A program made the translations under genes and the position numbers. 64,000 nucleotides of DNA from a virus: positions 29,533-93,532 of the IMG/VR virus record IMGVR_UViG_3300044712_000340. One strand, given 5' to 3'. The notes beneath the pieces are model-generated. The model had not been told where the DNA came from. It did no database searches and worked only from the letters and a program-made list of their open reading frames with translations. Of the stretch, positions 1 through 64,000 are shown piece after piece (within the stretch, counting starts at the first letter, position 1; each line of letters begins with the position of its first letter).

Positions 1-96
1 TTAAACTATATTGAAGAACATTCAGGAAATATAATATGCTATTTAGAAGAAGCAAGAAAAGCACTTAGAATAGCTGCTGGATTGGAGGAAGTATGA
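1..96 (+). CDS. 3' end of an unidentified protein (partial)
   Basis: An open frame runs in from the left edge and codes for 31 residues (LNYIEEHSG... ending AAGLEEV) before a TGA at 94-96. The stop overlaps the ATG of the next gene in a GTATGA junction, the same close coupling seen through the whole left operon, which is the main reason to believe it. The fragment is helical and charged and too short to identify. Confidence 0.6.
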   Translation, partial: LNYIEEHSGNIICYLEEARKALRIAAGLEEV

Positions 97-395
97 CAAA
101 AGCACATAAGTATTTAAAAGATTTCCATTTACCTAATGATGAAAAACTCTTGCAATTAATTAAAAAAGTGCAAGAAGATACAATCAAAGAAACTGTTGAA
201 GAATGTTCTAAAAATTTATTTCTCATCGGGTCTTGGCAAGAACCTAATTATATGCAAACTATGGGATATAGAAATACTGTTAGTTTTGTTAAAACGTGGG
301 AATTAAAAGCTCTTAATCTTAAAGTAAGAATAAATATTGAAACAGATAAAAACCATGTTTTATCAGTAGCTGAGAAATTAATAAAAAAATTATGA
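93..395 (+). CDS. Small hypothetical protein (100 aa)
   Basis: I do not recognise this protein. It is a 100-aa, lysine-rich, probably soluble alpha/beta protein with no signal peptide, membrane segment or metal motif. Its start overlaps the preceding stop, and its own TGA overlaps the ATG of the next gene (ATGA at 392-395), so it is almost certainly translated as part of an early operon. It sits upstream of the SF2 helicase gene, so an early, host-directed or replication-accessory role is possible but is inference. Confidence 0.75.
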   Translation: MTKAHKYLKDFHLPNDEKLLQLIKKVQEDTIKETVEECSKNLFLIGSWQEPNYMQTMGYRNTVSFVKTWELKALNLKVRINIETDKNHVLSVAEKLIKKL

Positions 396-619
396 CAAAA
401 GAAAGTACAATTAGATCTATTAAAGCTAGAATTATAGCTGAACATTCCAAGCATAGTAATTTAGATTGGATGGAAATAACTGCTAGAAAATTATATTCTG
501 GTATTATTCAAGATTTACAAAGAGATGCTTTTGAAGCTGGTAGAGAAGGACATATAGAAGTCATTGGAGCAACTTATTATAAAACATTTGAAGATTATTT
601 AAAAGAGATAAATGAATGA
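392..619 (+). CDS. Small hypothetical protein (75 aa)
   Basis: A 75-aa basic protein beginning MTKESTIRSIKARII, mostly helical in appearance. It couples to the gene before by an ATGA overlap, and its last codons overlap the ATG at 612 of the next small gene. No known domain is visible. The regular overlaps on both sides support a real gene in the early operon. Confidence 0.75.
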   Translation: MTKESTIRSIKARIIAEHSKHSNLDWMEITARKLYSGIIQDLQRDAFEAGREGHIEVIGATYYKTFEDYLKEINE

Positions 620-767
620 TATAAAATATTTATATGGGTTTAATATAGGGATACTAGTAGAGTTTATAGTTAGAGTAGATTCTACTAATTTATTTGCTTG
701 GATTTGTCTTAGTTTATTGTTATTAATAGTTATTTTAGATACAATAGAAGAAAGAATAAAAAGATGA
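612..767 (+). CDS. Small membrane protein (51 aa)
   Basis: This 51-aa gene has its ATG inside the end of the preceding gene and its TGA (765-767) overlapping the ATG of the helicase gene at 764. The protein begins MNDIKYLYGFN, has a strongly hydrophobic stretch at about residues 30-43 (FAWICLSLLLLIVIL) and a charged tail (DTIEERIKR), so one membrane-spanning helix is likely. Small single-helix proteins like this are common in phage early regions; the function is unknown. Confidence 0.6.
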   Translation: MNDIKYLYGFNIGILVEFIVRVDSTNLFAWICLSLLLLIVILDTIEERIKR

Positions 768-2053
768 ATGATATAAAAAGTAGAAAACAAAGAGAATTTG
801 CTGATAAGTATATTGAATTATTTAATGATTATTATTCTATAGCAGAACCTTGTAATTTCTCTATTATAAGTGCCACTGGTACAGGAAAGTCTATGATTAC
901 TTTTCTTATTCTTGATGAAATACATAAGTATTTTGATAAAATAATTATATTAGTTAATGCTGATAGACTTAGAGATTTTACTTGGAAAGAAGAATTCAAG
1001 AAGTGGAATAGACAAGATATATTAGCAAAAACAGAATTAGTTAATTATCAAACTGCTTATAAATGGACTCAAGATAAAGTAGATTTATCTAAGACTTTTT
1101 TAGTATTGGATGAAATAGATTTCATTATTGGCACTGACAATTACGGGAGACTATTCCAAAACTACCCTGATGTTTCTATGTTAGGATTAACAGGTTATTG
1201 TGCTATAAGTAAAAGAGAAGAATTGAATAGAGTATGTAGACCTATTGTAGAATATACATTTGAACAAGCTGTAGCTGATGGAGTTATAAATGATGTAAAA
1301 TTTGTATTTGTTAAGTTTGATTTAGATAAAGAAAAATCTATAAAAGTAGAATATACTGATAAAATAACTAAACAAAGAAAATCATTTTATCAATCAGAAA
1401 ATGATGCTTATGATTATGCAGATGCTGCATTTAGAATAGCCTATGGTAAGTGGGATAAAGCTAATTCAGATTATACATTAGGTATGTGTACAGCTAAAGA
1501 GTTATCTAATCTTGAGTATGATATGAAGAGAAAAAGAGATGCTAGATTGAAAATACTTTATAATGGTATAGCATCTAAGAAGATAGCTTTAGGATTACAA
1601 GAATCTATTCTTAAGGAGTCTAATAATAAAGTTATAACTTTTAGTAGATATACAGCTCAATGTGATAATATTAACAGTTATACCTATCATTCTAAAAATA
1701 CAGACATTCAAAACGATTCTAATTTATCTAATTTTAATGAAGGTAAAATAAGAAGTTTAGGTGTTTGTAGTAAGATAGATAGAGGAGAAAACTTAAAAGG
1801 ACTGAATAATATAATCCTAGAAAGTTATACCTCTAGTGATACTATTATCACGCAAAGAAGAGGGCGCTCCTCACGGTTAGGTGTAAATGAAGTTGCTACA
1901 TTTTATGTTCTTCTTCCTTATTTTATGAGAAAGAACAAAGACAAGAGCTATACTTTAGCTGAAACTCAGGCTGTTACATGGGCTAAAAATATGTTAGCTC
2001 AAGAAGATACAAGTGATTGTAAAGTAATTGATTTACGAACAATAAAAGAATAA
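764..2053 (+). CDS. Superfamily 2 DNA helicase
   Basis: A 429-aa SF2 helicase/translocase of the UvsW/ERCC3-like kind. Visible motifs: Walker A ATGTGKS at residues 37-43, Walker B DEID at 116-119, a motif III-like GLTGY segment near residue 148, the second RecA-like lobe starting around VITFSRYT, and motif VI QRRGRSSR at 364-371. The enzyme is expected to use ATP to remodel DNA, for example branch migration or duplex unwinding during phage replication and recombination. It lacks an obvious nuclease or zinc domain. The start overlaps the stop of the small membrane gene (ATGA), and the next gene begins one base after its stop. Function of the fold is secure; the exact substrate is not. Confidence 0.88.
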   Translation: MNDIKSRKQREFADKYIELFNDYYSIAEPCNFSIISATGTGKSMITFLILDEIHKYFDKIIILVNADRLRDFTWKEEFKKWNRQDILAKTELVNYQTAYKWTQDKVDLSKTFLVLDEIDFIIGTDNYGRLFQNYPDVSMLGLTGYCAISKREELNRVCRPIVEYTFEQAVADGVINDVKFVFVKFDLDKEKSIKVEYTDKITKQRKSFYQSENDAYDYADAAFRIAYGKWDKANSDYTLGMCTAKELSNLEYDMKRKRDARLKILYNGIASKKIALGLQESILKESNNKVITFSRYTAQCDNINSYTYHSKNTDIQNDSNLSNFNEGKIRSLGVCSKIDRGENLKGLNNIILESYTSSDTIITQRRGRSSRLGVNEVATFYVLLPYFMRKNKDKSYTLAETQAVTWAKNMLAQEDTSDCKVIDLRTIKE

Positions 2054-2054
2054 T

Positions 2055-2234
2055 ATGTCATCAGAGGAATTTTATAAAGAACAAAATGTTAAAGCTTTAT
2101 ATGATATGCCAGCAGGTATAGTAGCTTTGAAAGAAAAAGATTTATTTAAATTAATGGAAGATTACGCTTTACATTGTCAAGTAGAATCTGTAGTAGTTAC
2201 TATGATAGATAATAAAGTTTTAGAAAAAGATTAA
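2055..2234 (+). CDS. Small hypothetical protein (59 aa)
   Basis: An ATG one base after the helicase stop (TAATATG) opens a 59-aa frame beginning MSSEEFYKEQNVKALYDM and ending TMIDNKVLEKD. It is acidic and soluble-looking, without motifs. It is accepted because it fills the gap exactly and keeps the near-zero spacing of the operon; no function can be given. Confidence 0.6.
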   Translation: MSSEEFYKEQNVKALYDMPAGIVALKEKDLFKLMEDYALHCQVESVVVTMIDNKVLEKD

Positions 2235-2244
2235 AATTTAATTT

Positions 2245-2409
2245 ATGTGGTTATATAAAGCAATAATAGTAGCTATAGTTTTATTAATTCTAGTTGCTAC
2301 TATGTATATAGTATACAATATACTAGTAATACAAAGAAAAGATAAAAAAGAACTAGATGAGTTAATTAAAAGAATTAAGGAAAGTCATGACACAACAGGA
2401 GATACTTGA
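2245..2409 (+). CDS. Small membrane protein (54 aa)
   Basis: A 54-aa frame beginning MWLYKAIIVAIVLLILVATM, with one clear transmembrane helix at about residues 6-26 and a charged tail (QRKDKKELDELIKRIKES). Its 3' end overlaps the start of the next gene at 2387 by 23 bases. The layout, short N-terminus then membrane helix then coiled charged tail, resembles many small phage membrane proteins; whether it acts on the host envelope or anchors a replication protein cannot be told. Confidence 0.55.
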   Translation: MWLYKAIIVAIVLLILVATMYIVYNILVIQRKDKKELDELIKRIKESHDTTGDT

Positions 2410-2809
2410 TAATGAGTTAATTGCTGAATTTATGGGTATAGAAGTTACCAGATTTAAATTTAGAACTTGGGATGCTTTAATTATTGGGGATGAAGATGAT
2501 GCAATGGATTACGGTAATCTAGTTTATTATAATCCTAATCATAATTGGAACCAATTGATGCCTGTAGTAGAGAAAATAGAATCTTTAAAGATGGATACAA
2601 CTATCTCTATTTTTGAAGTTAAAATAGGTATTAACAGATGTTTTATTGAGAAGCATCCTCAATGGGATTGGAATTTTGAAATATACCCTCAACCTATAGA
2701 AATAATAGATGATTCTATTAATAAAATTGAAGTTGTATGGAAAGCAGTTATTGAATTTATAAAATGGTACAATGAACAAGGAAGAGATACTTCAAGTATT
2801 GATAGATAA
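2387..2809 (+). CDS. Hypothetical protein (140 aa)
   Basis: A 140-aa acidic protein rich in Trp, Ile and Asp, with no domain I recognise. It overlaps the small membrane gene upstream and the next gene by 38 bases (start at 2772), typical of this operon. Unknown function. Confidence 0.75.
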   Translation: MTQQEILDNELIAEFMGIEVTRFKFRTWDALIIGDEDDAMDYGNLVYYNPNHNWNQLMPVVEKIESLKMDTTISIFEVKIGINRCFIEKHPQWDWNFEIYPQPIEIIDDSINKIEVVWKAVIEFIKWYNEQGRDTSSIDR

Positions 2810-3221
2810 TAAAGTTATATTTAGATTGAATGATGAATACTTCTTGATTGATAAAAAAACTAATAAAGTTAAAGGTGGAAAATGTAAAAACTTACCAGAC
2901 AAATATTTAGGAGTTACTTCAAAACAAAGCTATAAATATTTTATGGAAGATTGTGAAATTCCTTTTTTTAGTTCTGGTAATTTAGTATATTCGCTTCGGG
3001 AGGAGAGCATAGGTGCATTAGCTGTATTGAAGACTATACTTGAAAATCCTACCATTGACTATTTAATTTTAGTTTCAAAAATCAAATCTTTTTATAAACT
3101 TCCAGGTAAAACAACTGTACATCCTAAATTTAGTAAATTCTTAGAAACAGGTGTTTGGGAAGGTGTCTATGAAAGTAAAATTAATAAAAACAACAATGAT
3201 GAATATGTTGATAGTATGTAA
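2772..3221 (+). CDS. Hypothetical protein (149 aa)
   Basis: A 149-aa protein beginning MNKEEILQVLIDNKVIF. The first 38 bases overlap the preceding gene; this start is preferred because the first helix is well formed and no better ATG lies just after the overlap. It ends 3 bases before the DnaB-type helicase gene. No motif is visible. Position directly before the helicase makes a replication-accessory role (loader or primosome partner) worth considering, but nothing in the sequence proves it. Confidence 0.75.
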   Translation: MNKEEILQVLIDNKVIFRLNDEYFLIDKKTNKVKGGKCKNLPDKYLGVTSKQSYKYFMEDCEIPFFSSGNLVYSLREESIGALAVLKTILENPTIDYLILVSKIKSFYKLPGKTTVHPKFSKFLETGVWEGVYESKINKNNNDEYVDSM

Positions 3222-3224
3222 GGT

Positions 3225-4301
3225 ATGAGTTACTATGAAATAGCCAAAGAACAAAGAGATAGAGGTAAGTTAGGATTAAATAAAGGTATACCAATACTTC
3301 TTCCTAAGTTTAGAAGGTATATACCTAATATACAAAAAGGTAAGTTCTATTTGATAGCAATGGATTCTGGGACAGGTAAAACAAAGTTGACAAATTATCT
3401 ATTTATGTATACACCTTTCTTTCAATGGGTAAAAGCTAAAGGTAATTTTGATATTGATATTAGATACTACACAGCAGAGATGCCTATAGAAGAAATAATA
3501 GCAGAATTTCATGCTTATTGGGTGTTTCTTAATAGTCAAAAACTAACAGACATGGATCATATCTACTCTTTTGGTGAGAACAAGCTAGATAAAGAGATTG
3601 ATGATATGTTAGAATCTAATGAATGTAAAGATATTACTAAGGAATTTGAAAAGAAAGTAAAAATTATAAATGAATCCTTTGGTAGAAAGTATATTTACAA
3701 ACAACTAATAGCTAGTGCTGAAAGAAATGGTACAATATCCTGGGAAACCAATAATGACTCACATTTTATAAAATCCTACAAAGAACACAATCCTAATATG
3801 TATAATATCAATATAGTAGATAACTTTCAAAGACTGGTTAGTTTACCAGGTGAAAGTTCTAAACAAACTATTGATGAGTTATCAAGACAGATGGATTGGG
3901 GAAGACAGAAGTTTAACCAAATATGGGTTGGATTACAACAAATCAATAGAAACACTAAGAATCTTGATAGGTATAAATTAGGCCAGTATTTTCCTGGCCC
4001 AGAGTCTTTAAAAGATACAGAAAACCCTTTTCATGATTGTCAAGTGTGTATAGTTGGTATTAGTCCTAAAGCTTTAAACCTTAAAGAGTATGATGGGTAT
4101 AAAGTAGCTCATGACAAGGAAAGTAAAGGATTAATGGATAGACTTAGACCTATTAGAATATTGAAAAATAGAGGAGGTATATCTAATAAAACAGGATATT
4201 TAGGATTTCTAGGAGAATGTGCCCATTTCTTTGAACTACCAGAAGCAGATAAAATATCTGTTAAATTTTATGATGATTTTTATAATAATTATGGAGAGTA
4301 A
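3225..4301 (+). CDS. DnaB-like replicative helicase (SF4/RecA-fold ATPase)
   Basis: A 358-aa RecA-fold ATPase. After a short N-terminus the protein has a Walker A segment, DSGTGKT, at residues 47-53. Hydrophobic strands follow, including NINIVDNFQRLV (Walker B-like) and WVGLQQINR, where the GLQQ part resembles the glutamine-containing H3 motif of DnaB family members. This is the helicase domain only; no N-terminal primase-interaction domain of full-length DnaB (about 450-470 aa) is visible. It should form a ring that unwinds DNA at the fork, together with the Toprim primase encoded at 6320. A DnaB-family helicase is part of the common crassvirus replication set. Its stop overlaps the ATG of the next gene (TAATG). 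Confidence 0.75.
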   Translation: MSYYEIAKEQRDRGKLGLNKGIPILLPKFRRYIPNIQKGKFYLIAMDSGTGKTKLTNYLFMYTPFFQWVKAKGNFDIDIRYYTAEMPIEEIIAEFHAYWVFLNSQKLTDMDHIYSFGENKLDKEIDDMLESNECKDITKEFEKKVKIINESFGRKYIYKQLIASAERNGTISWETNNDSHFIKSYKEHNPNMYNINIVDNFQRLVSLPGESSKQTIDELSRQMDWGRQKFNQIWVGLQQINRNTKNLDRYKLGQYFPGPESLKDTENPFHDCQVCIVGISPKALNLKEYDGYKVAHDKESKGLMDRLRPIRILKNRGGISNKTGYLGFLGECAHFFELPEADKISVKFYDDFYNNYGE

Positions 4302-4456
4302 TGTTACACCAAGAGAAAATATTAAAAGAAATTTTAGTTGATTCATATCGTACATGTGATAAATGCAATAAAACTATACAAGAATGTAGTGAAGAACTAA
4401 TAAAGCTACTTGAAGAAAATGAGTACAATGTACAGCATAAAACATGGGATATTTAA
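4301..4456 (+). CDS. Small CxxC protein (51 aa)
   Basis: The ATG overlaps the helicase stop. The 51-aa product starts MLHQEKILKE and has Cys19-x-x-Cys22 followed by Cys29, then an acidic helix. Three visible cysteines may make an incomplete or shared metal site. It is the first of two consecutive tiny cysteine proteins between the helicase and ATPase genes. Function unknown. Confidence 0.55.
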   Translation: MLHQEKILKEILVDSYRTCDKCNKTIQECSEELIKLLEENEYNVQHKTWDI

Positions 4457-4465
4457 CTAGTAATT

Positions 4466-4639
4466 ATGATAGTAGAAGTAACATATCAATCAAGTGATTT
4501 GTATAGAGGTAAATGCTCAAATTGTGGTGAATGGACTACTACTCTTGTTAAAGGAGAAGGTAGGTGTATTGACTGCATTGAAGATGAGAGATTCTTTGAT
4601 GAAACTATGAAAATAAAACAAAATGAAATTAGAGATTGA
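4466..4639 (+). CDS. Small zinc-ribbon protein (57 aa)
   Basis: A 57-aa frame beginning MIVEVTYQSSDLYRGKCSNC. Cys17/Cys20 and Cys34/Cys37 form two CxxC knuckles about 13 residues apart, the classical spacing of a zinc ribbon, followed by an acidic helix. Such proteins usually bind nucleic acid or RNA polymerase. Being too short for most gene callers, it is easily missed. It ends 2 bases before the next ATG. Confidence 0.65.
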   Translation: MIVEVTYQSSDLYRGKCSNCGEWTTTLVKGEGRCIDCIEDERFFDETMKIKQNEIRD

Positions 4640-4641
4640 GT

Positions 4642-4827
4642 ATGGAAGAAGACAATGATGTTACAGAAAATACTGTTTTACCTAAATTAATACTAGAATC
4701 TAAAGGTATGAAATTGAATGGTAAACAGTATGAGAAGCTTATTACTTTTCTTGAAAAGTTCAGAGAAGATTTAAGCTATACTTCAGAATTTATAATAACA
4801 GGTTTTTATATTAATTATACAGAGTAA
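4642..4827 (+). CDS. Small acidic hypothetical protein (61 aa)
   Basis: I choose the ATG at 4642; a TTG at 4636 would add two residues but overlaps the previous stop. The 61-aa protein begins MEEDNDVTENTVLPKLIL and is helical and acidic. Its TAA overlaps the ATG of the ATPase gene (TAATG). No known domain. Confidence 0.65.
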   Translation: MEEDNDVTENTVLPKLILESKGMKLNGKQYEKLITFLEKFREDLSYTSEFIITGFYINYTE

Positions 4828-5531
4828 TGGCAGATATTATATTAAATATTGGAAAATCAGGTAGTGGTAAAACTTCAGGTCTAAGAAATTTACCAGCAGA
4901 AAAAACATTTATGATTAGACCAAACAGTAAATCTTTACCTTTTCCTGGTGGAGATAAGAATTTTGTAGAAGGTAAAAATTTGTTGATTACAGATGCTATG
5001 TCTACTGTAAAATCTACTTTGATTCAAGCTAGTAAAGCAGCTAATAATCCTTATAAGTACTACATAATTGAAGATTTAAATCATTTCTTTAATGCAAGAA
5101 CTACAAGTGATGCTTTTATAGCTCAAAATTCAGGGGGTGCAGCTTTCAGTAAATGGAATCAATTTGCAGCAGATATTATACAATCATTTATTGTAGTAGC
5201 TAAAGCTTTACCAGCAGATAGTTATTTGATTATCTTAGCTCATACAGAGGAAAAAGATGATGGTACTATTGGAATGCAAACATCAGGTAAATTGTTAGAA
5301 AGTAATCTTTATATTCCTGGATATGTAACTTATGTATTACATAGCATGATTACAGGGGATGCTAAAGATCCTAATTATGTGTATTTAACTAATGCGGATG
5401 GATTACATTTAGCTAAATCACCGGCAGGTAGTTTAGATAAAACTATGCCTAATGATATGTACAAAGTTGTATTAGCTGTAGACGCTTATAAAAAAGGTGA
5501 AAGTAAAGTTCAAGTTAAATGGAAAGAATAA
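4827..5531 (+). CDS. Sak4-like / AAA RecA-fold ATPase
   Basis: A 234-aa single-domain RecA-fold NTPase. Walker A GKSGSGKT lies at residues 9-16 right at the N-terminus, and Walker B is the hydrophobic strand ending YYIIEDLNHFF at about 79-89. A third strand, YLIILAHTEE, holds the sensor-like position. Length and layout match the Sak4-like single-strand annealing/recombination ATPases of phages, which act with an SSB. The next gene may be that partner. In crassviruses an ATPase of this kind is part of the replication block. A generic AAA_24 ATPase is the alternative name. Confidence 0.8.
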   Translation: MADIILNIGKSGSGKTSGLRNLPAEKTFMIRPNSKSLPFPGGDKNFVEGKNLLITDAMSTVKSTLIQASKAANNPYKYYIIEDLNHFFNARTTSDAFIAQNSGGAAFSKWNQFAADIIQSFIVVAKALPADSYLIILAHTEEKDDGTIGMQTSGKLLESNLYIPGYVTYVLHSMITGDAKDPNYVYLTNADGLHLAKSPAGSLDKTMPNDMYKVVLAVDAYKKGESKVQVKWKE

Positions 5532-5556
5532 TTATTAATATATTAAAAATCAAATT

Positions 5557-6312
5557 ATGGTAGGAATAGGTATCAATGAAAATGTAACAATTAGTAGTGA
5601 AACAAAAATTAATGATAAAGGTACATTAGAATTAATTTTAAAACAAGGCAGTTTGTCAGAAGAAGAAAAAGTGTTAGCTTCTTTAGGGGGTAACGATGTA
5701 GATGATAAATCTACTAAATTATTATTGTTTAATCCAAAACTAACTAATGATAGTACTGGTGTAGTAAAAGCTCCTGGTCAAATTATGAAAGAAATTCAAG
5801 ATTTTAGAAAACAACTGGCTGAATTTCTATTGTGTTATATGACTACAGAGGAAGTAGAATCTTTATTTGGCTCAAATATTCCAAAGACTTTATCTAAAAT
5901 TGAAGATGATAAAGCTTTTGTTGTAGCATTAAAGAAAGACACTACTGTAGATGCTATTACAACAGGGATGGTTACATTATTTGTTAAGTTATGTAAAGAG
6001 AATAATATATTTGATAGTAAGAAAACATTTAGATTGAAACTTTGGAGACAAAAGAAAGAGAAGAACTTTCCTAAACTTCCAGCAGGGTTTTCTAAATGGG
6101 TTGAGCCTATGGACGTACCTACACCCAAAGTTAAAATTGAAAAATTTGATGAACAGCCTTATGATAGTACAACTAAATTATGTAGAGTAAGTAAAGAACC
6201 TATGGAAGCGGATACAATTTCTCCAGAAGTTGTAGAAACTACCAACAGTGTATTTAATAATTTAGAAGAAGAATCTAAAGGGTTTGTATTTCCAGATTCA
6301 TTAAATTCATAA
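5557..6312 (+). CDS. Candidate single-stranded DNA-binding protein
   Basis: A 251-aa protein, 25 bases after the Sak4-like gene. The N-terminal half is beta-rich and the C-terminal 50 residues are acidic and disordered-looking, ending in a short hydrophobic/acidic tip (GFVFPDSLNS), an arrangement typical of phage SSBs whose acidic tails recruit partners. Neighbours on both sides are recombination and priming proteins, as expected. I see no sequence signature that proves an OB fold, so the call rests on layout and context. Confidence 0.5.
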   Translation: MVGIGINENVTISSETKINDKGTLELILKQGSLSEEEKVLASLGGNDVDDKSTKLLLFNPKLTNDSTGVVKAPGQIMKEIQDFRKQLAEFLLCYMTTEEVESLFGSNIPKTLSKIEDDKAFVVALKKDTTVDAITTGMVTLFVKLCKENNIFDSKKTFRLKLWRQKKEKNFPKLPAGFSKWVEPMDVPTPKVKIEKFDEQPYDSTTKLCRVSKEPMEADTISPEVVETTNSVFNNLEEESKGFVFPDSLNS

Positions 6313-6319
6313 AAAAAAT

Positions 6320-7354
6320 ATGTGTTTAGTAGATGAGTTAGTAAATGAAAGCTTGTCTATTACAAACATATTAAGGTATATTGATGATTACTCAATATAT
6401 TCTAAATATATAGGAGAAGAGTTAGAGTTAAATACTTGTTACTCTTCTCCCATTAGAGAAGGGGATGATATACCTTCCTTTTGTTTGTATAAGACAAATA
6501 ATAAAATTAAATTCAAGGATTTTGCAAGAGCAGAACTGAAAGGAGATATTTTTGATTTTGTAAAAATACTTATAGGAAAGGAAAAATTCAAAGAAATCCC
6601 CTTGTATAGAGTATTACAACAAATAGATTCTGATTTTCAATTAGGTCTATATACAGATGTAGGAGAGTTACCTAAACTACAAATAAGAAAAATAAGTGAT
6701 ATTAAAGTTAAAGATAAATACACTATTAATGTTACTTCCCACAAAATACCAACACAAGAATTTACAGATTATTGGGAAAATAAATATGATATAACAGAGG
6801 ATATATTAAAAATGTACAATTGTACCAATCCTCAAATATTACACTTTACCTCTAAATCAAATAAATTTCATGTATACCCTAAAAGTTTATGCATATCTTA
6901 TCAGATAGGAGGAAAATATAAAATTTATTTTCCATTCGAACATAAATCAAAAAAATTCAGAAATGACTTTCCTTCCAATTGGGTAGAAGGTTATATGCAA
7001 CTAAAAAGGAAGAATAATTTCTTTATTATAACTAAAGCCATGAAAGAAGTTATGTTTTTTAGAAAGCATTTTGATTGGGACACAGTAGCAGGTAAATCAG
7101 AAACTACGATGATACCAAATCATCTTATGATAAAACTCTTTAATGATTATGAAAAAGGTTATATATGGTTAGATAGGGATGAAGCAGGTAGACAATCTCA
7201 AAAAGATTATATTGCTAAATACCCTAATTTAATACCAATAGTATATCCTGATTATATAACACAAAAAGACGTAACTGATAGGTATGATTTTATGAAACAG
7301 GCTGGATTACAGCAAATTGCATTAAATGAAATAAAACAATTAATAAATAAATAA
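6320..7354 (+). CDS. DNA primase (DnaG-type, Toprim domain)
   Basis: A 344-aa primase. The N-terminal segment CYSSPIREGDDIPSF (about 40-54) resembles the conserved part that follows the zinc site in DnaG-type primases, but no full Cys zinc finger is present. The C-terminal half carries the Toprim domain: strand FFIITKAMKEVM at about 234-245, and the metal-binding DRDEAG at residues 285-290 (DxDxxG). In place of the usual EG the first Toprim motif reads TKAMKE, a variant I associate with crassvirus primases. It should make RNA primers for the DnaB-type helicase at 3225. The ATG is only 8 bases past the preceding stop. Confidence 0.8.
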   Translation: MCLVDELVNESLSITNILRYIDDYSIYSKYIGEELELNTCYSSPIREGDDIPSFCLYKTNNKIKFKDFARAELKGDIFDFVKILIGKEKFKEIPLYRVLQQIDSDFQLGLYTDVGELPKLQIRKISDIKVKDKYTINVTSHKIPTQEFTDYWENKYDITEDILKMYNCTNPQILHFTSKSNKFHVYPKSLCISYQIGGKYKIYFPFEHKSKKFRNDFPSNWVEGYMQLKRKNNFFIITKAMKEVMFFRKHFDWDTVAGKSETTMIPNHLMIKLFNDYEKGYIWLDRDEAGRQSQKDYIAKYPNLIPIVYPDYITQKDVTDRYDFMKQAGLQQIALNEIKQLINK

Positions 7355-7357
7355 AGT

Positions 7358-7966
7358 ATGAAAACAATTAAATTAAAGTTATTAACTCAAAATCAATTAC
7401 AACCAATTACAACAAATGCAAGTACTTTTGCAGAATTTAAAGCAGATGAACAAGTTAAAGCTTTAGGTATTGATTGGAGTAGTCATAAATTAATAGACAG
7501 GGCTACAAGGGCTACATTTGAATTGGACGAAGCTAAGATGCCAGAAGTAGACTCCATCATGTTTGTTACCCCTACTAAAACTAAATCAGGCATGTTATCT
7601 TATAAAGAAGCCAAAGAAGAAATTCAAAAACTTATATCTGAAGGTAAAATTGAGAAAATCAGTTGGGTAGGTAAATCCACTAAAGATTTGAATGATCTTT
7701 TACAAAAATCTTTTACAGAAAAAACTGGGAAATTAGTTACTGAAAAAGTAGCACAAGAATTAAACGAAAAGGATACTATTGTAGAAGAAATTCAAGAGTT
7801 ACTTACTAAAGTATCTAACAAAGTAAATGAATTATCTAAATTATCAGGTAATGATACTTCTGTTCTTGCTAAAGAACTTAAAGAGTTTAAAGAAAACTTA
7901 GCAGATTTTGTCACTAATGATGATCTAACTAAGGAGTTAAAAGATATTCAAAGCAGACTTAAATAA
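7358..7966 (+). CDS. Candidate ubiquitin-like (beta-grasp) protein with helical C-terminal extension
   Basis: A 202-aa protein in two parts. Residues 1-78 look like a small beta-grasp domain: a first strand TIKLKLL, a hairpin, a helix around STFAEFKADE, a strand KLIDRATRATFEL, and a last strand SIMFVTPTKTKSG. This resembles the prokaryotic Ub-like family found in PRTRC cassettes, whose end is also Thr/Lys/Gly-rich. Residues 79-202 are helical and coiled-coil, with no Gly-Gly end. A hairpin terminator follows, then E2-like, JAB and E1-like genes, which is why I propose a Ub-like role. On sequence alone the fold is plausible, not proven; an unrelated coiled-coil protein is the alternative. Confidence 0.5.
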   Translation: MKTIKLKLLTQNQLQPITTNASTFAEFKADEQVKALGIDWSSHKLIDRATRATFELDEAKMPEVDSIMFVTPTKTKSGMLSYKEAKEEIQKLISEGKIEKISWVGKSTKDLNDLLQKSFTEKTGKLVTEKVAQELNEKDTIVEEIQELLTKVSNKVNELSKLSGNDTSVLAKELKEFKENLADFVTNDDLTKELKDIQSRLK

Positions 7967-7970
7967 TAGT

Positions 7971-7992
7971 AAAGAGCCGAAAGGCTCTTTTT
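7971..7992 (+). terminator. Intrinsic terminator after the Ub-like gene
   Basis: A perfect 8-bp stem (AAAGAGCC / GGCTCTTT) closed by a GAAA tetraloop and running into T residues, placed 5 bases after the TAA of the Ub-like gene. It should end or attenuate the upstream transcript, so the E2-like gene downstream gets less message. Confidence 0.85.
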
Positions 7993-8011
7993 CATTTTAA
8001 ATAGTTATAAA

Positions 8012-9211
8012 ATGGTGATACCAGAAGAATTATTAAAAATGTCAGAAAAAGAGCTTAAAGAGGCTCTACCTGATAATATATTTAAAGCAACCTACATACA
8101 ACATCACTCAGAAATATATAAAATACTACATAAATTAAATAAAATTTTAACTGTTTATTCTTACACTGATAAAGTTATCACTACAATATCTAATCAATTA
8201 CACGAGGATTACTATGAGCCTTTTACAATAAGTAGCTTTAAAATTGCAGTAGAAAGTAAGAGAGAAAAATATTTAAAAACTTTAGATGTAGATAAGTTCA
8301 TTAATTGGATAGAAAGTGTAGTAAAATCTTATATAGACGAAGATAAATATGATATACAAAAAATAAATGAAAGTAGAGTAGAGTTAATACTATACTATCC
8401 TGAAATATCTATTACTAATAGTGTAGAATTTAAGCATACTTTAAGAGATGTATATTTAAAGTATATATTTATTAAATCAAAAAATCTATGGGGATTTAAT
8501 TCTATATCTATGTGTAGAAATACTTATACTGAAAAAGAATGGTTAGATTATTATATGCATTCTCATATCGCTGTGTCTTACTTAAATTCATATTCTTCTA
8601 GTTTTTGTATGGGCAGTAATACTCCTACAAGTAACTTGTTAACTCAGTTTCAAAAAAATTTATTAAAATTTAGAGAATTTATACTATTATTTGAAGCTTA
8701 TTTAAGTTGGGAAAGCATAGAAGGTAAACCTTATAGGTATATAGAAAATGTATTGAAACCTATAGAAGCTAATTATGATTTTATAGGTTTAGAAGTTATA
8801 CCTGATTACATTACTGTAGTATATACTTTAACTAAAAGAGTTTTAAGTATTTTACAAGATATACAATTTGACTATATTCCTCTTGTATTTAGTAGAAATT
8901 ACACTATTATATTAAAACAATCTACTGTAGATGAAATAGATGAACTACTTACTAAAGAATACCCTGAGTATTGTTATACTGTTTTAGATGACAATACAGT
9001 AAAATTAAAAGAAAGAGTTAGATTAACTGTAAATGGTAAACATACTGATATTTATTTTAAAGGTGAGAATAAATTAATAACTATAATCCCTGAAAAAGAT
9101 ACAGTTAAAGAAGATTTACCTATAAAAATACATAGAAGTTTATTAAATTCAGTAACAAAAGAGATTAAAGAGCAATTCGAACAATTTATAATTAATAAAA
9201 TATTAGGATGA
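8012..9211 (+). CDS. E2-like protein (Prok-E2_D / PRTRC protein B type)
   Basis: A 399-aa protein with a central E2-like core. Strands at about 123-152 (VELILYYPEISI ... VYLKYIFIK) lead into TYTEKEWLDYYMHSHIA and then SSFCMGSN, with Cys199 and Gly201. In prokaryotic E2 family D (PRTRC B) the active-site cysteine lies in a similar aromatic/aliphatic-Cys-x-Gly context after a His- or Asn-rich loop; His183 or His185 precede it here. The expected role is to carry a Ub-like protein as a thioester between the E1-like enzyme (10214) and a target. A long C-terminal part (about 220-399) has no recognised domain. The TGA overlaps the JAB gene start (ATGA). Recognition comes from the motif plus its neighbours. 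Confidence 0.6.
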   Translation: MVIPEELLKMSEKELKEALPDNIFKATYIQHHSEIYKILHKLNKILTVYSYTDKVITTISNQLHEDYYEPFTISSFKIAVESKREKYLKTLDVDKFINWIESVVKSYIDEDKYDIQKINESRVELILYYPEISITNSVEFKHTLRDVYLKYIFIKSKNLWGFNSISMCRNTYTEKEWLDYYMHSHIAVSYLNSYSSSFCMGSNTPTSNLLTQFQKNLLKFREFILLFEAYLSWESIEGKPYRYIENVLKPIEANYDFIGLEVIPDYITVVYTLTKRVLSILQDIQFDYIPLVFSRNYTIILKQSTVDEIDELLTKEYPEYCYTVLDDNTVKLKERVRLTVNGKHTDIYFKGENKLITIIPEKDTVKEDLPIKIHRSLLNSVTKEIKEQFEQFIINKILG

Positions 9212-10227
9212 AAGAAGAAAATATAGGAGTGATTGGTACACTTAAAATAAGTAAAAGATTACAAAAGATAATAGATTATCTTCATTATAAAATAGGATCT
9301 GTAGAGTGGTCAGGAGTTTTATACTATAAATTAACTAAAGGTAATTTAGAGGATTTAGAAGATTTAGAATTTGAGGCTACTTTTATGTATCCTATGAATA
9401 TAGGATCTTCAACATATACTGAGTTTGATTACAATGGAGAACTAGTATCTGCTTATGATATATTTGAGGAAGGACTTGAGCAATCTACATCTCTCATACA
9501 TACACATCATTCTATGGGAGCATTTCATTCTGGTACAGATTTAAAAGAACTTACAGATAATGCAGATAAATATAATTATTATCTATCATTAGTAGTAAAT
9601 TTCTCACATACTTATTGTGCTAAATTAGCTATTCCTTCTACTGAAATTGTAAATTATACCTCATATATTAAAAATCAAGAAGGTAAATTGGTTAATTTTC
9701 ATGGAGAAAGAGAAGAGAAGATACTCCTTATAGGTGATTTAAATATTGTATTTGAAGAAGAAGTAACTAATGAATCTTGGCTAGATGAGAGAATAAAAAC
9801 ACTACAAGAAAAGTCTAAAGAACAAAAAATTAGATTTAAAGATGCTAATGTTTTTGATATAGGTCTACCTAACTTTGGTTTTGATAGATTTAAAGAAAAT
9901 CTAAAAAGTTCTATAAGTGCTACTACAGAAGTAACTACAGATAAATTTCTAGCTTCTTTACTTTCTTTAAATGAAAAGATTACAGATAGTTTTGAAGCTA
10001 TTCTTAAATTGCATTTAGATGCTACAGAAGAAGAATTAGATATACTTGAAGAGGCATTAGAGTCTAATTACGAAATTATACATGAGAATTTGTATGGTAT
10101 GGATGCTGATATAAGAAGTGACTCTATAAATGCTTTACATGAGTTGAATAAATATCTCTCTAAGTATGGAAAGTATAAAATATTTGATGTTTTAGATTTA
10201 ATACTATCTAGCTATGTCGCAATTTAA
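9208..10227 (+). CDS. JAB/JAMM metalloprotease (deubiquitinase-like, PRTRC protein A type)
   Basis: A 339-aa protein with an N-terminal JAB/MPN domain. All zinc and catalytic positions of the JAMM motif are present: Glu33 in VEWSG, His98-x-His100, seven residues, Ser108 and Asp111 (HTH ... SGTD). Enzymes of this family cleave isopeptide or peptide bonds after Ub-like proteins, removing them from targets or maturing their C-termini. The C-terminal half (about 180-339) is helical and acidic and unrelated to known JAB proteins as far as I can tell. It overlaps the E2-like gene by 4 bases and the E1-like gene by 14, so the three are translationally coupled. Confidence 0.85.
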   Translation: MKEENIGVIGTLKISKRLQKIIDYLHYKIGSVEWSGVLYYKLTKGNLEDLEDLEFEATFMYPMNIGSSTYTEFDYNGELVSAYDIFEEGLEQSTSLIHTHHSMGAFHSGTDLKELTDNADKYNYYLSLVVNFSHTYCAKLAIPSTEIVNYTSYIKNQEGKLVNFHGEREEKILLIGDLNIVFEEEVTNESWLDERIKTLQEKSKEQKIRFKDANVFDIGLPNFGFDRFKENLKSSISATTEVTTDKFLASLLSLNEKITDSFEAILKLHLDATEEELDILEEALESNYEIIHENLYGMDADIRSDSINALHELNKYLSKYGKYKIFDVLDLILSSYVAI

Positions 10228-10873
10228 TGATAGATTTAAAGACGCTCCTTGGTACAATCAAAGTTGTAATGAAGAAATATTAGTTGTAGGAGCAGGAGGT
10301 ATAGGCTCTAATTTTGTTTATTGCTTGGGTAAATCTACTTTAATGAGAATATTTTTAATGGATTCAGATAAAGTAGAATATCACAATGTAGGTACACAGT
10401 TTTTCACAAAAGAAGATGTAGGGAGTAATAAAGTACGGGCAATGTATGAATACATGAGTAAATGTAATAGGTACATTGGTACGATACAAAGAAGGTATGA
10501 TAGCTCATTTTCTCCAATTATGGTAGCTGCTGTAGATAACATGAAAACTAGAAAAGAGATATTCGATGCATGGAGGCAAAAAGAAAATAGAGAGCTATTA
10601 CTTGATGGTAGATTGCGTGCAAATTATTATGAAATTTATGCTGTTATTTCAGGTAAGGAAGATGAATATGAAAAAACATTATTCTTAGATTCAGAAGTAG
10701 ACTCAGGGCCTTGTACATTTAAGCAAACAGCTTATTTTGGTATGTTGATAGGAGCTAGAATGACACAAATAATAGTTAATTACTTAACTAATAAGTATTC
10801 AGAAGAACCTATTTGTAATGTACCATTTAAAGTCAGTGAATTTGGTGAACCTTTTAGTATAGAAATATTATGA
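10214..10873 (+). CDS. ThiF/E1-like adenylating enzyme
   Basis: A 219-aa E1-like protein. The nucleotide-binding loop is VVGAGGIGS (residues 24-32), followed by the acidic strand end MDSD (49-52), then NVGTQFF (58-64), DVGSNKVRAM (68-77) with the conserved Lys73, and AAVDNMKTR (105-113). Cys167 in SGPCTF is at the place where E1-like enzymes often have their reactive cysteine. Such enzymes adenylate the C-terminus of a Ub-like protein. It is shorter than eukaryotic E1s but normal for ThiF-type proteins. One oddity is Thr61 where most E1s have Arg in the N-x-x-R-Q motif. The gene belongs to the JAB/E2 operon. Confidence 0.85.
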   Translation: MSQFNDRFKDAPWYNQSCNEEILVVGAGGIGSNFVYCLGKSTLMRIFLMDSDKVEYHNVGTQFFTKEDVGSNKVRAMYEYMSKCNRYIGTIQRRYDSSFSPIMVAAVDNMKTRKEIFDAWRQKENRELLLDGRLRANYYEIYAVISGKEDEYEKTLFLDSEVDSGPCTFKQTAYFGMLIGARMTQIIVNYLTNKYSEEPICNVPFKVSEFGEPFSIEIL

Positions 10874-11370
10874 TTTTAAAAAGAAATGATAAGATTTTAC
10901 CATTGATTTTTACTTTGCCTGAGTATGAGAATTCTAAGTATATAGACCTAGTGTTTCCAACTTATTGTTCTACTGTGTATAAAGAATCAGCATATAATTT
11001 TGTTACTGATAATAATCATGGGTATGTACATAGAACAAGGTATAATGAGTACTATAAGACTTTCTATTTAGGAATAATAGATAAAAAAGAAGAAAGTATA
11101 ATTTCAATGTTAGTAAAGTACAATAATGAAAATTATTTATTATTATGTAAAGATTTTGCAGAAAAAAACACAAGTGCTACAAGAAAAATAAAGAAAAGCG
11201 CAGTAGAAACATATAACATAGATGTAAAAAAGAAATTAATACTAGCTGAAGAAAGCGAATTATATGAATATTATTTAAAACTTATAAGTCCTACATTTGA
11301 AGATTATAAACAAGAGAATAAAGTAAAATTAGCTAAAGAATTTATAGAATGGAAGAAAAACAACGATTAG
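10870..11370 (+). CDS. Hypothetical protein after the E1-like gene (166 aa)
   Basis: A 166-aa Lys/Tyr-rich protein starting MILKRNDKILPLIF, joined to the E1-like gene by an ATGA overlap and overlapping the exonuclease gene by 22 bases. I do not recognise it. Its first residues (RNDKIL) recur at the start of the protein at 12156, the other side of the exonuclease gene. Coupling to the E1-like gene makes it a possible partner or target of the conjugation cassette, but that is context only. Confidence 0.75.
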   Translation: MILKRNDKILPLIFTLPEYENSKYIDLVFPTYCSTVYKESAYNFVTDNNHGYVHRTRYNEYYKTFYLGIIDKKEESIISMLVKYNNENYLLLCKDFAEKNTSATRKIKKSAVETYNIDVKKKLILAEESELYEYYLKLISPTFEDYKQENKVKLAKEFIEWKKNND

Positions 11371-12152
11371 CTTTAATAGATTTAGATACTTTAATTTATA
11401 TTGTGGCTTATAATCAACACAAGAATGGTAATAGAGACAATTCTGCACTAGTAAAACTACATGTAAAGGAATTTATATCTACCATTCTTGTAAGGTGTAG
11501 AGCTAACTTAGTTTCTATGGTTTATCAAGACAAAGGACACAGTAACTTTAGAAAGTATTTTTATCCTGATTATAAAGCTAATAGACCAGAAGCTCCTGAA
11601 TTTATAGTATTATGGAAAGATACTATAATAGAGATTTTCTCAGAAATAGGGGCTGTAGGTGTCAAAGTAATAGAATCAGATGATGTATTAAATATAGGGT
11701 ACAATAGATTTAAAAATGAATATGATTTAATAATAGTTTCAGGGGATAAAGATTTAAATCAAATACCAGGTGAACATTACAATCCTAGAGAAAACAAAAG
11801 TTATGTTGTTAGTAACAAGGAGGCATTGTATAATCTTAGTTTACAGTTACTTATGGGGGATTCTACAGATAATGTGAAAGCTATCCCTAAAATGGGAACT
11901 AAAATATCCTCTAAACTTTTAAATGAAGTATTAGGAAATACTGATTTAACTTTTTCTTTTATAGGTATTTGTTATGATCAGTATAGAAAAGCTTTTGGAG
12001 ATATTTGGTATTCTGAGTATTTAAAAACTAAGTTTTTAGTGACAATGTTACCTGAAATAGATTATAATTCTTATCCATTTAATCAAGAAGTATCTGAATT
12101 ATTTAATATAATACCTTGTTCTAATTTAATAGTAACTAGTGTATTTATGTAA
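11349..12152 (+). CDS. 5'-3' exonuclease / flap endonuclease (FEN, PIN-like)
   Basis: A 267-aa FEN-family nuclease like T5 D15 and the T4 RNase H/exonuclease group. Acidic metal ligands are all visible: Asp11/Asp13 (LIDLDTL), ESDD at 109-112, SGDKD at 131-135, and GDSTDN at 170-175. A YKANRP motif lies at 75-80, and a helix-hairpin-helix-like KMGTK follows at 181-185. It should remove RNA primers and flaps during lagging-strand synthesis. The ATG lies inside the end of the preceding gene. A FEN nuclease is a usual member of phage replication sets with a separate primase and helicase. Confidence 0.88.
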   Translation: MEEKQRLALIDLDTLIYIVAYNQHKNGNRDNSALVKLHVKEFISTILVRCRANLVSMVYQDKGHSNFRKYFYPDYKANRPEAPEFIVLWKDTIIEIFSEIGAVGVKVIESDDVLNIGYNRFKNEYDLIIVSGDKDLNQIPGEHYNPRENKSYVVSNKEALYNLSLQLLMGDSTDNVKAIPKMGTKISSKLLNEVLGNTDLTFSFIGICYDQYRKAFGDIWYSEYLKTKFLVTMLPEIDYNSYPFNQEVSELFNIIPCSNLIVTSVFM

Positions 12153-12155
12153 TTT

Positions 12156-12641
12156 ATGACGAGAAATGATAAAATATTAAAAGTTTATGTGTTGCCTTTA
12201 TATGGAATAGAAACTTCTGATAAAGATGTGGAAAAGATCTACCTTAATAAAGATGGAAGTTATCTATTCTTACAATTAAAAGAGTTAAGCCCTAAGTTAG
12301 AATCTAACCTACTCTATTCGGGAGTATTTGAATATTGTAATAAAGAATTTTATATGTTTAAAACTTCTATAGCTTATGCCAAAGATATAATAAAGATAAT
12401 TAAAGGAGAGTATAGTAAGTTAAGTAAAAATGCTAAAAATACTATAATTCAATTGAGTGGTTTACCTTATATGAAGAAACAAGGTAAAGAAACAATAACT
12501 CACTCTTTTTTATTAGCTTTGTTAAAACACAAAAAGTATAAGAAAATACTAGAAGATAGACTAGGTGTAGAATTACAAGAAGAGAATGAACTTATGGATA
12601 AACTAACAAAAGAAACGTTTATTGATAATTTAATAACTTAA
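12156..12641 (+). CDS. Hypothetical protein (161 aa)
   Basis: A 161-aa basic protein starting MTRNDKILKVYVLPLYG. The RNDKIL start matches the gene at 10870, raising the possibility of distant paralogues or a shared N-terminal peptide. The C-terminal half is helical (TKETFIDNLIT end). No function can be assigned. It starts 3 bases after the exonuclease stop. Confidence 0.75.
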   Translation: MTRNDKILKVYVLPLYGIETSDKDVEKIYLNKDGSYLFLQLKELSPKLESNLLYSGVFEYCNKEFYMFKTSIAYAKDIIKIIKGEYSKLSKNAKNTIIQLSGLPYMKKQGKETITHSFLLALLKHKKYKKILEDRLGVELQEENELMDKLTKETFIDNLIT

Positions 12642-12644
12642 AAT

Positions 12645-12887
12645 ATGGGAAAATATAATATAAGAGATGAAGTATACTTCATGGAATGTGATGTAGCTAG
12701 AAAAGGTAAGATAACTGGAATAATTACATACGAGGGGCATATTAAAACCATGAGTTTTGATGATAAAGTACCTGAAGGACAGATTGTAATTAATTATGTA
12801 ATAGATTGTTATACTACAAGAAGAGAAGAAGCTTTGTATAATTCTGTTTTAGAGTTACAATCTAGTGTTTTTAAGAATTTAAAATAA
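12645..12887 (+). CDS. Small hypothetical protein, SH3-like barrel (80 aa)
   Basis: An 80-aa protein with alternating strands (DEVYFMEC, RKGKITGII, IVINYVIDC) that looks like a small SH3/KOW-type barrel, then a short helix. Similar barrels occur repeatedly in the 633-aa protein at 14618. Three bases separate it from the preceding gene and a terminator follows, so it closes this transcription unit. Confidence 0.7.
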   Translation: MGKYNIRDEVYFMECDVARKGKITGIITYEGHIKTMSFDDKVPEGQIVINYVIDCYTTRREEALYNSVLELQSSVFKNLK

Positions 12888-12890
12888 CAT

Positions 12891-12914
12891 AGAAGTCCTG
12901 AAAAGGACTTCTTT
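12891..12914 (+). terminator. Intrinsic terminator
   Basis: Stem AGAAGTCC / GGACTTCT (8 bp, perfect) with a TGAAAA loop and short T-run, 3 bases after the TAA of the 80-aa gene and 12 bases before the next ATG. Confidence 0.8.
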
Positions 12915-12925
12915 AATGTAAATAT

Positions 12926-13429
12926 ATGAGTAATAGAAATAAACAAGTAGGCTCAAATTTAGAACGCAAGTTGTTCCAGCTTATTAATAGAAGAACAATA
13001 GCATCACAACAAGGGGTAGAATTAACAGAAAAGGAATTATCTAATAAAGATTTAGAGGCTATACCAGAAAGTAATTTTGTATTATTTCCTAAATTAGGGT
13101 CTACAAGAAAGTTGAGTAGAAGTATGGATGCTAAAAAGAAAGATATTACTCCTGAGAACATGGATAGATTACATGACTTTCCTTATATATTACAAGCTAA
13201 AAGTTTAGCTGTAAGTGCTGCTCCTTATGCCAAATTATTAGCAGAAGTTAAAGAAAATAATAAATGGGGAATACCTGTAGTTATTCATGAGCAAACTAAA
13301 AAACAAGGAAGTAGATTTGTAAAGCAAGATGATTTTGCTATAATGTATCGTAAAGATTTTATTGATATGATATTTAAAATAGCTGAGTTAGAATTTGAGT
13401 TAAAACAAAAAGAACATTTTGAAAAATGA
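12926..13429 (+). CDS. PD-(D/E)XK nuclease, likely Holliday-junction resolvase
   Basis: A 167-aa protein with the layout of small archaeal/phage-type resolvases: an N-terminal basic segment and Glu13 (GSNLERK), a Ser/Arg-rich loop with Asp68 (SRSMDAKKKDI), then the strand YILQAKS with the Q-x-K form of the (D/E)xK motif at residues 90-92. A conserved WGIPVVIHEQ strand follows. It should cut branched DNA before packaging or in repair. The Q in place of E is tolerated in this superfamily. It starts a new unit after the terminator and overlaps the methylase gene by 4 bases. Confidence 0.7.
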   Translation: MSNRNKQVGSNLERKLFQLINRRTIASQQGVELTEKELSNKDLEAIPESNFVLFPKLGSTRKLSRSMDAKKKDITPENMDRLHDFPYILQAKSLAVSAAPYAKLLAEVKENNKWGIPVVIHEQTKKQGSRFVKQDDFAIMYRKDFIDMIFKIAELEFELKQKEHFEK

Positions 13430-13947
13430 GTAGTACAGGTAGAGGGGGAGTTAAATTAGACCAAGATAAATATTATACACCTATTTGGTGTGTAGAAAAA
13501 CTTATATCTAAGATACATATTACTGAAATAAAATCTTTCTTAGAACCTTGTAAAGGAGATGGTAGAATACTTACTTATATACCCACAGATATTACTAGAG
13601 ATTGGTGTGAATTAAGTGATGATAAAGACTATTTAACTTTTATTCCTTCAATGGAGTATGATTTGATTATTACCAATCCTCCTTTTAGTTTATCCATAGA
13701 GTTTTTAACTAAATCTTTAAAGGAGGCTAAAACAGTTTGTTATTTACAAAGATTGAATTGGTTAGGTAGTAAAACTAGAAAAGATTTTTGGAATACTAAT
13801 ACTCCAGACAAGTTATTTATATTGTCACAAAGACCTCAGTTTATGAAAGAAATGGGATTAAAGTCTGGAAGTGATAGTACAGAATATGCTTGGTTTATAT
13901 GGGATAAATTAGGAATTGTAAATGGTAAACATATAGAAATATTATAA
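13426..13947 (+). CDS. DNA adenine methyltransferase-like protein
   Basis: A 173-aa class I methyltransferase. Motif I is LEPCKGDGR (39-47), the catalytic motif IV is NPPF (84-87), and the N-terminal DKYYTP (14-19) is a frequent signature of phage N6-adenine methylases. A separate target-recognition domain is absent; it is shorter than Dam (about 270 aa). No restriction gene is next to it, so it is an orphan, probably guarding phage DNA against host restriction. Specificity cannot be read from sequence. Confidence 0.78.
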   Translation: MSSTGRGGVKLDQDKYYTPIWCVEKLISKIHITEIKSFLEPCKGDGRILTYIPTDITRDWCELSDDKDYLTFIPSMEYDLIITNPPFSLSIEFLTKSLKEAKTVCYLQRLNWLGSKTRKDFWNTNTPDKLFILSQRPQFMKEMGLKSGSDSTEYAWFIWDKLGIVNGKHIEIL

Positions 13948-13949
13948 CA

Positions 13950-14621
13950 ATGAATAAATTAAGAATAACAACAGGTAATGGATGGTATAAAAAATCAATA
14001 GGGCAGGTATTTCCTGTTTTAGATTTTAACAGAACAGACGGTTATTTAGTAGATATTGATGGAGAAGAGGGTTTAATGTTTTATGTTAAACCTTCTGATT
14101 GTGAAGTAGTAGAAGAATCTAATTTACCTATAAGTGGTAAAAAAGTTAAATTTGATGATACACAAGAACTTCTTATTAAGTTAATACCAAATAGTGAAGG
14201 TAAATGCGTGGATTTTCCTGTTAAACTAGAGCAAGGAGATTGGATTGATTTAAGGGCTTGCGTTAATGCTGAAAAGTATATAAAATATCAAACAAGTGTT
14301 CCGTTTACTGTGTCTCTAGGTATATCTTGTAAATTACCTGAAGGTTATGAGGCCATTATAGCACCTAGAAGCTCCCTATTTAAAAAACAAGGGTTAACTT
14401 TAGTTAATTCCATTGGAATAATTGATTCTAGTTACTGTGGAAATGATGATATATGGATGGCAGTATTTATGCCACATAGAGATGGTTTATTATCTTTTAA
14501 TGAAAGAATTTGCCAGTTTAGGATACAGAAGAATCAACCTACTTTAAAACTTACTCAAGTAGATAACTTAGAAGGAATTAATAGAGGAGGATTTGGTGAA
14601 GGAACTAAAAATGAGAAATGA
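13950..14621 (+). CDS. dut: dUTPase with N-terminal extension
   Basis: A 223-aa protein whose residues from about 65 form a trimeric-type dUTP diphosphatase. All five motifs are visible: D97-A103 (DWIDLRA), PRSSL at 139-143, GIIDSSYCGND at 156-166, ERICQF at 185-190, and a Gly-rich RGGFGEGTK at 212-220 that closes the active site. It hydrolyses dUTP to dUMP, keeping uracil out of phage DNA. The first 60 residues are an extra small barrel-like domain (GWYKKSIGQVFPV...), not part of normal dUTPases (about 150 aa). Its TGA overlaps the ATG of the next gene. Confidence 0.9.
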   Translation: MNKLRITTGNGWYKKSIGQVFPVLDFNRTDGYLVDIDGEEGLMFYVKPSDCEVVEESNLPISGKKVKFDDTQELLIKLIPNSEGKCVDFPVKLEQGDWIDLRACVNAEKYIKYQTSVPFTVSLGISCKLPEGYEAIIAPRSSLFKKQGLTLVNSIGIIDSSYCGNDDIWMAVFMPHRDGLLSFNERICQFRIQKNQPTLKLTQVDNLEGINRGGFGEGTKNEK

Positions 14622-16519
14622 TGGAAAAATTTAAAGTAGGAGATTGGGTTATAGATGATAGCGCAAACAAACCAGAAGCTAGAAAAATAATACAAATAGA
14701 AGGAAAAGCTTTATTTATAACTAGTGCTAGCTGTTTTTATTCTTCTAATGATTTTTTGAGATTAGCAACACCAGAAGAAATAGCTAAAGTTGCTGAAGAA
14801 TTTGTTTTGCCTGCGAAATGGTGTATTAAAGTAACGGAAGAGAATAAAAATATTATTTGGAAATGGGCAGAATTTACTTTCTCTTGTAATACAGCGAGTC
14901 ATAGATATGTTTCCAGTGATAAAACACATTTTGGTGGACAATACGGTACTTACGATTATACAGAAATCACATTTGACCAATTTAAGAAGTATGTTTTAAA
15001 AGAAAAAGTAATTGATAAAGAAGAGTTATTAAGAGAAGCACGTAAAAGATACCCAGTTGGAACTAAATTTGATAATCATAACTTAGGGTACACTTGTACA
15101 CAAACAATAATTAAACAAGATTTTTATGTGTTAGATGATTTATCTGAAGTATCAGCTAACAAAGACTCAACAGATGGTACAGGATCTTATACTATTTATA
15201 AAAATGATAAATGGGCTAAAATAGTACAAGATACTTTAGGAGTAGAAGATTTGGTTGAAAATGAGATTTATGTAACTTCTTATCCAAATCAAGGTAATTA
15301 TATATTTAAGTATCAATCTAGGGGTTATGAACCCTGGATTAATGATAAATCAAAATTGTATCATTTAAATTATTCTAATATAAGACCTATAAATGGTTTT
15401 ACTGAATTTAAAGTAGCTCAATTCTCTGACAGACAGTGGCTTGAAAAATGTATTGAAGCAGATAAATTTATACCTAAAGAAGAAGCATTAAAAAGTAAAG
15501 AAATGAAATTTGAAGTTGGAAAGTGGTATAAATGCTCTTGCAATAACAATTTTTATAGATATAAGTCTCATACAAAAGATAAATTCATTAACGATGCTGT
15601 AATAAATTTTTATGACTCTCAAGAAAATGGTGTAGGGTATATTGAAAGATTAAAAACAGATACCTGTTTAGAGTATTTTAATCCTGATGCAATATGTTCT
15701 GATTCTGAAATAAAGTCATATTTACCTACAAATTATAACAATACTGTATCTAACGAATGGTGGAAAACACTTAAAAAAGGAGATGTTGTTAGATGTATTG
15801 CTAATCCTGGTAAAGTAGTATCAAGAAAGGTAGGTCAAGAGTATATAGTACAAGAAGATTTCAAGGGTTCTATAGAGTACACTTATTATCATGCTAGTAC
15901 TGATTTTGAAGATTGGAAACTTGTAAAAAGAGCTAATGAAGTAGAAAAATGGAGTGTTGGGACTTACGTTGTATTTAAAATTAAAAAACTAAATCATAGT
16001 AAAGGTGAAATTGGTAGAATAGTAAGTAAAGATACAACTACATTTGATTTAGAGGATGAAAAAAGAATAGGTTATACTAGTGCTTATGCAGAAGATTTAG
16101 AATGGTTTCCAAATCTACAAGAAGCACAAGCATTTGCAAAGTCCTTAGTTAAAGAAGAAAAGTATAAAATAGATGATGCTACTTGCCATGAATGCAATGG
16201 AGAAGGTAAAGTAATGGTTGCCAAATTGTATCCTTCAGGACATACAGAAGTATGGGAAACTTGTGAAACTTGCAGTGGAGAAGGTTATATAGAAGAAGAG
16301 AAAGAACATGAAAAGCACGATTTTAAACAAGCTAGTGATGTAAGTGCCTGGTTACATGGAGAAGAGTATGTAAAGAAATTTAATTGGAACGGATTAACAA
16401 TTAAGAGTCATTTATCTTCTATATTTACTAAAGAAATTGATGATGATAAAGTACAATTACCTAAATTTGTACTTAATAAAGATTACACAAATTATTTTGA
16501 AAAAGAATTAGAAAATTAA
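14618..16519 (+). CDS. Multi-barrel protein with DnaJ-type zinc motif (633 aa)
   Basis: A 633-aa protein made of at least five small barrel-like modules, each with a recurring hydrophobic start (FKVGDWV, VENEIYV, FEVGKWYK, LKKGDVVR, WSVGTYVVF). Near the C-terminus are two CxxCxGxG repeats, Cys523/Cys526 and Cys549/Cys552. That is half of the four-repeat zinc domain of DnaJ, enough for one zinc. There is no J domain. I do not know a function; binding to protein or nucleic acid is likely. The first barrel resembles the N-terminal extension of the dUTPase just upstream. Two ATGs at 14618 and 14621 are both usable. Confidence 0.7.
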   Translation: MMEKFKVGDWVIDDSANKPEARKIIQIEGKALFITSASCFYSSNDFLRLATPEEIAKVAEEFVLPAKWCIKVTEENKNIIWKWAEFTFSCNTASHRYVSSDKTHFGGQYGTYDYTEITFDQFKKYVLKEKVIDKEELLREARKRYPVGTKFDNHNLGYTCTQTIIKQDFYVLDDLSEVSANKDSTDGTGSYTIYKNDKWAKIVQDTLGVEDLVENEIYVTSYPNQGNYIFKYQSRGYEPWINDKSKLYHLNYSNIRPINGFTEFKVAQFSDRQWLEKCIEADKFIPKEEALKSKEMKFEVGKWYKCSCNNNFYRYKSHTKDKFINDAVINFYDSQENGVGYIERLKTDTCLEYFNPDAICSDSEIKSYLPTNYNNTVSNEWWKTLKKGDVVRCIANPGKVVSRKVGQEYIVQEDFKGSIEYTYYHASTDFEDWKLVKRANEVEKWSVGTYVVFKIKKLNHSKGEIGRIVSKDTTTFDLEDEKRIGYTSAYAEDLEWFPNLQEAQAFAKSLVKEEKYKIDDATCHECNGEGKVMVAKLYPSGHTEVWETCETCSGEGYIEEEKEHEKHDFKQASDVSAWLHGEEYVKKFNWNGLTIKSHLSSIFTKEIDDDKVQLPKFVLNKDYTNYFEKELEN

Positions 16520-16544
16520 TTATTAACTATTTAAATTTAAAAGT

Positions 16545-17009
16545 ATGGCAAGATATGCTAAAGTAACAAAGAACAATGTAAGTGATGTTAAATTAACATT
16601 TGGTAAAAGAGTAGCAGAGTTTAAAAATGTAACTACAGAAGAAAATGTAGATATGTTTGGAGCAAAAGTAATAGCAGAATGGAGTAAACAAATCAGAATT
16701 AGAGAGACTAAACTTAATTCTATGGAAGAGGATTACAACAATGCTATGATTGATCATAATCAAAAACTTGATGAGTATAAACAAGCTTATGAAAATTCAT
16801 TCTTGGATATTGATGAAAAAAGGGTTGATTCTGTTGATAAAAGAAGTTCTTATCTATCCACTTATGAAGCTCAAATCAACCAAGCTTTACAGAATTATGA
16901 AACTTACAAGAAAGCTGTTAGTAATTTTGGTTTGGATTATGTTGCTGAAGTAGCTAAAATAGGAGCTAAAATCAATTTTTATAAAGATTGTTTAGCTAAA
17001 ATTAAATAG
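16545..17009 (+). CDS. Coiled-coil hypothetical protein (154 aa)
   Basis: A 154-aa, mostly helical protein (MARYAKVTKNNVSDV...) with a long coiled-coil stretch at about 50-125. It ends in TAG, one of the genes showing that TAG is a stop in this phage. A hairpin terminator starts 4 bases downstream, so it closes the unit that begins at 12926. Function unknown. Confidence 0.75.
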   Translation: MARYAKVTKNNVSDVKLTFGKRVAEFKNVTTEENVDMFGAKVIAEWSKQIRIRETKLNSMEEDYNNAMIDHNQKLDEYKQAYENSFLDIDEKRVDSVDKRSSYLSTYEAQINQALQNYETYKKAVSNFGLDYVAEVAKIGAKINFYKDCLAKIK

Positions 17010-17013
17010 TAAT

Positions 17014-17035
17014 AAGGAGTAGCAATACTCCTTTT
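17014..17035 (+). terminator. Intrinsic terminator
   Basis: Perfect 8-bp stem AAGGAGTA / TACTCCTT with a GCAA loop, followed by TT, directly after the TAG of the coiled-coil gene. Confidence 0.82.
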
Positions 17036-17046
17036 AAATTTTACTT

Positions 17047-17221
17047 ATGAAAAAAGATTCAATATATTTTGTTATTACTTATATTCTCTTGTATTTTTCT
17101 ACCTTTTATATTTATAGGAACTATCCTAATTCTTATTCAAATGTGGGGACAATGGGTTTATAAGGAGCTAAATGAAAGGATAGAATATTTTATAGATTCA
17201 GTAACAAATGATAGAAATTAA
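17047..17221 (+). pseudogene. Small membrane protein gene, apparently frameshifted at an A-run
   Basis: From the ATG at 17047 the reading frame (38 codons) makes a poor protein. After the six A residues at 17050-17055 a +1 change of frame gives a coherent product: MKK, then IQYILLLLIFSCIFLPFIFI (membrane helix), GTILILIQ, and a soluble tail WVYKELNERIEYFIDSVTNDRN ending at TAA 17219-17221. The tail overlaps the next gene's ATG at 17208 as normal operon genes here do. Deleting one A from the run joins the start to this frame. It may be a true inactivation, a run-length error in the assembly, or slippage during expression. An internal ATG at 17141 could still make the tail alone. Confidence 0.5.
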
Positions 17222-17471
17222 ACTAGTAGCACCTATAACAGAGGAAATTCCTTATATAACTGTGCCTAATCAAGAGCTTATTAAAGGTATACTAGCTATG
17301 CCTGAGAACGAATATAGAGAAGTAATTACAGGTGTATTATCTGTGGATAAATTAAATGTAAAAAGATTTATGATATTGTTTGCTTATGCTGGAAATTGTA
17401 TCAGAACTATGGAATTAGATCCAGCACAGAAGTCTGTAGTAGAAGAGTATATAAAGAATTTTAAGTTATGA
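17208..17471 (+). CDS. Small hypothetical protein (87 aa)
   Basis: An 87-aa protein starting MIEIKLVAPITEEIPYITV, with strands then helices and no known motif. Its ATG lies within the end of the frameshifted membrane gene, and its TGA overlaps the zinc-protein start (ATGA). Function unknown. Confidence 0.7.
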   Translation: MIEIKLVAPITEEIPYITVPNQELIKGILAMPENEYREVITGVLSVDKLNVKRFMILFAYAGNCIRTMELDPAQKSVVEEYIKNFKL

Positions 17472-17701
17472 GAATACCAGAATATAAAGTAAATAAAATA
17501 CTTAAATTATATGAAGAAGGATTTAAAACTTGTACTAAGTGCAAAAGAGTTAAACCAATAGATGAATTTTATACTATTACAAAAGGAACGAGATTATTAC
17601 CTTTATCACCTAATTGTAAGCATTGTGCTAAAGTGGTTTCAAGAAAAAGGTATAAGGCATTAAAATGGATTAGAGATGTAAAGAAAAGTAAAAAGGAGTA
17701 G
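17468..17701 (+). CDS. Small basic zinc-finger protein (77 aa)
   Basis: A 77-aa strongly basic protein. Cys22/Cys25 (CTKC) and Cys50/Cys53 (CKHC) form a two-knuckle zinc site, followed by a Lys/Arg-rich tail. The layout resembles the zinc part found beside HNH nucleases and in small phage regulators, but no HNH catalytic residues are present. DNA or RNA binding is likely. Its last codons form the first arm of the terminator that follows. Confidence 0.72.
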   Translation: MRIPEYKVNKILKLYEEGFKTCTKCKRVKPIDEFYTITKGTRLLPLSPNCKHCAKVVSRKRYKALKWIRDVKKSKKE

Positions 17702-17723
17702 GTTTTGCCCTATTCCCTTTTTT
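17692..17723 (+). terminator. Intrinsic terminator ending the early + strand block
   Basis: AAAGGAGTAGG pairs with CCTATTCCCTTT around a TTTTG-containing loop (one bulged C and a G-T pair), followed by a run of T. The first arm overlaps the end of the zinc-finger gene. It separates early genes from the fibre module, whose own promoter lies 18 bases downstream. Confidence 0.7.
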
Positions 17724-17740
17724 ATTTAAGGCATAAGTTG

Positions 17741-17748
17741 TATATTTG
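17741..17748 (+). promoter_or_regulatory. Candidate Bacteroidetes-type promoter (-7 box TATATTTG)
   Basis: TATATTTG fits the TAnnTTTG -7 consensus of Bacteroidetes housekeeping promoters. It lies between a terminator and the first fibre-module gene, 21 bases before the ATG at 17770, so the predicted leader is short. No good TTTG -33 element is visible at the usual spacing, only a T-rich stretch belonging to the terminator. Confidence 0.5.
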
Positions 17749-17769
17749 TACAGACTAGTATATTGTGTT

Positions 17770-18303
17770 ATGGGAAGTTATGTTCAACAACTTAAAATAC
17801 TTAGAGATAAAGATAGAAACTCACTTACAAAACAAGTAGAGGAGTTTATTATTAACAGGTGTGTTAAGAAAGTTGACTTTTATCAAAATACCTCCCAATT
17901 AGATTATGTACCTAGACATGAAGCTTATATATATTATACAGAACCTAATCCACCCACAGCTACTTTAGATTTAATTTTAGGTTTAAATTTAATATTTAAT
18001 ATAAACGTAGAATCTAATATAGTTGTACCTTTAAAAGAAGTAGGTATATGTTATAATACTACAGGACATCCTACTACAAGAAATACCAGAATAAAACTAC
18101 AACCTAAGTATGGTACGCAAATATTAACTTTGGATAGTTCTTATTTTGATCTATTTCATAATTGGTATTTTAGGGTGTATGTTAAATCTTGTGTAGGTAT
18201 TATATATAGTAATCAAGAACTTATAAATAATGAAGTAGAATATATATTGGATTCTTTTGAGAATCCTATACTAGATTCATATGAAGACGCTTTAATTGAA
18301 TAA
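17770..18303 (+). CDS. Hypothetical protein opening the fibre module (177 aa)
   Basis: I take the ATG at 17770, giving 177 aa; an upstream TTG at 17746 lies inside the promoter box. The protein begins MGSYVQQLKILRDKDRNSL and is strand-rich after residue 50, with no recognised domain. As the first gene after the promoter and before obvious fibre genes it is probably a virion component such as a fibre-attachment or tail-hub protein, by context only. Confidence 0.7.
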   Translation: MGSYVQQLKILRDKDRNSLTKQVEEFIINRCVKKVDFYQNTSQLDYVPRHEAYIYYTEPNPPTATLDLILGLNLIFNINVESNIVVPLKEVGICYNTTGHPTTRNTRIKLQPKYGTQILTLDSSYFDLFHNWYFRVYVKSCVGIIYSNQELINNEVEYILDSFENPILDSYEDALIE

Positions 18304-18320
18304 TTATAAAAATATATACA

Positions 18321-18707
18321 ATGAAAAATATTGATAAAAATAATAAAGGTACAAGAGGAGGATTTAGTTTTCCTATATCTGATGAAGCTACTCCTGTAAC
18401 TACAGGTATAAAATATACAGATACTTTAATATATGGATTAGAATTAGAAGAAGTTTATGCTGTATGCAATGTAGCTCCTACAACTACAGATATAATTATA
18501 GATATGTTAAAGAATGGTATATCTATGTTAACAAATAAAATCATTATCCCTATAGGAACAACTACAAGTAGAAATACTACTACTCCTGCTGCTATAAATG
18601 ATAGTACTATACTAGATACAGATATAATAGCTTTTGAGATAATTCAAGGAGATGTAGCTGGTGCAGGTGTAAAAGTTCACGGTAAAGGATGGGAATTAAA
18701 TAACTAA
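18321..18707 (+). CDS. Hypothetical fibre-module protein (128 aa)
   Basis: A 128-aa Thr/Ile-rich protein (start MKNIDKNNKGTRGGFSF) with likely beta structure and no motif I know. It is followed 2 bases later by the FISUMP-domain gene. Probably a small structural or fibre-associated protein. Confidence 0.7.
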   Translation: MKNIDKNNKGTRGGFSFPISDEATPVTTGIKYTDTLIYGLELEEVYAVCNVAPTTTDIIIDMLKNGISMLTNKIIIPIGTTTSRNTTTPAAINDSTILDTDIIAFEIIQGDVAGAGVKVHGKGWELNN

Positions 18708-18709
18708 TT

Positions 18710-19441
18710 ATGATACAAATAGGAAATTCATATAATTTTGTAGTACCTGAACCAGTTATAACTTCAAATATAAAGTACGGAAGGTTGTATAATTGGTACG
18801 CAGTGAGTAATGCATTATTTGCTCCTGAAGGATGGCATGTTCCCACAGATGCAGAATACACTACATTAGGAAATTACCTTATTTCAAATGAATATAACTA
18901 CGATGGAACAACATCAGGGAATAAAATTGCCAAATCTATGTGTGATACTAAATATTGGTACACTACTACAAATGTAGGAACCCCAGGGAATACGGATTTT
19001 CCTTTGTTTAGAAATAAAAGTGGTCTAAATTACGTACCATCAGGGCAAAGAACTTCTTCCTTTAGTATGATTGAATGGTTTACATTTTTATGGAGCAGTA
19101 GTTCCATGAATGCAGATTTTTCTTACAGTAGAGATATAAGAACTGATACTGTTAATTTTCATTCTGGCTCTAATTATAAATATTATGGGTTTGCAGTAAG
19201 ACTAATCAAAGATGATTCCACATTAATTGATAATCTAACAGATTTAGAAGGTAATATTTATAGAACAGTAAAAATTGGAAACCAAGTATGGTTAGCAGAT
19301 AATTGGGCTTGTACTAAATTAAATGATGGTACACCGATTCCAAATGTAACAGATAACACAGAATGGGCGGGATTAGTAACTGGAGCTTATTGTAATTATG
19401 ATAATGATATAACTAATGTATTTATAGAAGTCCCTAACTAA
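18710..19441 (+). CDS. FISUMP-domain fibre protein (circularly permuted)
   Basis: A 243-aa protein with the Fibrobacter succinogenes major paralogous (FISUMP) domain common on Bacteroidetes surface proteins. The usual domain begins with a (D)LEGNIYRTVKIGNQVWLADNW-type segment and continues to GRLYNWYAV, GWHVPTDAEYTTL and YGFAVRLIKD. Here the order is swapped: residues 25-165 hold the second part, and the normally first part (LTDLEGNIYRTVKIG ... GAYCNYDND) follows at about 175-240. The role is probably receptor contact or attachment at a fibre tip. Its stop overlaps the long fibre gene start (TAATG), consistent with co-assembly. Confidence 0.82.
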   Translation: MIQIGNSYNFVVPEPVITSNIKYGRLYNWYAVSNALFAPEGWHVPTDAEYTTLGNYLISNEYNYDGTTSGNKIAKSMCDTKYWYTTTNVGTPGNTDFPLFRNKSGLNYVPSGQRTSSFSMIEWFTFLWSSSSMNADFSYSRDIRTDTVNFHSGSNYKYYGFAVRLIKDDSTLIDNLTDLEGNIYRTVKIGNQVWLADNWACTKLNDGTPIPNVTDNTEWAGLVTGAYCNYDNDITNVFIEVPN

Positions 19442-22400
19442 TGAGAATAGATAAATATCCTAAAAGACCTGGAGGAGTTCAGGGAGATGAAGAAATAGTA
19501 ATAGTATGGGGTAGTGTAGGAGATCCAGGAGACCCTGACTATGTTCAAGGATTTACTTGGAAAGCTACTTTAGATGAAGTTCTTGCTTTATTTCAAGAAA
19601 CAGACCCTGTATTTAGTTCTAGTGCTTCTTTTGGAATAGATTCAACAGATATAAATAATTGGAATAATGCTTATGGATGGGGTAATCATGCAGATGCAGG
19701 TTATTTAACTTCAGAAAGTGATCCAGTATTTACTACTTGGATAAGTACAACACCCCCTGCCTACCCTGGCGATATTCCAACTAATACAAGTGATTTAGAT
19801 AATGATTCAGGATTTATTACTATCAATGATATACCTAGTGAAACAGATCCAGACTTTAATGCTTGGTTATCTGCTACGCCTCCTGCATATCCAGGAGATA
19901 TACCTACAGCTTTATCAGACCTAAGTGAAGACACTACTCATAGAACTGTAACAGATACTGAAAAATTTACTTGGAATGCTAAATTAAGTAGTGAAACAGA
20001 CCCACTGAGTTTACACTTAGATCAAACTGTACCTCAAACACTAATAAATGGTTCTCCTACAGTACAAGGGATTATATTTAATCAAACTACTGCTGAAACT
20101 AATGCACCAGGTAAATTATGGTGGAATGCAGCAGCTAAAACATTATCAATAGGATTAATTGATGGAGGGTCTTTTGAATTAGGACAAGAATTAGCAGATA
20201 ATTATACATTTTCTACAGGTACTCCTCATGAAGGAGACATAGTATCTATAGTTACTGGCGCAGGGAATCAAGATTATGTTGCTTTAACAGATGCTACAAA
20301 TAAAATATCTGCTTATACCTGTATAGGTATGATAACATCTGTATTTAATACAAATAAAGTAAGGGTAACTAAGATAGGTAAAATACATGATGTAAATACT
20401 AATTCATTTACTGAAGGTGATATATTATATGTAGACCCTGCAAATCCTGGAAAAATTATAAATACAATACCTACTTCACCTAATTATAGTATATCAGTAG
20501 GTGTAGTATCAGTTAAATCATCGACAGTAGGTGTTGTAGACTGTCACATATCTATAATACCAAGATTACAAGATTTATCTGATATAAATGGAACAGCATT
20601 AACTCAAGATGGTCAATTTGCTGTATGGAATAATACAACTAAATTATTTGACTTTACTTCTAAAGTATCTGACTTTGCTACATCATCTCACAATCACATA
20701 CACAACAACTTAGATAGTATAGAAGGTGGAGACACCTCTCATAGATATCATTCAGACCAACAAATAAACAAAACAAATGATGTAGAATTTAATACAATTA
20801 AATCTACAGTTCTTGCTACTACAGAAGTAGATAGAGGTACAGACTCTAAAATGGGTACTGGTATACCTGATATAGAAAAAAAGAAATTTAAGATAATAAC
20901 TTCATATAATTCAGGCACTAATCAAATAACAGTTAGTGTTGCTTTTGTAGGAGCTTATACTTCCTTTACTTATTACATTAATAATAAAAGATTTACTGTA
21001 ACAGCATCTAATATAGCTGCATATACTCAAACTGCTACAGCAGCAGAAAGAGGTTGGTTCTTTTATATTAATCAAAACACCGCAAGTGCTGACACACCTG
21101 TAATGGTACTAACACAAACACCTTGGGGGATATCTGATCCAGATGTTTTACTATGGAGTCAATCATGGGACGACACTAACAAAGAATTTCTATGGATAGG
21201 CCATGAAAAACATACATATGGTAGAGATATATTCAATCATGCAAGAAACCACGCTCAAGGAGCAGTATATCATTCAGGATTTTTATTTAGTCAGTATAAC
21301 GGATTAACTAACTTCTCTGGTAATACAGATGATAACTTTGGTAGAGCTTTTACACAAATTGCTGGTGGTTACTTCTTTGATGAAGATTTAAAGAATGGTA
21401 TTGCACATTCAGATACAGCTATTAGTGCTTCATTAGCTAATCCAGAAACAGATTGGGATAAGTTTGTATATCAATTTTTGGGATTTAATGCTTTAGCAAC
21501 TACAGGAACAACAACTACATCTATTGTATTTGGTTCTTCCCATACCTTAGTTACTGGGCAAGCTGTAACTGTAATGGCTGGTAATACTACAACAATTAGG
21601 GGTACAACCACTATAACTACAGGTGGTACAGGAACTACATTTGCAGTAACTTCTGTAACAGGACTTGTTTCAGGTGATATGATTGTATTAGGTGGTAGAA
21701 TACCAATATATTATATATCAGCAGTATCAGGTTCAAGCTACACATGGAGAAAATTATCTGCTACTTCATTCTTAGGTGTTACTACATCAGCAGCAACATG
21801 GACTAGAAGCACAACTACTGCAACAATTACTGCTACCAATCATGGTATGCAAACTGGGGATAAAATATCAGTTACAATATCTTCTGATGTTACTTCTATA
21901 CCACTTAAAGATTATGTAATTACAAGAACTGGTGTAAGTACTTTTACTATAACATGCTTAAATGCTGGTGGTGCAAGTGGTAGTATGACGTATTATAATG
22001 CTTATAATCCAACCACAATAGCTTCTGGTGTTGCTCAATATAATAATGCAGTAGCAGGATTATTTACAACCTGCAATGGTAATAGATATTATCCAATGTA
22101 TATTGCAGCAACAAATTTTATTAATGAGCCAATTATTGCAATACTTGGTCAAGGACAAAGCACTAACGCTACATTAGCTACAGCTTTAACAGAAGCCCCA
22201 TTTCAATTTACTAATTTAGTAGGTTTAAGTGGATTAGGAATACAAGAAATTGTCCCTATTTATAGACTTGTATTTCATTACAATACAACAGGCAGTTTTT
22301 CTAATACAAAGATAAAAGTAGTTAGTGTAACTTGGTTAGATATTAGAGTAGCAACAGTATCAGGAACAATAGTTTCTGGTGGTGGGACTTCAGATCATGC

Positions 22401-23325
22401 TTTGTTAACACATTTAGACTGGCCTAATAGTAATCATACAGGTACAGCAAGTACAATAGCTGGGTTTGATGCGGGTGGATTACCTACAACGTATGCGGCT
22501 TCATCATTAGGTGTACCTTATTTTGATGCAACTGTTGGTACTGGTGGTGATTATGCTACAATTACATTAGCTAATGCAGCAAGTAAAAGGGTACTAAAAC
22601 AAGTTGGAAATATAGTAGAAACTACTGGTGACTTAGGAACAAATACTTTTGTTTTTGGCGATAAAAACTATACTATAACTATACCAGCAGCTTCAACAGG
22701 AACAGTTAAATTTTTAAATTGTTTTTTAATCATAACTGGAGGTACTGATTTAATTGCTAAAATAGAATTATCTACAGTTACATTTTCTGGTGGAGCTTTT
22801 AATAGCACATCTACAGTAATTTCTAATAGTACTATTATTCATAACAGTGGGCTTGGGCCATACAGAGCTAGTATTAGTAATTGTGTAATCACTTTAAGCA
22901 TATCAATATATTTACAATTTACTGTTAATACCTTAATAACTGGAAATTATAATATTACAAATGGTGGTTATATGAGTAATTGTACTTACACCGGCACTGC
23001 TAATATATCACAAGTGACAATGAGTAATTGTTCTGTTTTAAATGGAACTGTTTATTGTAACGCTGGAGTATCTGTTATAGGTTCAAAAATAAAAGACTTG
23101 ACTATTGGTACAGTAAATGCAGGAATAGTAAATTCTAATGTTATTACAGGGAATGTTGTTATAAGTGGAACTGATTATAATATATTTACATCAAATCAAG
23201 TAACTGGAACTTTAACATTGAATTCTGGCTCAGAATATAATATAATAACTGGAAACAAAATAACAGGAGGAGTGATTAATAATTCTGGCAATTCAACAAA
23301 TGAAATTAATAATAACATTGGGTAA
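19441..23325 (+). CDS. Long tail fibre protein (1294 aa)
   Basis: A 1294-aa fibre. The N-terminal 180 residues carry repeats usual for Bacteroidetes-phage fibres (NNWNNAYGWGNHADAGYL, ETDPVF, and TPPAYPGDIPT twice). The middle has an HNHIHNNLDS-type segment, a Thr/Gly-rich array around 700-850 with a TITATNHGMQTGD unit, and SDHALLTHLDWPNSNHTG near 985. The last 250 residues consist of short N-rich rungs (SNCTYTG, NSNVITGN, YNIITGNKITGG), a right-handed beta-helix ending. The expected product is a trimeric fibre or spike that binds host capsule or outer-membrane glycan. Codon use is more GC-rich than in the early genes. Confidence 0.85.
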   Translation: MRIDKYPKRPGGVQGDEEIVIVWGSVGDPGDPDYVQGFTWKATLDEVLALFQETDPVFSSSASFGIDSTDINNWNNAYGWGNHADAGYLTSESDPVFTTWISTTPPAYPGDIPTNTSDLDNDSGFITINDIPSETDPDFNAWLSATPPAYPGDIPTALSDLSEDTTHRTVTDTEKFTWNAKLSSETDPLSLHLDQTVPQTLINGSPTVQGIIFNQTTAETNAPGKLWWNAAAKTLSIGLIDGGSFELGQELADNYTFSTGTPHEGDIVSIVTGAGNQDYVALTDATNKISAYTCIGMITSVFNTNKVRVTKIGKIHDVNTNSFTEGDILYVDPANPGKIINTIPTSPNYSISVGVVSVKSSTVGVVDCHISIIPRLQDLSDINGTALTQDGQFAVWNNTTKLFDFTSKVSDFATSSHNHIHNNLDSIEGGDTSHRYHSDQQINKTNDVEFNTIKSTVLATTEVDRGTDSKMGTGIPDIEKKKFKIITSYNSGTNQITVSVAFVGAYTSFTYYINNKRFTVTASNIAAYTQTATAAERGWFFYINQNTASADTPVMVLTQTPWGISDPDVLLWSQSWDDTNKEFLWIGHEKHTYGRDIFNHARNHAQGAVYHSGFLFSQYNGLTNFSGNTDDNFGRAFTQIAGGYFFDEDLKNGIAHSDTAISASLANPETDWDKFVYQFLGFNALATTGTTTTSIVFGSSHTLVTGQAVTVMAGNTTTIRGTTTITTGGTGTTFAVTSVTGLVSGDMIVLGGRIPIYYISAVSGSSYTWRKLSATSFLGVTTSAATWTRSTTTATITATNHGMQTGDKISVTISSDVTSIPLKDYVITRTGVSTFTITCLNAGGASGSMTYYNAYNPTTIASGVAQYNNAVAGLFTTCNGNRYYPMYIAATNFINEPIIAILGQGQSTNATLATALTEAPFQFTNLVGLSGLGIQEIVPIYRLVFHYNTTGSFSNTKIKVVSVTWLDIRVATVSGTIVSGGGTSDHALLTHLDWPNSNHTGTASTIAGFDAGGLPTTYAASSLGVPYFDATVGTGGDYATITLANAASKRVLKQVGNIVETTGDLGTNTFVFGDKNYTITIPAASTGTVKFLNCFLIITGGTDLIAKIELSTVTFSGGAFNSTSTVISNSTIIHNSGLGPYRASISNCVITLSISIYLQFTVNTLITGNYNITNGGYMSNCTYTGTANISQVTMSNCSVLNGTVYCNAGVSVIGSKIKDLTIGTVNAGIVNSNVITGNVVISGTDYNIFTSNQVTGTLTLNSGSEYNIITGNKITGGVINNSGNSTNEINNNIG
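19750..19908 (+). repeat. Two copies of an 11-residue repeat in the long fibre (42-residue period)
   Basis: TPPAYPGDIPT is coded at residues 104-114 and again at 146-156, each followed by a LSDL/TSDL-type segment. The DNA copies differ at many silent sites, so the duplication is old and the peptide is held by selection. Confidence 0.8.
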
Positions 23326-23335
23326 ATAATTGATT

Positions 23336-23929
23336 ATGAAACAATTAAATAACATACAAACAGGAGAAATTATCAGATACCAAAAATCTAAAGATTCAGG
23401 CATCTACTATAAAATATATGAAAACTCATTCATCATAGATGATAAAAAGTGTATTGACAAAAGATGTGACTACTTTGATGAAAATGTAGAACTAGACAAA
23501 ACACTGTTCGAAGGAGATACAGTTTCATTAAATGATGTAAAACATTATCAAACTTTATTAAAAATACAAGAATCAGAACCTAGTTGTATTCTTTCAGATG
23601 ATGAAAGAAACTGGTTTATACAAACAGGTTCAACAGGATTAGAAACTCTATTTAGACTATTTATACCTAACAAAGCATATGATAATGCATTAAGGGATAA
23701 AGACAAAGATGGTAGTGTAGATGAAATGGGTGAATACTATCCGCTTTGGCAAGTGATAAGTTACGGAACTGCTAATATTGACAGTAAGTTCAGTCAGATA
23801 ACTGATAACTCTATTGTGTTATATCTTGAGGAATTGAATGAACAGCATAGAGCTATTATTGAAATGTACTCTAAAGATAATGTGATAGTTGAAGATAAGT
23901 ATCCTGTAAATCCAATGTTGGGTGTGTAA
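23336..23929 (+). CDS. Fibre-associated hypothetical protein (197 aa)
   Basis: I choose the ATG at 23336; a TTG two codons earlier is less likely. The 197-aa protein starts MKQLNNIQTGEIIRYQKSKD and is acidic with a DKDKDGSVDEMG stretch (about 123-134) that looks like a calcium-binding loop. It lies between the fibre and the lectin-like genes, as chaperone- or adaptor-like proteins often do. No catalytic residues are evident. Confidence 0.7.
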   Translation: MKQLNNIQTGEIIRYQKSKDSGIYYKIYENSFIIDDKKCIDKRCDYFDENVELDKTLFEGDTVSLNDVKHYQTLLKIQESEPSCILSDDERNWFIQTGSTGLETLFRLFIPNKAYDNALRDKDKDGSVDEMGEYYPLWQVISYGTANIDSKFSQITDNSIVLYLEELNEQHRAIIEMYSKDNVIVEDKYPVNPMLGV

Positions 23930-23941
23930 TAAATATGTTTT

Positions 23942-24742
23942 ATGGCGATAATTAGTAGGAATAATAGGATATTAATACCATTAAGTGATCCAGATGCTAG
24001 AACATTTATCTCTATCGCTGGTATTACGGATGGGACTCAGAAGGATGCTATTAATTATCTGGTGATAAATCTTAAACAATATAATTTATGGTCAAAAATG
24101 AAAGCTGTTTATCCATTTGTTGGTGGAACAGCTAGTACTCATAAATGGAATCTAAAAAATCCTGTTGATGCTAATTATGCTTATAGATTAACATTTTTTA
24201 ATTCATTTACACATTCTTCAACTGGTTGTAAAGGAGATGGGTCTTCTGCATACATTAATACATATATACAACCAAGTGTTAATCTTTTATCTAATAACGT
24301 ACATTTATCATTTTATGCAAGATATGACAATTTATCTGGGTATTTATTTAGTGCATCGGATAATAATCCAGATAAAACATTTAATTTATACGGTATAGTT
24401 CCTATTAGTTCTAGTATATATAGCTTTAATACTGATGGTATATTGACTAGTCCTGGACCAGGTAAGGGATTGATAATAGGTACTAGAACATCCTCATCTT
24501 ATCACGCATTATTTTTAAATGAAAATAAATTAACAAGTCAAATAACAAGTAGAGGGACAGCTCCAACGGTTTCAAATTTATTTATGTTTGTTTTTAGCAC
24601 TTTTAACAGTCCATCTAGCAATTATAGTGCAAATGAATGTGCATTTGCTTCAGTTGGTGATGGATTAAGTGATAGTGATTCGATAAATTTAAGTTTAATT
24701 GTTAAACAATATCAAGTAATTTTAAATAGAGCCGTAGTATGA
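23942..24742 (+). CDS. Lectin-like receptor-binding candidate, copy 1 (266 aa)
   Basis: A 266-aa mostly-beta protein. A helical N-terminus precedes KMKAVYPFVGGTA ... HKWNLKNPVD, then strands typical of a jelly-roll/LamG-like fold, ending FASVGDGLSDSDSINLS. The next gene encodes a paralogue sharing all these landmarks. Tandem lectin-like proteins after a fibre gene are good candidates for alternative or paired receptor binders on the fibre tip. The function is inferred from position and fold impression. Confidence 0.7.
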   Translation: MAIISRNNRILIPLSDPDARTFISIAGITDGTQKDAINYLVINLKQYNLWSKMKAVYPFVGGTASTHKWNLKNPVDANYAYRLTFFNSFTHSSTGCKGDGSSAYINTYIQPSVNLLSNNVHLSFYARYDNLSGYLFSASDNNPDKTFNLYGIVPISSSIYSFNTDGILTSPGPGKGLIIGTRTSSSYHALFLNENKLTSQITSRGTAPTVSNLFMFVFSTFNSPSSNYSANECAFASVGDGLSDSDSINLSLIVKQYQVILNRAVV

Positions 24743-25512
24743 TATACACCCTAAATCCAACAGCATACAACTTTGCTCTTGCAGCAAACATAACTGATAA
24801 GACACAGCTATGGGCATTACATCGTCTTGGTGAAGGACTTACTAAATACGGATTATTATCTAAGATGAAAGCTGTATATCCTTTTGTAGGAGGAACAGCA
24901 GATAAGCATAAATGGAATTTTGTTAATCCTGTTGATAGTGATGCTGCTTTTAGAATTACATGGACTGGTAATTGGGTCCATAATTCAGTTGGAATTGACC
25001 CAGATGGCTCTACTGCAATAGGAGATACATATTTTGATGTTTGGACAAATAGTATGCAAAATAATATACATTTATCATATTATACTGATGATAATACATT
25101 AGAACCAAATACAGGAGGTAGGTTTACATTCGGAAGTAGTATAGATACAAATAGAAATTGTTCTATTATAATAAATAGAGATGTTTATATTGTTGCATCA
25201 GACATAGGGACAGATGGGTCTATTGTAGCAATGGGAGGGAGTACAGCTATTAAAGGATTTGTTGTTGGTAATAGAACACCATTACCAACACATAGAGTTT
25301 ATTTAAACGGTATATTAAAGGGTTCAAAAAACGAGGCAACTACTGGAACACTATATAATCAAAATATAAGATTTGGAAAAGTAAATAATTCAGTTTATAC
25401 TACAATACGATGCTCTTTTGCTTCGATAGGTTTGGGGCTTACTGATACCGATGCTTTAAACCTCTATAATATAGTTCAAGAAATGAACCAAATTTTAAAT
25501 CGGGCTGTTTAA
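24739..25512 (+). CDS. Lectin-like receptor-binding candidate, copy 2 (257 aa)
   Basis: A 257-aa paralogue of the preceding protein: both have KMKAVYPFVGGTA, (K)HKWN..NPVD, DGS.A, NN(I/V)HLS(Y/F)Y, and FAS(I/V)G.GL(T/S)D(T/S)D near the end, followed by a helix ending ILNRAV. The middle (about 110-200) has drifted most, as expected for ligand-binding loops. It overlaps copy 1 by 4 bases (ATGA). Confidence 0.7.
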   Translation: MIYTLNPTAYNFALAANITDKTQLWALHRLGEGLTKYGLLSKMKAVYPFVGGTADKHKWNFVNPVDSDAAFRITWTGNWVHNSVGIDPDGSTAIGDTYFDVWTNSMQNNIHLSYYTDDNTLEPNTGGRFTFGSSIDTNRNCSIIINRDVYIVASDIGTDGSIVAMGGSTAIKGFVVGNRTPLPTHRVYLNGILKGSKNEATTGTLYNQNIRFGKVNNSVYTTIRCSFASIGLGLTDTDALNLYNIVQEMNQILNRAV

Positions 25513-25549
25513 AAATCTTAATTAAAACTATTTATAACAAAACAATATA

Positions 25550-26458
25550 ATGGCAATTACAAATCAAACAAATCAACCTCAACAATTCAATCAACTTGCT
25601 GGAACCACTAACAGGATGGCTCAGGTTGATAGTGCTGGATTGTTAAGTGCAAGTCAGGATATAGTCAATGGTAAGATAACTGATGGAACGGTTATTACAC
25701 TGTTGACTACTGATACTAACTGGACAAGACTAGGTGCATATGTAGGGACTGCAATAACAGGAACTTATGAGGGTCAGTATTATGCAGACGGTAGTTATGA
25801 TTTTCTTGCTTATGCTGATAATACCTGGAGAAGAATTAAGAAGAATCAGGAAAGAAGTTACACAACCACAGCAACAGCAGCAGGAACAACTACTCTGACA
25901 GTATCATCTAGTTATATGCAATATTTTACAGGTACTACAACTCAAACTATTGTGATGCCTGATGTAACTACTTTAGTATTAGGGTTTCAGTTTAAGATTG
26001 TTAATCTTTCAACTGGAGTATTGACTGTTAATTCAAGCGGTAGTGATTTAATTACTACTATATCAATAGGTCAATCAGCTACAATAACTTGTATTGCAAT
26101 TCCAGGCACTACAGCAGCTAGTTGGGATAAAGAGATAGCAGGTAGAAAAGTACCAAGAATACAGAGTGTTACATCTTCTGCAACTGTTACACCTAATGTA
26201 GACACGGACGATGTAGTAGATATCACAGCTCAAGCAGTAGGTTTAACTATTGCTAATCCTACAGGTACTCCTGTAAATAAACAAGTGTTAATGATTGACA
26301 TTAAAGACAATGGAGGTGCGCAAACAATAGCTTTTGGAAATGCTTATGCTGCTGGTGGTACAGCATTACCTACAACAACTGTTGCAGGGTTACAAATGAG
26401 TATGGTATTTGTCTATACTAACTCATTATATAAATTAAGAAGTTTAGCACAAGAATAA
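25550..26458 (+). CDS. Fibre/spike structural protein (302 aa)
   Basis: A 302-aa Thr/Gly-rich beta protein. A short N-terminal coil (QFNQLAGTTNRMAQVDSAGLL) is followed by a GQYYADGSYDFLAYADNTWRR segment and two stranded domains. The repeated style (TIVMPD, TIAFGNAYAAGG) is typical of phage fibre shafts. Its stop overlaps the tailspike gene start, pointing to a shaft/adaptor for that protein. Confidence 0.7.
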   Translation: MAITNQTNQPQQFNQLAGTTNRMAQVDSAGLLSASQDIVNGKITDGTVITLLTTDTNWTRLGAYVGTAITGTYEGQYYADGSYDFLAYADNTWRRIKKNQERSYTTTATAAGTTTLTVSSSYMQYFTGTTTQTIVMPDVTTLVLGFQFKIVNLSTGVLTVNSSGSDLITTISIGQSATITCIAIPGTTAASWDKEIAGRKVPRIQSVTSSATVTPNVDTDDVVDITAQAVGLTIANPTGTPVNKQVLMIDIKDNGGAQTIAFGNAYAAGGTALPTTTVAGLQMSMVFVYTNSLYKLRSLAQE

Positions 26459-28050
26459 TGGCTACATACTATATAGATCCTTCAGGTACAGATTCAGCAG
26501 GTAGAAATGGAAGTGTAGGTCAGGAATGGGTATCACTATCATATGCATGTAGTAGAGTTACTGCATCTGGAAATACTATTTTTGTAAATGCAGGTACTTA
26601 TAATGAATCTTCTCAAAGCAATTTGTCAGTCGGGGTAAATATTGATGGAACTGGGAATACATCAATTATAAATTCAACATATGCTGGTGGATATACAATA
26701 AGACTTAATTCAACAGCAGGAACTTCTGGTAATCAGACTATTTCCAATATAAAAATGGATGGTAATAGTTACACTTCATATGGAGCTATTCAAGTATATG
26801 GTAGAAGTGATGTGATTATTCATGATTGTACTTTTGATAATTTCAGTGATTATGGATGTTCTTTTGATTCGGCAACTTTAAACAATGATAATTTCTTTAG
26901 TCCTCCTGCAAGTTTTGCTACTGGTAATCTGTTCTATAATAATACAATGAATAATTGTGGTGGTCAAGGTGGCACATCTGGAACTAATAGAGATGCCTTA
27001 CAGGTAAATGGTCAAGACGGAATGTTAATACATAATAACACAATTACAAATAACAAAGCAACATATTTAAATGGTAATTGCATTGGTGGGAGGAAAGGTT
27101 ATATTAAAAATGTAAAAATTTACAATAATACTTTAAATAAGACATTTGTTGAAGGAACTACGCCTTGGGATTTTGCAATTGAATTTTGGAATTATTTAGG
27201 TGGTGTTGAAATTTATGATAACAATATAAATGGATGTATTGATATTGGTGGATGGTCTAATGTAAAAGGAAGTTCAACTTATAGTTGTTGGATACACCAT
27301 AATAATATAGGTCAGAGTTCTTTGTTGGCTAGTCAAAATACTGTTGGTGTTATTATTGAAGGAGCTAATGATAGCGTGATTGTAGAAAAAAATCATATAT
27401 TTAATGTTGCTGGAGGGGTTAAATTTCCTATTGCTACAACAGGTAAGAATCAAACCAATATTAGAATAAGTTATAATCTAATGACTAATATAGGTTCAGC
27501 AACAAGTGGAACTTATTATGGATGGGGGATTAGGTGGTCAAATAGTGTATCAGGATGCAATGTAGATAACATTATGATATGGAATAATGTTATTATTGGT
27601 GCTGTTAATTCAAATAATACAATGTGGGGAATTAATTTACCTGCAATTGGTACAGCTTCAAATATTAGTATCAGAAACAATATAATAGAAAATTTTGAAT
27701 ACTATCCAATTTTTGGAAATGACCCTCAAAGTATTGGAGCGACTATTGATGTTTTAAATATTGATAATAATATTTTGTATGGTAATATTAGTAACACTAT
27801 AAATATAACAGGTATTGTACCAACAAATTATTCACATGTAAATAATCTAACAAGTAATCCATTATTCATATCGAGTTCAAATTTTCATTTACAATCTGGT
27901 AGTCCTGCAAAAGATGCTGGAATAGATGTAGGTTTAACTTCAGATTATGATGATCACACTGTACCTTATAATTTAGTACCAGATATAGGAGCCTTTGAGT
28001 ATTTTGTTGCTGCTATTGGATCAAAACATTTTTATGTATTATGTATGTAG
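26458..28050 (+). CDS. Right-handed beta-helix tailspike, possible polysaccharide depolymerase
   Basis: A 530-aa protein opening TYYIDPSGTDSAGRNGS, the start seen in DUF1565/pectate-lyase-like beta-helix proteins. It continues as regular N-rich rungs (IHNNTITNN, VKIYNNTLN, VEIYDNNING, ISIRNNIIENF) and ends HLQSGSPAKDAG ... DIGAFEYF, the usual closing motif of secreted beta-helix proteins in Bacteroidetes. A polysaccharide lyase or hydrolase on the tail is a good guess; catalytic residues cannot be named from sequence alone. It ends in TAG and is the last long gene of the fibre unit. Confidence 0.8.
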   Translation: MATYYIDPSGTDSAGRNGSVGQEWVSLSYACSRVTASGNTIFVNAGTYNESSQSNLSVGVNIDGTGNTSIINSTYAGGYTIRLNSTAGTSGNQTISNIKMDGNSYTSYGAIQVYGRSDVIIHDCTFDNFSDYGCSFDSATLNNDNFFSPPASFATGNLFYNNTMNNCGGQGGTSGTNRDALQVNGQDGMLIHNNTITNNKATYLNGNCIGGRKGYIKNVKIYNNTLNKTFVEGTTPWDFAIEFWNYLGGVEIYDNNINGCIDIGGWSNVKGSSTYSCWIHHNNIGQSSLLASQNTVGVIIEGANDSVIVEKNHIFNVAGGVKFPIATTGKNQTNIRISYNLMTNIGSATSGTYYGWGIRWSNSVSGCNVDNIMIWNNVIIGAVNSNNTMWGINLPAIGTASNISIRNNIIENFEYYPIFGNDPQSIGATIDVLNIDNNILYGNISNTINITGIVPTNYSHVNNLTSNPLFISSSNFHLQSGSPAKDAGIDVGLTSDYDDHTVPYNLVPDIGAFEYFVAAIGSKHFYVLCM

Positions 28051-28116
28051 ATTAGAATTAATTATATAGTATTGTATACAGAAGGAAATATTATAAGTAA
28101 ATCTCATTGAGTTAAG

Positions 28117-28311
28117 ATGAAACTAGAAAGCACTAATTTCAATTATATTAGAGTTACAGAAAATAAAAATGTATATTATATTTTAGATCCTAAAAATATA
28201 GAGGAATTTATATATGGATATAATAATGACTTGTTATACCCTAATATAAAAACTTTAGTTTATAGAAATCTTACTATAGATATAAAAGATTCATTAATTT
28301 GTTTGAATTAA
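28117..28311 (+). CDS. Small hypothetical protein (64 aa), convergent with late block
   Basis: A 64-aa frame starting MKLESTNFNYIRVTENKNVYY, with alternating strands. It lies 66 bases after the tailspike gene and its last 18 bases overlap the end of the - strand 1420-aa gene. Codon use matches the neighbours, but there is no other support. The 66-base gap before it holds no clear promoter or terminator. Confidence 0.45.
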   Translation: MKLESTNFNYIRVTENKNVYYILDPKNIEEFIYGYNNDLLYPNIKTLVYRNLTIDIKDSLICLN

Positions 28312-31300
28312 TTCATCTCCAAATCTTTTCATTCTTTCAACAGAATTTAGTAAAGGTAATTGTGATTCTATAAAAGGAGACCATTTACTTTCATCTTTAT
28401 GGTAACCTGATTGGTATATCATGTCTTCATCTTCACCAAACATTTCTGTAATACTTAAACTATATAATTTCCACATATCATCTAATAGTGATGTCATTGA
28501 TGTAGGGTTTTTAATTAAGTCTGACCAAGCTTTAGGATTGTAGTAGAATTGAATATCTTTATTTATTTTTTGCATGATGTTCATGATACTTAGTTGTGCT
28601 ATATTAGCATTTTTACATTTCTTATCATCGCCACACATTCCTTTTTTCATTAAAGCATATAATCCAAAACTAAGAACCAAAGTACTTAATTCAGCTAAAT
28701 TTACTTTCATATTTGCTTTATCTACTTCTGATAGTTCTCCTGTTTTCCATGCTTTATATATAGCACTAGGATTTAACTTGTATTTCTTTGTTAATTCTAC
28801 CCAAGTTCTATATCTACCTTTAGTAGTAATGTTTCTATTATAATCCATCTTCTCTACTCCAAATCTAGAATGAAAAGCCTCAAAGAACCATAATCTAAAC
28901 ATAGATCCCATTCTACCTGCAAGTGTGTCTTTTACCATTAAAGGATTTGTATAATCTCCATGTATTTCCTGGATTTGAGATTTTACTCTAGTTACCATAG
29001 CTGTAATAGCATCTGCCCCTCTTTTATTTTCAAATACCCATTCATCAGATAAAGTACCATTTTCATTAATGGCTTCCCACATTGATTTAGTTTCTCCTTT
29101 ATCATTAGTAACTTTTGCATGTAACATCATAGCTATCATTACAGTACCCTGATTAGATTTCTCTGTAGCTGTTTGAATAGCATAAGGTTTAATAGACTTT
29201 GTTAGTTTGAAAAACCAGTTCTTACCTTCATCAAATTTATTTGATTGTTTAAATTCATATAGAATATCTCCTAAAATATTATAGTTTTCTGTTACTTTAT
29301 TGAATTTTTTACTTTGAGTATATAACATAGATTCTGCTTGTAACCATTCTTTCATATTATATAATCTGCCTTCAGCAGCTTTATACATATTGGTTATCTT
29401 GCCTATAGCTAAGTTAGCTATACCAGCAGGTATATTCCATCCCATACCTTTAAGTCTCATGAAAGACATTAAACCTTTAACTAAACTATTTGTTGTAACT
29501 CTAGTACCTAAAGAATCTAATTCCCTATTTAAAATATCTTGTTCTTCTTTAGTTATATTAGGATTCTCTAGTAGTTGTTTTATCTCTTTTTGTCTTTGTT
29601 TATCTTGTTTTGTAGTTACTGTAAATAAATTTTTAGAAGTATCCCCTTTAGGTTGTTTATAGTATGCTTCCTTTAAAAAGTAATCTACCATTTCTTTTAA
29701 GTTATCTATATATCCTTGACCTACTGTATTACCTTTTGAGTCTATTATTTCATCCCCAGTATTTACTGTAGAATTAGGTAAATAAGTCATAGCTACATTA
29801 ACCATATCTTCTATCATTACAGAATGTTTATATGTAGTAGCGGCTAAGTTTAATAAATTTAGAGATTTAAATAAAGTACCTGAATCTTTATCTGTATTCA
29901 TTTTATTAAATATCTCATTAGATGCATCAATATATAATTGTTTTCTCTCAGTATCATCTAACTCTCTATCTAGTTTTAATTGTGTCTCTAATTTCTTTTT
30001 ATTGTATAGTTCTTTTATCATTCCATCTATTGTAGATGTTCCTAGTCTGATAGTTCTTATTGGTTTTCCTGTTATAGGATCTATTTTTTCTTTTAAAGGT
30101 TTTCCACCCTCTAATTCTCCTAATATTTCATTAACTAATTCTTTAGTAAGAAATTCAGGTACACCGACTTTATTTAATTTAGCTAGCATATCTGCTTCTA
30201 TAAAAGTTAAAGAAGTAGACTTTAAATCGCTATGTCCATATAATTTTTGAGCGGTATTTGTTATTTCTTTAGCCTTTTTATAGAACTCATAAGCTACAGG
30301 AATTGCTTCTATTTGTTCAAAATTAGTATCATAATATCCTAAATCTACTCCAGATTTAGTAAATCTTTTTGGAACTATAACTAGGAAAGTGTCTTTACCT
30401 ACAACATCATATATAGATCCACCTTTAGCATTATTAATAGCTTTTATTCTATAAATAGGGGAATTATTTCTTTCCCATACTTCTAAATCTGCTTTTTGTT
30501 CATTAGTTAGTTCTTCTTCTCCATACTCTACAGATATATGATCTTCTCTAACCTTTAGATAATTCTCATAGGCTGTTTTAGCTTTTTCTATATATTCTTT
30601 AGTCCCTATTACACCTAAATTAGTTTCTATTTCTTTTATATATTTAGGATCATTAAGTTTAGTAGGGTCTATAGTGAATTGATTATTTTTTCTAAAAGAA
30701 ACATTTTGATTATCATGTTTGTCACTAAAATACTTTTGAGAGAATTTATGTACTAATCTACCTGTAGGTGTCTTATGTTTAATATCATCTATTTCTACAT
30801 CAGTAGTCTGGAAGAATAGACTCTCATTAAATCCAGAAGATTTCATAGATTTATATAATTCTGCTAAATCTCTTGATTTAATCTTTACTTCTCTATATGC
30901 AGAATCATTAGCTTCATTAACTATTTTAGCTACATACTGTGCTAAGGCTTGTCCTACTCTATTTAAAGATAGTGTATTTTTAAACCATGCACCTAACTTA
31001 TGAGGTAAGGATATAATTTGTTCAAATGTAAGTCCTGTATTGAATGTAGAGTTAACTCCATTAGATAGTATTACTTTACCTTTGTTTAATAGTTTAGGCA
31101 TCAATAATGCAGCTCTTCTACTTATATCTGAAAATTTATCCTGTATAATTTCAGAATCTCTCATTTCTTCATCAAGAAACATATGAGTTTCCTCACTAAA
31201 ATCACCAGACTTAATCCACATCTTTAATTTAGTTACAGAATCATTAAACTCTGCTGGGCTTAACTTAGGTTTATTTAGTATTTTTTCTATTTCAATTAAG

Positions 31301-32556
31301 TTTCTTTCAGCTTCATTGTATATATCTGTTAATTCACCATTCTTGTGTATTTTATCAATTCTATCATTTAAGGATTCTATTCTATTATCAAGATTATTTA
31401 TATCAGATTGTTTTCCACCTGAAGACTCTAAAGTAGATTTCTCTTTTACAACTTGATTCTTTTCTTCATATAGTTTCTGTTCTAATACAGACATATCTAA
31501 ATCTTCTGATGCTTCAGATTCATTTCTCATTTCCATGTATTGTTGCATAGAATTAAGATACTGAGTATACTTAGCATCATTGTATTCCTTCATAGCATCT
31601 TCATCAAAACTTACAATACCTATAGTGTGATTCAGTCCTTTCTTAGTTACTTCTCTTAATTGAATAACATTTCTACCAATAGTATTATAATACTCTTGAT
31701 TTTGATTGTATAATCTACGTCTGTTCCTCTTGTATATGTTTTCTTTTCTTTTAGGCTCAGTTAAATCTGTCCATGTAATTCCATAATCTTCATCAGTAAC
31801 TACTACCCAATTAGCCTTATCATGCTTGTGTAATACACCATGTTCTGCTATTTTATTAGTTTTATTTTCTTCTCTTGATTTTGTATTTAGATTATTTATA
31901 AGTTTCTTCTCATCTACAATACTTTCAAATAAATTGGCATTTAGATTCATAATATATGAATCACCTCTATGATTAAATAATCCATTTTCTATAAAACTTT
32001 CATTTGTACTTAACATGGATTTTAATCTATTTATATCTTTAACCCAATTAGGATTTTCTGTAGTAACTACATCTTCTTTAAATACTTTAGTTATATCTCT
32101 ATCAGTAGTTGTACTAAGGAAGTTTAAAGCCCTGGCTTGTAAGTTATTATACTTTATAATTCTTGGACTTTCTCCAGGACTATTGAATTTTGATAATACA
32201 GAAGTATTACTGAATATATTAGTCCTAGGAAATACAATAGGTCTTGTTTCTCCTTTTTTATTAACAAACATATTATTTTCTATAGTTGGTTCTTCTATAC
32301 TATTTAACCAACTTTTAAAAGATTTTGAGTATATTACAGCCTTAGTTTTTAAGGCTTTACTTCTATTATTTCCTATTTCAGGTAATTTCATTAAATCTTG
32401 GAATAACTTAGATTCTAAACCTTCTGTAGTATAATCTAAATTATATCCATTATTATTGGCAAGTAAAGCATAAGCTATATCTTTATTGTCAAATACATTA
32501 ACAAGTTCATCGTAATCTGAAGCAACTTGTGGAATATTAAAGTTTAAACAAATCAT
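28294..32556 (-). CDS. Giant virion cargo protein (1420 aa)
   Basis: A 1420-aa hydrophilic, helix-rich protein with several coiled-coil stretches (about 340-470). The N-terminus MICLNFNIPQVASDYDEL resembles the start of large crassvirus virion proteins encoded next to the packaged RNA polymerase. The C-terminal third (from about ATTYKHSVMIEDMVN to MGSMFRLWFFEAFHSRFG) is the best conserved-looking part, and a CGDDKKC pair lies near residue 1330. In crassviruses proteins of this class fill the capsid/tail and are ejected with the DNA. I see no catalytic motif. It has its own candidate promoter and is the last gene of the - strand block. Confidence 0.75.
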   Translation of the reverse strand: MICLNFNIPQVASDYDELVNVFDNKDIAYALLANNNGYNLDYTTEGLESKLFQDLMKLPEIGNNRSKALKTKAVIYSKSFKSWLNSIEEPTIENNMFVNKKGETRPIVFPRTNIFSNTSVLSKFNSPGESPRIIKYNNLQARALNFLSTTTDRDITKVFKEDVVTTENPNWVKDINRLKSMLSTNESFIENGLFNHRGDSYIMNLNANLFESIVDEKKLINNLNTKSREENKTNKIAEHGVLHKHDKANWVVVTDEDYGITWTDLTEPKRKENIYKRNRRRLYNQNQEYYNTIGRNVIQLREVTKKGLNHTIGIVSFDEDAMKEYNDAKYTQYLNSMQQYMEMRNESEASEDLDMSVLEQKLYEEKNQVVKEKSTLESSGGKQSDINNLDNRIESLNDRIDKIHKNGELTDIYNEAERNLIEIEKILNKPKLSPAEFNDSVTKLKMWIKSGDFSEETHMFLDEEMRDSEIIQDKFSDISRRAALLMPKLLNKGKVILSNGVNSTFNTGLTFEQIISLPHKLGAWFKNTLSLNRVGQALAQYVAKIVNEANDSAYREVKIKSRDLAELYKSMKSSGFNESLFFQTTDVEIDDIKHKTPTGRLVHKFSQKYFSDKHDNQNVSFRKNNQFTIDPTKLNDPKYIKEIETNLGVIGTKEYIEKAKTAYENYLKVREDHISVEYGEEELTNEQKADLEVWERNNSPIYRIKAINNAKGGSIYDVVGKDTFLVIVPKRFTKSGVDLGYYDTNFEQIEAIPVAYEFYKKAKEITNTAQKLYGHSDLKSTSLTFIEADMLAKLNKVGVPEFLTKELVNEILGELEGGKPLKEKIDPITGKPIRTIRLGTSTIDGMIKELYNKKKLETQLKLDRELDDTERKQLYIDASNEIFNKMNTDKDSGTLFKSLNLLNLAATTYKHSVMIEDMVNVAMTYLPNSTVNTGDEIIDSKGNTVGQGYIDNLKEMVDYFLKEAYYKQPKGDTSKNLFTVTTKQDKQRQKEIKQLLENPNITKEEQDILNRELDSLGTRVTTNSLVKGLMSFMRLKGMGWNIPAGIANLAIGKITNMYKAAEGRLYNMKEWLQAESMLYTQSKKFNKVTENYNILGDILYEFKQSNKFDEGKNWFFKLTKSIKPYAIQTATEKSNQGTVMIAMMLHAKVTNDKGETKSMWEAINENGTLSDEWVFENKRGADAITAMVTRVKSQIQEIHGDYTNPLMVKDTLAGRMGSMFRLWFFEAFHSRFGVEKMDYNRNITTKGRYRTWVELTKKYKLNPSAIYKAWKTGELSEVDKANMKVNLAELSTLVLSFGLYALMKKGMCGDDKKCKNANIAQLSIMNIMQKINKDIQFYYNPKAWSDLIKNPTSMTSLLDDMWKLYSLSITEMFGEDEDMIYQSGYHKDESKWSPFIESQLPLLNSVERMKRFGDELIQTN

Positions 32557-32575
32557 ATATTTAATTTTATATTAG

Positions 32576-32583
32576 CAAAGATA
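32576..32583 (-). promoter_or_regulatory. Candidate Bacteroidetes-type promoter (-7 box TATCTTTG) for the 1420-aa gene
   Basis: On the - strand the sequence reads TATCTTTG, matching TAnnTTTG, with 19 bases between the box and the ATG at 32556, nearly the spacing at 17741. It lies in the short divergent gap between the 1420-aa gene and the M23 lysin gene, where a promoter is needed because the lysin lies on the other strand. Confidence 0.5.
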
Positions 32584-32615
32584 ATGAATTTAGTAATTAA
32601 TTAATTAACAACAAA

Positions 32616-33191
32616 ATGAAAAAAATGATTTTAATTTTATTAACTATTTTAGCAATAGGATGTAAAGTATCTACAACAGATATAGAAGTAAGTCCTTACA
32701 TTGAACCGTCTTTAAATCTTAGAAATAACTTACCAACTAATCATAGATTTGGTATGCCTTTAAATTATCCTAGCGGTAAAGGGTATTATGATGCTAACCC
32801 ATTTGGAAACATAACTAAATATGGAAAGCATTTAGGAAGTGATTTAAATAAATTAGGAGGGGGAGATAACGATTATAGAGATACAATATACTCTATAGGA
32901 TACGGTGTTGTAGTACTCAGTACAGGAGCCTTAGTAGCAATTCTACATAAAACTATAAGTCAGGACACTTCTTTTATAGTATCTAGTTACTTTCACTGTG
33001 ATACTATATTTGTTCATGATGGAAAATATGTTACTGCGGGAGAACCTATAGCATTGGTAGGTAAAAAATATACCAATAAAGCACATTTACATTTTGAGAT
33101 TCTTACAGATACCACTAAAACTAACGGGTTTTATGGGGATTTACCTTGTTGTATAGATCCTGTAAAATATATAAATAATTATAACAAATAA
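32616..33191 (+). CDS. M23-family lipoprotein endopeptidase (lysin)
   Basis: A 191-aa protein. The N-terminus MKKMILILLTILAIGC is a lipoprotein signal with Cys16. The mature part is an M23/LytM peptidase: His72-x3-Asp76 (HLGSD), His127 (YFHCD) and His157-x-His159 (HLHFE) supply the zinc and catalytic residues. It should cut peptide cross-links in peptidoglycan from the periplasmic face of a membrane, for lysis or for cell-wall opening. It is alone on the + strand inside the - strand late block, with a divergent gap upstream and a shared terminator downstream. Confidence 0.87.
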   Translation: MKKMILILLTILAIGCKVSTTDIEVSPYIEPSLNLRNNLPTNHRFGMPLNYPSGKGYYDANPFGNITKYGKHLGSDLNKLGGGDNDYRDTIYSIGYGVVVLSTGALVAILHKTISQDTSFIVSSYFHCDTIFVHDGKYVTAGEPIALVGKKYTNKAHLHFEILTDTTKTNGFYGDLPCCIDPVKYINNYNK

Positions 33192-33194
33192 ATA

Positions 33195-33218
33195 AACCCA
33201 AGCTTTATTGCTTGGGTT
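33195..33218. terminator. Bidirectional terminator between convergent genes
   Basis: Perfect 9-bp stem AACCCAAGC / GCTTGGGTT with a 6-base loop; on the + strand CTTTTTTT follows. On the - strand the hairpin overlaps the last codons and stop of the 397-aa gene and is followed by TTTATT, so it can serve both directions. Confidence 0.85.
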
Positions 33219-34398
33219 CTTTTTTTCTTACTACTTTGTTTCCTTGCCCTATTCCTATAGATGTTGCAAATTGTTTTAACATATCTGGTGGTACTTTTAT
33301 TCCTTCTTTTAAAGCTTTTTGGTAACTGCCTTTAGGCTTCCATCCTGCTTCTTCATCCAATCTTATAGATTCTAGCATGTCTTTTTTGTATTGATCTATA
33401 TCCTTCAATACTTGCTCTTGTTTAGGTCTTTCATATACTACTTCAGACTTAGGTTTTTCTTGTCCTGTAGCTTTCCAGTAATCTATGTCAGAACTATATC
33501 TTTTTACAATACCTCTCATTCCAGCGCTCTCTCCAGAACCTCCCCTAGAACTAACATAACCTTTCCATGTAGACCAAGCATTTTTGCCAGGCCCTATAGT
33601 CTTAAGACCTAATTCATCAACTACTAAGTTATATACTTTATTGCCCTCTTCATCTACGTCTTCTACATAACCTAATGTAGTTCCTCCATGTTGAGTGAGT
33701 GCTGTATTTTCTTCTCCTCTCCAGTTTTTAGCTTTAGGATTAACATATTTACCTCTAGCCTCTCCAAATGTAAGCATAGAACCTATAGGTATGTCTCTGA
33801 CATCTAAATCCATTAATTTTTGTAGATATTCTGGATCATTTGCATCTACTATATGTTCACCTAATTTATTATATACAATGAAATCAGCAGCCTCCCAAGC
33901 ATCTACACCTTTACTGCTACCTTGAGGTTTTTCTGCACCTGTATTATCTGTTACTACTTGTCCTTTATATTCTGGATGTTCTTTATAAGCTTTTTCATAA
34001 TCCTCATAAAATCCTGTAAGAGAAGGGTGTAAAGTTTTAAAATTCTTACAACTAGAGCCAACACAACCAGCACCCTTAGTTTCTGCACTATACTTTATGT
34101 ATTTTGGATTAGATAAATACTCATTTTCTAATTGCTTGTACTGATCAGGAGTAAATATTGCTTTAGTATAATTAGGGGATTTTGTTTCTTTTTTAGGTAC
34201 AGGATCTGTAGTTACTAGTGTACCATCTTCAGCATAATCTTCTCTCACAGGTAGTTTCTCTATAAGTCTATCTAAACCTGTATGATCTCCTTTCTCAAGT
34301 AATTCTAATACTCTTTTTCTATGAATTACAGGTATTATAGCTATATCGCCTTTCTTATTCTTTACCACTAATTCTTTATTCTCAGCATTAATTTTCAT
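33205..34398 (-). CDS. Late protein, candidate NlpC/P60-like cysteine hydrolase (397 aa)
   Basis: A 397-aa protein. The N-terminus (NKELVVKNKKGDIAIIPV ... LPVREDYAEDG) is a stretch I associate with crassvirus cargo proteins. Then come GAGCVGSSCKNF (Cys112, Cys117) and, about 120 residues later, QHGGTTLGYVED (His237) with following strands. A Cys before a helix and a His before a strand is how papain-like NlpC/P60 and amidase folds are arranged, so a virion-borne cell-wall hydrolase is possible. The catalytic assignment is tentative. It is coupled to the ferritin gene by a TAATG overlap and ends in the bidirectional terminator. Confidence 0.6.
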   Translation of the reverse strand: MKINAENKELVVKNKKGDIAIIPVIHRKRVLELLEKGDHTGLDRLIEKLPVREDYAEDGTLVTTDPVPKKETKSPNYTKAIFTPDQYKQLENEYLSNPKYIKYSAETKGAGCVGSSCKNFKTLHPSLTGFYEDYEKAYKEHPEYKGQVVTDNTGAEKPQGSSKGVDAWEAADFIVYNKLGEHIVDANDPEYLQKLMDLDVRDIPIGSMLTFGEARGKYVNPKAKNWRGEENTALTQHGGTTLGYVEDVDEEGNKVYNLVVDELGLKTIGPGKNAWSTWKGYVSSRGGSGESAGMRGIVKRYSSDIDYWKATGQEKPKSEVVYERPKQEQVLKDIDQYKKDMLESIRLDEEAGWKPKGSYQKALKEGIKVPPDMLKQFATSIGIGQGNKVVRKKEPKQ

Positions 34399-34892
34399 TA
34401 TACTAAGGTTTTAAGGTGATTGTCAAACAAAAATAAAGATTCTTTAGAAGTACCAAAAGCATCTAAGATATCAAGTAAAGTTGTAACTTTTTCTATTTCC
34501 TCTACTTGCTCATTAAGATACTTCTGAGCTAATCCAAAAGTCATGTAATCTCCCTCATCCATACATAATTTAGCTAGTTCTTTACATTGCCTAGTTATTT
34601 CTAGTTCATGCTTAAAAGCCAATTCAATTACTTCTGGTAATCCTTCAAATTCCATAGGTAGTGCTTTAATAGCAGGAGTAATAGGTTTTATATCTAAAGA
34701 TAGTTGATATTCATATGACCAACTAGCATGAGTTTTTTCATCTTTAGCATAATCTGCAAATAGTTTTTCTGCTCCAAGATACCCTTTATATCCCATACAT
34801 CTACCTATAGCATCATATAATTGAGAACTATACTCTTCTTGTTCTATTCTATAATTTAAAGCTTTGATTATTTTATCACTTAAAAGTACCAT
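34398..34892 (-). CDS. Ferritin (non-haem, FtnA type)
   Basis: A 164-aa four-helix protein that aligns along its whole length with bacterial FtnA (about 165 aa). The ferroxidase ligands are all present: Glu19 (EEYSS), Glu52 and His55 (DEKTH), Glu96 (KHELEIT), Glu128/Gln129 and Glu131/Glu132 (NEQVEEIE). This should oxidise Fe(II) and store iron in a 24-subunit shell in the cell, or bind iron in the virion. It sits 7 bases after the RNA polymerase gene and overlaps the next gene by one base, so it is co-transcribed with late virion proteins. No signal peptide. Family call is firm; why a phage carries it is open. Confidence 0.88.
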   Translation of the reverse strand: MVLLSDKIIKALNYRIEQEEYSSQLYDAIGRCMGYKGYLGAEKLFADYAKDEKTHASWSYEYQLSLDIKPITPAIKALPMEFEGLPEVIELAFKHELEITRQCKELAKLCMDEGDYMTFGLAQKYLNEQVEEIEKVTTLLDILDAFGTSKESLFLFDNHLKTLV

Positions 34893-34899
34893 AGTATTA

Positions 34900-37800
34900 T
34901 TATTTATTTTTCTTAATTCTTGTTTTAACTGCTACTTCTGTTTCTACTTTAGGTGTATGTCTAATTAAACAGCCACATTTAGCGTGTATTTTAGACTCAC
35001 CTTTAGCAAAATGCACATTACCATTTATTACTTCAAGGTTAATACCTCCTTCAGCATGTGTAGCTCCTTTTAAATCTTTGACTATTTCCCATCCACCACT
35101 GTATAAAGGTACTGTAAAATTACTCTTATTTTCTTGTACTATCAAATCTTCTTCATTTAGATTAGATTTCACATACATACCATACTTAGCATATTTAATA
35201 TTGCTACCTTCTATGAATACATCTATACCACCTTGTTCATGAGTGTTACCTTTCAAATCACTTACAAGATTCCACTCACTTCCACCAGTAAAATTAGATC
35301 TCATCCCTTTTTCAGCTTTAAATGTAGAACCTTTACATTTCTCTTGTAACTGTCTACCTTCTTCTTCTAACGCAGTAAGATGTAAATCTTCTAAAGAATC
35401 TTCTTTATTTACTTGTTGTACTGGTTCTACTTGTTTTTCAACTTTAGGTTTCTCTATAATTTCTTCTTTAATATTAGACACAGTAAATATATCATTTAAG
35501 AATTTGGCTGATTCATCTTTAGCTATTCCTAAAAATTCTAATATCTTTTCAAATAAATTCTTAATTCCTTCTGCATACTTGTTACCTGTAATAGTAATTA
35601 AATGCTCTCTAATATTAGGTTGAGAACCAGCAACAGCAACAAATTCATTTAAGTTTAGCAAAGAATAATAAAAATAACCTTGATTATTTGTTAATACTTT
35701 ATCAGATTTAGAAAGACTATCATACCTTTCATTAGTTATATTTTGCTTTTTAGCTATTTGGTCTTGTCTTAATAAAGCTTCATTAGCTAATTCTCTAATT
35801 CTAGCATGAATAGTCTTATTACTAAGTATATTTTTTACTTTGTCTATTTTATTCTCACTAATATATTTATTAAATAATCTAACAAAGAATAAATCAAAAC
35901 TGTCTTTATCTTTTATTGAGTCTATTACTTGATTTTTATATCCATTAAGCCTTGTTAAAGCCTGGTGTATTTCTACTGGTATCTGTTTATTGTTTATAAA
36001 ATCAAATATAAATTTATTTGATAAAGAATGTAATGTTTCATGTAATATAGTAGTAATTAAATCCTTACCTGATTTTAAGTCTGTGTTTATATTAATAGTA
36101 TTATTATCTACCATGTGCATACTATTGATGGTATTGTCATTAGTAAGTTTAGTATTAGGATCTATATTTTCTAGTAATACTTTAGCAAGTTTTACTTGAT
36201 CTGAATATCCATCTAAACTTATATTAGTTATACTTGCTAATAAATCATGTAAAGAATTGAAATTTAATTCATCTGTAGTAACTACAGAGTTAACTTTACT
36301 TCCTGTTATATTTTCATCAACAATAGAAGATTGTATATTTTCTCTACCTGATAAAGGATTAATATTAACTTTTGGGTTATTTATTTTAACTACATTATTT
36401 GTTTGTATTATAGAATTAGTTTTGTCATAAGGAGTATACTCTGTAGTATTTGATTTACCTAAAGTATTTACTCTTTCATAATTATTACTATCTGGTACCA
36501 TTCTATATAAACCATATTCCTTTTCAGAAATTTGTATTCTTATATATTTAGATGCAGGAATAGTAAGCTTTATTTGATTACTTCCTTTAACAGTTACAAC
36601 TTTAGATTTATCTATTAGTACTGCTTCTTTAGGATTGTGTCTTATCCATTGGTCTACAAATATATCAGTATTTCCTTGTTGAGGTATATCTAATATTTTA
36701 TTCAATGCAGATATAGGTATAAATTTTAAGAATTGTTGTGCTTTATTACCCCCTCTTAGTAAACTATATACTATTAATTCTTCTGCTAAATCTGAAGGTA
36801 CAATACCATTTCTATCATTAGAGTCATTGAATAAATCTATAAAAGATTTATAGGTAGCTGTCTCATCAAAACTATCTCCACCAGAATTATTGTAGTCTAT
36901 TTCTACTACTTTATCAAAAACTACAGTAAGTTTATTTAAAAATCTATTTTCTTTACCATAAATAGTATTTTTAAACTTTGTTAATCTATCATAAAAAGAA
37001 CCTTTAGATTTATTTAAGAATAAGTCTTTCCTAACATCGTCTATATTATTTACTCTAATATTAGAGGTTAAATAGTTTTTATACTCATTTTTTAATTTAA
37101 CTAAAGCAGCCTCAGACAATTGTTTTTCATCCCCTTTAATAGCTTCTACAGTAGTAACTATATTATTAAATTCCATAGCAGGGTTAGATTCTAAGAATTG
37201 TTCTCCAAAACTGTTTACTAAAGTTTTGTTACCATATATATTATCATAACCTACTGTAGTTGTAGGTATTATTGTATCTCCTTCTTGTACCCCAAACAGA
37301 TTAACTACATTAAGTACTTTGCTATTTTCTGAATTATAAAGAACATTAAGTCTACGTTTGTTTATATACATATTCTTACTAAATCCTTTAGAATCTAAAT
37401 TCAATAATTGTTTGATAGGCCCTATAGGTCTTTCAATATTCTTTAGATACATAAACTTATCTAGTATAGAGGCTTGGTATAATCCAAAGTTTTTATATTT
37501 CTCTCTATCTTTTAACATACTTAGCATAGCTTTAGAAGCATCTTCTCCTCTAAAGTCTGCTAATTTTGAATGCTCTTCTGCTATATATTTGTCATTACTA
37601 TATTTCTTTTTTAATTCCTCTACTATCTCTTTTTCTTTGTTAGGGCTGTACTCTGTAAGAATAGAGTTACTGTTTTTCATTAACCTAACGTAGTCTCTTA
37701 TAATAGGTTGAGACATAAAAGGAGCAGAAATATCTTCTTCAAAGCCTAAGAAATTAAGTATAGAGTATACACCAAAAGTATATTTATTCATATTTACAAC

Positions 37801-40800
37801 ATGCATACCCTGTTTATTAGCATTATCTACTGATAGGTTTTGAGCAGCAGCTATAACTTCTGTTTTATATCTAGGATTTTCTTTCTTTTGACTCTTTACT
37901 TTAGATAGGTTATCTATTGTATTTCCTTCTCTATCTGTACTGTATACAGGATTATAAGTATTTCCAAATTCTACTTTTATACCTATAATATTTCCATCTG
38001 AGTCTAAACCTTGAGTTAAAGTTAAGTTCTTATTTTGAGCTAAAGCATTAAATATAGAATCAGAACTAAATAGGCCCACGCCACCCTTACCTGAGACTCC
38101 GTCATAAAACTTATTTTCTTGATACTGGTCAGATAGTATACTAATTATAGGTTTAGATACATATTGTTCCATTTCTTTAATCATAGAATCATATAATCCA
38201 AATCCTAGGGGTAAATGTACATTAGCTTGAAGTGCTTTATCTTTCATTACTTCAAGGTGTATATCTAATAACTTATTATGTAACCCTGCTTTATACCTTT
38301 TCTTTAATAGCTTTAGTTCTTTAGGATCTACTAAAGTTTTTAAATAATCATAATCTTCTATAAGTTCTGCTTTAGTTAGAGTTTTAGTTTCTTTGTCATA
38401 GGCTGTTTGATACATATAAGTATATAACTTATCTACGTCAAAATCAGAACCCATCTGTGTTGTAAACTCTGCTGGAGCTATAATTAAGTCACCATTAACT
38501 TTAGGTAAAAATCCTACTATTTCTATGTAGGACATAGAAGCATGTAATTGTGTAGGTATTCTAAACCCAAACGCCTCTAGTATATCTTTAGGTAATTTTT
38601 GATAGTCTAATTTATTAGTTCCTGGTACTAAGAACTCTTTTAGTTTTAATAACTTACCCTCATTATCTCTAAACTTAAAAGGAATAAGAACTTGTGCACC
38701 TTTTATAGTTCCATTCTCATCTCTTTGAATTTGAAGTCCTTTAGTTGGATCATAAGAATCTGTAAATACTATACCAGTCTTATTTTTTTCTATCCAATCT
38801 ACAGCTTCTTCACCTTCAATAATATCAGGTTTAAATCCTGCTTTAGAACCTAATACAAAACTTTTACCTTTTAATTTATGAGATATTATCTTCTTTACTA
38901 CAGAATTTAGTAAAGACATATAAGTATCTGCATAAGGGCTTAACCATAATGGAATACTGAATTTGTTATCTAATACTTTTAATCCATCATATAAAGGTTT
39001 AGAAGTTTCTCCTCTACCTTTTAATTCTTCTACAAGAATTTCAGCTATTTTAGAATTATCTATTTCACCATATTTATTTAAAAGTCTTTCTCTGAATTCA
39101 GAAAGATTTAATTCATATAATTTTCTATATGTGTCATTATACTCTGCTTCTAGTCTTGGATTGGAATAATTTGTAAATAATAGTTTCTTTTGTTGTGTAC
39201 CATCATTTACTTCGCTTACATTTTCATCATAAGGAATATCTTGTTGTATTCTAAATCCTTTTCTTTTAAGTCTAATGTAAGTTCCTTCTAAATCTATATT
39301 ATCTACAAAGTTACCCTGTTTGTCTTTTGTAAGTTTTAAACTTTTAATAGGCATACCTACTTTAACAGCAGAAGCTACAGCAGCTCTTACTCCTAATCCT
39401 TCAGGATTTTTAGTAGTACTATTTTCTAAGGCTTCCATAGCTACTCTAAATCTATCAATTTGTAGACCTTTAGTAAGAGTAGGTATTAAAGGGAATGATG
39501 AAGACTTAATATACATCTTTCTATCATAATATGTAGGTGTACTGCCAGGTACATTAATTATTTCATTCCAAACATATACAGGTTTTAAAGGTTGAAGTAC
39601 TTTATAAAACACTTCTTTACTAGGTTCTTTACCATCTTTAAAAGCTTTAAATGCTTCATTATATTCTTCATTGGTTATTTTACCTAATGATTTTAATATA
39701 TCTAAATGCTCTTTCCAAGTAGTATACTCTTGTGCATCTGCTTCTTTCATATTTAAATATTGAGAAGCTGCTTCTTCACCTATTAATTCTTTTAAATAAT
39801 CATATGAAGTAGAATCAGACTGCAATTCATCTATAAATACTTGTAGATAGTCAGGCCCTTCCATTTCTATTCCAGGAGCTATCTCTGCTGCTAACCTTTT
39901 AGTAAGATTATCATAAGTATTTTTAATCTCATCTGCTATAGTCTTTCCACCTTTATTATATTGTGCAGGATCTCCTATAACTAATTGAAACATATTAGCA
40001 TTTGCTAAAGCATAATTAAACACTTCATTCATTGCTAATTCTCTAGTAGAATAATATTTTCTATTTTCTTTTGTGCTTTTAGAGGTTTGTACTTGAGGTA
40101 GATGTAATAAAACATCCTTCTCTATGATACCTACTTCTTTCCATTTGTCTATTTTTTCATCAGTTAAAGAATTTAAAGCTTCTTTTATTTTAGTATAAAC
40201 TTCTAACTTTTGATTTTCTGTCAGTGTATCTGTGTTTCTTGCTACATTTAATATGGATTCTCCGTTTTCAAATACTAAATCATTTAAAGATGGTAATAAA
40301 TAAAATATACCTCCATTAAAGGTTTTAAGATTTGCTTTTTCTTTAAATTCTTTTGAATTAGTTTGATATATTCTCTTTATCTCAGGCAATACAATAAAAT
40401 TATAAAACAATTCTAAAGACTGTTGTGTAAATTTATTACTATCAGTTGCCTCAAAAGCTAAACCTTTCATAGTCATAACTCTTGATTTATCAGAGTTAGT
40501 TGGAAAGAAATATGTAGCTTTTCTTACTTTGTAGTCTGTACCATTAACTTCAATATCATCAAAACTTGTACGAGACATATAATGACCATATTTAGTTACT
40601 TCATAATCTAAAGGAGACATTTCAGTAACAGAGTCACTTCTTCTACCTTGCTGTACTTTTAAAGGCTGTAATGATAAATAATCTATTTCAAACCAATCTT
40701 TAAAATCTTCCTCTGGATTATTTAATTGTGCTAGATATAAAGAGTCTTGAGTAAATATAGTTTTAGTTAATTCCTCTCTTAAAAAAGGATCATCAGATCT

Positions 40801-42255
40801 TAAATCTCTTGTCCTATTTTTAAGATATTGATTCATGCTATAAGTGTAAATACTTTTATCTCCTACTCTAAAAGAGTTACTAAAATCTCTATCGTCAAAT
40901 TTAGCATTACCGTGTGCTAAAGCTTTTATTAAAGAATCATCAGTAAATTCAAAATTTTCTACATCTCCTGCATAATTACTAGCATCTGTTAATAGTCTGT
41001 CTAATATTCCCCCTTTAGAAATTAAATCAAACCATGCTTTTCCTTTTTTATCATTATGTAGTCTTACAGTTTTTCCACCAAAGAATAGACTATTTATATA
41101 CTTTGGATGTAAATTAATACCTAAAGAAGACATTAAATTACCAAACATAGTAGCTTGGTAGGCTCTTTTATTTTCTATATCTACTGGAGGTTTTCTAATA
41201 CTTTCTAATCTTGCTTTTAAATTTGAAAGTTCTATGTTAGAATATTTACCTTCTTGTACAACATTAGAATTATAGTGTTCTTTCTTCCAGTTTTGTAGTA
41301 TCCTATTAGATGTACTTCCAGAATCATCTTCATTTATAAATAATTGAAACTCTTTGTATGAATTTCCATTTTTATCTTTTTTATTTACAGTATTATAGCT
41401 TACATAAGTCATGTTTATTTTATGTTTGTTCATCTCTGAAACAAACTGACTTTGTACATCTTCTGGAGCTTCTTTAAAATACTTTATAAAATCTTCTAAC
41501 CAAACTAAATTTTTATTAGAAGATTCTTTTGCTTCATCTGATTCTTTTTGCAGTCTATTTATTACATCATCTTTAGATGCTTTTACACCTGCTAGAACTC
41601 TATGTAATTCATTAAATACATATTCAAAATCATTAAATTCTTTAAGACCTATTACATTAGTAACAGGTACTATTTTCCCATCTTCATAATTTCTTTTTTC
41701 TACAAAAGCTAAAAACTTCTTTACTTTAGCTGATAGTGTATCTCTTGTATTTAATTCTAAATAGAAATTATTAGAATGATTATTTCTTTCTAATTGTCCT
41801 TCAGCTTCAGGACTGGTATCTACTGTATCATCAGAATCATCTTCTTCCTTATTTGTATCTGACTTTACAACTACACTATTTAATGTATTCAATATAGTAT
41901 TAGCTTGGTCTACTAATTTATCTATATTTGATTTTACATTATTTAATCTTTCTATTTGTTCTCTTACAGATAGTATACCATCTTCATCTTCTAGTAATTC
42001 TAAAGTAGTAATACTTTCATTATAGTTTTGTATTTCTTTATCTATATGACTAATTATATTACTGGTTATATCATTAGAACTTAATTTATTATCAGATAAA
42101 CTATTTCTATATAATTCATTAGCTATACTTTCTGCTATAGCTCTTTGTTGTGTAAAATCCAATCCTTTAATGAACATTCCTTGATGTTCATCTAATATCT
42201 CTTGTCTATCTGTATTAGATAAAAATTTACTTTTTGGTGTAGCACAATTAGCCAT
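34900..42255 (-). CDS. Virion RNA polymerase, crass type (2451 aa)
   Basis: The key segment is RIPTQLHASM ... IVGFLPKVNGD ... FTTQMGSDFDVDKLYTY, with DFDVD at residues 1271-1275, the three-Asp metal loop of the double-psi barrel RNA polymerases. This matches the crassvirus virion polymerase, a single-chain, beta/beta-prime-like enzyme packaged and injected to transcribe early genes. Two further regions stand out: HETLH at 2072-2076, a zincin-type HExxH, in a context (INTDLKSGKDLITTILHE) normal for metalloproteases; and two C-terminal repeats DLKG(N/A)TH(E/A)(Q/E)GGI at about 2334 and 2395. The N-terminal 1000 residues are unassigned. It follows the 1568-aa cargo gene by 9 bases. Confidence 0.88.
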   Translation of the reverse strand: MANCATPKSKFLSNTDRQEILDEHQGMFIKGLDFTQQRAIAESIANELYRNSLSDNKLSSNDITSNIISHIDKEIQNYNESITTLELLEDEDGILSVREQIERLNNVKSNIDKLVDQANTILNTLNSVVVKSDTNKEEDDSDDTVDTSPEAEGQLERNNHSNNFYLELNTRDTLSAKVKKFLAFVEKRNYEDGKIVPVTNVIGLKEFNDFEYVFNELHRVLAGVKASKDDVINRLQKESDEAKESSNKNLVWLEDFIKYFKEAPEDVQSQFVSEMNKHKINMTYVSYNTVNKKDKNGNSYKEFQLFINEDDSGSTSNRILQNWKKEHYNSNVVQEGKYSNIELSNLKARLESIRKPPVDIENKRAYQATMFGNLMSSLGINLHPKYINSLFFGGKTVRLHNDKKGKAWFDLISKGGILDRLLTDASNYAGDVENFEFTDDSLIKALAHGNAKFDDRDFSNSFRVGDKSIYTYSMNQYLKNRTRDLRSDDPFLREELTKTIFTQDSLYLAQLNNPEEDFKDWFEIDYLSLQPLKVQQGRRSDSVTEMSPLDYEVTKYGHYMSRTSFDDIEVNGTDYKVRKATYFFPTNSDKSRVMTMKGLAFEATDSNKFTQQSLELFYNFIVLPEIKRIYQTNSKEFKEKANLKTFNGGIFYLLPSLNDLVFENGESILNVARNTDTLTENQKLEVYTKIKEALNSLTDEKIDKWKEVGIIEKDVLLHLPQVQTSKSTKENRKYYSTRELAMNEVFNYALANANMFQLVIGDPAQYNKGGKTIADEIKNTYDNLTKRLAAEIAPGIEMEGPDYLQVFIDELQSDSTSYDYLKELIGEEAASQYLNMKEADAQEYTTWKEHLDILKSLGKITNEEYNEAFKAFKDGKEPSKEVFYKVLQPLKPVYVWNEIINVPGSTPTYYDRKMYIKSSSFPLIPTLTKGLQIDRFRVAMEALENSTTKNPEGLGVRAAVASAVKVGMPIKSLKLTKDKQGNFVDNIDLEGTYIRLKRKGFRIQQDIPYDENVSEVNDGTQQKKLLFTNYSNPRLEAEYNDTYRKLYELNLSEFRERLLNKYGEIDNSKIAEILVEELKGRGETSKPLYDGLKVLDNKFSIPLWLSPYADTYMSLLNSVVKKIISHKLKGKSFVLGSKAGFKPDIIEGEEAVDWIEKNKTGIVFTDSYDPTKGLQIQRDENGTIKGAQVLIPFKFRDNEGKLLKLKEFLVPGTNKLDYQKLPKDILEAFGFRIPTQLHASMSYIEIVGFLPKVNGDLIIAPAEFTTQMGSDFDVDKLYTYMYQTAYDKETKTLTKAELIEDYDYLKTLVDPKELKLLKKRYKAGLHNKLLDIHLEVMKDKALQANVHLPLGFGLYDSMIKEMEQYVSKPIISILSDQYQENKFYDGVSGKGGVGLFSSDSIFNALAQNKNLTLTQGLDSDGNIIGIKVEFGNTYNPVYSTDREGNTIDNLSKVKSQKKENPRYKTEVIAAAQNLSVDNANKQGMHVVNMNKYTFGVYSILNFLGFEEDISAPFMSQPIIRDYVRLMKNSNSILTEYSPNKEKEIVEELKKKYSNDKYIAEEHSKLADFRGEDASKAMLSMLKDREKYKNFGLYQASILDKFMYLKNIERPIGPIKQLLNLDSKGFSKNMYINKRRLNVLYNSENSKVLNVVNLFGVQEGDTIIPTTTVGYDNIYGNKTLVNSFGEQFLESNPAMEFNNIVTTVEAIKGDEKQLSEAALVKLKNEYKNYLTSNIRVNNIDDVRKDLFLNKSKGSFYDRLTKFKNTIYGKENRFLNKLTVVFDKVVEIDYNNSGGDSFDETATYKSFIDLFNDSNDRNGIVPSDLAEELIVYSLLRGGNKAQQFLKFIPISALNKILDIPQQGNTDIFVDQWIRHNPKEAVLIDKSKVVTVKGSNQIKLTIPASKYIRIQISEKEYGLYRMVPDSNNYERVNTLGKSNTTEYTPYDKTNSIIQTNNVVKINNPKVNINPLSGRENIQSSIVDENITGSKVNSVVTTDELNFNSLHDLLASITNISLDGYSDQVKLAKVLLENIDPNTKLTNDNTINSMHMVDNNTININTDLKSGKDLITTILHETLHSLSNKFIFDFINNKQIPVEIHQALTRLNGYKNQVIDSIKDKDSFDLFFVRLFNKYISENKIDKVKNILSNKTIHARIRELANEALLRQDQIAKKQNITNERYDSLSKSDKVLTNNQGYFYYSLLNLNEFVAVAGSQPNIREHLITITGNKYAEGIKNLFEKILEFLGIAKDESAKFLNDIFTVSNIKEEIIEKPKVEKQVEPVQQVNKEDSLEDLHLTALEEEGRQLQEKCKGSTFKAEKGMRSNFTGGSEWNLVSDLKGNTHEQGGIDVFIEGSNIKYAKYGMYVKSNLNEEDLIVQENKSNFTVPLYSGGWEIVKDLKGATHAEGGINLEVINGNVHFAKGESKIHAKCGCLIRHTPKVETEVAVKTRIKKNK

Positions 42256-42264
42256 AACTATAAT

Positions 42265-45200
42265 TTATTGTATACAATACTTATCTTTATCATTAAATTT
42301 ATCTGCCTTTGAAGCGTTAGTCATTGCCTTGATTAACTCTTCTAAAGATAATTCCCCTCTGTCAACTTTTATCAAAAACTTATTATAGAATTCATCATAA
42401 GTCATTTTCTTAGTTTCTAACAACTGTTTTATTTCTGATATAGTTTCATAATTCTTTTTTACTATAGTAGTTTCTATATCTAAAGGTTGTTGTATAGATT
42501 CTTGTTTTTTCTCTACAATAGGTTCTTCTAATTCTTTTATCATCATATCAAATCTTGTAATATGCTGAATTACATAACCATATCCACCATCTTTTAGTTC
42601 TGTACTGTTTCCTAAAGTAGTAGTATTAGGTTTCATGAATTCATTATAAGTTCCTTCAAAAGTAGTTAAATTTCCTTCAATATCTAAACCTGTATAGTAA
42701 AAAGGTTGTTTTGTATTTAGATTCTTTTTATTTATATTAAATAACATCTCTTTTAGAATAAGATTTTCTATTTTATCCCAAGTTTTAGCATCTACTTGTG
42801 ACTTTTTAGATAAACTAATTACTTTAGTTTTACCTATTTTTACAACACCCTTTTCTACTGTTAATACAGGAACTGGTTTACTAAGTGCTTTATTTTCTAC
42901 ATATTTTTCTACTGGTAGAGTTTCATCATAATACATATGTATTAACTTATTTAAAAAAGTTGTTAATCCTTCCATAGTTTTTAAATCTATAGATTCTGAA
43001 GGGTTATTTAAATAAGCATCATATAAAGCAGAATTAACAGCAGTATCTTGTTTTATATAAATTTCTAAAGCTGTTCTAATAGTTTTTGCTTGCTCTGGTG
43101 TTAGTCTACTATTATATATAGGCTCTGCCCAATATTGCATAATACCATTTTTCTTGCCTAAAGGCATTGCAGCAAATACTATGTTGTTATTATAATTAAT
43201 AAGTTGTTCAGCATTGATTATATTATTACTTGCTGATTTATTATTCTTTACAATTAAAGTACCTGTAGTCTTATCTGCAAACTGTAATTCAGTAGAAGGA
43301 AAAGCTTTTGCTGTATTTTGAGGTTTAGTTTTTCTATTTATAACTCCCCCCTTAAATCCTCCAGTAGGAGCCATCTCTATAACTTTACCTGTACATTGTG
43401 TTTGTATAGGAGTGTTGTTTGTTGAAGATAGTCTAGAAACTAAAGATTTTCTAAAGTCTTTTAATAACTGCCTACTGTTCTCTATTACATTATCTGCAAC
43501 ATTTAATTTATTGATCCAAGCAGTATTATGCACATAAGCTATAGTTCCATCTTCATCAGAAGTTATTTTTATAGGCCAGTAATCATAAATAGTTTCATAG
43601 AACTTATAACTCATTTTATGTTTAGAAGAGAATTCTTTCCAAGATTTTTCAGTTTTACTAGCTTCTAACATATCTTTCCAATTAACTACAACCCCACTAC
43701 TTAAAGTAATAGGCCCATCATAATCAGTATCTAATGATAGATTTACTATATCACCTTCATTATATTTGTTTGGATTTAATACACTATCTCCTTTAATTTC
43801 ATCATTAATAGATGAGAATCTACTTACCTTACTTTCATCTTTTCTAAGTATGTATTCCTGTGATAGATAGGCCATACTAGTAGTAGGCATTTCATTCTTT
43901 TTATCATCATTTGTAATATCATCATTTAGATATACATCCATTATAGCTTCTGAATTAGAGCCAGGTTGTATATACTTAGTTGCTGTTTCTATTGTATGAT
44001 TTATAATAGATTCAGTAATCATGTTATTAGGATCAGTATAATCAGGTACTACTATATTATAGTGTTCTTCATAAGTTTTTGCTAAATTAGGAAATGTCCT
44101 AGAACCTCTAACAAATTCACCTACTAGACTTACATAATGCTGTTTAGTTAAGACAGGATTTACTTTATTGAACAAATCTATAAAGTCATTGAAACTTTTA
44201 AATATGTCTTTATTAGTCTCTTTTAAATAATCTAATCTTAATTTGTTTACTAGTCCTGCTATTTTCTCACTTAAACTTCTAGTATCTTCTGTATTGGATA
44301 AATTAGGTAAATCCTCACTAGCATTATTTTGTAATGTAGTCAAAGATATAGCTTCAAATATAGTATTAACACTACTTTCTATATTTGCACTAATACCTGA
44401 CGTATCTATTGATGTTGTTATATTAGCTTTCTCTTTATAATTGTTATAAAGTTTAATAGCTGTTTGTATTAAATCAGTATCTCTATCTATTATAGATTTA
44501 TGATTTGTTTTATTATTGTTATATTGTTTTTGAAAATACTCTATATCTGATTCACTAGGTATTATAGGTTCCTGTAATCCATCTTCTTCACTGGCTTGAT
44601 TAAAGAATTGTTTTAAATTAGTTTCAAGATCTTTATTGTTATATACAGGTACATCATTCATAGTATTAACTGTACCTTCTAATAATTCATCTATATGGTC
44701 TAACTTATTTAAAGTTAATTCATCTTTAGTTTCTTTATTAAGTTTGTCTTTTATTACTTGTAATTCTTCTGGTGTTTTAGTACTTACTTCTTTTTTAAAA
44801 TTATCAAAACTACTTTCTTCATTTGTTTTAGTTTTTACACTAGGTTTTTTATTTTCAGAAGTAGTTTTCTTTACATTATTTTCATTCTGTAAAATTTTAA
44901 TCCTAGTAGCTATTGCTTCATCATTAGGAAATTCCTTTTGAAGTTGTTGCAATTGGTATACACTATTTATTGAAGGTAACTCAGAATAAATACCTAAAAG
45001 TTTTCCATTCTTTTTAGCTTCTTCTATTAAGTCTAATTGAGTAGATTTAGAAGTAATGTCTTCTAAATGATTATTAAATTCATTTAAAGTAGATTTACCT
45101 TTTTCTATAGTTTTAAGTAAGTCTTTTTTATCTTTCTCACTTGTCTTTGGATCATTTACTTGATTCTCAAAAGCTTTCAACTGTTTCTCCCATATATCAA

Positions 45201-46971
45201 TATTTCTTTTTGTTAGAAATACGTCTTCTGAGTTAATATATTTTTTAGACTTTACCCAATCTTCTTCCATAGAATCTAAGTCTTTTAAAAACTTCGTAGA
45301 CTCTGTTCCAGGATTAGCTTTTAATACTTCTCTTAATTGATCTGTAGTTCCATTAATAAAATTCTTAGCTGCTATATTAAAGAATGTTAAGTCTTTAGCT
45401 TGTCGCATCATTTCATCATTACCAAATTCAGCAGCTACTTTCTTCATAGCTTCAGAAGCTTCAGTAACTTTTACACTTTCTACAAATTGATTTGAAGCAT
45501 TAAATAATGCTTTATTATTATTATATACTTCTTGTTGTCTATTGTAATCTTCTAATTGTTTTTTATTTCTTTCTTTTCTAGTAAAAGAACCTACAAGGGT
45601 AGACTGAAATGGACCTGCTAATGCTCCTAACCATCCAGCTACTTGGGCTTGTGTAGAAGACATCATTTGCAGACTTCTTACAAAGAAATCATCAGACATA
45701 GAGTCTGGATTAAACCCTGCTTGTTTAGCATAAGATTTTCTTTGGTCATCATTTAATCTTGATTTTATATCTTTATAAATATCATAAAGACCTTCCATCT
45801 GGGCTTTTTGTTGCCACATTTCTTCAAGACCTTCTTTAGGTGCTCCTAAAACTAAGTCTTTACCTGCTTCCAATAAGGTAGACCTTAATCCAGGTTTCAT
45901 TATTTTCTCAGCGATATATTCTGTTTTTGAAGGGAATAATTTTCTTAACATTAAAGCATCTCCAGCTACAGTCATCATAGTCATATCAAAAGCATGATTA
46001 CCTGCTTTATTAGCTTCTTTAATTGCTTCTTGTTTAGTTAATGTTCCATCCTCTATTAAAGGATTTAATTGTGATAAAGCAGTATTGTAAGAATCTAATC
46101 CTTCCATTCTAGCCTCTGCTCCTTTAGTAAGAATAGCACTTGCTCCTGGGCCTAATTCATTCATTATACCAGGATTTTTTGTTTGAAGTAATTTTACATA
46201 AGCATCTGTTCTTTCTAGTTTACTTCCTACATTTGCTAAACTTTCTACCACAGAAGGAATCTTTTTAACTTTATTTAATTCTAATAAAGCTTTACTATAT
46301 TTACCTAAATCTACTAATCCTTCTATAGCAAGTTTGGACATTCCTTTAACTGCTGCTCCTGCCCCCCAACCTGTTAGTGCAAACCCCATTATAGAATCTA
46401 CTGTTCCTTTTAAAGCATTCCAGTTAAATACTTGTGAAGCAACACTTGTTCCTTGATTTTCATATATAGGCATATTTTCTTCTGTAGCACCTTTTATACT
46501 TTCACCAAGTTTTTGTAATCCAGAAGATACTAATTGATTGGGTAAGTAGTCTACTAAGCCTAAAGACTTATTAGCATTAAAATCTATATCACTAAACATA
46601 GCTTTGTAAGTATCTATATCAGTAATATAACCTATATCTTCTACAAAAGTACCTATGCCAGATAACATACCACCTACTATAGAATTAAACCCTTTATTTA
46701 AAGTAGATTGTGTATCTATTCTATGTTTTTCTAACTCAGCATAACTTTCTCCAGCAAACCCTTTATCATATCTATTTACTTCATCTCCAGATCTAACAAA
46801 TGTTCCTACACCTGGAAGTATTACAGTACCTTTCTTAGGATTAGTTATAACACTACTAAATCTATAGGGGTTTCTAGGAGGTATATCTGTACCTTCTATA
46901 TTATTTTGTACTGCATTATTTTCAGAAAGATAGTCTATACCTTCTTCTCCAGTTGTATTATATAAAGCCAT
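42265..46971 (-). CDS. Giant virion cargo protein (1568 aa)
   Basis: I place the start at the ATG at 46971 (MALYNTTGEEGIDYL), two bases beyond the preceding TAA; an in-frame ATG at 47001 would lie inside the upstream gene. Residues 60-250 contain Gly/Ala-rich hydrophobic stretches (IVGGMLSGIGTFVEDIG, SIMGFALTGWGAGAAVKG) that could insert in or cross a membrane on ejection. The remainder is hydrophilic, coiled coil and Lys/Asn-rich. No enzyme motif is seen. Position between the muzzle/cargo genes and the RNA polymerase matches crassvirus ejected proteins. Confidence 0.75.
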   Translation of the reverse strand: MALYNTTGEEGIDYLSENNAVQNNIEGTDIPPRNPYRFSSVITNPKKGTVILPGVGTFVRSGDEVNRYDKGFAGESYAELEKHRIDTQSTLNKGFNSIVGGMLSGIGTFVEDIGYITDIDTYKAMFSDIDFNANKSLGLVDYLPNQLVSSGLQKLGESIKGATEENMPIYENQGTSVASQVFNWNALKGTVDSIMGFALTGWGAGAAVKGMSKLAIEGLVDLGKYSKALLELNKVKKIPSVVESLANVGSKLERTDAYVKLLQTKNPGIMNELGPGASAILTKGAEARMEGLDSYNTALSQLNPLIEDGTLTKQEAIKEANKAGNHAFDMTMMTVAGDALMLRKLFPSKTEYIAEKIMKPGLRSTLLEAGKDLVLGAPKEGLEEMWQQKAQMEGLYDIYKDIKSRLNDDQRKSYAKQAGFNPDSMSDDFFVRSLQMMSSTQAQVAGWLGALAGPFQSTLVGSFTRKERNKKQLEDYNRQQEVYNNNKALFNASNQFVESVKVTEASEAMKKVAAEFGNDEMMRQAKDLTFFNIAAKNFINGTTDQLREVLKANPGTESTKFLKDLDSMEEDWVKSKKYINSEDVFLTKRNIDIWEKQLKAFENQVNDPKTSEKDKKDLLKTIEKGKSTLNEFNNHLEDITSKSTQLDLIEEAKKNGKLLGIYSELPSINSVYQLQQLQKEFPNDEAIATRIKILQNENNVKKTTSENKKPSVKTKTNEESSFDNFKKEVSTKTPEELQVIKDKLNKETKDELTLNKLDHIDELLEGTVNTMNDVPVYNNKDLETNLKQFFNQASEEDGLQEPIIPSESDIEYFQKQYNNNKTNHKSIIDRDTDLIQTAIKLYNNYKEKANITTSIDTSGISANIESSVNTIFEAISLTTLQNNASEDLPNLSNTEDTRSLSEKIAGLVNKLRLDYLKETNKDIFKSFNDFIDLFNKVNPVLTKQHYVSLVGEFVRGSRTFPNLAKTYEEHYNIVVPDYTDPNNMITESIINHTIETATKYIQPGSNSEAIMDVYLNDDITNDDKKNEMPTTSMAYLSQEYILRKDESKVSRFSSINDEIKGDSVLNPNKYNEGDIVNLSLDTDYDGPITLSSGVVVNWKDMLEASKTEKSWKEFSSKHKMSYKFYETIYDYWPIKITSDEDGTIAYVHNTAWINKLNVADNVIENSRQLLKDFRKSLVSRLSSTNNTPIQTQCTGKVIEMAPTGGFKGGVINRKTKPQNTAKAFPSTELQFADKTTGTLIVKNNKSASNNIINAEQLINYNNNIVFAAMPLGKKNGIMQYWAEPIYNSRLTPEQAKTIRTALEIYIKQDTAVNSALYDAYLNNPSESIDLKTMEGLTTFLNKLIHMYYDETLPVEKYVENKALSKPVPVLTVEKGVVKIGKTKVISLSKKSQVDAKTWDKIENLILKEMLFNINKKNLNTKQPFYYTGLDIEGNLTTFEGTYNEFMKPNTTTLGNSTELKDGGYGYVIQHITRFDMMIKELEEPIVEKKQESIQQPLDIETTIVKKNYETISEIKQLLETKKMTYDEFYNKFLIKVDRGELSLEELIKAMTNASKADKFNDKDKYCIQ

Positions 46972-46972
46972 A

Positions 46973-49000
46973 TTATTTTTTAGTGTTAGAAACCATCTCA
47001 TTAAAACTTTCTAAATCTACAGTCTTACTTAGACTGTTTTCATCAGCTTCCCAATAATTATTTCCATCTGTAGATAGTAAGAATTGCGATTTATGCCCTT
47101 CTTTATCTGATTTAATTTCAGATCTTCTTAACCAAGCTTGCTTAGGATTTCCTTCTTCATCAAACCATACTACAGGAGCTTCTTCACCTAAAGATAAACT
47201 AAACATAGTTTTATTAAGTCTGTCTATTCTTCTATACTCAGGTTTATCTTTTATATCAGGTCTTACTGTAGTCATATATTGATTTCCTTTAGAGTCCATA
47301 ACTATATAACCGCCTGTCAATCCTTCTATAAATTTACCTGTTTCTTTATCTATCAAAGATACTGAACCTAGTGGAATTATACCTGTTTTAGATGATCCAT
47401 TATTTTTGGTTCTTAAATCATCTACAACTGCTTTTTTCTCATCTGGATTTAATTGTTTTCCATCTAAAGTATAATAAGCTCTTTCACCTAAAGTTAAATC
47501 TACACCTGCATTCTCAGGTTTATTTTTAGTATCTAATCCCCATTCTGTCATTATAGCTTCGCCTACATAAGCTTTAGGTGTGTATTGTTCTTCTTGTTGA
47601 GCTAATAAATAAGGTTTTAATTCTTTCCATACAGATTTTATAGCTTCCTTATCATTACTTTTTAGAGCCCTCATTACTCTAAACTTATTCACTTTACCAG
47701 TATTAATTAAATCTTTTATACCTTCATGGTAGAATTTAATTAACTCTAATTGTTTATTAGTGTCTTCTACATGGTTTATTGCTTCATATACAACTTTACC
47801 AGCATTGACTAATTGTCTCACTCCTTCTACTGGGCCAAAACCTGCTAATCTATCTAAAGCATTTCCTGATGTAAGTTTACCTGTTCCCCAATTAATTAAA
47901 CTAAATAAAGGGTTAGTCTGTGCCACTCCTTCAAATCCTGTAATAGATTTATTTTCTTTATTTTTAACTCCTTTACCAAAATATTTATTTGCTGCTACAT
48001 TCCAAGCATCTATTGATCCAGATGCAGTTGTTTTTACGTCTTCGCTTAAAGGATTAGTAATCATTTTCTTAGGTAAATTCTCTGTAGGTATTTCATTATT
48101 TGTTACAGCATTGTTTTTACCATCCATTAATTGCCTAGTCTTATTAGATACTTGAGTTACATCTTTAGTATCTAAATACATTTTCTTGTATTTATCTATA
48201 GTAGCATCTATATCTTCTTGGGTAAGTCCTACATATTTAGCATACTTACCTCTTTCAGTAGTAGGATCATTGTATTCAGACTTTAACATTTTAATAGTTT
48301 CTTCTAAATTCTGAAGATTACTAGCTTGTGTTCTTTCCCCTTGCCCTGGAGTAGTATACACAGAAGAAACCCCACCAGTAGTAGGGTCTTGTATTTGTTC
48401 AAATTTACCTTCTCCACCACCTATAGGCGTAGACTTTACCCAACCTTTAGAAGACGCTCTGTATAATTCTTCTGTAATATCTTTAGGCATATCAATATAC
48501 TTTTCACCTAAATCACCTACAAAAGTAGAAACAGTACCATCTTCATTAAATGAACCTTGCCAAGGAGTATATACTTTACTTTTTATAAGTTCCCCATACC
48601 AAGCAGGATGTGTACCTCTCATAGTCATTTCGTCTACTTGGTTTCTCCAAGTATCTACTCTCTTCTTATTTTCTTCTGCTTGATTTATAGTTGTCTTATA
48701 TATATTATCTCTTGTTTTCTTTAGAGATATTACATCATTTATTGTTTGAGTATTGACTCCATTAGATGCTATATCCTCAACAACTTTATTTTTATTTTCA
48801 TCGATACCTTGAATCATTGTAGATACTTTACCTAAGTCTTTATCATCTACATTGTACTCTGTATTAATTCTATTAATAGCAGAAACACCTTCAGCAGAAG
48901 CTTGTGCCTTAGCTAAAGGTACTCTGGATAATTCCTCAAAACTTAAAGGATTTAAAATCAGAGGTTGAGGATTTTGTGTATATCTATTTACTACTGGCAT
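46973..49000 (-). CDS. Virion cargo/tail protein (675 aa)
   Basis: A 675-aa hydrophilic protein starting MPVVNRYTQNPQPLILNPL. Residues 30-130 are helical, followed by mixed strands; the C-terminal 150 residues (GYIVMDSKGNQYMTTVRP ... KSQFLLSTDGNNYWEADE) look like beta domains. No catalytic motif. Order in the block (after the 311- and 449-aa proteins, before the 1568-aa protein) supports an internal or ejected virion protein. Confidence 0.72.
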   Translation of the reverse strand: MPVVNRYTQNPQPLILNPLSFEELSRVPLAKAQASAEGVSAINRINTEYNVDDKDLGKVSTMIQGIDENKNKVVEDIASNGVNTQTINDVISLKKTRDNIYKTTINQAEENKKRVDTWRNQVDEMTMRGTHPAWYGELIKSKVYTPWQGSFNEDGTVSTFVGDLGEKYIDMPKDITEELYRASSKGWVKSTPIGGGEGKFEQIQDPTTGGVSSVYTTPGQGERTQASNLQNLEETIKMLKSEYNDPTTERGKYAKYVGLTQEDIDATIDKYKKMYLDTKDVTQVSNKTRQLMDGKNNAVTNNEIPTENLPKKMITNPLSEDVKTTASGSIDAWNVAANKYFGKGVKNKENKSITGFEGVAQTNPLFSLINWGTGKLTSGNALDRLAGFGPVEGVRQLVNAGKVVYEAINHVEDTNKQLELIKFYHEGIKDLINTGKVNKFRVMRALKSNDKEAIKSVWKELKPYLLAQQEEQYTPKAYVGEAIMTEWGLDTKNKPENAGVDLTLGERAYYTLDGKQLNPDEKKAVVDDLRTKNNGSSKTGIIPLGSVSLIDKETGKFIEGLTGGYIVMDSKGNQYMTTVRPDIKDKPEYRRIDRLNKTMFSLSLGEEAPVVWFDEEGNPKQAWLRRSEIKSDKEGHKSQFLLSTDGNNYWEADENSLSKTVDLESFNEMVSNTKK

Positions 49001-49010
49001 ATGTACTTGT

Positions 49011-49946
49011 TTATTGTCCTTTTAATATTCCAATCCTACCCATTTCTTTACCATATTTTTTAGCTTGCATAAGATTGAATAAACTTTGTCCTACAGCACC
49101 TATATTGGCCCCTTGAGCTTGTTTATATGCTGCTAATTGATTATAATATGCTGCTGAATTTTGTTGATTAATATCGTAGGCTCTATCTTTTTGTCCTATA
49201 TTAAATTGTTGTATATTACTTCTTAATCCTTGTATTCTTGCTCTTTCTTGTGCATCTGCTAAATCAGATTGTAACATTAAATTACCAGCAGTACCTAATA
49301 AAGTAGAATTTAAGTTAGCCATACCTTGAGCATATTGAGAATAATTTCCTCCTGTTTGAGATAAGTTATATTTTTGAGTAGATGCTTGTTCTGATAAGTT
49401 TCTTAACAATTGTTGTCTATTTACTAAATTAGGTTGATATTGTTGTTCATTCAATAATTCAGGAACATAAGTATCAGACTTTTGTAAAGACTTCATTGCT
49501 CTTCTATTAGAAATCATAGGGCCTAATATACTAGCAGCAACTCCAGCTATACCTAAAGTAGTATCTAAATTATTTCTATCATTTCTCATTAACCAAGAAT
49601 CTGGAGACATTTGTTTTTTAAACCAATTAGGTTTTATATTACCTGCATAAGGATTTACTATTTCATGATTTTGGGATGCGTCCTCTTCATATAAAGGAGT
49701 ATTACTTTCAGGCCAATCAGGATCACCATTAGCCATTTGATTAATACTCCTGTATTGAGTAATGTTTTCTTGCTTTTGTCTTTCATTTTCTTGTACATCT
49801 TTAAGTCTAGACATTAAAGTTTGCTTAGTTCTAATGTCTATAGAAGACAATCTATTTTTGAATATTTTTTCAATATCTTTGGATGCATCAGCAAAAGACT
49901 TACCTGTTAGTCTGTTAGGTAACCCATATTCATATTTTAAATTCAT
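49011..49946 (-). CDS. Virion protein, Gln/Tyr-rich helical (311 aa)
   Basis: A 311-aa protein rich in Gln, Asn and Leu. A central Ala/Gly hydrophobic segment (TTLGIAGVAASILGPMIS, about 130-147) is followed by long helices with repeated Gln/Tyr (QYAQGMANLN, YNQLAAYKQAQG). This resembles internal/ejection proteins of short-tailed phages, which cross the cell envelope as the DNA enters. It overlaps the 449-aa gene by 4 bases. Confidence 0.7.
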   Translation of the reverse strand: MNLKYEYGLPNRLTGKSFADASKDIEKIFKNRLSSIDIRTKQTLMSRLKDVQENERQKQENITQYRSINQMANGDPDWPESNTPLYEEDASQNHEIVNPYAGNIKPNWFKKQMSPDSWLMRNDRNNLDTTLGIAGVAASILGPMISNRRAMKSLQKSDTYVPELLNEQQYQPNLVNRQQLLRNLSEQASTQKYNLSQTGGNYSQYAQGMANLNSTLLGTAGNLMLQSDLADAQERARIQGLRSNIQQFNIGQKDRAYDINQQNSAAYYNQLAAYKQAQGANIGAVGQSLFNLMQAKKYGKEMGRIGILKGQ

Positions 49947-51292
49947 TTTTTCAGTTTTAATCTATCACTAAAAATATATTTTCCTTCTTTAAATTTAAAA
50001 GAAGTTTCGCCTTGTTCTACAGTATTTTGTTTACCTGATTTAGATTTACCTAAAGGTATTCCTCCTAATGGATTTTGATTGTGTGTTCCACCAGAATTAT
50101 AATTAACTAATCCATTATATTGTGTATTTAAAGGATTTGCGAAACCTCCTTTAGCTAATTGTACTTGTTTCATGTAAGGATTAGAAGGTTTAGCTATATT
50201 TCTAGTTGTTAAATATCCTCCATTAGCTTTTTTATTTATACCAACATTCTCTATTATAGCTTGATAATCTTTAGGTAACTTGTTTCTAAATTTAGGATGA
50301 GTAGGTAAGTTAGCTAAATCACTGTATCTTATAGAAGTTACTTCGCCTAGTTTTTCAGCTTCTGCCATTGCAGAACTATAACTACCTCCATATTTACTAC
50401 CACCATAATGTCCAAATACAATTTGATTAGCTTCATCTACTCTACCTGAATCTACTAGTTGTTTATATCTACTAACAGAGGCAGGATTAGGATACCATTG
50501 CATTTCATTATCTTCCTTGTTTTCTTCTCCTTTAGGTAATCCTTTGGCATTACCTGTAACATTAGGTTTTGTTTTTTGAGAATCATAAATAGCTCTCAAT
50601 TTATTTTGAAACTTTACATCATTTATATCTCCTTTTTGAGATATTACAAAATCCATAAAATCTTTATCTTCTTTTGATTGTTGACTCAAACCATATTTAG
50701 GTTGCTTAGGATTCTTAGGTTTAGGCTCTGGTTCAATTCTTAAACCATTTTTAGCTACTACAGAAAATGAGTTATTCTCATTATCTGTATAACCTCCATC
50801 CTCGTGTTTCCACTTACGTGCATTCAAAGCAAACTGTTTTTTCTTTCTTAACGCCTCACTATCATTTTCATGTACCTGTAATTTTGATACTGGTATTTTA
50901 TCTCCTTGTTTAACACCAAGTGCTGTATGTAATGAACCTATCTTAGAAGGTTTAATATGTATACCAGATTTAGCTAATAATTGAGAAGTAAGATACCCTC
51001 CCGTAGCAAAAGGAGATACAGCTAGCCCTGCTCCTGATTTAGGTAAAGAATTCATTTTCATTTGCATATCATTTAATCTTTGTTGATTATCTTGTTCTTC
51101 CTGTAACTTCTTTTGTTTAGCGTTTCCTGCCATACCTCCAATAATATTCAATCCAGTACCTATTAATTGTGCTCCGGGTATTGGTAATACACTAGCTACA
51201 GATCCTAGACCTTGAAGTATTCCTCCAAAATTATAGTTTATATTTTGTTGACTTTGTTCAAGTCTTCCCCATTTTTTAATAGTATGTTTCAT
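49943..51292 (-). CDS. Virion protein with Gly-rich N-terminus and conserved C-terminal motif (449 aa)
   Basis: A 449-aa protein. The N-terminus has a Gly-rich hydrophobic stretch (FGGILQGLGSVASVLPIPGA ..., about 23-55), followed by several HENDSE/KHEDGG-type segments. The last 47 residues begin THNQNPLGGIPLG at 403 and end ETSFKFKEGKYIFSDRLK, a tail I associate with a conserved crassvirus virion protein family. A related TH..GGI motif occurs twice at the C-terminus of the RNA polymerase. Probably a cargo or inner-tail protein. ATGA overlaps on both sides. Confidence 0.72.
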   Translation of the reverse strand: MKHTIKKWGRLEQSQQNINYNFGGILQGLGSVASVLPIPGAQLIGTGLNIIGGMAGNAKQKKLQEEQDNQQRLNDMQMKMNSLPKSGAGLAVSPFATGGYLTSQLLAKSGIHIKPSKIGSLHTALGVKQGDKIPVSKLQVHENDSEALRKKKQFALNARKWKHEDGGYTDNENNSFSVVAKNGLRIEPEPKPKNPKQPKYGLSQQSKEDKDFMDFVISQKGDINDVKFQNKLRAIYDSQKTKPNVTGNAKGLPKGEENKEDNEMQWYPNPASVSRYKQLVDSGRVDEANQIVFGHYGGSKYGGSYSSAMAEAEKLGEVTSIRYSDLANLPTHPKFRNKLPKDYQAIIENVGINKKANGGYLTTRNIAKPSNPYMKQVQLAKGGFANPLNTQYNGLVNYNSGGTHNQNPLGGIPLGKSKSGKQNTVEQGETSFKFKEGKYIFSDRLKLKK

Positions 51293-54200
51293 CCTTTTAT
51301 ATTATACATTATAACCATATCATCTAAGGCGAAATCTCCTGTATTTTGTAATTCAACTATAATATATATACCTCTCCATCTTTCTCTAGTATTATATACT
51401 CTAGGTAAATGTATTCTATGTATATCAAATTTAGTTTTTATATCAGGAGTAGTTCCAACATTATCTGTATTTCTATCACTAGTTACCTGAATATTTGTAA
51501 AATTAGTACCTTTGAGTCTATATTCCAAATTATGAAATACTTTTTCATAAGTAGAATCAGGGCATAGTAAATAAGTTATCTTAGAACTCTTTACTGTTCC
51601 TGTAAGTAAACTATATAATGATGTATCTTCTGTGTCTTCATATAATTGATATAACTTACCAGCATTAGATATTACCCAAGAGTTATCTCCTATAAAATTA
51701 TGCTTAGATGTAAATTTCTGTAATAATATATCATACACTAAAGTAAATCCATTATAATGGAAATATATCTGGTCTAGCTTATTATGGTAAGTTGCTACTA
51801 AAGGGCCAGAAGTATAAGAATCTAATAATGCTTTAATAGTTCTTATTGTGCTTATTTTGCCTTCTTGTAGTGTATTGATTGTATTATTTAAATCATCATA
51901 ATAATATAGAATCTTTCCATCATCTACTACTGTAAATTTTCTATTTGTTCCTGTAGTAGTTGTTAAATATCTATGGTCATATAACAATGCCCCAATACCT
52001 AAACTAACTTGGTAACCATCAGAACCTGTTGTTTGTATCCTAGGTTCTACGGCAATTACAGATATTCCAGTAGATTGAATAGATACTAAATCCCCATTTA
52101 AGTTATGAAGTTTAGTTATATTTCCATATTGTCCTTCTAATAGTTTAGTATTATTAGGTTCATATATTAACCAACTATCTATTACTTCATTAGGATTTTT
52201 AGCATTACTACCTATTATAGATACTGGAAATTTAGTATTATTAGTTATATTAAAAGGCATTGAATATCCTTTAAATACATTAGGTACTTGATTGTACGCT
52301 CCCAACAATTTATGATTGTCTGCTATCCTATAGTAATTGTAATTTGTACTAGAAGGTAGATATCCTTTCCAATCATTCATTAAATCTTTTCTAGCAAATA
52401 CATTATGATTGTTTTCTATATAAGGTAAATTAATATACTCATATATATTTAATACTCCTTGGTTTTTACTATCATTTCCTTCTGCTCTGTTAATACTTAA
52501 AGGTGCTACCCATATATCACCTATATATTGTTCACTCCAGGAATTACTGACAGAAGTCATGCTACCTAATAATAAATATTCATTTCTTTGTTTGTCTTCA
52601 TACGAGGCGCCTCCGTATTGATTAGTTACAGTTCTTAATAATTCTACTAAAGGTATAGCTCTCTTATAAGATGTAGATGCTCTTACATTGAATGTATCAA
52701 ATAAATCATAAGGATTTGTAGTCTTGTGCCAATTTGTATCTATTATATTTAATACAATAGAATTAGAAAATACAGAATTGTAAGCTAAAGGTAGAGCAGA
52801 TCCACTAGCATCTACTATGTTATTTATAGAGCATGCATTTGAAGCTGTAGCTCCTGCATCTATAACTTTAGTTTCTCCTGTACGTAAAAATTCTGCTGAC
52901 TCTAAGTCTCTAGTTAATACATCATTCCTTTTAGCAGTAGCAGTATAATTTTTAGTAGCAACATATTCAAATACCTCTAGTTTTCCTGGATTGGTAACTA
53001 TTGTAGGTTGTTGCATTACACAATTATAAGGATATCCTGAACCTAATACATTTATAGGCCAATTAGTTTGATATCCTACTAATTCTGTTTGAGATTTTAT
53101 TAAATTATCTTCATAGTGTTTTAATACTCTATTACCAGAAGCAGCAAGTTCTGTTGTGACTGCACTACCTAATATTCGTATTTTATCAGGCAAAGGCATA
53201 TTAGTTTCAAAAGCAGTATCACTGGAATAAAAGAATACTATCCCATCTTCTCTTACAGGTTTTTGATCTGTAGAAGGATTAGCAACTCTAAAGTCTACTG
53301 GATATGTTAAGTAGGTTGATGCATAATCATTCTCTATATTTCCACCAGCCCCGTCTGTTAAAGTAACATCTGAAGGTAATATATCTTTGGCTACATAGTA
53401 AGGATGATAGTAAGGTGTTAGCCTTGTACTACCTTTCATATACTTTACAGAAGGGACTATAAATCCCTGAGAAAGTACGGTTCTATCCTCTGGTTTTCTT
53501 TCTACTACGCACATTTGATAGGACACTATACCAGCGGCTTGAAACCTGGTTATACCTGCTGTAGTAATTCTAATAGCTATACCTAAAGATACATTTAGTA
53601 TAGAAGCTTCAGGTATTTTAATATCTGCCACCCATTTAATAGGACTTCCTTGCCCATATTTATTAAATAGCTTTACCCCTATCCTGTAGATTTCTCCTTG
53701 TTTAAATGATTTATTAGGTATAATGCCGTCTGCTAAAGGGCTAGAACTTATTATATAAGTATCAATATTATAACCACTTGTACCATAATATGTATTTTGA
53801 TTATACATATATTTATTAGTATCGTAGTCAGGGTTTATACAATCGTGTGTTCTTGTTAAACTATTTAGTTGAGCTTGTGTATAAGTAACAGGGCTGCCTC
53901 CAACTTCTTTTAGAGTTGTTGTTAAACTAATAGCAGGATAAGCAAATGATCTACAATCTACATCAGGATTGAATTCTGTAGCTTCATAATTAGCTAGAAA
54001 TAACCTATCTCTTTTAATAGATAGAGTATTAGGTATTATAGGTGTATAATTTATATTTAATAGCTCTGATAAAGATAATTCAGCAATAAAACTATTTCCA
54101 TCATCATATAAAGTTATACTAGTTTGACTTTGAATATATTCATCATATATTAGAGATATTTTAGGACTTTGATTTAATTCTTGGTAATGTATAGAATACA

Positions 54201-54927
54201 CTTTTATAGCATCAAAAGTTGTATCTACAGAATCTAATACAATTTTAGTTTTTAACCCTGTAACTTCTTGACTATCATACCCTTTAAAATAATTAGATAT
54301 AGATACTAGTTTGGATGCAGGACTTAAATTAGATTGTGATCCATTTAAATGATACATACAATAAACATACTGTATTGTACCTGCTATAAGACTACCCCCA
54401 GGCTCTATTGTTACTGTAGGAGTGTATAAATTAGCACTATCTAAATTATTTAAAGAATCAACATCTACTGCTGTAGATATTACATTTGCTACATTTAAAG
54501 ATCTTAATGGGTGTATTCCATCTACCCAATATAGTTTAATTATGTTATCTGATTCATAGTTTGCTACTGCATCTATTCTATGTGTATGTTCTATGTCCCA
54601 GAAACCAAAAGCTATCTTAACTATATTATTATTTTCATCTATTCTATATATAGCAGAATCAGATGTTGCTGTAACTTCTGTAGCAACAAACACATAGATA
54701 TACTTTCTAAATACACAGAATCCTACTATATGTACTCTATCTTGATTAGTACCTAATTTAGCAAAATCTAATATTTTAGTTTCACCCTTTATAGGAGTAA
54801 TAGATAGACTTCTACCATTATTTACAATTTGTATATTTTCAGCGTCCCAATAAACATCTGTTTTACGTTTATCAGGTGCTGTATCTGTATCTAACCCTAG
54901 ACCTATATATTTTTCTTTTCTTACCAT
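51289..54927 (-). CDS. Tail muzzle / stabilisation protein (1212 aa)
   Basis: A 1212-aa mostly-beta protein. The start (KEKYIGLGLDTDTAPDKRKTD...) is characteristic of the large crassvirus tail protein that caps the short tail, related by role to the P22 gp10 needle-hub group. The body is made of many WD/beta-propeller-like strands. Position directly after a ring protein fits the muzzle of the crassvirus tail known from the phi-crAss001 particle structure. It should close the tail channel and hold the cargo until ejection. It overlaps both neighbours by a few bases. Confidence 0.78.
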   Translation of the reverse strand: MVRKEKYIGLGLDTDTAPDKRKTDVYWDAENIQIVNNGRSLSITPIKGETKILDFAKLGTNQDRVHIVGFCVFRKYIYVFVATEVTATSDSAIYRIDENNNIVKIAFGFWDIEHTHRIDAVANYESDNIIKLYWVDGIHPLRSLNVANVISTAVDVDSLNNLDSANLYTPTVTIEPGGSLIAGTIQYVYCMYHLNGSQSNLSPASKLVSISNYFKGYDSQEVTGLKTKIVLDSVDTTFDAIKVYSIHYQELNQSPKISLIYDEYIQSQTSITLYDDGNSFIAELSLSELLNINYTPIIPNTLSIKRDRLFLANYEATEFNPDVDCRSFAYPAISLTTTLKEVGGSPVTYTQAQLNSLTRTHDCINPDYDTNKYMYNQNTYYGTSGYNIDTYIISSSPLADGIIPNKSFKQGEIYRIGVKLFNKYGQGSPIKWVADIKIPEASILNVSLGIAIRITTAGITRFQAAGIVSYQMCVVERKPEDRTVLSQGFIVPSVKYMKGSTRLTPYYHPYYVAKDILPSDVTLTDGAGGNIENDYASTYLTYPVDFRVANPSTDQKPVREDGIVFFYSSDTAFETNMPLPDKIRILGSAVTTELAASGNRVLKHYEDNLIKSQTELVGYQTNWPINVLGSGYPYNCVMQQPTIVTNPGKLEVFEYVATKNYTATAKRNDVLTRDLESAEFLRTGETKVIDAGATASNACSINNIVDASGSALPLAYNSVFSNSIVLNIIDTNWHKTTNPYDLFDTFNVRASTSYKRAIPLVELLRTVTNQYGGASYEDKQRNEYLLLGSMTSVSNSWSEQYIGDIWVAPLSINRAEGNDSKNQGVLNIYEYINLPYIENNHNVFARKDLMNDWKGYLPSSTNYNYYRIADNHKLLGAYNQVPNVFKGYSMPFNITNNTKFPVSIIGSNAKNPNEVIDSWLIYEPNNTKLLEGQYGNITKLHNLNGDLVSIQSTGISVIAVEPRIQTTGSDGYQVSLGIGALLYDHRYLTTTTGTNRKFTVVDDGKILYYYDDLNNTINTLQEGKISTIRTIKALLDSYTSGPLVATYHNKLDQIYFHYNGFTLVYDILLQKFTSKHNFIGDNSWVISNAGKLYQLYEDTEDTSLYSLLTGTVKSSKITYLLCPDSTYEKVFHNLEYRLKGTNFTNIQVTSDRNTDNVGTTPDIKTKFDIHRIHLPRVYNTRERWRGIYIIVELQNTGDFALDDMVIMYNIKG

Positions 54928-55625
54928 ATTTTTCTATTCATTCTTTCAGGTTGTCCTGAATATTTATCATCTGTATAGAAATTTTCTTTTATAGGAACTA
55001 ATCTAACTAACATATCCCCAAGAGCTTTTGCTTCTACTGGATCTAGCGTTAATAAACTAGTAGTAGCTTGGGCTAAATACCAACAATACTGTTGTTCTGC
55101 TCTTTGATACGCTCTTTCAAAATTAGCATTTTGATCTGCCAAACTTCCATAATGTCTTGACTTTATATAGTTTTCTATAGCTAGATATAGAGATTCATTT
55201 CTAGGTATTAAAGGCCAACCTTTTTCATCTGTTAGATATGCCCAATATACTAATTCAATAGTACCTTCTCTAAAATCAGTGTATATAAATTGATTGACTA
55301 TCTTATGAGAAAATGTTGTATCTATAAATGTATTAGCATCATATTCTTTGTTAAACTCTCCATAAGAATCTGTCATATGTGTAAGAGCGATTCTAGTGTC
55401 TCCTGAGACTACTCTAACAGTTAATCTTGATTTAAAATCATCGGGTAATTCTGCTCTATAATCATTTATTTGTAATTGTATAGTTTTCTTTTCTTGAAGT
55501 CCTGGAACCCCTATAAGTTCTAAAACAGTCTTTACATGAGTGATTATATCGCTCTGTCTAACATGTCTCAAAAGAGGAAGTTCTAGTAACCTGTACATTA
55601 TTTCACCTACTGACATTGTACTCAT
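54921..55625 (-). CDS. Tail ring (head-tail adaptor) protein (234 aa)
   Basis: A 234-aa protein starting MSTMSVGEIMYRLLELPLL, helical at both ends with a stranded middle (IQLQINDYRAELPDDFKSRL). Such helix-strand-helix proteins form dodecameric rings below the portal (P22 gp4/T7 gp11 type). It sits between the IHF-like gene and the muzzle gene, as ring protein 1 does in crassviruses. Family by context and layout rather than a unique motif. Confidence 0.7.
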   Translation of the reverse strand: MSTMSVGEIMYRLLELPLLRHVRQSDIITHVKTVLELIGVPGLQEKKTIQLQINDYRAELPDDFKSRLTVRVVSGDTRIALTHMTDSYGEFNKEYDANTFIDTTFSHKIVNQFIYTDFREGTIELVYWAYLTDEKGWPLIPRNESLYLAIENYIKSRHYGSLADQNANFERAYQRAEQQYCWYLAQATTSLLTLDPVEAKALGDMLVRLVPIKENFYTDDKYSGQPERMNRKIW

Positions 55626-56137
55626 GTTACATACGCATTTAAAGGTTTTATATTACTTTTTATCACAGAAGCTATAGTTCTTTTTAATTCTCTTGAGGTA
55701 ATAAAAGAATAATAACTTCTGTTTACAAATCTAAATTTTCTTTTATCCCATTTTATCTTATAAGTATATCCATATGTATGTTCGTTTAGATATACTACTT
55801 TTTTTGTTTTATCTCCTGTTATGCTTCTTACTTTTTTAGTTTCATACCAATTAGTAGGATTCTTACTTATTAATTTACCATTAGAATCTGTCTCTAGTTT
55901 GTATTTATACTTAATAATATAAAACATTCCAAGACCAGGAAATTCAAACCTAAACATTTCATTTATTACTTTTCTAACTATTATAGCAAAGAAAGTTTTT
56001 AATATTTTAGTATGCAGTGCTTGATTTACTTCTGTATTAGGGAACCTTCTTATATAATTCCTATAATACATACTGTTATTATAATCTATTCTATTTTTGT
56101 GTTTTCGTTGTATTTCCTGTTGACTGCAATTGCTCAT
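55622..56137 (-). CDS. IHF/HU-like conserved crassvirus protein (171 aa)
   Basis: A 171-aa basic protein. The part HTKILKTFFAIIVRKVINEM then FRFEFPGLGMFYI recalls HU/IHF (two helices, then the beta-hairpin entry with G.G.F). Annotated crassviruses have an IHF-subunit-like gene at this place between two ring proteins. I take the start at MSNCSQQ (56137), which has AAGAGAG before it; an ATG at 56161 overlaps the upstream gene by 71 bases, and one at 56071 would cut conserved-looking residues (RKHKNRIDYN). It may bend or condense DNA in the virion. Confidence 0.65.
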   Translation of the reverse strand: MSNCSQQEIQRKHKNRIDYNNSMYYRNYIRRFPNTEVNQALHTKILKTFFAIIVRKVINEMFRFEFPGLGMFYIIKYKYKLETDSNGKLISKNPTNWYETKKVRSITGDKTKKVVYLNEHTYGYTYKIKWDKRKFRFVNRSYYSFITSRELKRTIASVIKSNIKPLNAYVT

Positions 56138-56780
56138 CTCTCTTATCATTAAGTAAATCAACTGGTACTGACATCTCTCTAATTACATATTGTATAACCA
56201 TATCTTTTACATTGCCCCATAAATTAGTAGTAATAGGGTATCTTTCTAGTTCTACTATATCTTTATGAACCTTTAATTCATCTTCTGGTTCTTCTAGTAT
56301 AGCTGTAACAGTTAATCTAGTTAGGTTTTTATATTGTGTATTTTTACTTACAACATAAATATATTCATTATCATCTCTAAACCCGTATATAAAACTCACA
56401 GGGGCATATAGGAAATTTGCTGCCCTACTTTTATGTACCATTTCAATCTCAGAGCCTAATAAAGAATCTAATCTAACTTCATACTCTTTATACATTTGCT
56501 GTCCTACTATATTAGGTAATTTATCAGTAGTTCTTAATACAGTAAATCCTGAAGTACTGTATTCAGGGAATCTATTATCAGGTACTAATTCTAAAGGCAT
56601 GTACAGAGTCTGGGTCAACATATCTCTATGTTCTCCAGGATTATTAATTATATGTTGTCTTATGACAATAGATCTATATATTCTCATTAAGAACTGAATT
56701 TGTCTATCAGTCATGTCAGAGTCTATATTTAGGATTTTTAGTCCTTCTCTTATATCGTATATAGCTTCTTTGAGTGTCAT
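56091..56780 (-). CDS. Tail ring (head-tail adaptor) protein (229 aa)
   Basis: A 229-aa protein, MTLKEAIYDIREGLKILNID at the start, with helices, then a stranded centre and a helical tail (NVKDMVIQYVIREMSVP). Layout and location before the IHF-like gene fit a second ring/adaptor protein of the crassvirus tail. ATGA overlap with the cupin gene upstream. Confidence 0.68.
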   Translation of the reverse strand: MTLKEAIYDIREGLKILNIDSDMTDRQIQFLMRIYRSIVIRQHIINNPGEHRDMLTQTLYMPLELVPDNRFPEYSTSGFTVLRTTDKLPNIVGQQMYKEYEVRLDSLLGSEIEMVHKSRAANFLYAPVSFIYGFRDDNEYIYVVSKNTQYKNLTRLTVTAILEEPEDELKVHKDIVELERYPITTNLWGNVKDMVIQYVIREMSVPVDLLNDKRDEQLQSTGNTTKTQK

Positions 56781-57229
56781 AATTTAACTGTATTTAGACT
56801 TGGTAAGTATACTAACAATGCCTCTGAATCTGGAAAATACTTTATAGTATGCTTATGAGCTTTATTTACAAAGTAAGATTCTTTTGGATAAAATAGTATG
56901 TTTGTTTCTAAATCAAGTACTTTACCTTTTAATACACACACTGTTTGAGATTGCCCCTCATGCTCGTGTAACTCAAAATTTACCTCTTTTGTAGTTATTA
57001 CATGAAGTATTGTTACACCTAATACATGTTGTTCTGGACTTGTAACATTTCTAATAAGCATACCTTCTATATATTCCACAAATCCATCTTTATCTGATCC
57101 ATTAAAATCAAGTATCTTATGATTTCTAGACACTACAAGATGTTTCATATCTTGTATAATCTTGTTTTTATCTAATAAATGTTGTCTTACTTCATCTAAA
57201 ACATTAGAAGCAAATTTTGTTTGTGTCAT
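56777..57229 (-). CDS. Cupin-fold protein (150 aa)
   Basis: A 150-aa protein whose second half is a small cupin barrel: strands ending VNFELHEHEGQSQTV (His-x-His, the usual metal motif 1), a turn and strand VLKGKVLDLE, then YFVNKAHKHTIKYF (motif 2) and EALLVYLP. This places His residues as in metal-binding cupins. The N-terminal half is helical. A free cupin within the tail genes is unusual; it may bind a sugar or metal, modify a small molecule, or be a structural barrel. It overlaps both neighbours (ATGA). Confidence 0.68.
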   Translation of the reverse strand: MTQTKFASNVLDEVRQHLLDKNKIIQDMKHLVVSRNHKILDFNGSDKDGFVEYIEGMLIRNVTSPEQHVLGVTILHVITTKEVNFELHEHEGQSQTVCVLKGKVLDLETNILFYPKESYFVNKAHKHTIKYFPDSEALLVYLPSLNTVKL

Positions 57230-57594
57230 TTTCCTGATATTTTTAATATTATATCCACTTTAACTAATAACTGTTGTAGTAATTCATTATTTATATTTAG
57301 TCTTGAGGAGTATTCCTTGTCACTATCTATAAACTTTTCCAGAGTGTTCTTAAATTCAGCTATAAGTTTTGCATCCGAAGTTCTAACATCAACAAGTAGA
57401 TTGTGCTGCTCTTGTATTCTTTTGTCTTTTTCTTCTACACTCCTCTTATATTCTGCAATAACTTTACTAAAATAGGAATATATGAAATATATTCCAGATA
57501 ATAAAACTACTAAAAGTATAACAAGTATAGGATTGGCTATTTTTTCAAAAGCACTATAGCTGTTTCTAAGTAATTGATCTTGCAATAATATCAT
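57226..57594 (-). CDS. Single-pass membrane protein with coiled coil (122 aa)
   Basis: A 122-aa protein with one transmembrane helix at about residues 22-43 (NPILVILLVVLLSGIYFIYS) and an 80-residue charged coiled coil after it (KRSVEEKDKRIQEQHNLL...). This resembles an i-spanin (Rz) or a holin-associated protein, or a structural membrane anchor. No separate o-spanin lipoprotein is nested in it that I can see. It lies between the Ig-repeat protein and the cupin gene and overlaps the latter by 4 bases. Confidence 0.68.
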   Translation of the reverse strand: MILLQDQLLRNSYSAFEKIANPILVILLVVLLSGIYFIYSYFSKVIAEYKRSVEEKDKRIQEQHNLLVDVRTSDAKLIAEFKNTLEKFIDSDKEYSSRLNINNELLQQLLVKVDIILKISGK

Positions 57595-57626
57595 TGTTAA
57601 TTTTATATTTAGTTAAACTTTTGATT

Positions 57627-60044
57627 TTAATTAGTACCTGTTATCTCTATATCCATTGGATATACTTGTGTCACTCCGTCTAAGACTGCCCTATAAGCTA
57701 AAGGGATATCTGTATTATTGCTTAATCCTATAGCACTTATTGAATAACCTCCTGAAACATAAGCTTTTAAGTACAATACTTCTCCTACTGTCAATGCTAT
57801 TGGTGTATCCATTACTACACCCCAATTCATACCATTTCCGTCTGTAATTGTAAAGGACTTGGATCCTAATAATACATTGCTTTGATTGTATATTTCATAA
57901 ACACAAGTTCTTCCAACATTACCAGAACCAAATGAGAAAAAAGCATTAACTGTTCTTAGATCTAAAGCATTCACATCATTTTGGAAATATTGCACACAAT
58001 TAGTACCACTCGGATAAGCTACTTTAGTATCTCCTGGTCTAGCTATTGTAACTATACCCCCAGAAGCTATACCACTACCACTTAAATCACAAGTATCTGA
58101 AGCTGTACCGTTAATTACATCTACTGTATCTGTGTAAGATTGTATTGAAGTAGGACTAAATTTTACATATAAATTTACAGGGTTTGATAATTCTAAAGAA
58201 CTGTATACAAGTGAAGTAACATAAGTTCCAGACAAAGTTTTGCAGATAGTATAAGCCCCACTAGTACTTACTGTAGTATTACCAACAACATTAGTTCCAG
58301 TTAAAGTAAGTGATTGTGCACTAGATGTTGTATTGACTATAACATTTCCAAAATCTAAAGTATTTGGTGATAATGATACTATTGTATTTATACCTGTTAC
58401 AGTCAGTGGTATATATGTATTTGCAGGTATATTTCCTGGTACATTAGTTTCTGAAGCACTTAGGTAATTTGTGTACAATGTAGTTCCATTAGGTTCTGCC
58501 TGTACATATAAAGTTATATCTATATCTCCTGTAATACTAGGATTCAACTGCATAAAAGTTAAGAAAGTAGTACCTGGATCAGACATAGAAGTAGTAGAGA
58601 ATGTATTAATTCCTGCCAAACATTGTATTACACATAAAGTACCTTGATATAAGCCATGTCCTACAAGTCTTACAGTTCGTTCTACCTTACTCCCAATTAA
58701 AACAGAACCAAAGTCTATAGATGTTGGTATGAACTCTAGAGTAGATGTTATTAAATTTGCTTTTAAAAGTACTGTTTGAGTTGCTACGTTATTTGAAGAT
58801 ACGGTTATAGGTAATGATATATTTCCTATAGGTAATGTACAATTAAATAATATATCAGTATCTATATCTATTAATCCATTTGTAACAAGCATATTATATG
58901 ATGTAGCAGATGAATGTACTACATTATTTATATCTGTATAATTATATAGTATTGAATAACTATTACTTATATTAGGTACTGTTACTACCACATCTGAAAT
59001 TAGCTCCATTCCAAAAACATTAAAAGAAGGATAAGGATATGAGGTACTTTGACCCACATAAATATCCCCTAAGTCTATTTCTAAAGGAGTTACATCTAAT
59101 CTAATTTGTGTACCTGTTCCTGTTAAATTAACAGATATTGCTGTAATCTCATCATTTGCTATTGTTATATTACCTGAATAAAGAATGCTACCTACAGGAG
59201 TAAATACTACATAGACTGTAGTAGGTTGTATTTCATTATTTAAATCTGGAGATATAGTTATAGATGAAGTGTAATTACTTTGTGTCAATGATATAGTATA
59301 TCCTGTAGGTGCAGTTAAAGTCACATCTGTACTTAAATAAGTACCTGTTACAGCAAAACTTAGTGGTGCAGATTGTATATTAACTCTAGTTACTGGGAAA
59401 CTTAATATGTTAGGTGTAGCTGCCAATGTGCTCTCTATACCTGTACCAGTTAAATCTACGGCTATACTTAAATATCCTACAATGGATATTGTAATTTCAT
59501 CTATATCTGTTCCTATGTTTTGAGGAACATATTTCACATAAACAGTACTTATAGATAAGCTTCCATCTGAAGGTTTTGGTAAGTACAGTAGTTGTGTAGA
59601 AAAGTTTAATACTGGATCACTACTCAATAAGTACTCATTATTAGAACTTACTAGTACTTTATTGAAAGCTGCTGATGCTTCAAAAGTAAATGAAAGTATT
59701 TTCTCATTACCTACCCTTACTGTACCAAAGTCTAAACCTAATTGGTCTACTGATGTTGTAATAGTAGGTACTACAGGAGGTATGTCTATATTAGTTTGAG
59801 ATTCTGTAACAACTATAGGAACATTTATATCTTGAAAATGTTTTAGATACTTATATAAATCTCTATTTATGTTTTTATGAACAAAGTTTAAGTTTAGTAA
59901 ATAATATAGTATGTCAATCATTACCATATTCTTAGTATCTACTATACCTTTTAAATTTAAATCATTTATAAGTATATCACTAGAAATAGATATATAATTA
60001 TCTTCTCCAGCTAATAATTCATCTATTTTAGTTTGTAATAGCAT
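57627..60044 (-). CDS. Virion surface protein with five Ig-like (ASH/HYDIN-type) domains (805 aa)
   Basis: An 805-aa protein. After about 110 helical residues there are five repeats, each beginning like LDFG.V.VG....S(F/L)T: GLDFGTVRVGNE, NILSFPVTRVNIQ, EIDLGDIYVGQS, SIDFGSVLIGSK and TLDFGNVIVNTT. This is the ASH/HYDIN or choice-of-anchor-D style of Ig fold. The last 130 residues form a different beta domain. Crassvirus capsids carry Ig/BACON-type fibres that bind mucus or host glycans, so a head-fibre or surface role is the best guess. Confidence 0.75.
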   Translation of the reverse strand: MLLQTKIDELLAGEDNYISISSDILINDLNLKGIVDTKNMVMIDILYYLLNLNFVHKNINRDLYKYLKHFQDINVPIVVTESQTNIDIPPVVPTITTSVDQLGLDFGTVRVGNEKILSFTFEASAAFNKVLVSSNNEYLLSSDPVLNFSTQLLYLPKPSDGSLSISTVYVKYVPQNIGTDIDEITISIVGYLSIAVDLTGTGIESTLAATPNILSFPVTRVNIQSAPLSFAVTGTYLSTDVTLTAPTGYTISLTQSNYTSSITISPDLNNEIQPTTVYVVFTPVGSILYSGNITIANDEITAISVNLTGTGTQIRLDVTPLEIDLGDIYVGQSTSYPYPSFNVFGMELISDVVVTVPNISNSYSILYNYTDINNVVHSSATSYNMLVTNGLIDIDTDILFNCTLPIGNISLPITVSSNNVATQTVLLKANLITSTLEFIPTSIDFGSVLIGSKVERTVRLVGHGLYQGTLCVIQCLAGINTFSTTSMSDPGTTFLTFMQLNPSITGDIDITLYVQAEPNGTTLYTNYLSASETNVPGNIPANTYIPLTVTGINTIVSLSPNTLDFGNVIVNTTSSAQSLTLTGTNVVGNTTVSTSGAYTICKTLSGTYVTSLVYSSLELSNPVNLYVKFSPTSIQSYTDTVDVINGTASDTCDLSGSGIASGGIVTIARPGDTKVAYPSGTNCVQYFQNDVNALDLRTVNAFFSFGSGNVGRTCVYEIYNQSNVLLGSKSFTITDGNGMNWGVVMDTPIALTVGEVLYLKAYVSGGYSISAIGLSNNTDIPLAYRAVLDGVTQVYPMDIEITGTN

Positions 60045-60045
60045 A

Positions 60046-60621
60046 TTATTTTACTATATAATTTCCATTTATAATCCAAGCACCTGAACCTGCTGATATA
60101 TCAGTATCTATATCCATTAAATAAGTAGGATTTTGTTCTACCATAGCTAATACTCTTTCATAAGCATTTAAAGCTTGTTCTATCTTTTGAGGATTAGCAG
60201 ATAGATAAGTATCTATAGCTTTTAATAGAAAATATACTGTAGATATTTCATTAAACCCTTGTTGTACTTCTTTATTAACTATCATATTAGCTAATACTAA
60301 TTGTACATAATACATATTACTAAGTGCTTTATTAATATAACTATTATTACTAGCTACAGCATACATAGTTATAATTCCTTTTATTGTGTCTGTTCCTTCT
60401 GTAAATATATCAGAAACATCTATTGTAAGGTCTTCTACTTGTACATTAGTTAACATACCTGATAAATCTACATAAGATACTGGGTCTGTGTCTGCTTGTT
60501 GAAGGTATCCTCCATCTACAAATATATGAAGAGTTGTGAATGTGTTTCCTGTTCCAGCATCCATGTTTAGATGTATAGAAGTAAAATCACTACTAAGTTG
60601 ATAAGTATTAATTGTTATCAT
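60046..60621 (-). CDS. Structural protein (191 aa)
   Basis: A 191-aa protein with a stranded N-terminal half (DGGYLQQADTDPVSYVDLSG...) and a helical C-terminal half (NPQKIEQALNAYERVLAMVE). One base separates it from the Ig-repeat gene, pointing to a shared structure, perhaps the base or adaptor of that fibre. No family recognised. Confidence 0.68.
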   Translation of the reverse strand: MITINTYQLSSDFTSIHLNMDAGTGNTFTTLHIFVDGGYLQQADTDPVSYVDLSGMLTNVQVEDLTIDVSDIFTEGTDTIKGIITMYAVASNNSYINKALSNMYYVQLVLANMIVNKEVQQGFNEISTVYFLLKAIDTYLSANPQKIEQALNAYERVLAMVEQNPTYLMDIDTDISAGSGAWIINGNYIVK

Positions 60622-60643
60622 AAATGCTTAAAATTTAACGATG

Positions 60644-60651
60644 TAAATATA
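60644..60651 (-). promoter_or_regulatory. Possible weak promoter (TATATTTA) for the 60.6 kb gene
   Basis: On the - strand TATATTTA lies 22 bases before the ATG at 60621, similar spacing to the two TAnnTTTG boxes, and just after a terminator, where a new promoter would be useful. The last base departs from the consensus, so this is weak. Confidence 0.25.
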
Positions 60652-60653
60652 AT

Positions 60654-60688
60654 AAAAAAAGGAATAAGATGATGTATCTTATTCCTTT
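60654..60688 (-). terminator. Intrinsic terminator after the abundant virion protein gene
   Basis: GGAATAAGAT at 60661-60670 pairs perfectly with ATCTTATTCC at 60676-60685, extended by AAA/TTT, with a 5-base loop. On the - strand the stem runs into CCTTTTTTTATT, an excellent terminator for the gene ending at 60712. Confidence 0.88.
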
Positions 60689-60711
60689 AAATATAGAACC
60701 TAAATTAAATA

Positions 60712-61812
60712 TTAGGAAGCAGTTACAGTAACAGCAGTTGAAAGTTGACTAACAGTACCATTTGCTAATAAAGCATCAGCAGTTAGAACTTCTCCTGTAG
60801 CTACAGTCTGAGTAGCTGACCAAACACCTGTAGTTGCATTAGCAGTAACTGTATCAGTTACAGAACCATTAACATAAAGTCTTACAGTAGCCCCTGGAGT
60901 TGATTTACCAGTAACACTAGTAGCTCCATTAACAGCCGCATCAACTGTAGGAATTGCAGTTTCTCCAATGTCATTGAATGCTATAATATATTGCTCTGGA
61001 GCATATACATCATTGTTAGCAGTATGTACTGATTTAGCATTAGTTACATATACAAGATTGTATTTACCTGTAGGTAAAGCAACTAAAGCTCTATCATCAA
61101 ATGAGTTTGGATAACCAGCAAAACGCAAAGCATCTTGATCTCCTTGTGCAAGAAATTCTTGTTCCATTAAATATGGGCCATAACCAACACCATTAGCAGG
61201 AGCTACAGTTTGCACTCCAGCAACAGCGTAAGCTTCTGGAAGAGTTAAACCTGATTTAAACCAAGCAGGTCTTCCGTACTTTTTACCCCTTACATAAGGC
61301 AACAATTTAGTTACAATTGTAATTACATTGGTGGCAGATGTAATAGTAAAATATGATTTGTTTTCACGTGCCATAGCTGCATTGATAGAAGCAGTTAAAG
61401 CAGTAGCAATGGTAGTTGTAGTGTCCGAAGATGTAGCTACATAGTTACCATGTTTGAAATATTCCCCCTGCATTCCAGGAAGTTTCATTTCAATACGCAA
61501 CTGGTATGTTTCTCCAGCAGTAGCTGTAGAAATAGTAACAGTTTGAGTTTCAAGTGTAGGTGCTGCGTAAGCTTTTAGAGAAGCTGACCAACCTGCAAAA
61601 GTAAAAGTAGAGCTTTTCTCTACTTGTCCATCTGCTTTTCTCCAAGCAAAAAAGCCAGTACCAATACCACTAGCGTTACTTCCTACTAATGCACCAGTCT
61701 CATCAAAGAAACCAATCTCACCAATAGGTAAATTTTTCAATGTAGTTCCAGGAGCAACAGGTTCACTCTTGTTACTAACAAATACTTTTAAAGAATTCTG
61801 ATTTGAATACAT
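60712..61812 (-). CDS. Abundant virion protein with C-terminal bacterial Ig domain (366 aa)
   Basis: A 366-aa protein with a clear base and codon bias: it is visibly richer in GC and in Ala/Thr/Gly codons than its neighbours, as for highly expressed genes, and it has its own terminator. The first 290 residues are mixed beta. The last 80 are a Big-type Ig domain (GKSTPGATVRLYVNG, TTGVWSATQTVATGEVL). Auxiliary capsid protein, head decoration or major tail part are all possible; the HK97-type major capsid protein is not a good match. Confidence 0.75.
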   Translation of the reverse strand: MYSNQNSLKVFVSNKSEPVAPGTTLKNLPIGEIGFFDETGALVGSNASGIGTGFFAWRKADGQVEKSSTFTFAGWSASLKAYAAPTLETQTVTISTATAGETYQLRIEMKLPGMQGEYFKHGNYVATSSDTTTTIATALTASINAAMARENKSYFTITSATNVITIVTKLLPYVRGKKYGRPAWFKSGLTLPEAYAVAGVQTVAPANGVGYGPYLMEQEFLAQGDQDALRFAGYPNSFDDRALVALPTGKYNLVYVTNAKSVHTANNDVYAPEQYIIAFNDIGETAIPTVDAAVNGATSVTGKSTPGATVRLYVNGSVTDTVTANATTGVWSATQTVATGEVLTADALLANGTVSQLSTAVTVTAS

Positions 61813-61829
61813 TTTAAAATAAAATTAAA

Positions 61830-62510
61830 TTAAACATTTTTTTCCATTACAACAGTCTTATCTCTTCTTATAGAGAGTACTGCCATATCTATTATTCTAT
61901 CTAATACTTCGTCTGTAAACTCAGTATTTAAAGGCCCTGATTCATTTTCTACTGTCAATCCTTCTGGTAATGCTTCAAGAACTATAGGTTTAATATCCTT
62001 TAAATACTTACAACTATATTGTAATAATTCTGTATTTTCAGGTATAATAAGTTCAAATAACTCACTATTTGTATTACCTGTAATAATTCTAAGAATCTCT
62101 TTGTTATTTGGCATCCTAAAAGGATTATCTAATTTATAAGGTATTGTAGCTATAGGTGTTTTAATTACCTTAACTTCTTTTAAATGATACTTTATATCAC
62201 TAGAACCTAAAACAGCTTTTTCCCAAACAATTCTATAAATATCATTAGGTACTATTATATTAATTGCTCCTGGAACCATTTTAGGTTTATTAACAGTAGC
62301 AACTGTTGGAGCAGTAATAAATTCTAAAATAAACGGTTGTAAGTATGTAGATACTACTCCATCTACCTCAAACTCATCACATAACTCTTTATATATAAGT
62401 TTCTGTGCTTCAGTTAAATATATAGATTTTTCATATTCATCTACTTCAATAGGAACTTCAAAAGCATTTAATTTTGTATCTATCCTATCACTTATTTCCG
62501 TCAGTTTCAT
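61830..62510 (-). CDS. Head-tail adaptor/ring protein, paralogue A (226 aa)
   Basis: A 226-aa protein. Near the N-terminus D24-x-YEKS ... LTEAQ (24-36) matches the same motif in the next upstream gene (D26-x-YEKS ... LTHAQ), and both proteins share the overall helix, strand, helix order. Pairs of such proteins downstream of the capsid genes correspond to the ring/adaptor proteins between portal and tail in crassviruses. It overlaps the upstream gene by 23 bases. Confidence 0.7.
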   Translation of the reverse strand: MKLTEISDRIDTKLNAFEVPIEVDEYEKSIYLTEAQKLIYKELCDEFEVDGVVSTYLQPFILEFITAPTVATVNKPKMVPGAINIIVPNDIYRIVWEKAVLGSSDIKYHLKEVKVIKTPIATIPYKLDNPFRMPNNKEILRIITGNTNSELFELIIPENTELLQYSCKYLKDIKPIVLEALPEGLTVENESGPLNTEFTDEVLDRIIDMAVLSIRRDKTVVMEKNV

Positions 62511-63159
62511 ATTTATCGTAATAATATTGTTCAGCTAAAGTAGCTGCTAATTTTAATATATCTCTATGACATGCAATATCTAATTCAGATGTCCTAGCTG
62601 CTGTTTGTCCATCAATAGATGCTGCTGGAGTTAAAGATGCTAGATTAGTAAGTATTATAGGATTAGGTTTTCTCACATACCTTAATTTATATACTATACT
62701 ACTAGTAGTTACTTCTGGTCTACAAAATACTTCTATATTAGACTCTGTAGAAGGTGTGACTAATAGTCTCCAAGCTCTTCTTCTAGGAGGATATTTATAA
62801 GGACTTATTTGTTTTTGTTGAAATTCTATATTAGATAATGTGATTACAGTGTAATCTATATTAGTAGAAGTATCTGTTATAACTTCATTTAATACTTTAA
62901 TTATTCCATTAGTAGGTAATTTAAACAATATTCCCCAACTATACCCTGCATTTGATACTGGCACATTATCTGTATATGTATCATATAACTGTGCCAATAA
63001 AGGCACAGTATCTGTTTGACTTGCAATATTTTGTACATACAGTTCTTGTGCATGAGTTAGAATCATAGATTTCTCATACAAGTCTAAACCTGGAGCACCA
63101 TTCTTATTTATATTTTCATAAATAACATCTAATTCTGCACTAAATTCTGCTGTTGTCAT
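62488..63159 (-). CDS. Head-tail adaptor/ring protein, paralogue B (223 aa)
   Basis: A 223-aa protein sharing the D-x-Y-E-K-S-x2-L-T-x-A-Q-x-L motif (26-40) with the preceding entry. The centre is stranded (YRLR-type repeats: VYKLRYVRKPNPIIL) and the tail helical. Probably a ring/adaptor protein contacting the portal. It begins inside the end of the upstream gene (4-base overlap). Confidence 0.7.
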   Translation of the reverse strand: MTTAEFSAELDVIYENINKNGAPGLDLYEKSMILTHAQELYVQNIASQTDTVPLLAQLYDTYTDNVPVSNAGYSWGILFKLPTNGIIKVLNEVITDTSTNIDYTVITLSNIEFQQKQISPYKYPPRRRAWRLLVTPSTESNIEVFCRPEVTTSSIVYKLRYVRKPNPIILTNLASLTPAASIDGQTAARTSELDIACHRDILKLAATLAEQYYYDKYETDGNK

Positions 63160-63992
63160 ATTTTACTCATTAAAAGTACTCTGTACTCTTGATTTATATT
63201 AGATTCTAAATAAGTTATAACATTTTCTAAAGATGCTACTTGATTAGGTTCTGCTAAAGCAACCATATCTTTACTATAGTATTGAGAACCTTTTTTAACT
63301 ATTTCACCTTTTGCTAAAGCTTTAAAGATTAATACCTTAGTATTGTAACTTGGATCTTTAAGTAATTGTACAAATTTCTTAGGATCTTCATTTAGTATTT
63401 TACCTACTTCAGCATTTAACCATTCTGTAGATGTGTCATCTCCTACTTTAATGTTTTTTATTCTCAAGAAATCCATTGAAGCTTCTCTATTATCTTCTAA
63501 TTTTCCAAGAAGTTTATAAGCTTCTTTCATAACATCTACTTTCTTCAATGTTTGCTTTGCCTCATCATCTTTGCGAATAATAACAAATCTATAAGTTTGT
63601 TTATCATCTATCATGTTAATATTTGGTGCTACTAAATCATCATATGATTCTAACACCCTTGATTTTATAAAGTCTTCTGGTTCATTTAAATCTAAGTAGG
63701 CTCCTTCTTTACCTATTCTTACTTTTAAACTATCCCAGTAGTTATTTTCTTTTTTATAAATACTTAAACCTCCTGTATCAAGAGATAAAAGTTTCTCTAA
63801 CCCTTCTTTTTCCTCATTTGAAAGAACGTTAGCATATTGTCCATTTCTAAGTCTTTTAGCTGGAAGTGTTATATAAGCTCCTTCCAATAAACCCCCATAA
63901 GCAATATGTCTTGTGTCTGTTACTATACCCTTCTGTTTCTTTATGTACCTAACTTCTATTTTCTCATTAGGTAATTGAAATACTCCTGCCAT
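63156..63992 (-). CDS. Virion protein at the right edge (278 aa)
   Basis: A 278-aa protein starting MAGVFQLPNEKIEVRYIKKQ; the ATG follows eight A residues. A Gly-rich beta first part (GGLLEGAYITLPAKRLRNGQ) precedes a helical second half (KKVDVMKEAYKLLGKLEDN). It is the first gene in this window of the late block; capsid genes would be expected just upstream, outside the window. I do not recognise a family. Confidence 0.75.
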   Translation of the reverse strand: MAGVFQLPNEKIEVRYIKKQKGIVTDTRHIAYGGLLEGAYITLPAKRLRNGQYANVLSNEEKEGLEKLLSLDTGGLSIYKKENNYWDSLKVRIGKEGAYLDLNEPEDFIKSRVLESYDDLVAPNINMIDDKQTYRFVIIRKDDEAKQTLKKVDVMKEAYKLLGKLEDNREASMDFLRIKNIKVGDDTSTEWLNAEVGKILNEDPKKFVQLLKDPSYNTKVLIFKALAKGEIVKKGSQYYSKDMVALAEPNQVASLENVITYLESNINQEYRVLLMSKI

Positions 63993-64000
63993 TTTTTTTT

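Follow-up and report, generated by a model that had tools for sequence, protein, structure and literature searches.

Four consecutive plus-strand genes at positions 7,358 to 10,873 of the window (the whole 64,000-nucleotide stretch of DNA that was analysed) encode a ubiquitin-like (Ub-like) protein, UBL, an E2-like protein, a JAMM (JAB) protease and a ThiF/E1 enzyme, and most likely constitute a working phage pathway for UBL conjugation and deconjugation during early infection (probability roughly 0.78). In the proposed scheme, a primase-linked operon would make an excess of UBL precursor, a terminator limiting read-through into E2-JAMM-E1. JAMM would cut the precursor after Gly78 and release its tail, and ThiF/E1, judging by family chemistry and conservation, would adenylate Gly78 with ATP and then hold the UBL as a Cys167 thioester. 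The E2-like protein would take over the UBL on Cys199, with His185 assisting, and pass it to lysines of the targets, from which JAMM may also strip the tag. The features of the locus are as follows:

4827-5531, plus strand: Sak4-like ssDNA annealing ATPase (PHROG, 3.3e-40)
6320-7354, plus strand: DNA primase, directly upstream of UBL (PHROG DNA primase, 1.4e-26)
7358-7966, plus strand: UBL precursor gene, 202 aa
7358-7591, plus strand: Ub-like modifier domain, residues 1-78, with the KSG78 motif at its end (AlphaFold beta-grasp; Foldseek; G78 invariant)
7589-7591, plus strand: codon of UBL Gly78
7592-7966, plus strand: residues 79-202 of the UBL precursor, a helical and variable C-terminal tail predicted to be released by JAMM
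7971-7998, plus strand: intrinsic terminator AAAGAGCC-GAAA-GGCTCTTT followed by a T tract, between UBL and E2
8012-9211, plus strand: E2-like protein, 399 aa (invariant H185/C199/G201; AlphaFold topology; jumbo-phage motif)
8564-8566, plus strand: codon of E2 His185
8606-8608, plus strand: codon of the predicted catalytic Cys199 of E2, in SSFCMGSN
9208-10227, plus strand: JAMM/JAB metalloprotease, 339 aa, ligands E33, H98, H100, S108 and D111 (conservation; HHalign)
10214-10873, plus strand: ThiF/E1-like adenylating enzyme, 219 aa, single domain (Pfam ThiF; HHalign to PRTRC ThiF)
10712-10714, plus strand: codon of the predicted catalytic Cys167 of E1
11349-12152, plus strand: 5'-3' exonuclease, downstream of the cassette (Pfam, 1.7e-15)

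A preliminary description of this DNA had assigned it to a crass-type phage, and the terminase (TerL) and major capsid protein (MCP) of the window are 41% and 48% identical, respectively, to those of crAss001. The reading frames, their strand and the overlaps of 4 bases (E2-JAMM) and 14 bases (JAMM-E1) that it reported also held when the coordinates were checked; an E2-JAB overlap is present in 66 of 72 loci. The active-site residues it named in E2, JAMM and E1 are all present and, judged by their near-invariance over 74 distinct and diverse phage proteins, are not chance occurrences. The Gly78 motif and tail of the UBL, the terminator behind it and Cys167 of E1 are additions to that description.

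Work on complete Ub-like pathways in prokaryotes has dealt with anti-phage defences or the cassettes of plasmids. Here a complete cassette is a stable constituent of phage genomes across a large clade, among whose members are cultured crassviruses of the human gut (crAss001, DAC15) as well as Flavobacterium phages. In these genomes, the annotation of the cassette genes goes no further than "thiamine biosynthesis protein," "metalloprotease" or hypothetical. Ubiquitin, ThiF and JAB go unmentioned in the main crass genomics paper, and none of the papers found that name both crAss-like phages and ubiquitin appeared, from title and abstract, to concern the cassette; no literature was found joining crAss-like phages with ThiF, or PRTRC with phage and ubiquitin. 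Phage-directed protein tagging is testable in existing phage-host pairs, the predicted mass signature being Lys + Ser-Gly, and the cassette has implications for how ubiquitin signalling arose.

The UBL precursor and its tail

The Ub-like character first proposed for the 7358 product is borne out by structure prediction. AlphaFold gave residues 1-70 a ubiquitin beta-grasp (pLDDT 96-98), followed by helices, and Foldseek matched the model to ubiquitin, NEDD8 and ISG15 (probability about 1.0, TMt about 0.7). By sequence, no Ub-like family was among the Pfam matches listed for the UBL members, and a search of PDB sequences found no ubiquitin. The beta-grasp ends at Gly78 of the KSG motif, the sole invariant column of the family (73/73), after which the variable tail follows with a mean column identity of 27%, vs. 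47% in the core. Of what is looked for in a modifier, a beta-grasp fold ending in an exposed Gly, the protein has the fold and an invariant Gly at its end, but exposure of that Gly would need cleavage. In three phages (L043, L052 and L073/cr106_1), the UBL gene is split 1-2 codons past Gly78, which suggests that JAMM probably cuts the precursor just after this residue. The short UBL of L055 was rejected as a gene split, since a frameshift behind a run of A7 cuts it short.

The tail could also function as part of the uncut protein. Ubiquitin-ribosomal protein fusions offer a parallel for another arrangement, in which the UBL would mainly carry or protect the tail, the freed tail would be the working product and conjugation would be secondary. 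Such precursor splitting would fit the split gene of cr106_1, which keeps the tail as a separate ORF, and the ribosomal L7/L12 C-terminal domain that sits in one UBL tail. However, conservation within the protein is lowest in the tail, and E1 and E2 would be superfluous; we consider this reading very improbable.

The gap between UBL and E2 contains a terminator in 51 of 70 distinct loci, against 0.2 expected from shuffles and 0-1 among about 70 for the control regions, implying that the UBL would be made in excess of the downstream enzymes. Sigma-70 promoters showed no excess (52 against 57), and an Rfam search of positions 4000-14000 gave no match.

The JAMM, E1 and E2-like enzymes

The JAMM and ThiF/E1 assignments of the preliminary description both stand. 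In JAMM, Glu33, His98-Thr-His100, Ser108 and Asp111 occur in order, and among 74 distinct proteins E33, H98, S108 and D111 are each present in 73 and H100 in all. The Pfam JAB match of the window protein was sub-threshold (0.066), while HHalign matched it to PRTRC-A at 96% with every ligand aligned. The E1 matched Pfam ThiF at 1.2e-15 and carries the set expected of E1/ThiF proteins (GxGGxGS, DxD, K, D and a Cys at the catalytic position), with GAGGIGS at residues 26-32 and Asp50 and Asp52 in MDSD. Conservation over 74 distinct phage proteins is complete for D52 and K73 and reaches 73 for C167, which aligned to the Cys of PRTRC ThiF (HHalign, 99.7%).

ThiF-type E1s, JAMM proteins and small beta-grasp proteins are also found together in bacterial sulfur pathways (PMC1779556), and the phage E1 matches ThiF/MoeB models as well. 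The UBL could accordingly be imagined as a ThiS/MoaD-like sulfur carrier, its Gly78 converted to a thiocarboxylate for thiolation of nucleotides, tRNA or a cofactor. This is highly unlikely given that an E2-like protein with an invariant His/Cys pair is always present and that the survey of conserved neighbours turned up no recognisable sulfurtransferase; operons containing an E2 are kept apart from sulfur pathways (PMC1779556).

The claim of an E2 for the 8012 product was upheld in part: the Cys199 motif, a UBC-like predicted topology and the operon context speak for it, but a significant match to a solved E2 fold was not obtained. C199 and H185 are each found in 72 of 74 distinct phage proteins, H185/C199/G201 are reported invariant in the family, and a downstream conserved motif, ES..G.P, is without His. 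The AlphaFold model (pLDDT 90.5) follows the UBC/E2 pattern around Cys199, with an alpha helix, a four-strand meander, the His/Cys loop and another helix. Searched against the PDB with Foldseek, the whole 399-aa model returned no significant solved E2, the best being Ube2W with a non-significant E = 0.43 and TMt 0.45; against a viral structure library, it found crass homologues and three unnamed proteins. No E2 family in Pfam was matched by any of 67 E2-like members, and an HMM search of PDB sequences returned only a cellulose-binding domain. The designation as a putative E2-like carrier rests on the invariant His/Cys pair, the UBC-like predicted secondary structure and the operon context. Were the protein some other Cys/His enzyme, as the lack of a significant E2 in Foldseek or Pfam might be read, the cassette would stop at an E1 thioester or adenylate. 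We think this improbable in view of the topology, the HxH..CxG motif and the genes around it, and of a jumbo-phage motif, HPH..GSLCLGS, that bridges to the classical E2 HPN..G.ICL.

A conserved place in the replication region

The preliminary description had called for a search of related phages, and the whole string was found in every intact related locus read: UBL-E2-JAMM-E1 occur in the same order and on the same strand in 84 of 86 loci, while the other two carry three genes, one lying at a contig end and one being a brief extract from the record to which the window belongs. Intact loci, which lie in the replication region, include those of crAss001, DAC15 and FpV4. In seven other phages, all four genes are missing together. 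The primase is a conserved neighbour (81/86 loci), as is the Sak4-like ATPase (67/86), and DnaB, UDG and nucleases were also recorded around the cassette. The cassette is present in essentially all members of the clade, which come from many habitats.

The preliminary description had guessed that the cassette could modify replication proteins, protect virions or undo a host Ub-like defence. Because the cassette adjoins the primase in the replication region of nearly every phage, the tag most likely goes to DNA replication proteins of the phage or its host, although this part of the reading is weaker than the pathway itself. A different use would be counter-defence, with the cassette tagging or untagging components of host immunity (CBASS or Bil conjugates, for example) or occupying the host Ub-like machinery. 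Related E1/E2/JAB sets act in defence against phages (PMC10097602, PMC11354881), PRTRC E2/E1/UBL sets occur in host Bacteroides, and the phage E1 matches PADLOC E1-E2 and BilD models. JAMM alone, however, would suffice to strip host tags, and a fixed slot behind the primase, with near-universal presence in the clade across many habitats, is more in keeping with a role tied to replication than with counter-defence genes, which are variable; we regard counter-defence as unlikely.

In two Steigviridae that are without all four genes, cr108_1 and Cellulophaga phi14:2, the same primase-UDG slot holds an ATP-grasp/amidoligase/glutamine-amidotransferase cassette, suggesting that two unrelated amide-bond chemistries may replace each other there. 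It is a tentative idea, and one we would sooner doubt than accept, that crass-type phages need covalent peptide tagging in the replication region and meet the need by either chemistry; if true, protein tagging would be a conserved viral function and not a borrowed defence module.

Relation to PRTRC, Bil, CBASS and jumbo phages

The phage cassette is most likely a novel variant of the UBL systems of bacteria, outside PRTRC, Bil and CBASS. It had been described as the same set as PRTRC, which holds for gene order and for E1 and JAMM homology, but not for several of the traits that define PRTRC. Plasmid- and ICE-borne PRTRC cassettes, classed as operon type 6d in Iyer 2006 and made up of proteins C, F, B, A and ThiF, share the UBL-E2-JAB-E1 order, the profile homology of E1 and JAMM, and the C-x-G of E2. 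The plasmid UBL, PRTRC-C, ends exactly in KG in 8 of 9 examples, and the phage UBL domain likewise ends in Gly. In contrast, ParB, protein E and protein F do not neighbour the phage cassette, where UBL and E2 are adjacent, and the phage UBL carries a long tail, unlike the small PRTRC protein. PRTRC JAB carries an N-terminal alpha+beta domain (PMC1779556), about 80 residues before the JAMM core in PRTRC-A; the phage protein is without it, its core starting at residue 13. PRTRC E2 has a His downstream of the Cys and none upstream (PMC1779556), whereas the phage E2 has the upstream His185 and no downstream His in its conserved motif, and is 399 aa long against about 240. The Arg of the PRTRC ThiF motif NIGRQ (NxxRQ) is missing from the phage E1 (Gly in 59, Thr in 9 and Ser in 5 of 74), the phage E1s form a separate clade (98/98) apart from PRTRC ThiF, and NCBIfam TIGR03736 gave 44 bits, with a cut-off of 144.75. 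Phage UBL and E2 gave no significant match to the PRTRC-C and PRTRC-B profiles; the stretch of E2 aligned to PRTRC-B, at a non-significant E of 0.007, is the catalytic C-x-G.

Bil (BilABCD) also has separate UBL, E2, JAMM and E1 genes, whose A-B-C-D letter order is the phage order, and its JAMM is reported to cut the precursor and expose a Gly (PMC11354881). BilA consists of two beta-grasp domains, BilB has a CEHH motif, and BilD is a pseudodimer of inactive and active adenylation domains with a Cys domain (PMC11354881), unlike the single beta-grasp domain of the phage UBL and the one 219-aa ThiF domain of its E1. Bil is a bacterial anti-phage defence, while the present cassette is borne by phage.

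CBASS Cap2/Cap3 (operon types 6a/6b) has E1, E2 and JAB chemistry in common with the phage cassette. CBASS has an E2-E1 fusion and conjugates the C-terminus of cGAS, unlike the phage system, where E2 and E1 are separate genes with a dedicated UBL.

The E1s of the jumbo phages PhiXhv-12, PhiXhv-16 and Ep032 are sister to the crass clade (96/85), and a viral scan with the jumbo-phage E1 found no relatives. No JAB was detected in the 14.5 kb examined of PhiXhv-12. In this phage, a small protein whose last residues are exactly ...KASGG is encoded ahead of the E1 and of an 892-aa protein that has an E2-like active site; the E2 part lies inside this larger protein, which has Cys-rich ends, unlike the 399-aa crass E2.

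A four-gene string in crass-type phages

The preliminary description had proposed a ubiquitin-like (Ub-like) conjugation and removal cassette in a crass-type phage, and its coordinates, overlaps and key residues for the four open reading frames (ORFs) within 7358-10873 were all reproduced. The phage type was also correct, with a terminase 41% and a major capsid protein 48% identical to their crAss001 counterparts; the source virus record comprises 93,532 bases in all. The features of the cassette are:

7358-7966, + strand, Ub-like protein (UBL), 202 aa
7971-7998, intrinsic terminator in the UBL-E2 gap, AAAGAGCC-GAAA-GGCTCTTT, then T's
8012-9211, + strand, E2-like protein, 399 aa
9208-10227, + strand, JAMM/JAB protease, 339 aa
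10214-10873, + strand, ThiF/E1 enzyme, 219 aa

In Pfam, E1 matched ThiF (1.2e-15), the JAB match was sub-threshold (0.066), and no Ub or E2 family was matched by UBL or E2; the PHROG families that E1 and JAB matched have no known function. Scanning viral contigs with the E1 alignment gave 182 related places. The best 80 of these were read and joined by six more (four annotated phages, the window and an excerpt of the window's record). Among these 86 loci the string proved conserved, with UBL-E2-JAB-E1 in this order on a single strand in 84; the remaining two are E2-JAB-E1, one at a contig end (L075) and the other the excerpt (L001). Carriers include crAss001 (gp79-gp76), DAC15, cr128_1, Flavobacterium phage FpV4 and many environmental phages, and divergence is strong, most E2s being 15-30% identical to that of the window. 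For crAss-like phages with ThiF or ubiquitin, titles and abstracts of the open-licence literature showed nothing relevant, and an earlier mention elsewhere is possible. Ubiquitin, ThiF and JAB are absent from the main text of the 2021 paper on crass genomics, and ubiquitin is absent from the crAss001 isolation paper and structural atlas.

The Ub-like protein and its expression

The beta-grasp that a Ub-like assignment of the 7358 product needs was obtained by structure prediction. The AlphaFold model (67 sequences) has this fold at residues 1-70 (pLDDT 96-98), then a weaker linker (~71-80) and a helical tail, and Foldseek matched it to ubiquitin, NEDD8 and ISG15 at probability ~1.0, with TM-scores of ~0.65-0.74 against single ubiquitin domains and modest E-values (0.001-0.01). 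Gly78 is the sole invariant column among the 67 sequences (73/73 in a larger set, in a KSG context in 48), and mean column identity is 47% in the core vs 27% in the tail. In loci L043 and L052, the gene ends one codon past Gly78 (KSGI*, KSGK*), with a short ORF immediately behind it. In cr106_1 (L073:3722-4925), domain and tail are separate ORFs: UBL terminates at KSGKF*, an HNH endonuclease gene lies directly behind the KSG codons, and the tail ORF comes after it. Because L043 and L052 share one E1 subclade, these splits represent perhaps two or three events; their position is as expected for a modifier whose precursor would be cut after that Gly. PRTRC-C, the plasmid counterpart of UBL, has an exact KG C-terminus in most cases, and in the Bil anti-phage defence BilC is reported to cut BilA, exposing its Gly (PMC11354881).

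Two further tails differ in form. At L055:5700-5948, the UBL frame terminates after KSGNEKKH at an A7 run and the tail goes on in another frame, which may be either a frameshift, a sequencing error or programmed slippage. At L076:4328-5263, the C-terminal domain of ribosomal protein L7/L12 (Pfam 3.1e-10) lies within a crass phage UBL tail, recalling ubiquitin-ribosomal protein fusions.

By one fixed rule, terminators were called in 51 of 70 distinct UBL-E2 gaps (0.2 expected from mononucleotide shuffles) and in 0-1 of ~70 for each control region (5′ of UBL, within E2, E2/JAB, JAB/E1, 3′ of E1); the stems vary in sequence, though the loci are related. E2 and JAB overlap in 66/72 distinct loci, JAB and E1 overlap or lie <=3 bases apart in 69/72, and UBL is separated from E2 by a median of 56 bases. 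The natural reading of this arrangement is that the modifier would be made in excess over three coupled enzymes.

The enzymes and their relatives

With HHalign profiles made from PRTRC loci, the JAMM protein aligned at 96%, including E33, HxH, S and D, and E1 at 99.7%, C167 pairing with the PRTRC Cys; unlike in other E1s, the Arg of NxxRQ is replaced by Gly, Thr or Ser in phage E1s. For the proposed E2-like carrier, the topology modelled around Cys199 is UBC-like, but Foldseek against solved structures gave no significant E2; the highest-ranked E2 among the matches listed, Ube2W, stood 49th (E 0.43, TMt 0.45). The AlphaFold model (pLDDT 90.5) places a helix (93-105), four strands (113-173), the H185/C199 loop and two helices (205-231) in what is, as modelled, the UBC order, and the motif Y-x-[HFQ]-S-H...C-x-G and a later ES..G.P motif are near-invariant. 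A link is provided by the Xanthomonas jumbo phage PhiXhv-12, whose E1 is sister to the crass E1 clade. Upstream of that E1, an 892-aa protein carries IHPHMAVPSSQESHGSLCLGSF, which closely resembles the classical ubiquitin E2 motif HPN....G.ICL, and HHalign pairs its motif with the crass-phage H..C..G stretch (E 0.003). The 8012 product is likely, though not proved, to be an E2. The PhiXhv-12 set (L162:3739-7615) consists of a small protein ending in KASGG, the 892-aa protein (E2-like active site, Cys-rich ends) and E1, with no JAB found within the 14.5 kb examined. In 595-kb phage LR756511, L163:4648-6573 spans a JAB (Pfam 8.2e-08) and a ThiF/E1 (6.8e-32) on either side of an uncharacterised 214-aa protein.

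The claim that this is the PRTRC set held for gene order and predicted chemistry, which match Bil as well, but not in composition. The phage cassette lacks ParB, E and F genes, its JAB lacks the N-terminal domain, the E2 His is on the opposite side of the Cys, UBL is tailed, and the phage E1s form one clade (support 98/98) separate from PRTRC ThiF. From Bil it differs in having one beta-grasp in UBL and a single-domain E1. It is therefore classed with neither, yet is predicted to function like both. PRTRC UBL, E2 and ThiF genes occur on mobile elements and chromosomes of Bacteroidales (Bacteroides, Phocaeicola and relatives; L093, L100-L117), with no PRTRC-A-like JAB detected at those loci.

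Genomic slot and possible targets

JAMM would cleave the UBL precursor at Gly78, and UBL would then be carried as E1 and E2 thioesters and conjugated to lysines of targets. A sulfur-carrier pathway, which would also employ a Ub-like protein and an E1, is less probable, since every cassette includes the E2-like protein. Primase lies upstream of the cassette in 81/86 loci, with Sak4, DnaB and UDG close by, and given this fixed slot the leading guess at the target is replication, with counter-defence as its chief rival.

Presence was all-or-none in the records tested. None of the four genes could be detected in the Intestiviridae p-crAssphage and cr11_1, the Suoliviridae cr1_1, cr52_1 and ProJPt-Bp1, or two members of the Steigviridae, cr108_1 and Cellulophaga phi14:2. 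In these last two, the primase-UDG interval, where other Steigviridae have the UBL cassette, holds another:

cr108_1, L169:1279-8335, amidoligase cassette
phi14:2, L170:1526-7170, amidoligase cassette

It encodes ATP-grasp-like, COOH-NH2 ligase, class-II glutamine amidotransferase (GATase_6) and Amidoligase_2 proteins with peptidase C26 or gamma-glutamyl cyclotransferase; in phi14:2 the ATP-grasp-like match is weak and Amidoligase_2 is under the curated cut-off. Among 33 records, two of these families, PF14395 and PF13522, were present in cr108_1 and phi14:2, in 0/26 with the UBL cassette and in 0/5 others. Amidoligase/ATP-grasp sets have been predicted to place peptide modifications on proteins (Iyer 2009, cited by PMC4431377 and PMC7824862). 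Of most interest is the reading, for which two cases are too few as proof, that one tagging system that forms amide bonds may have given way to a second such system in a fixed slot.

Two further ORFs lie downstream in the window:

10870-11370, ORF sharing 4 bases with the 3′ end of E1, no family
13426-13947, ORF with a TNPPFSL motif

The first, present in 10/86 loci, is a possible accessory factor or target; the second resembles, by its sequence, an adenine-type DNA methyltransferase.
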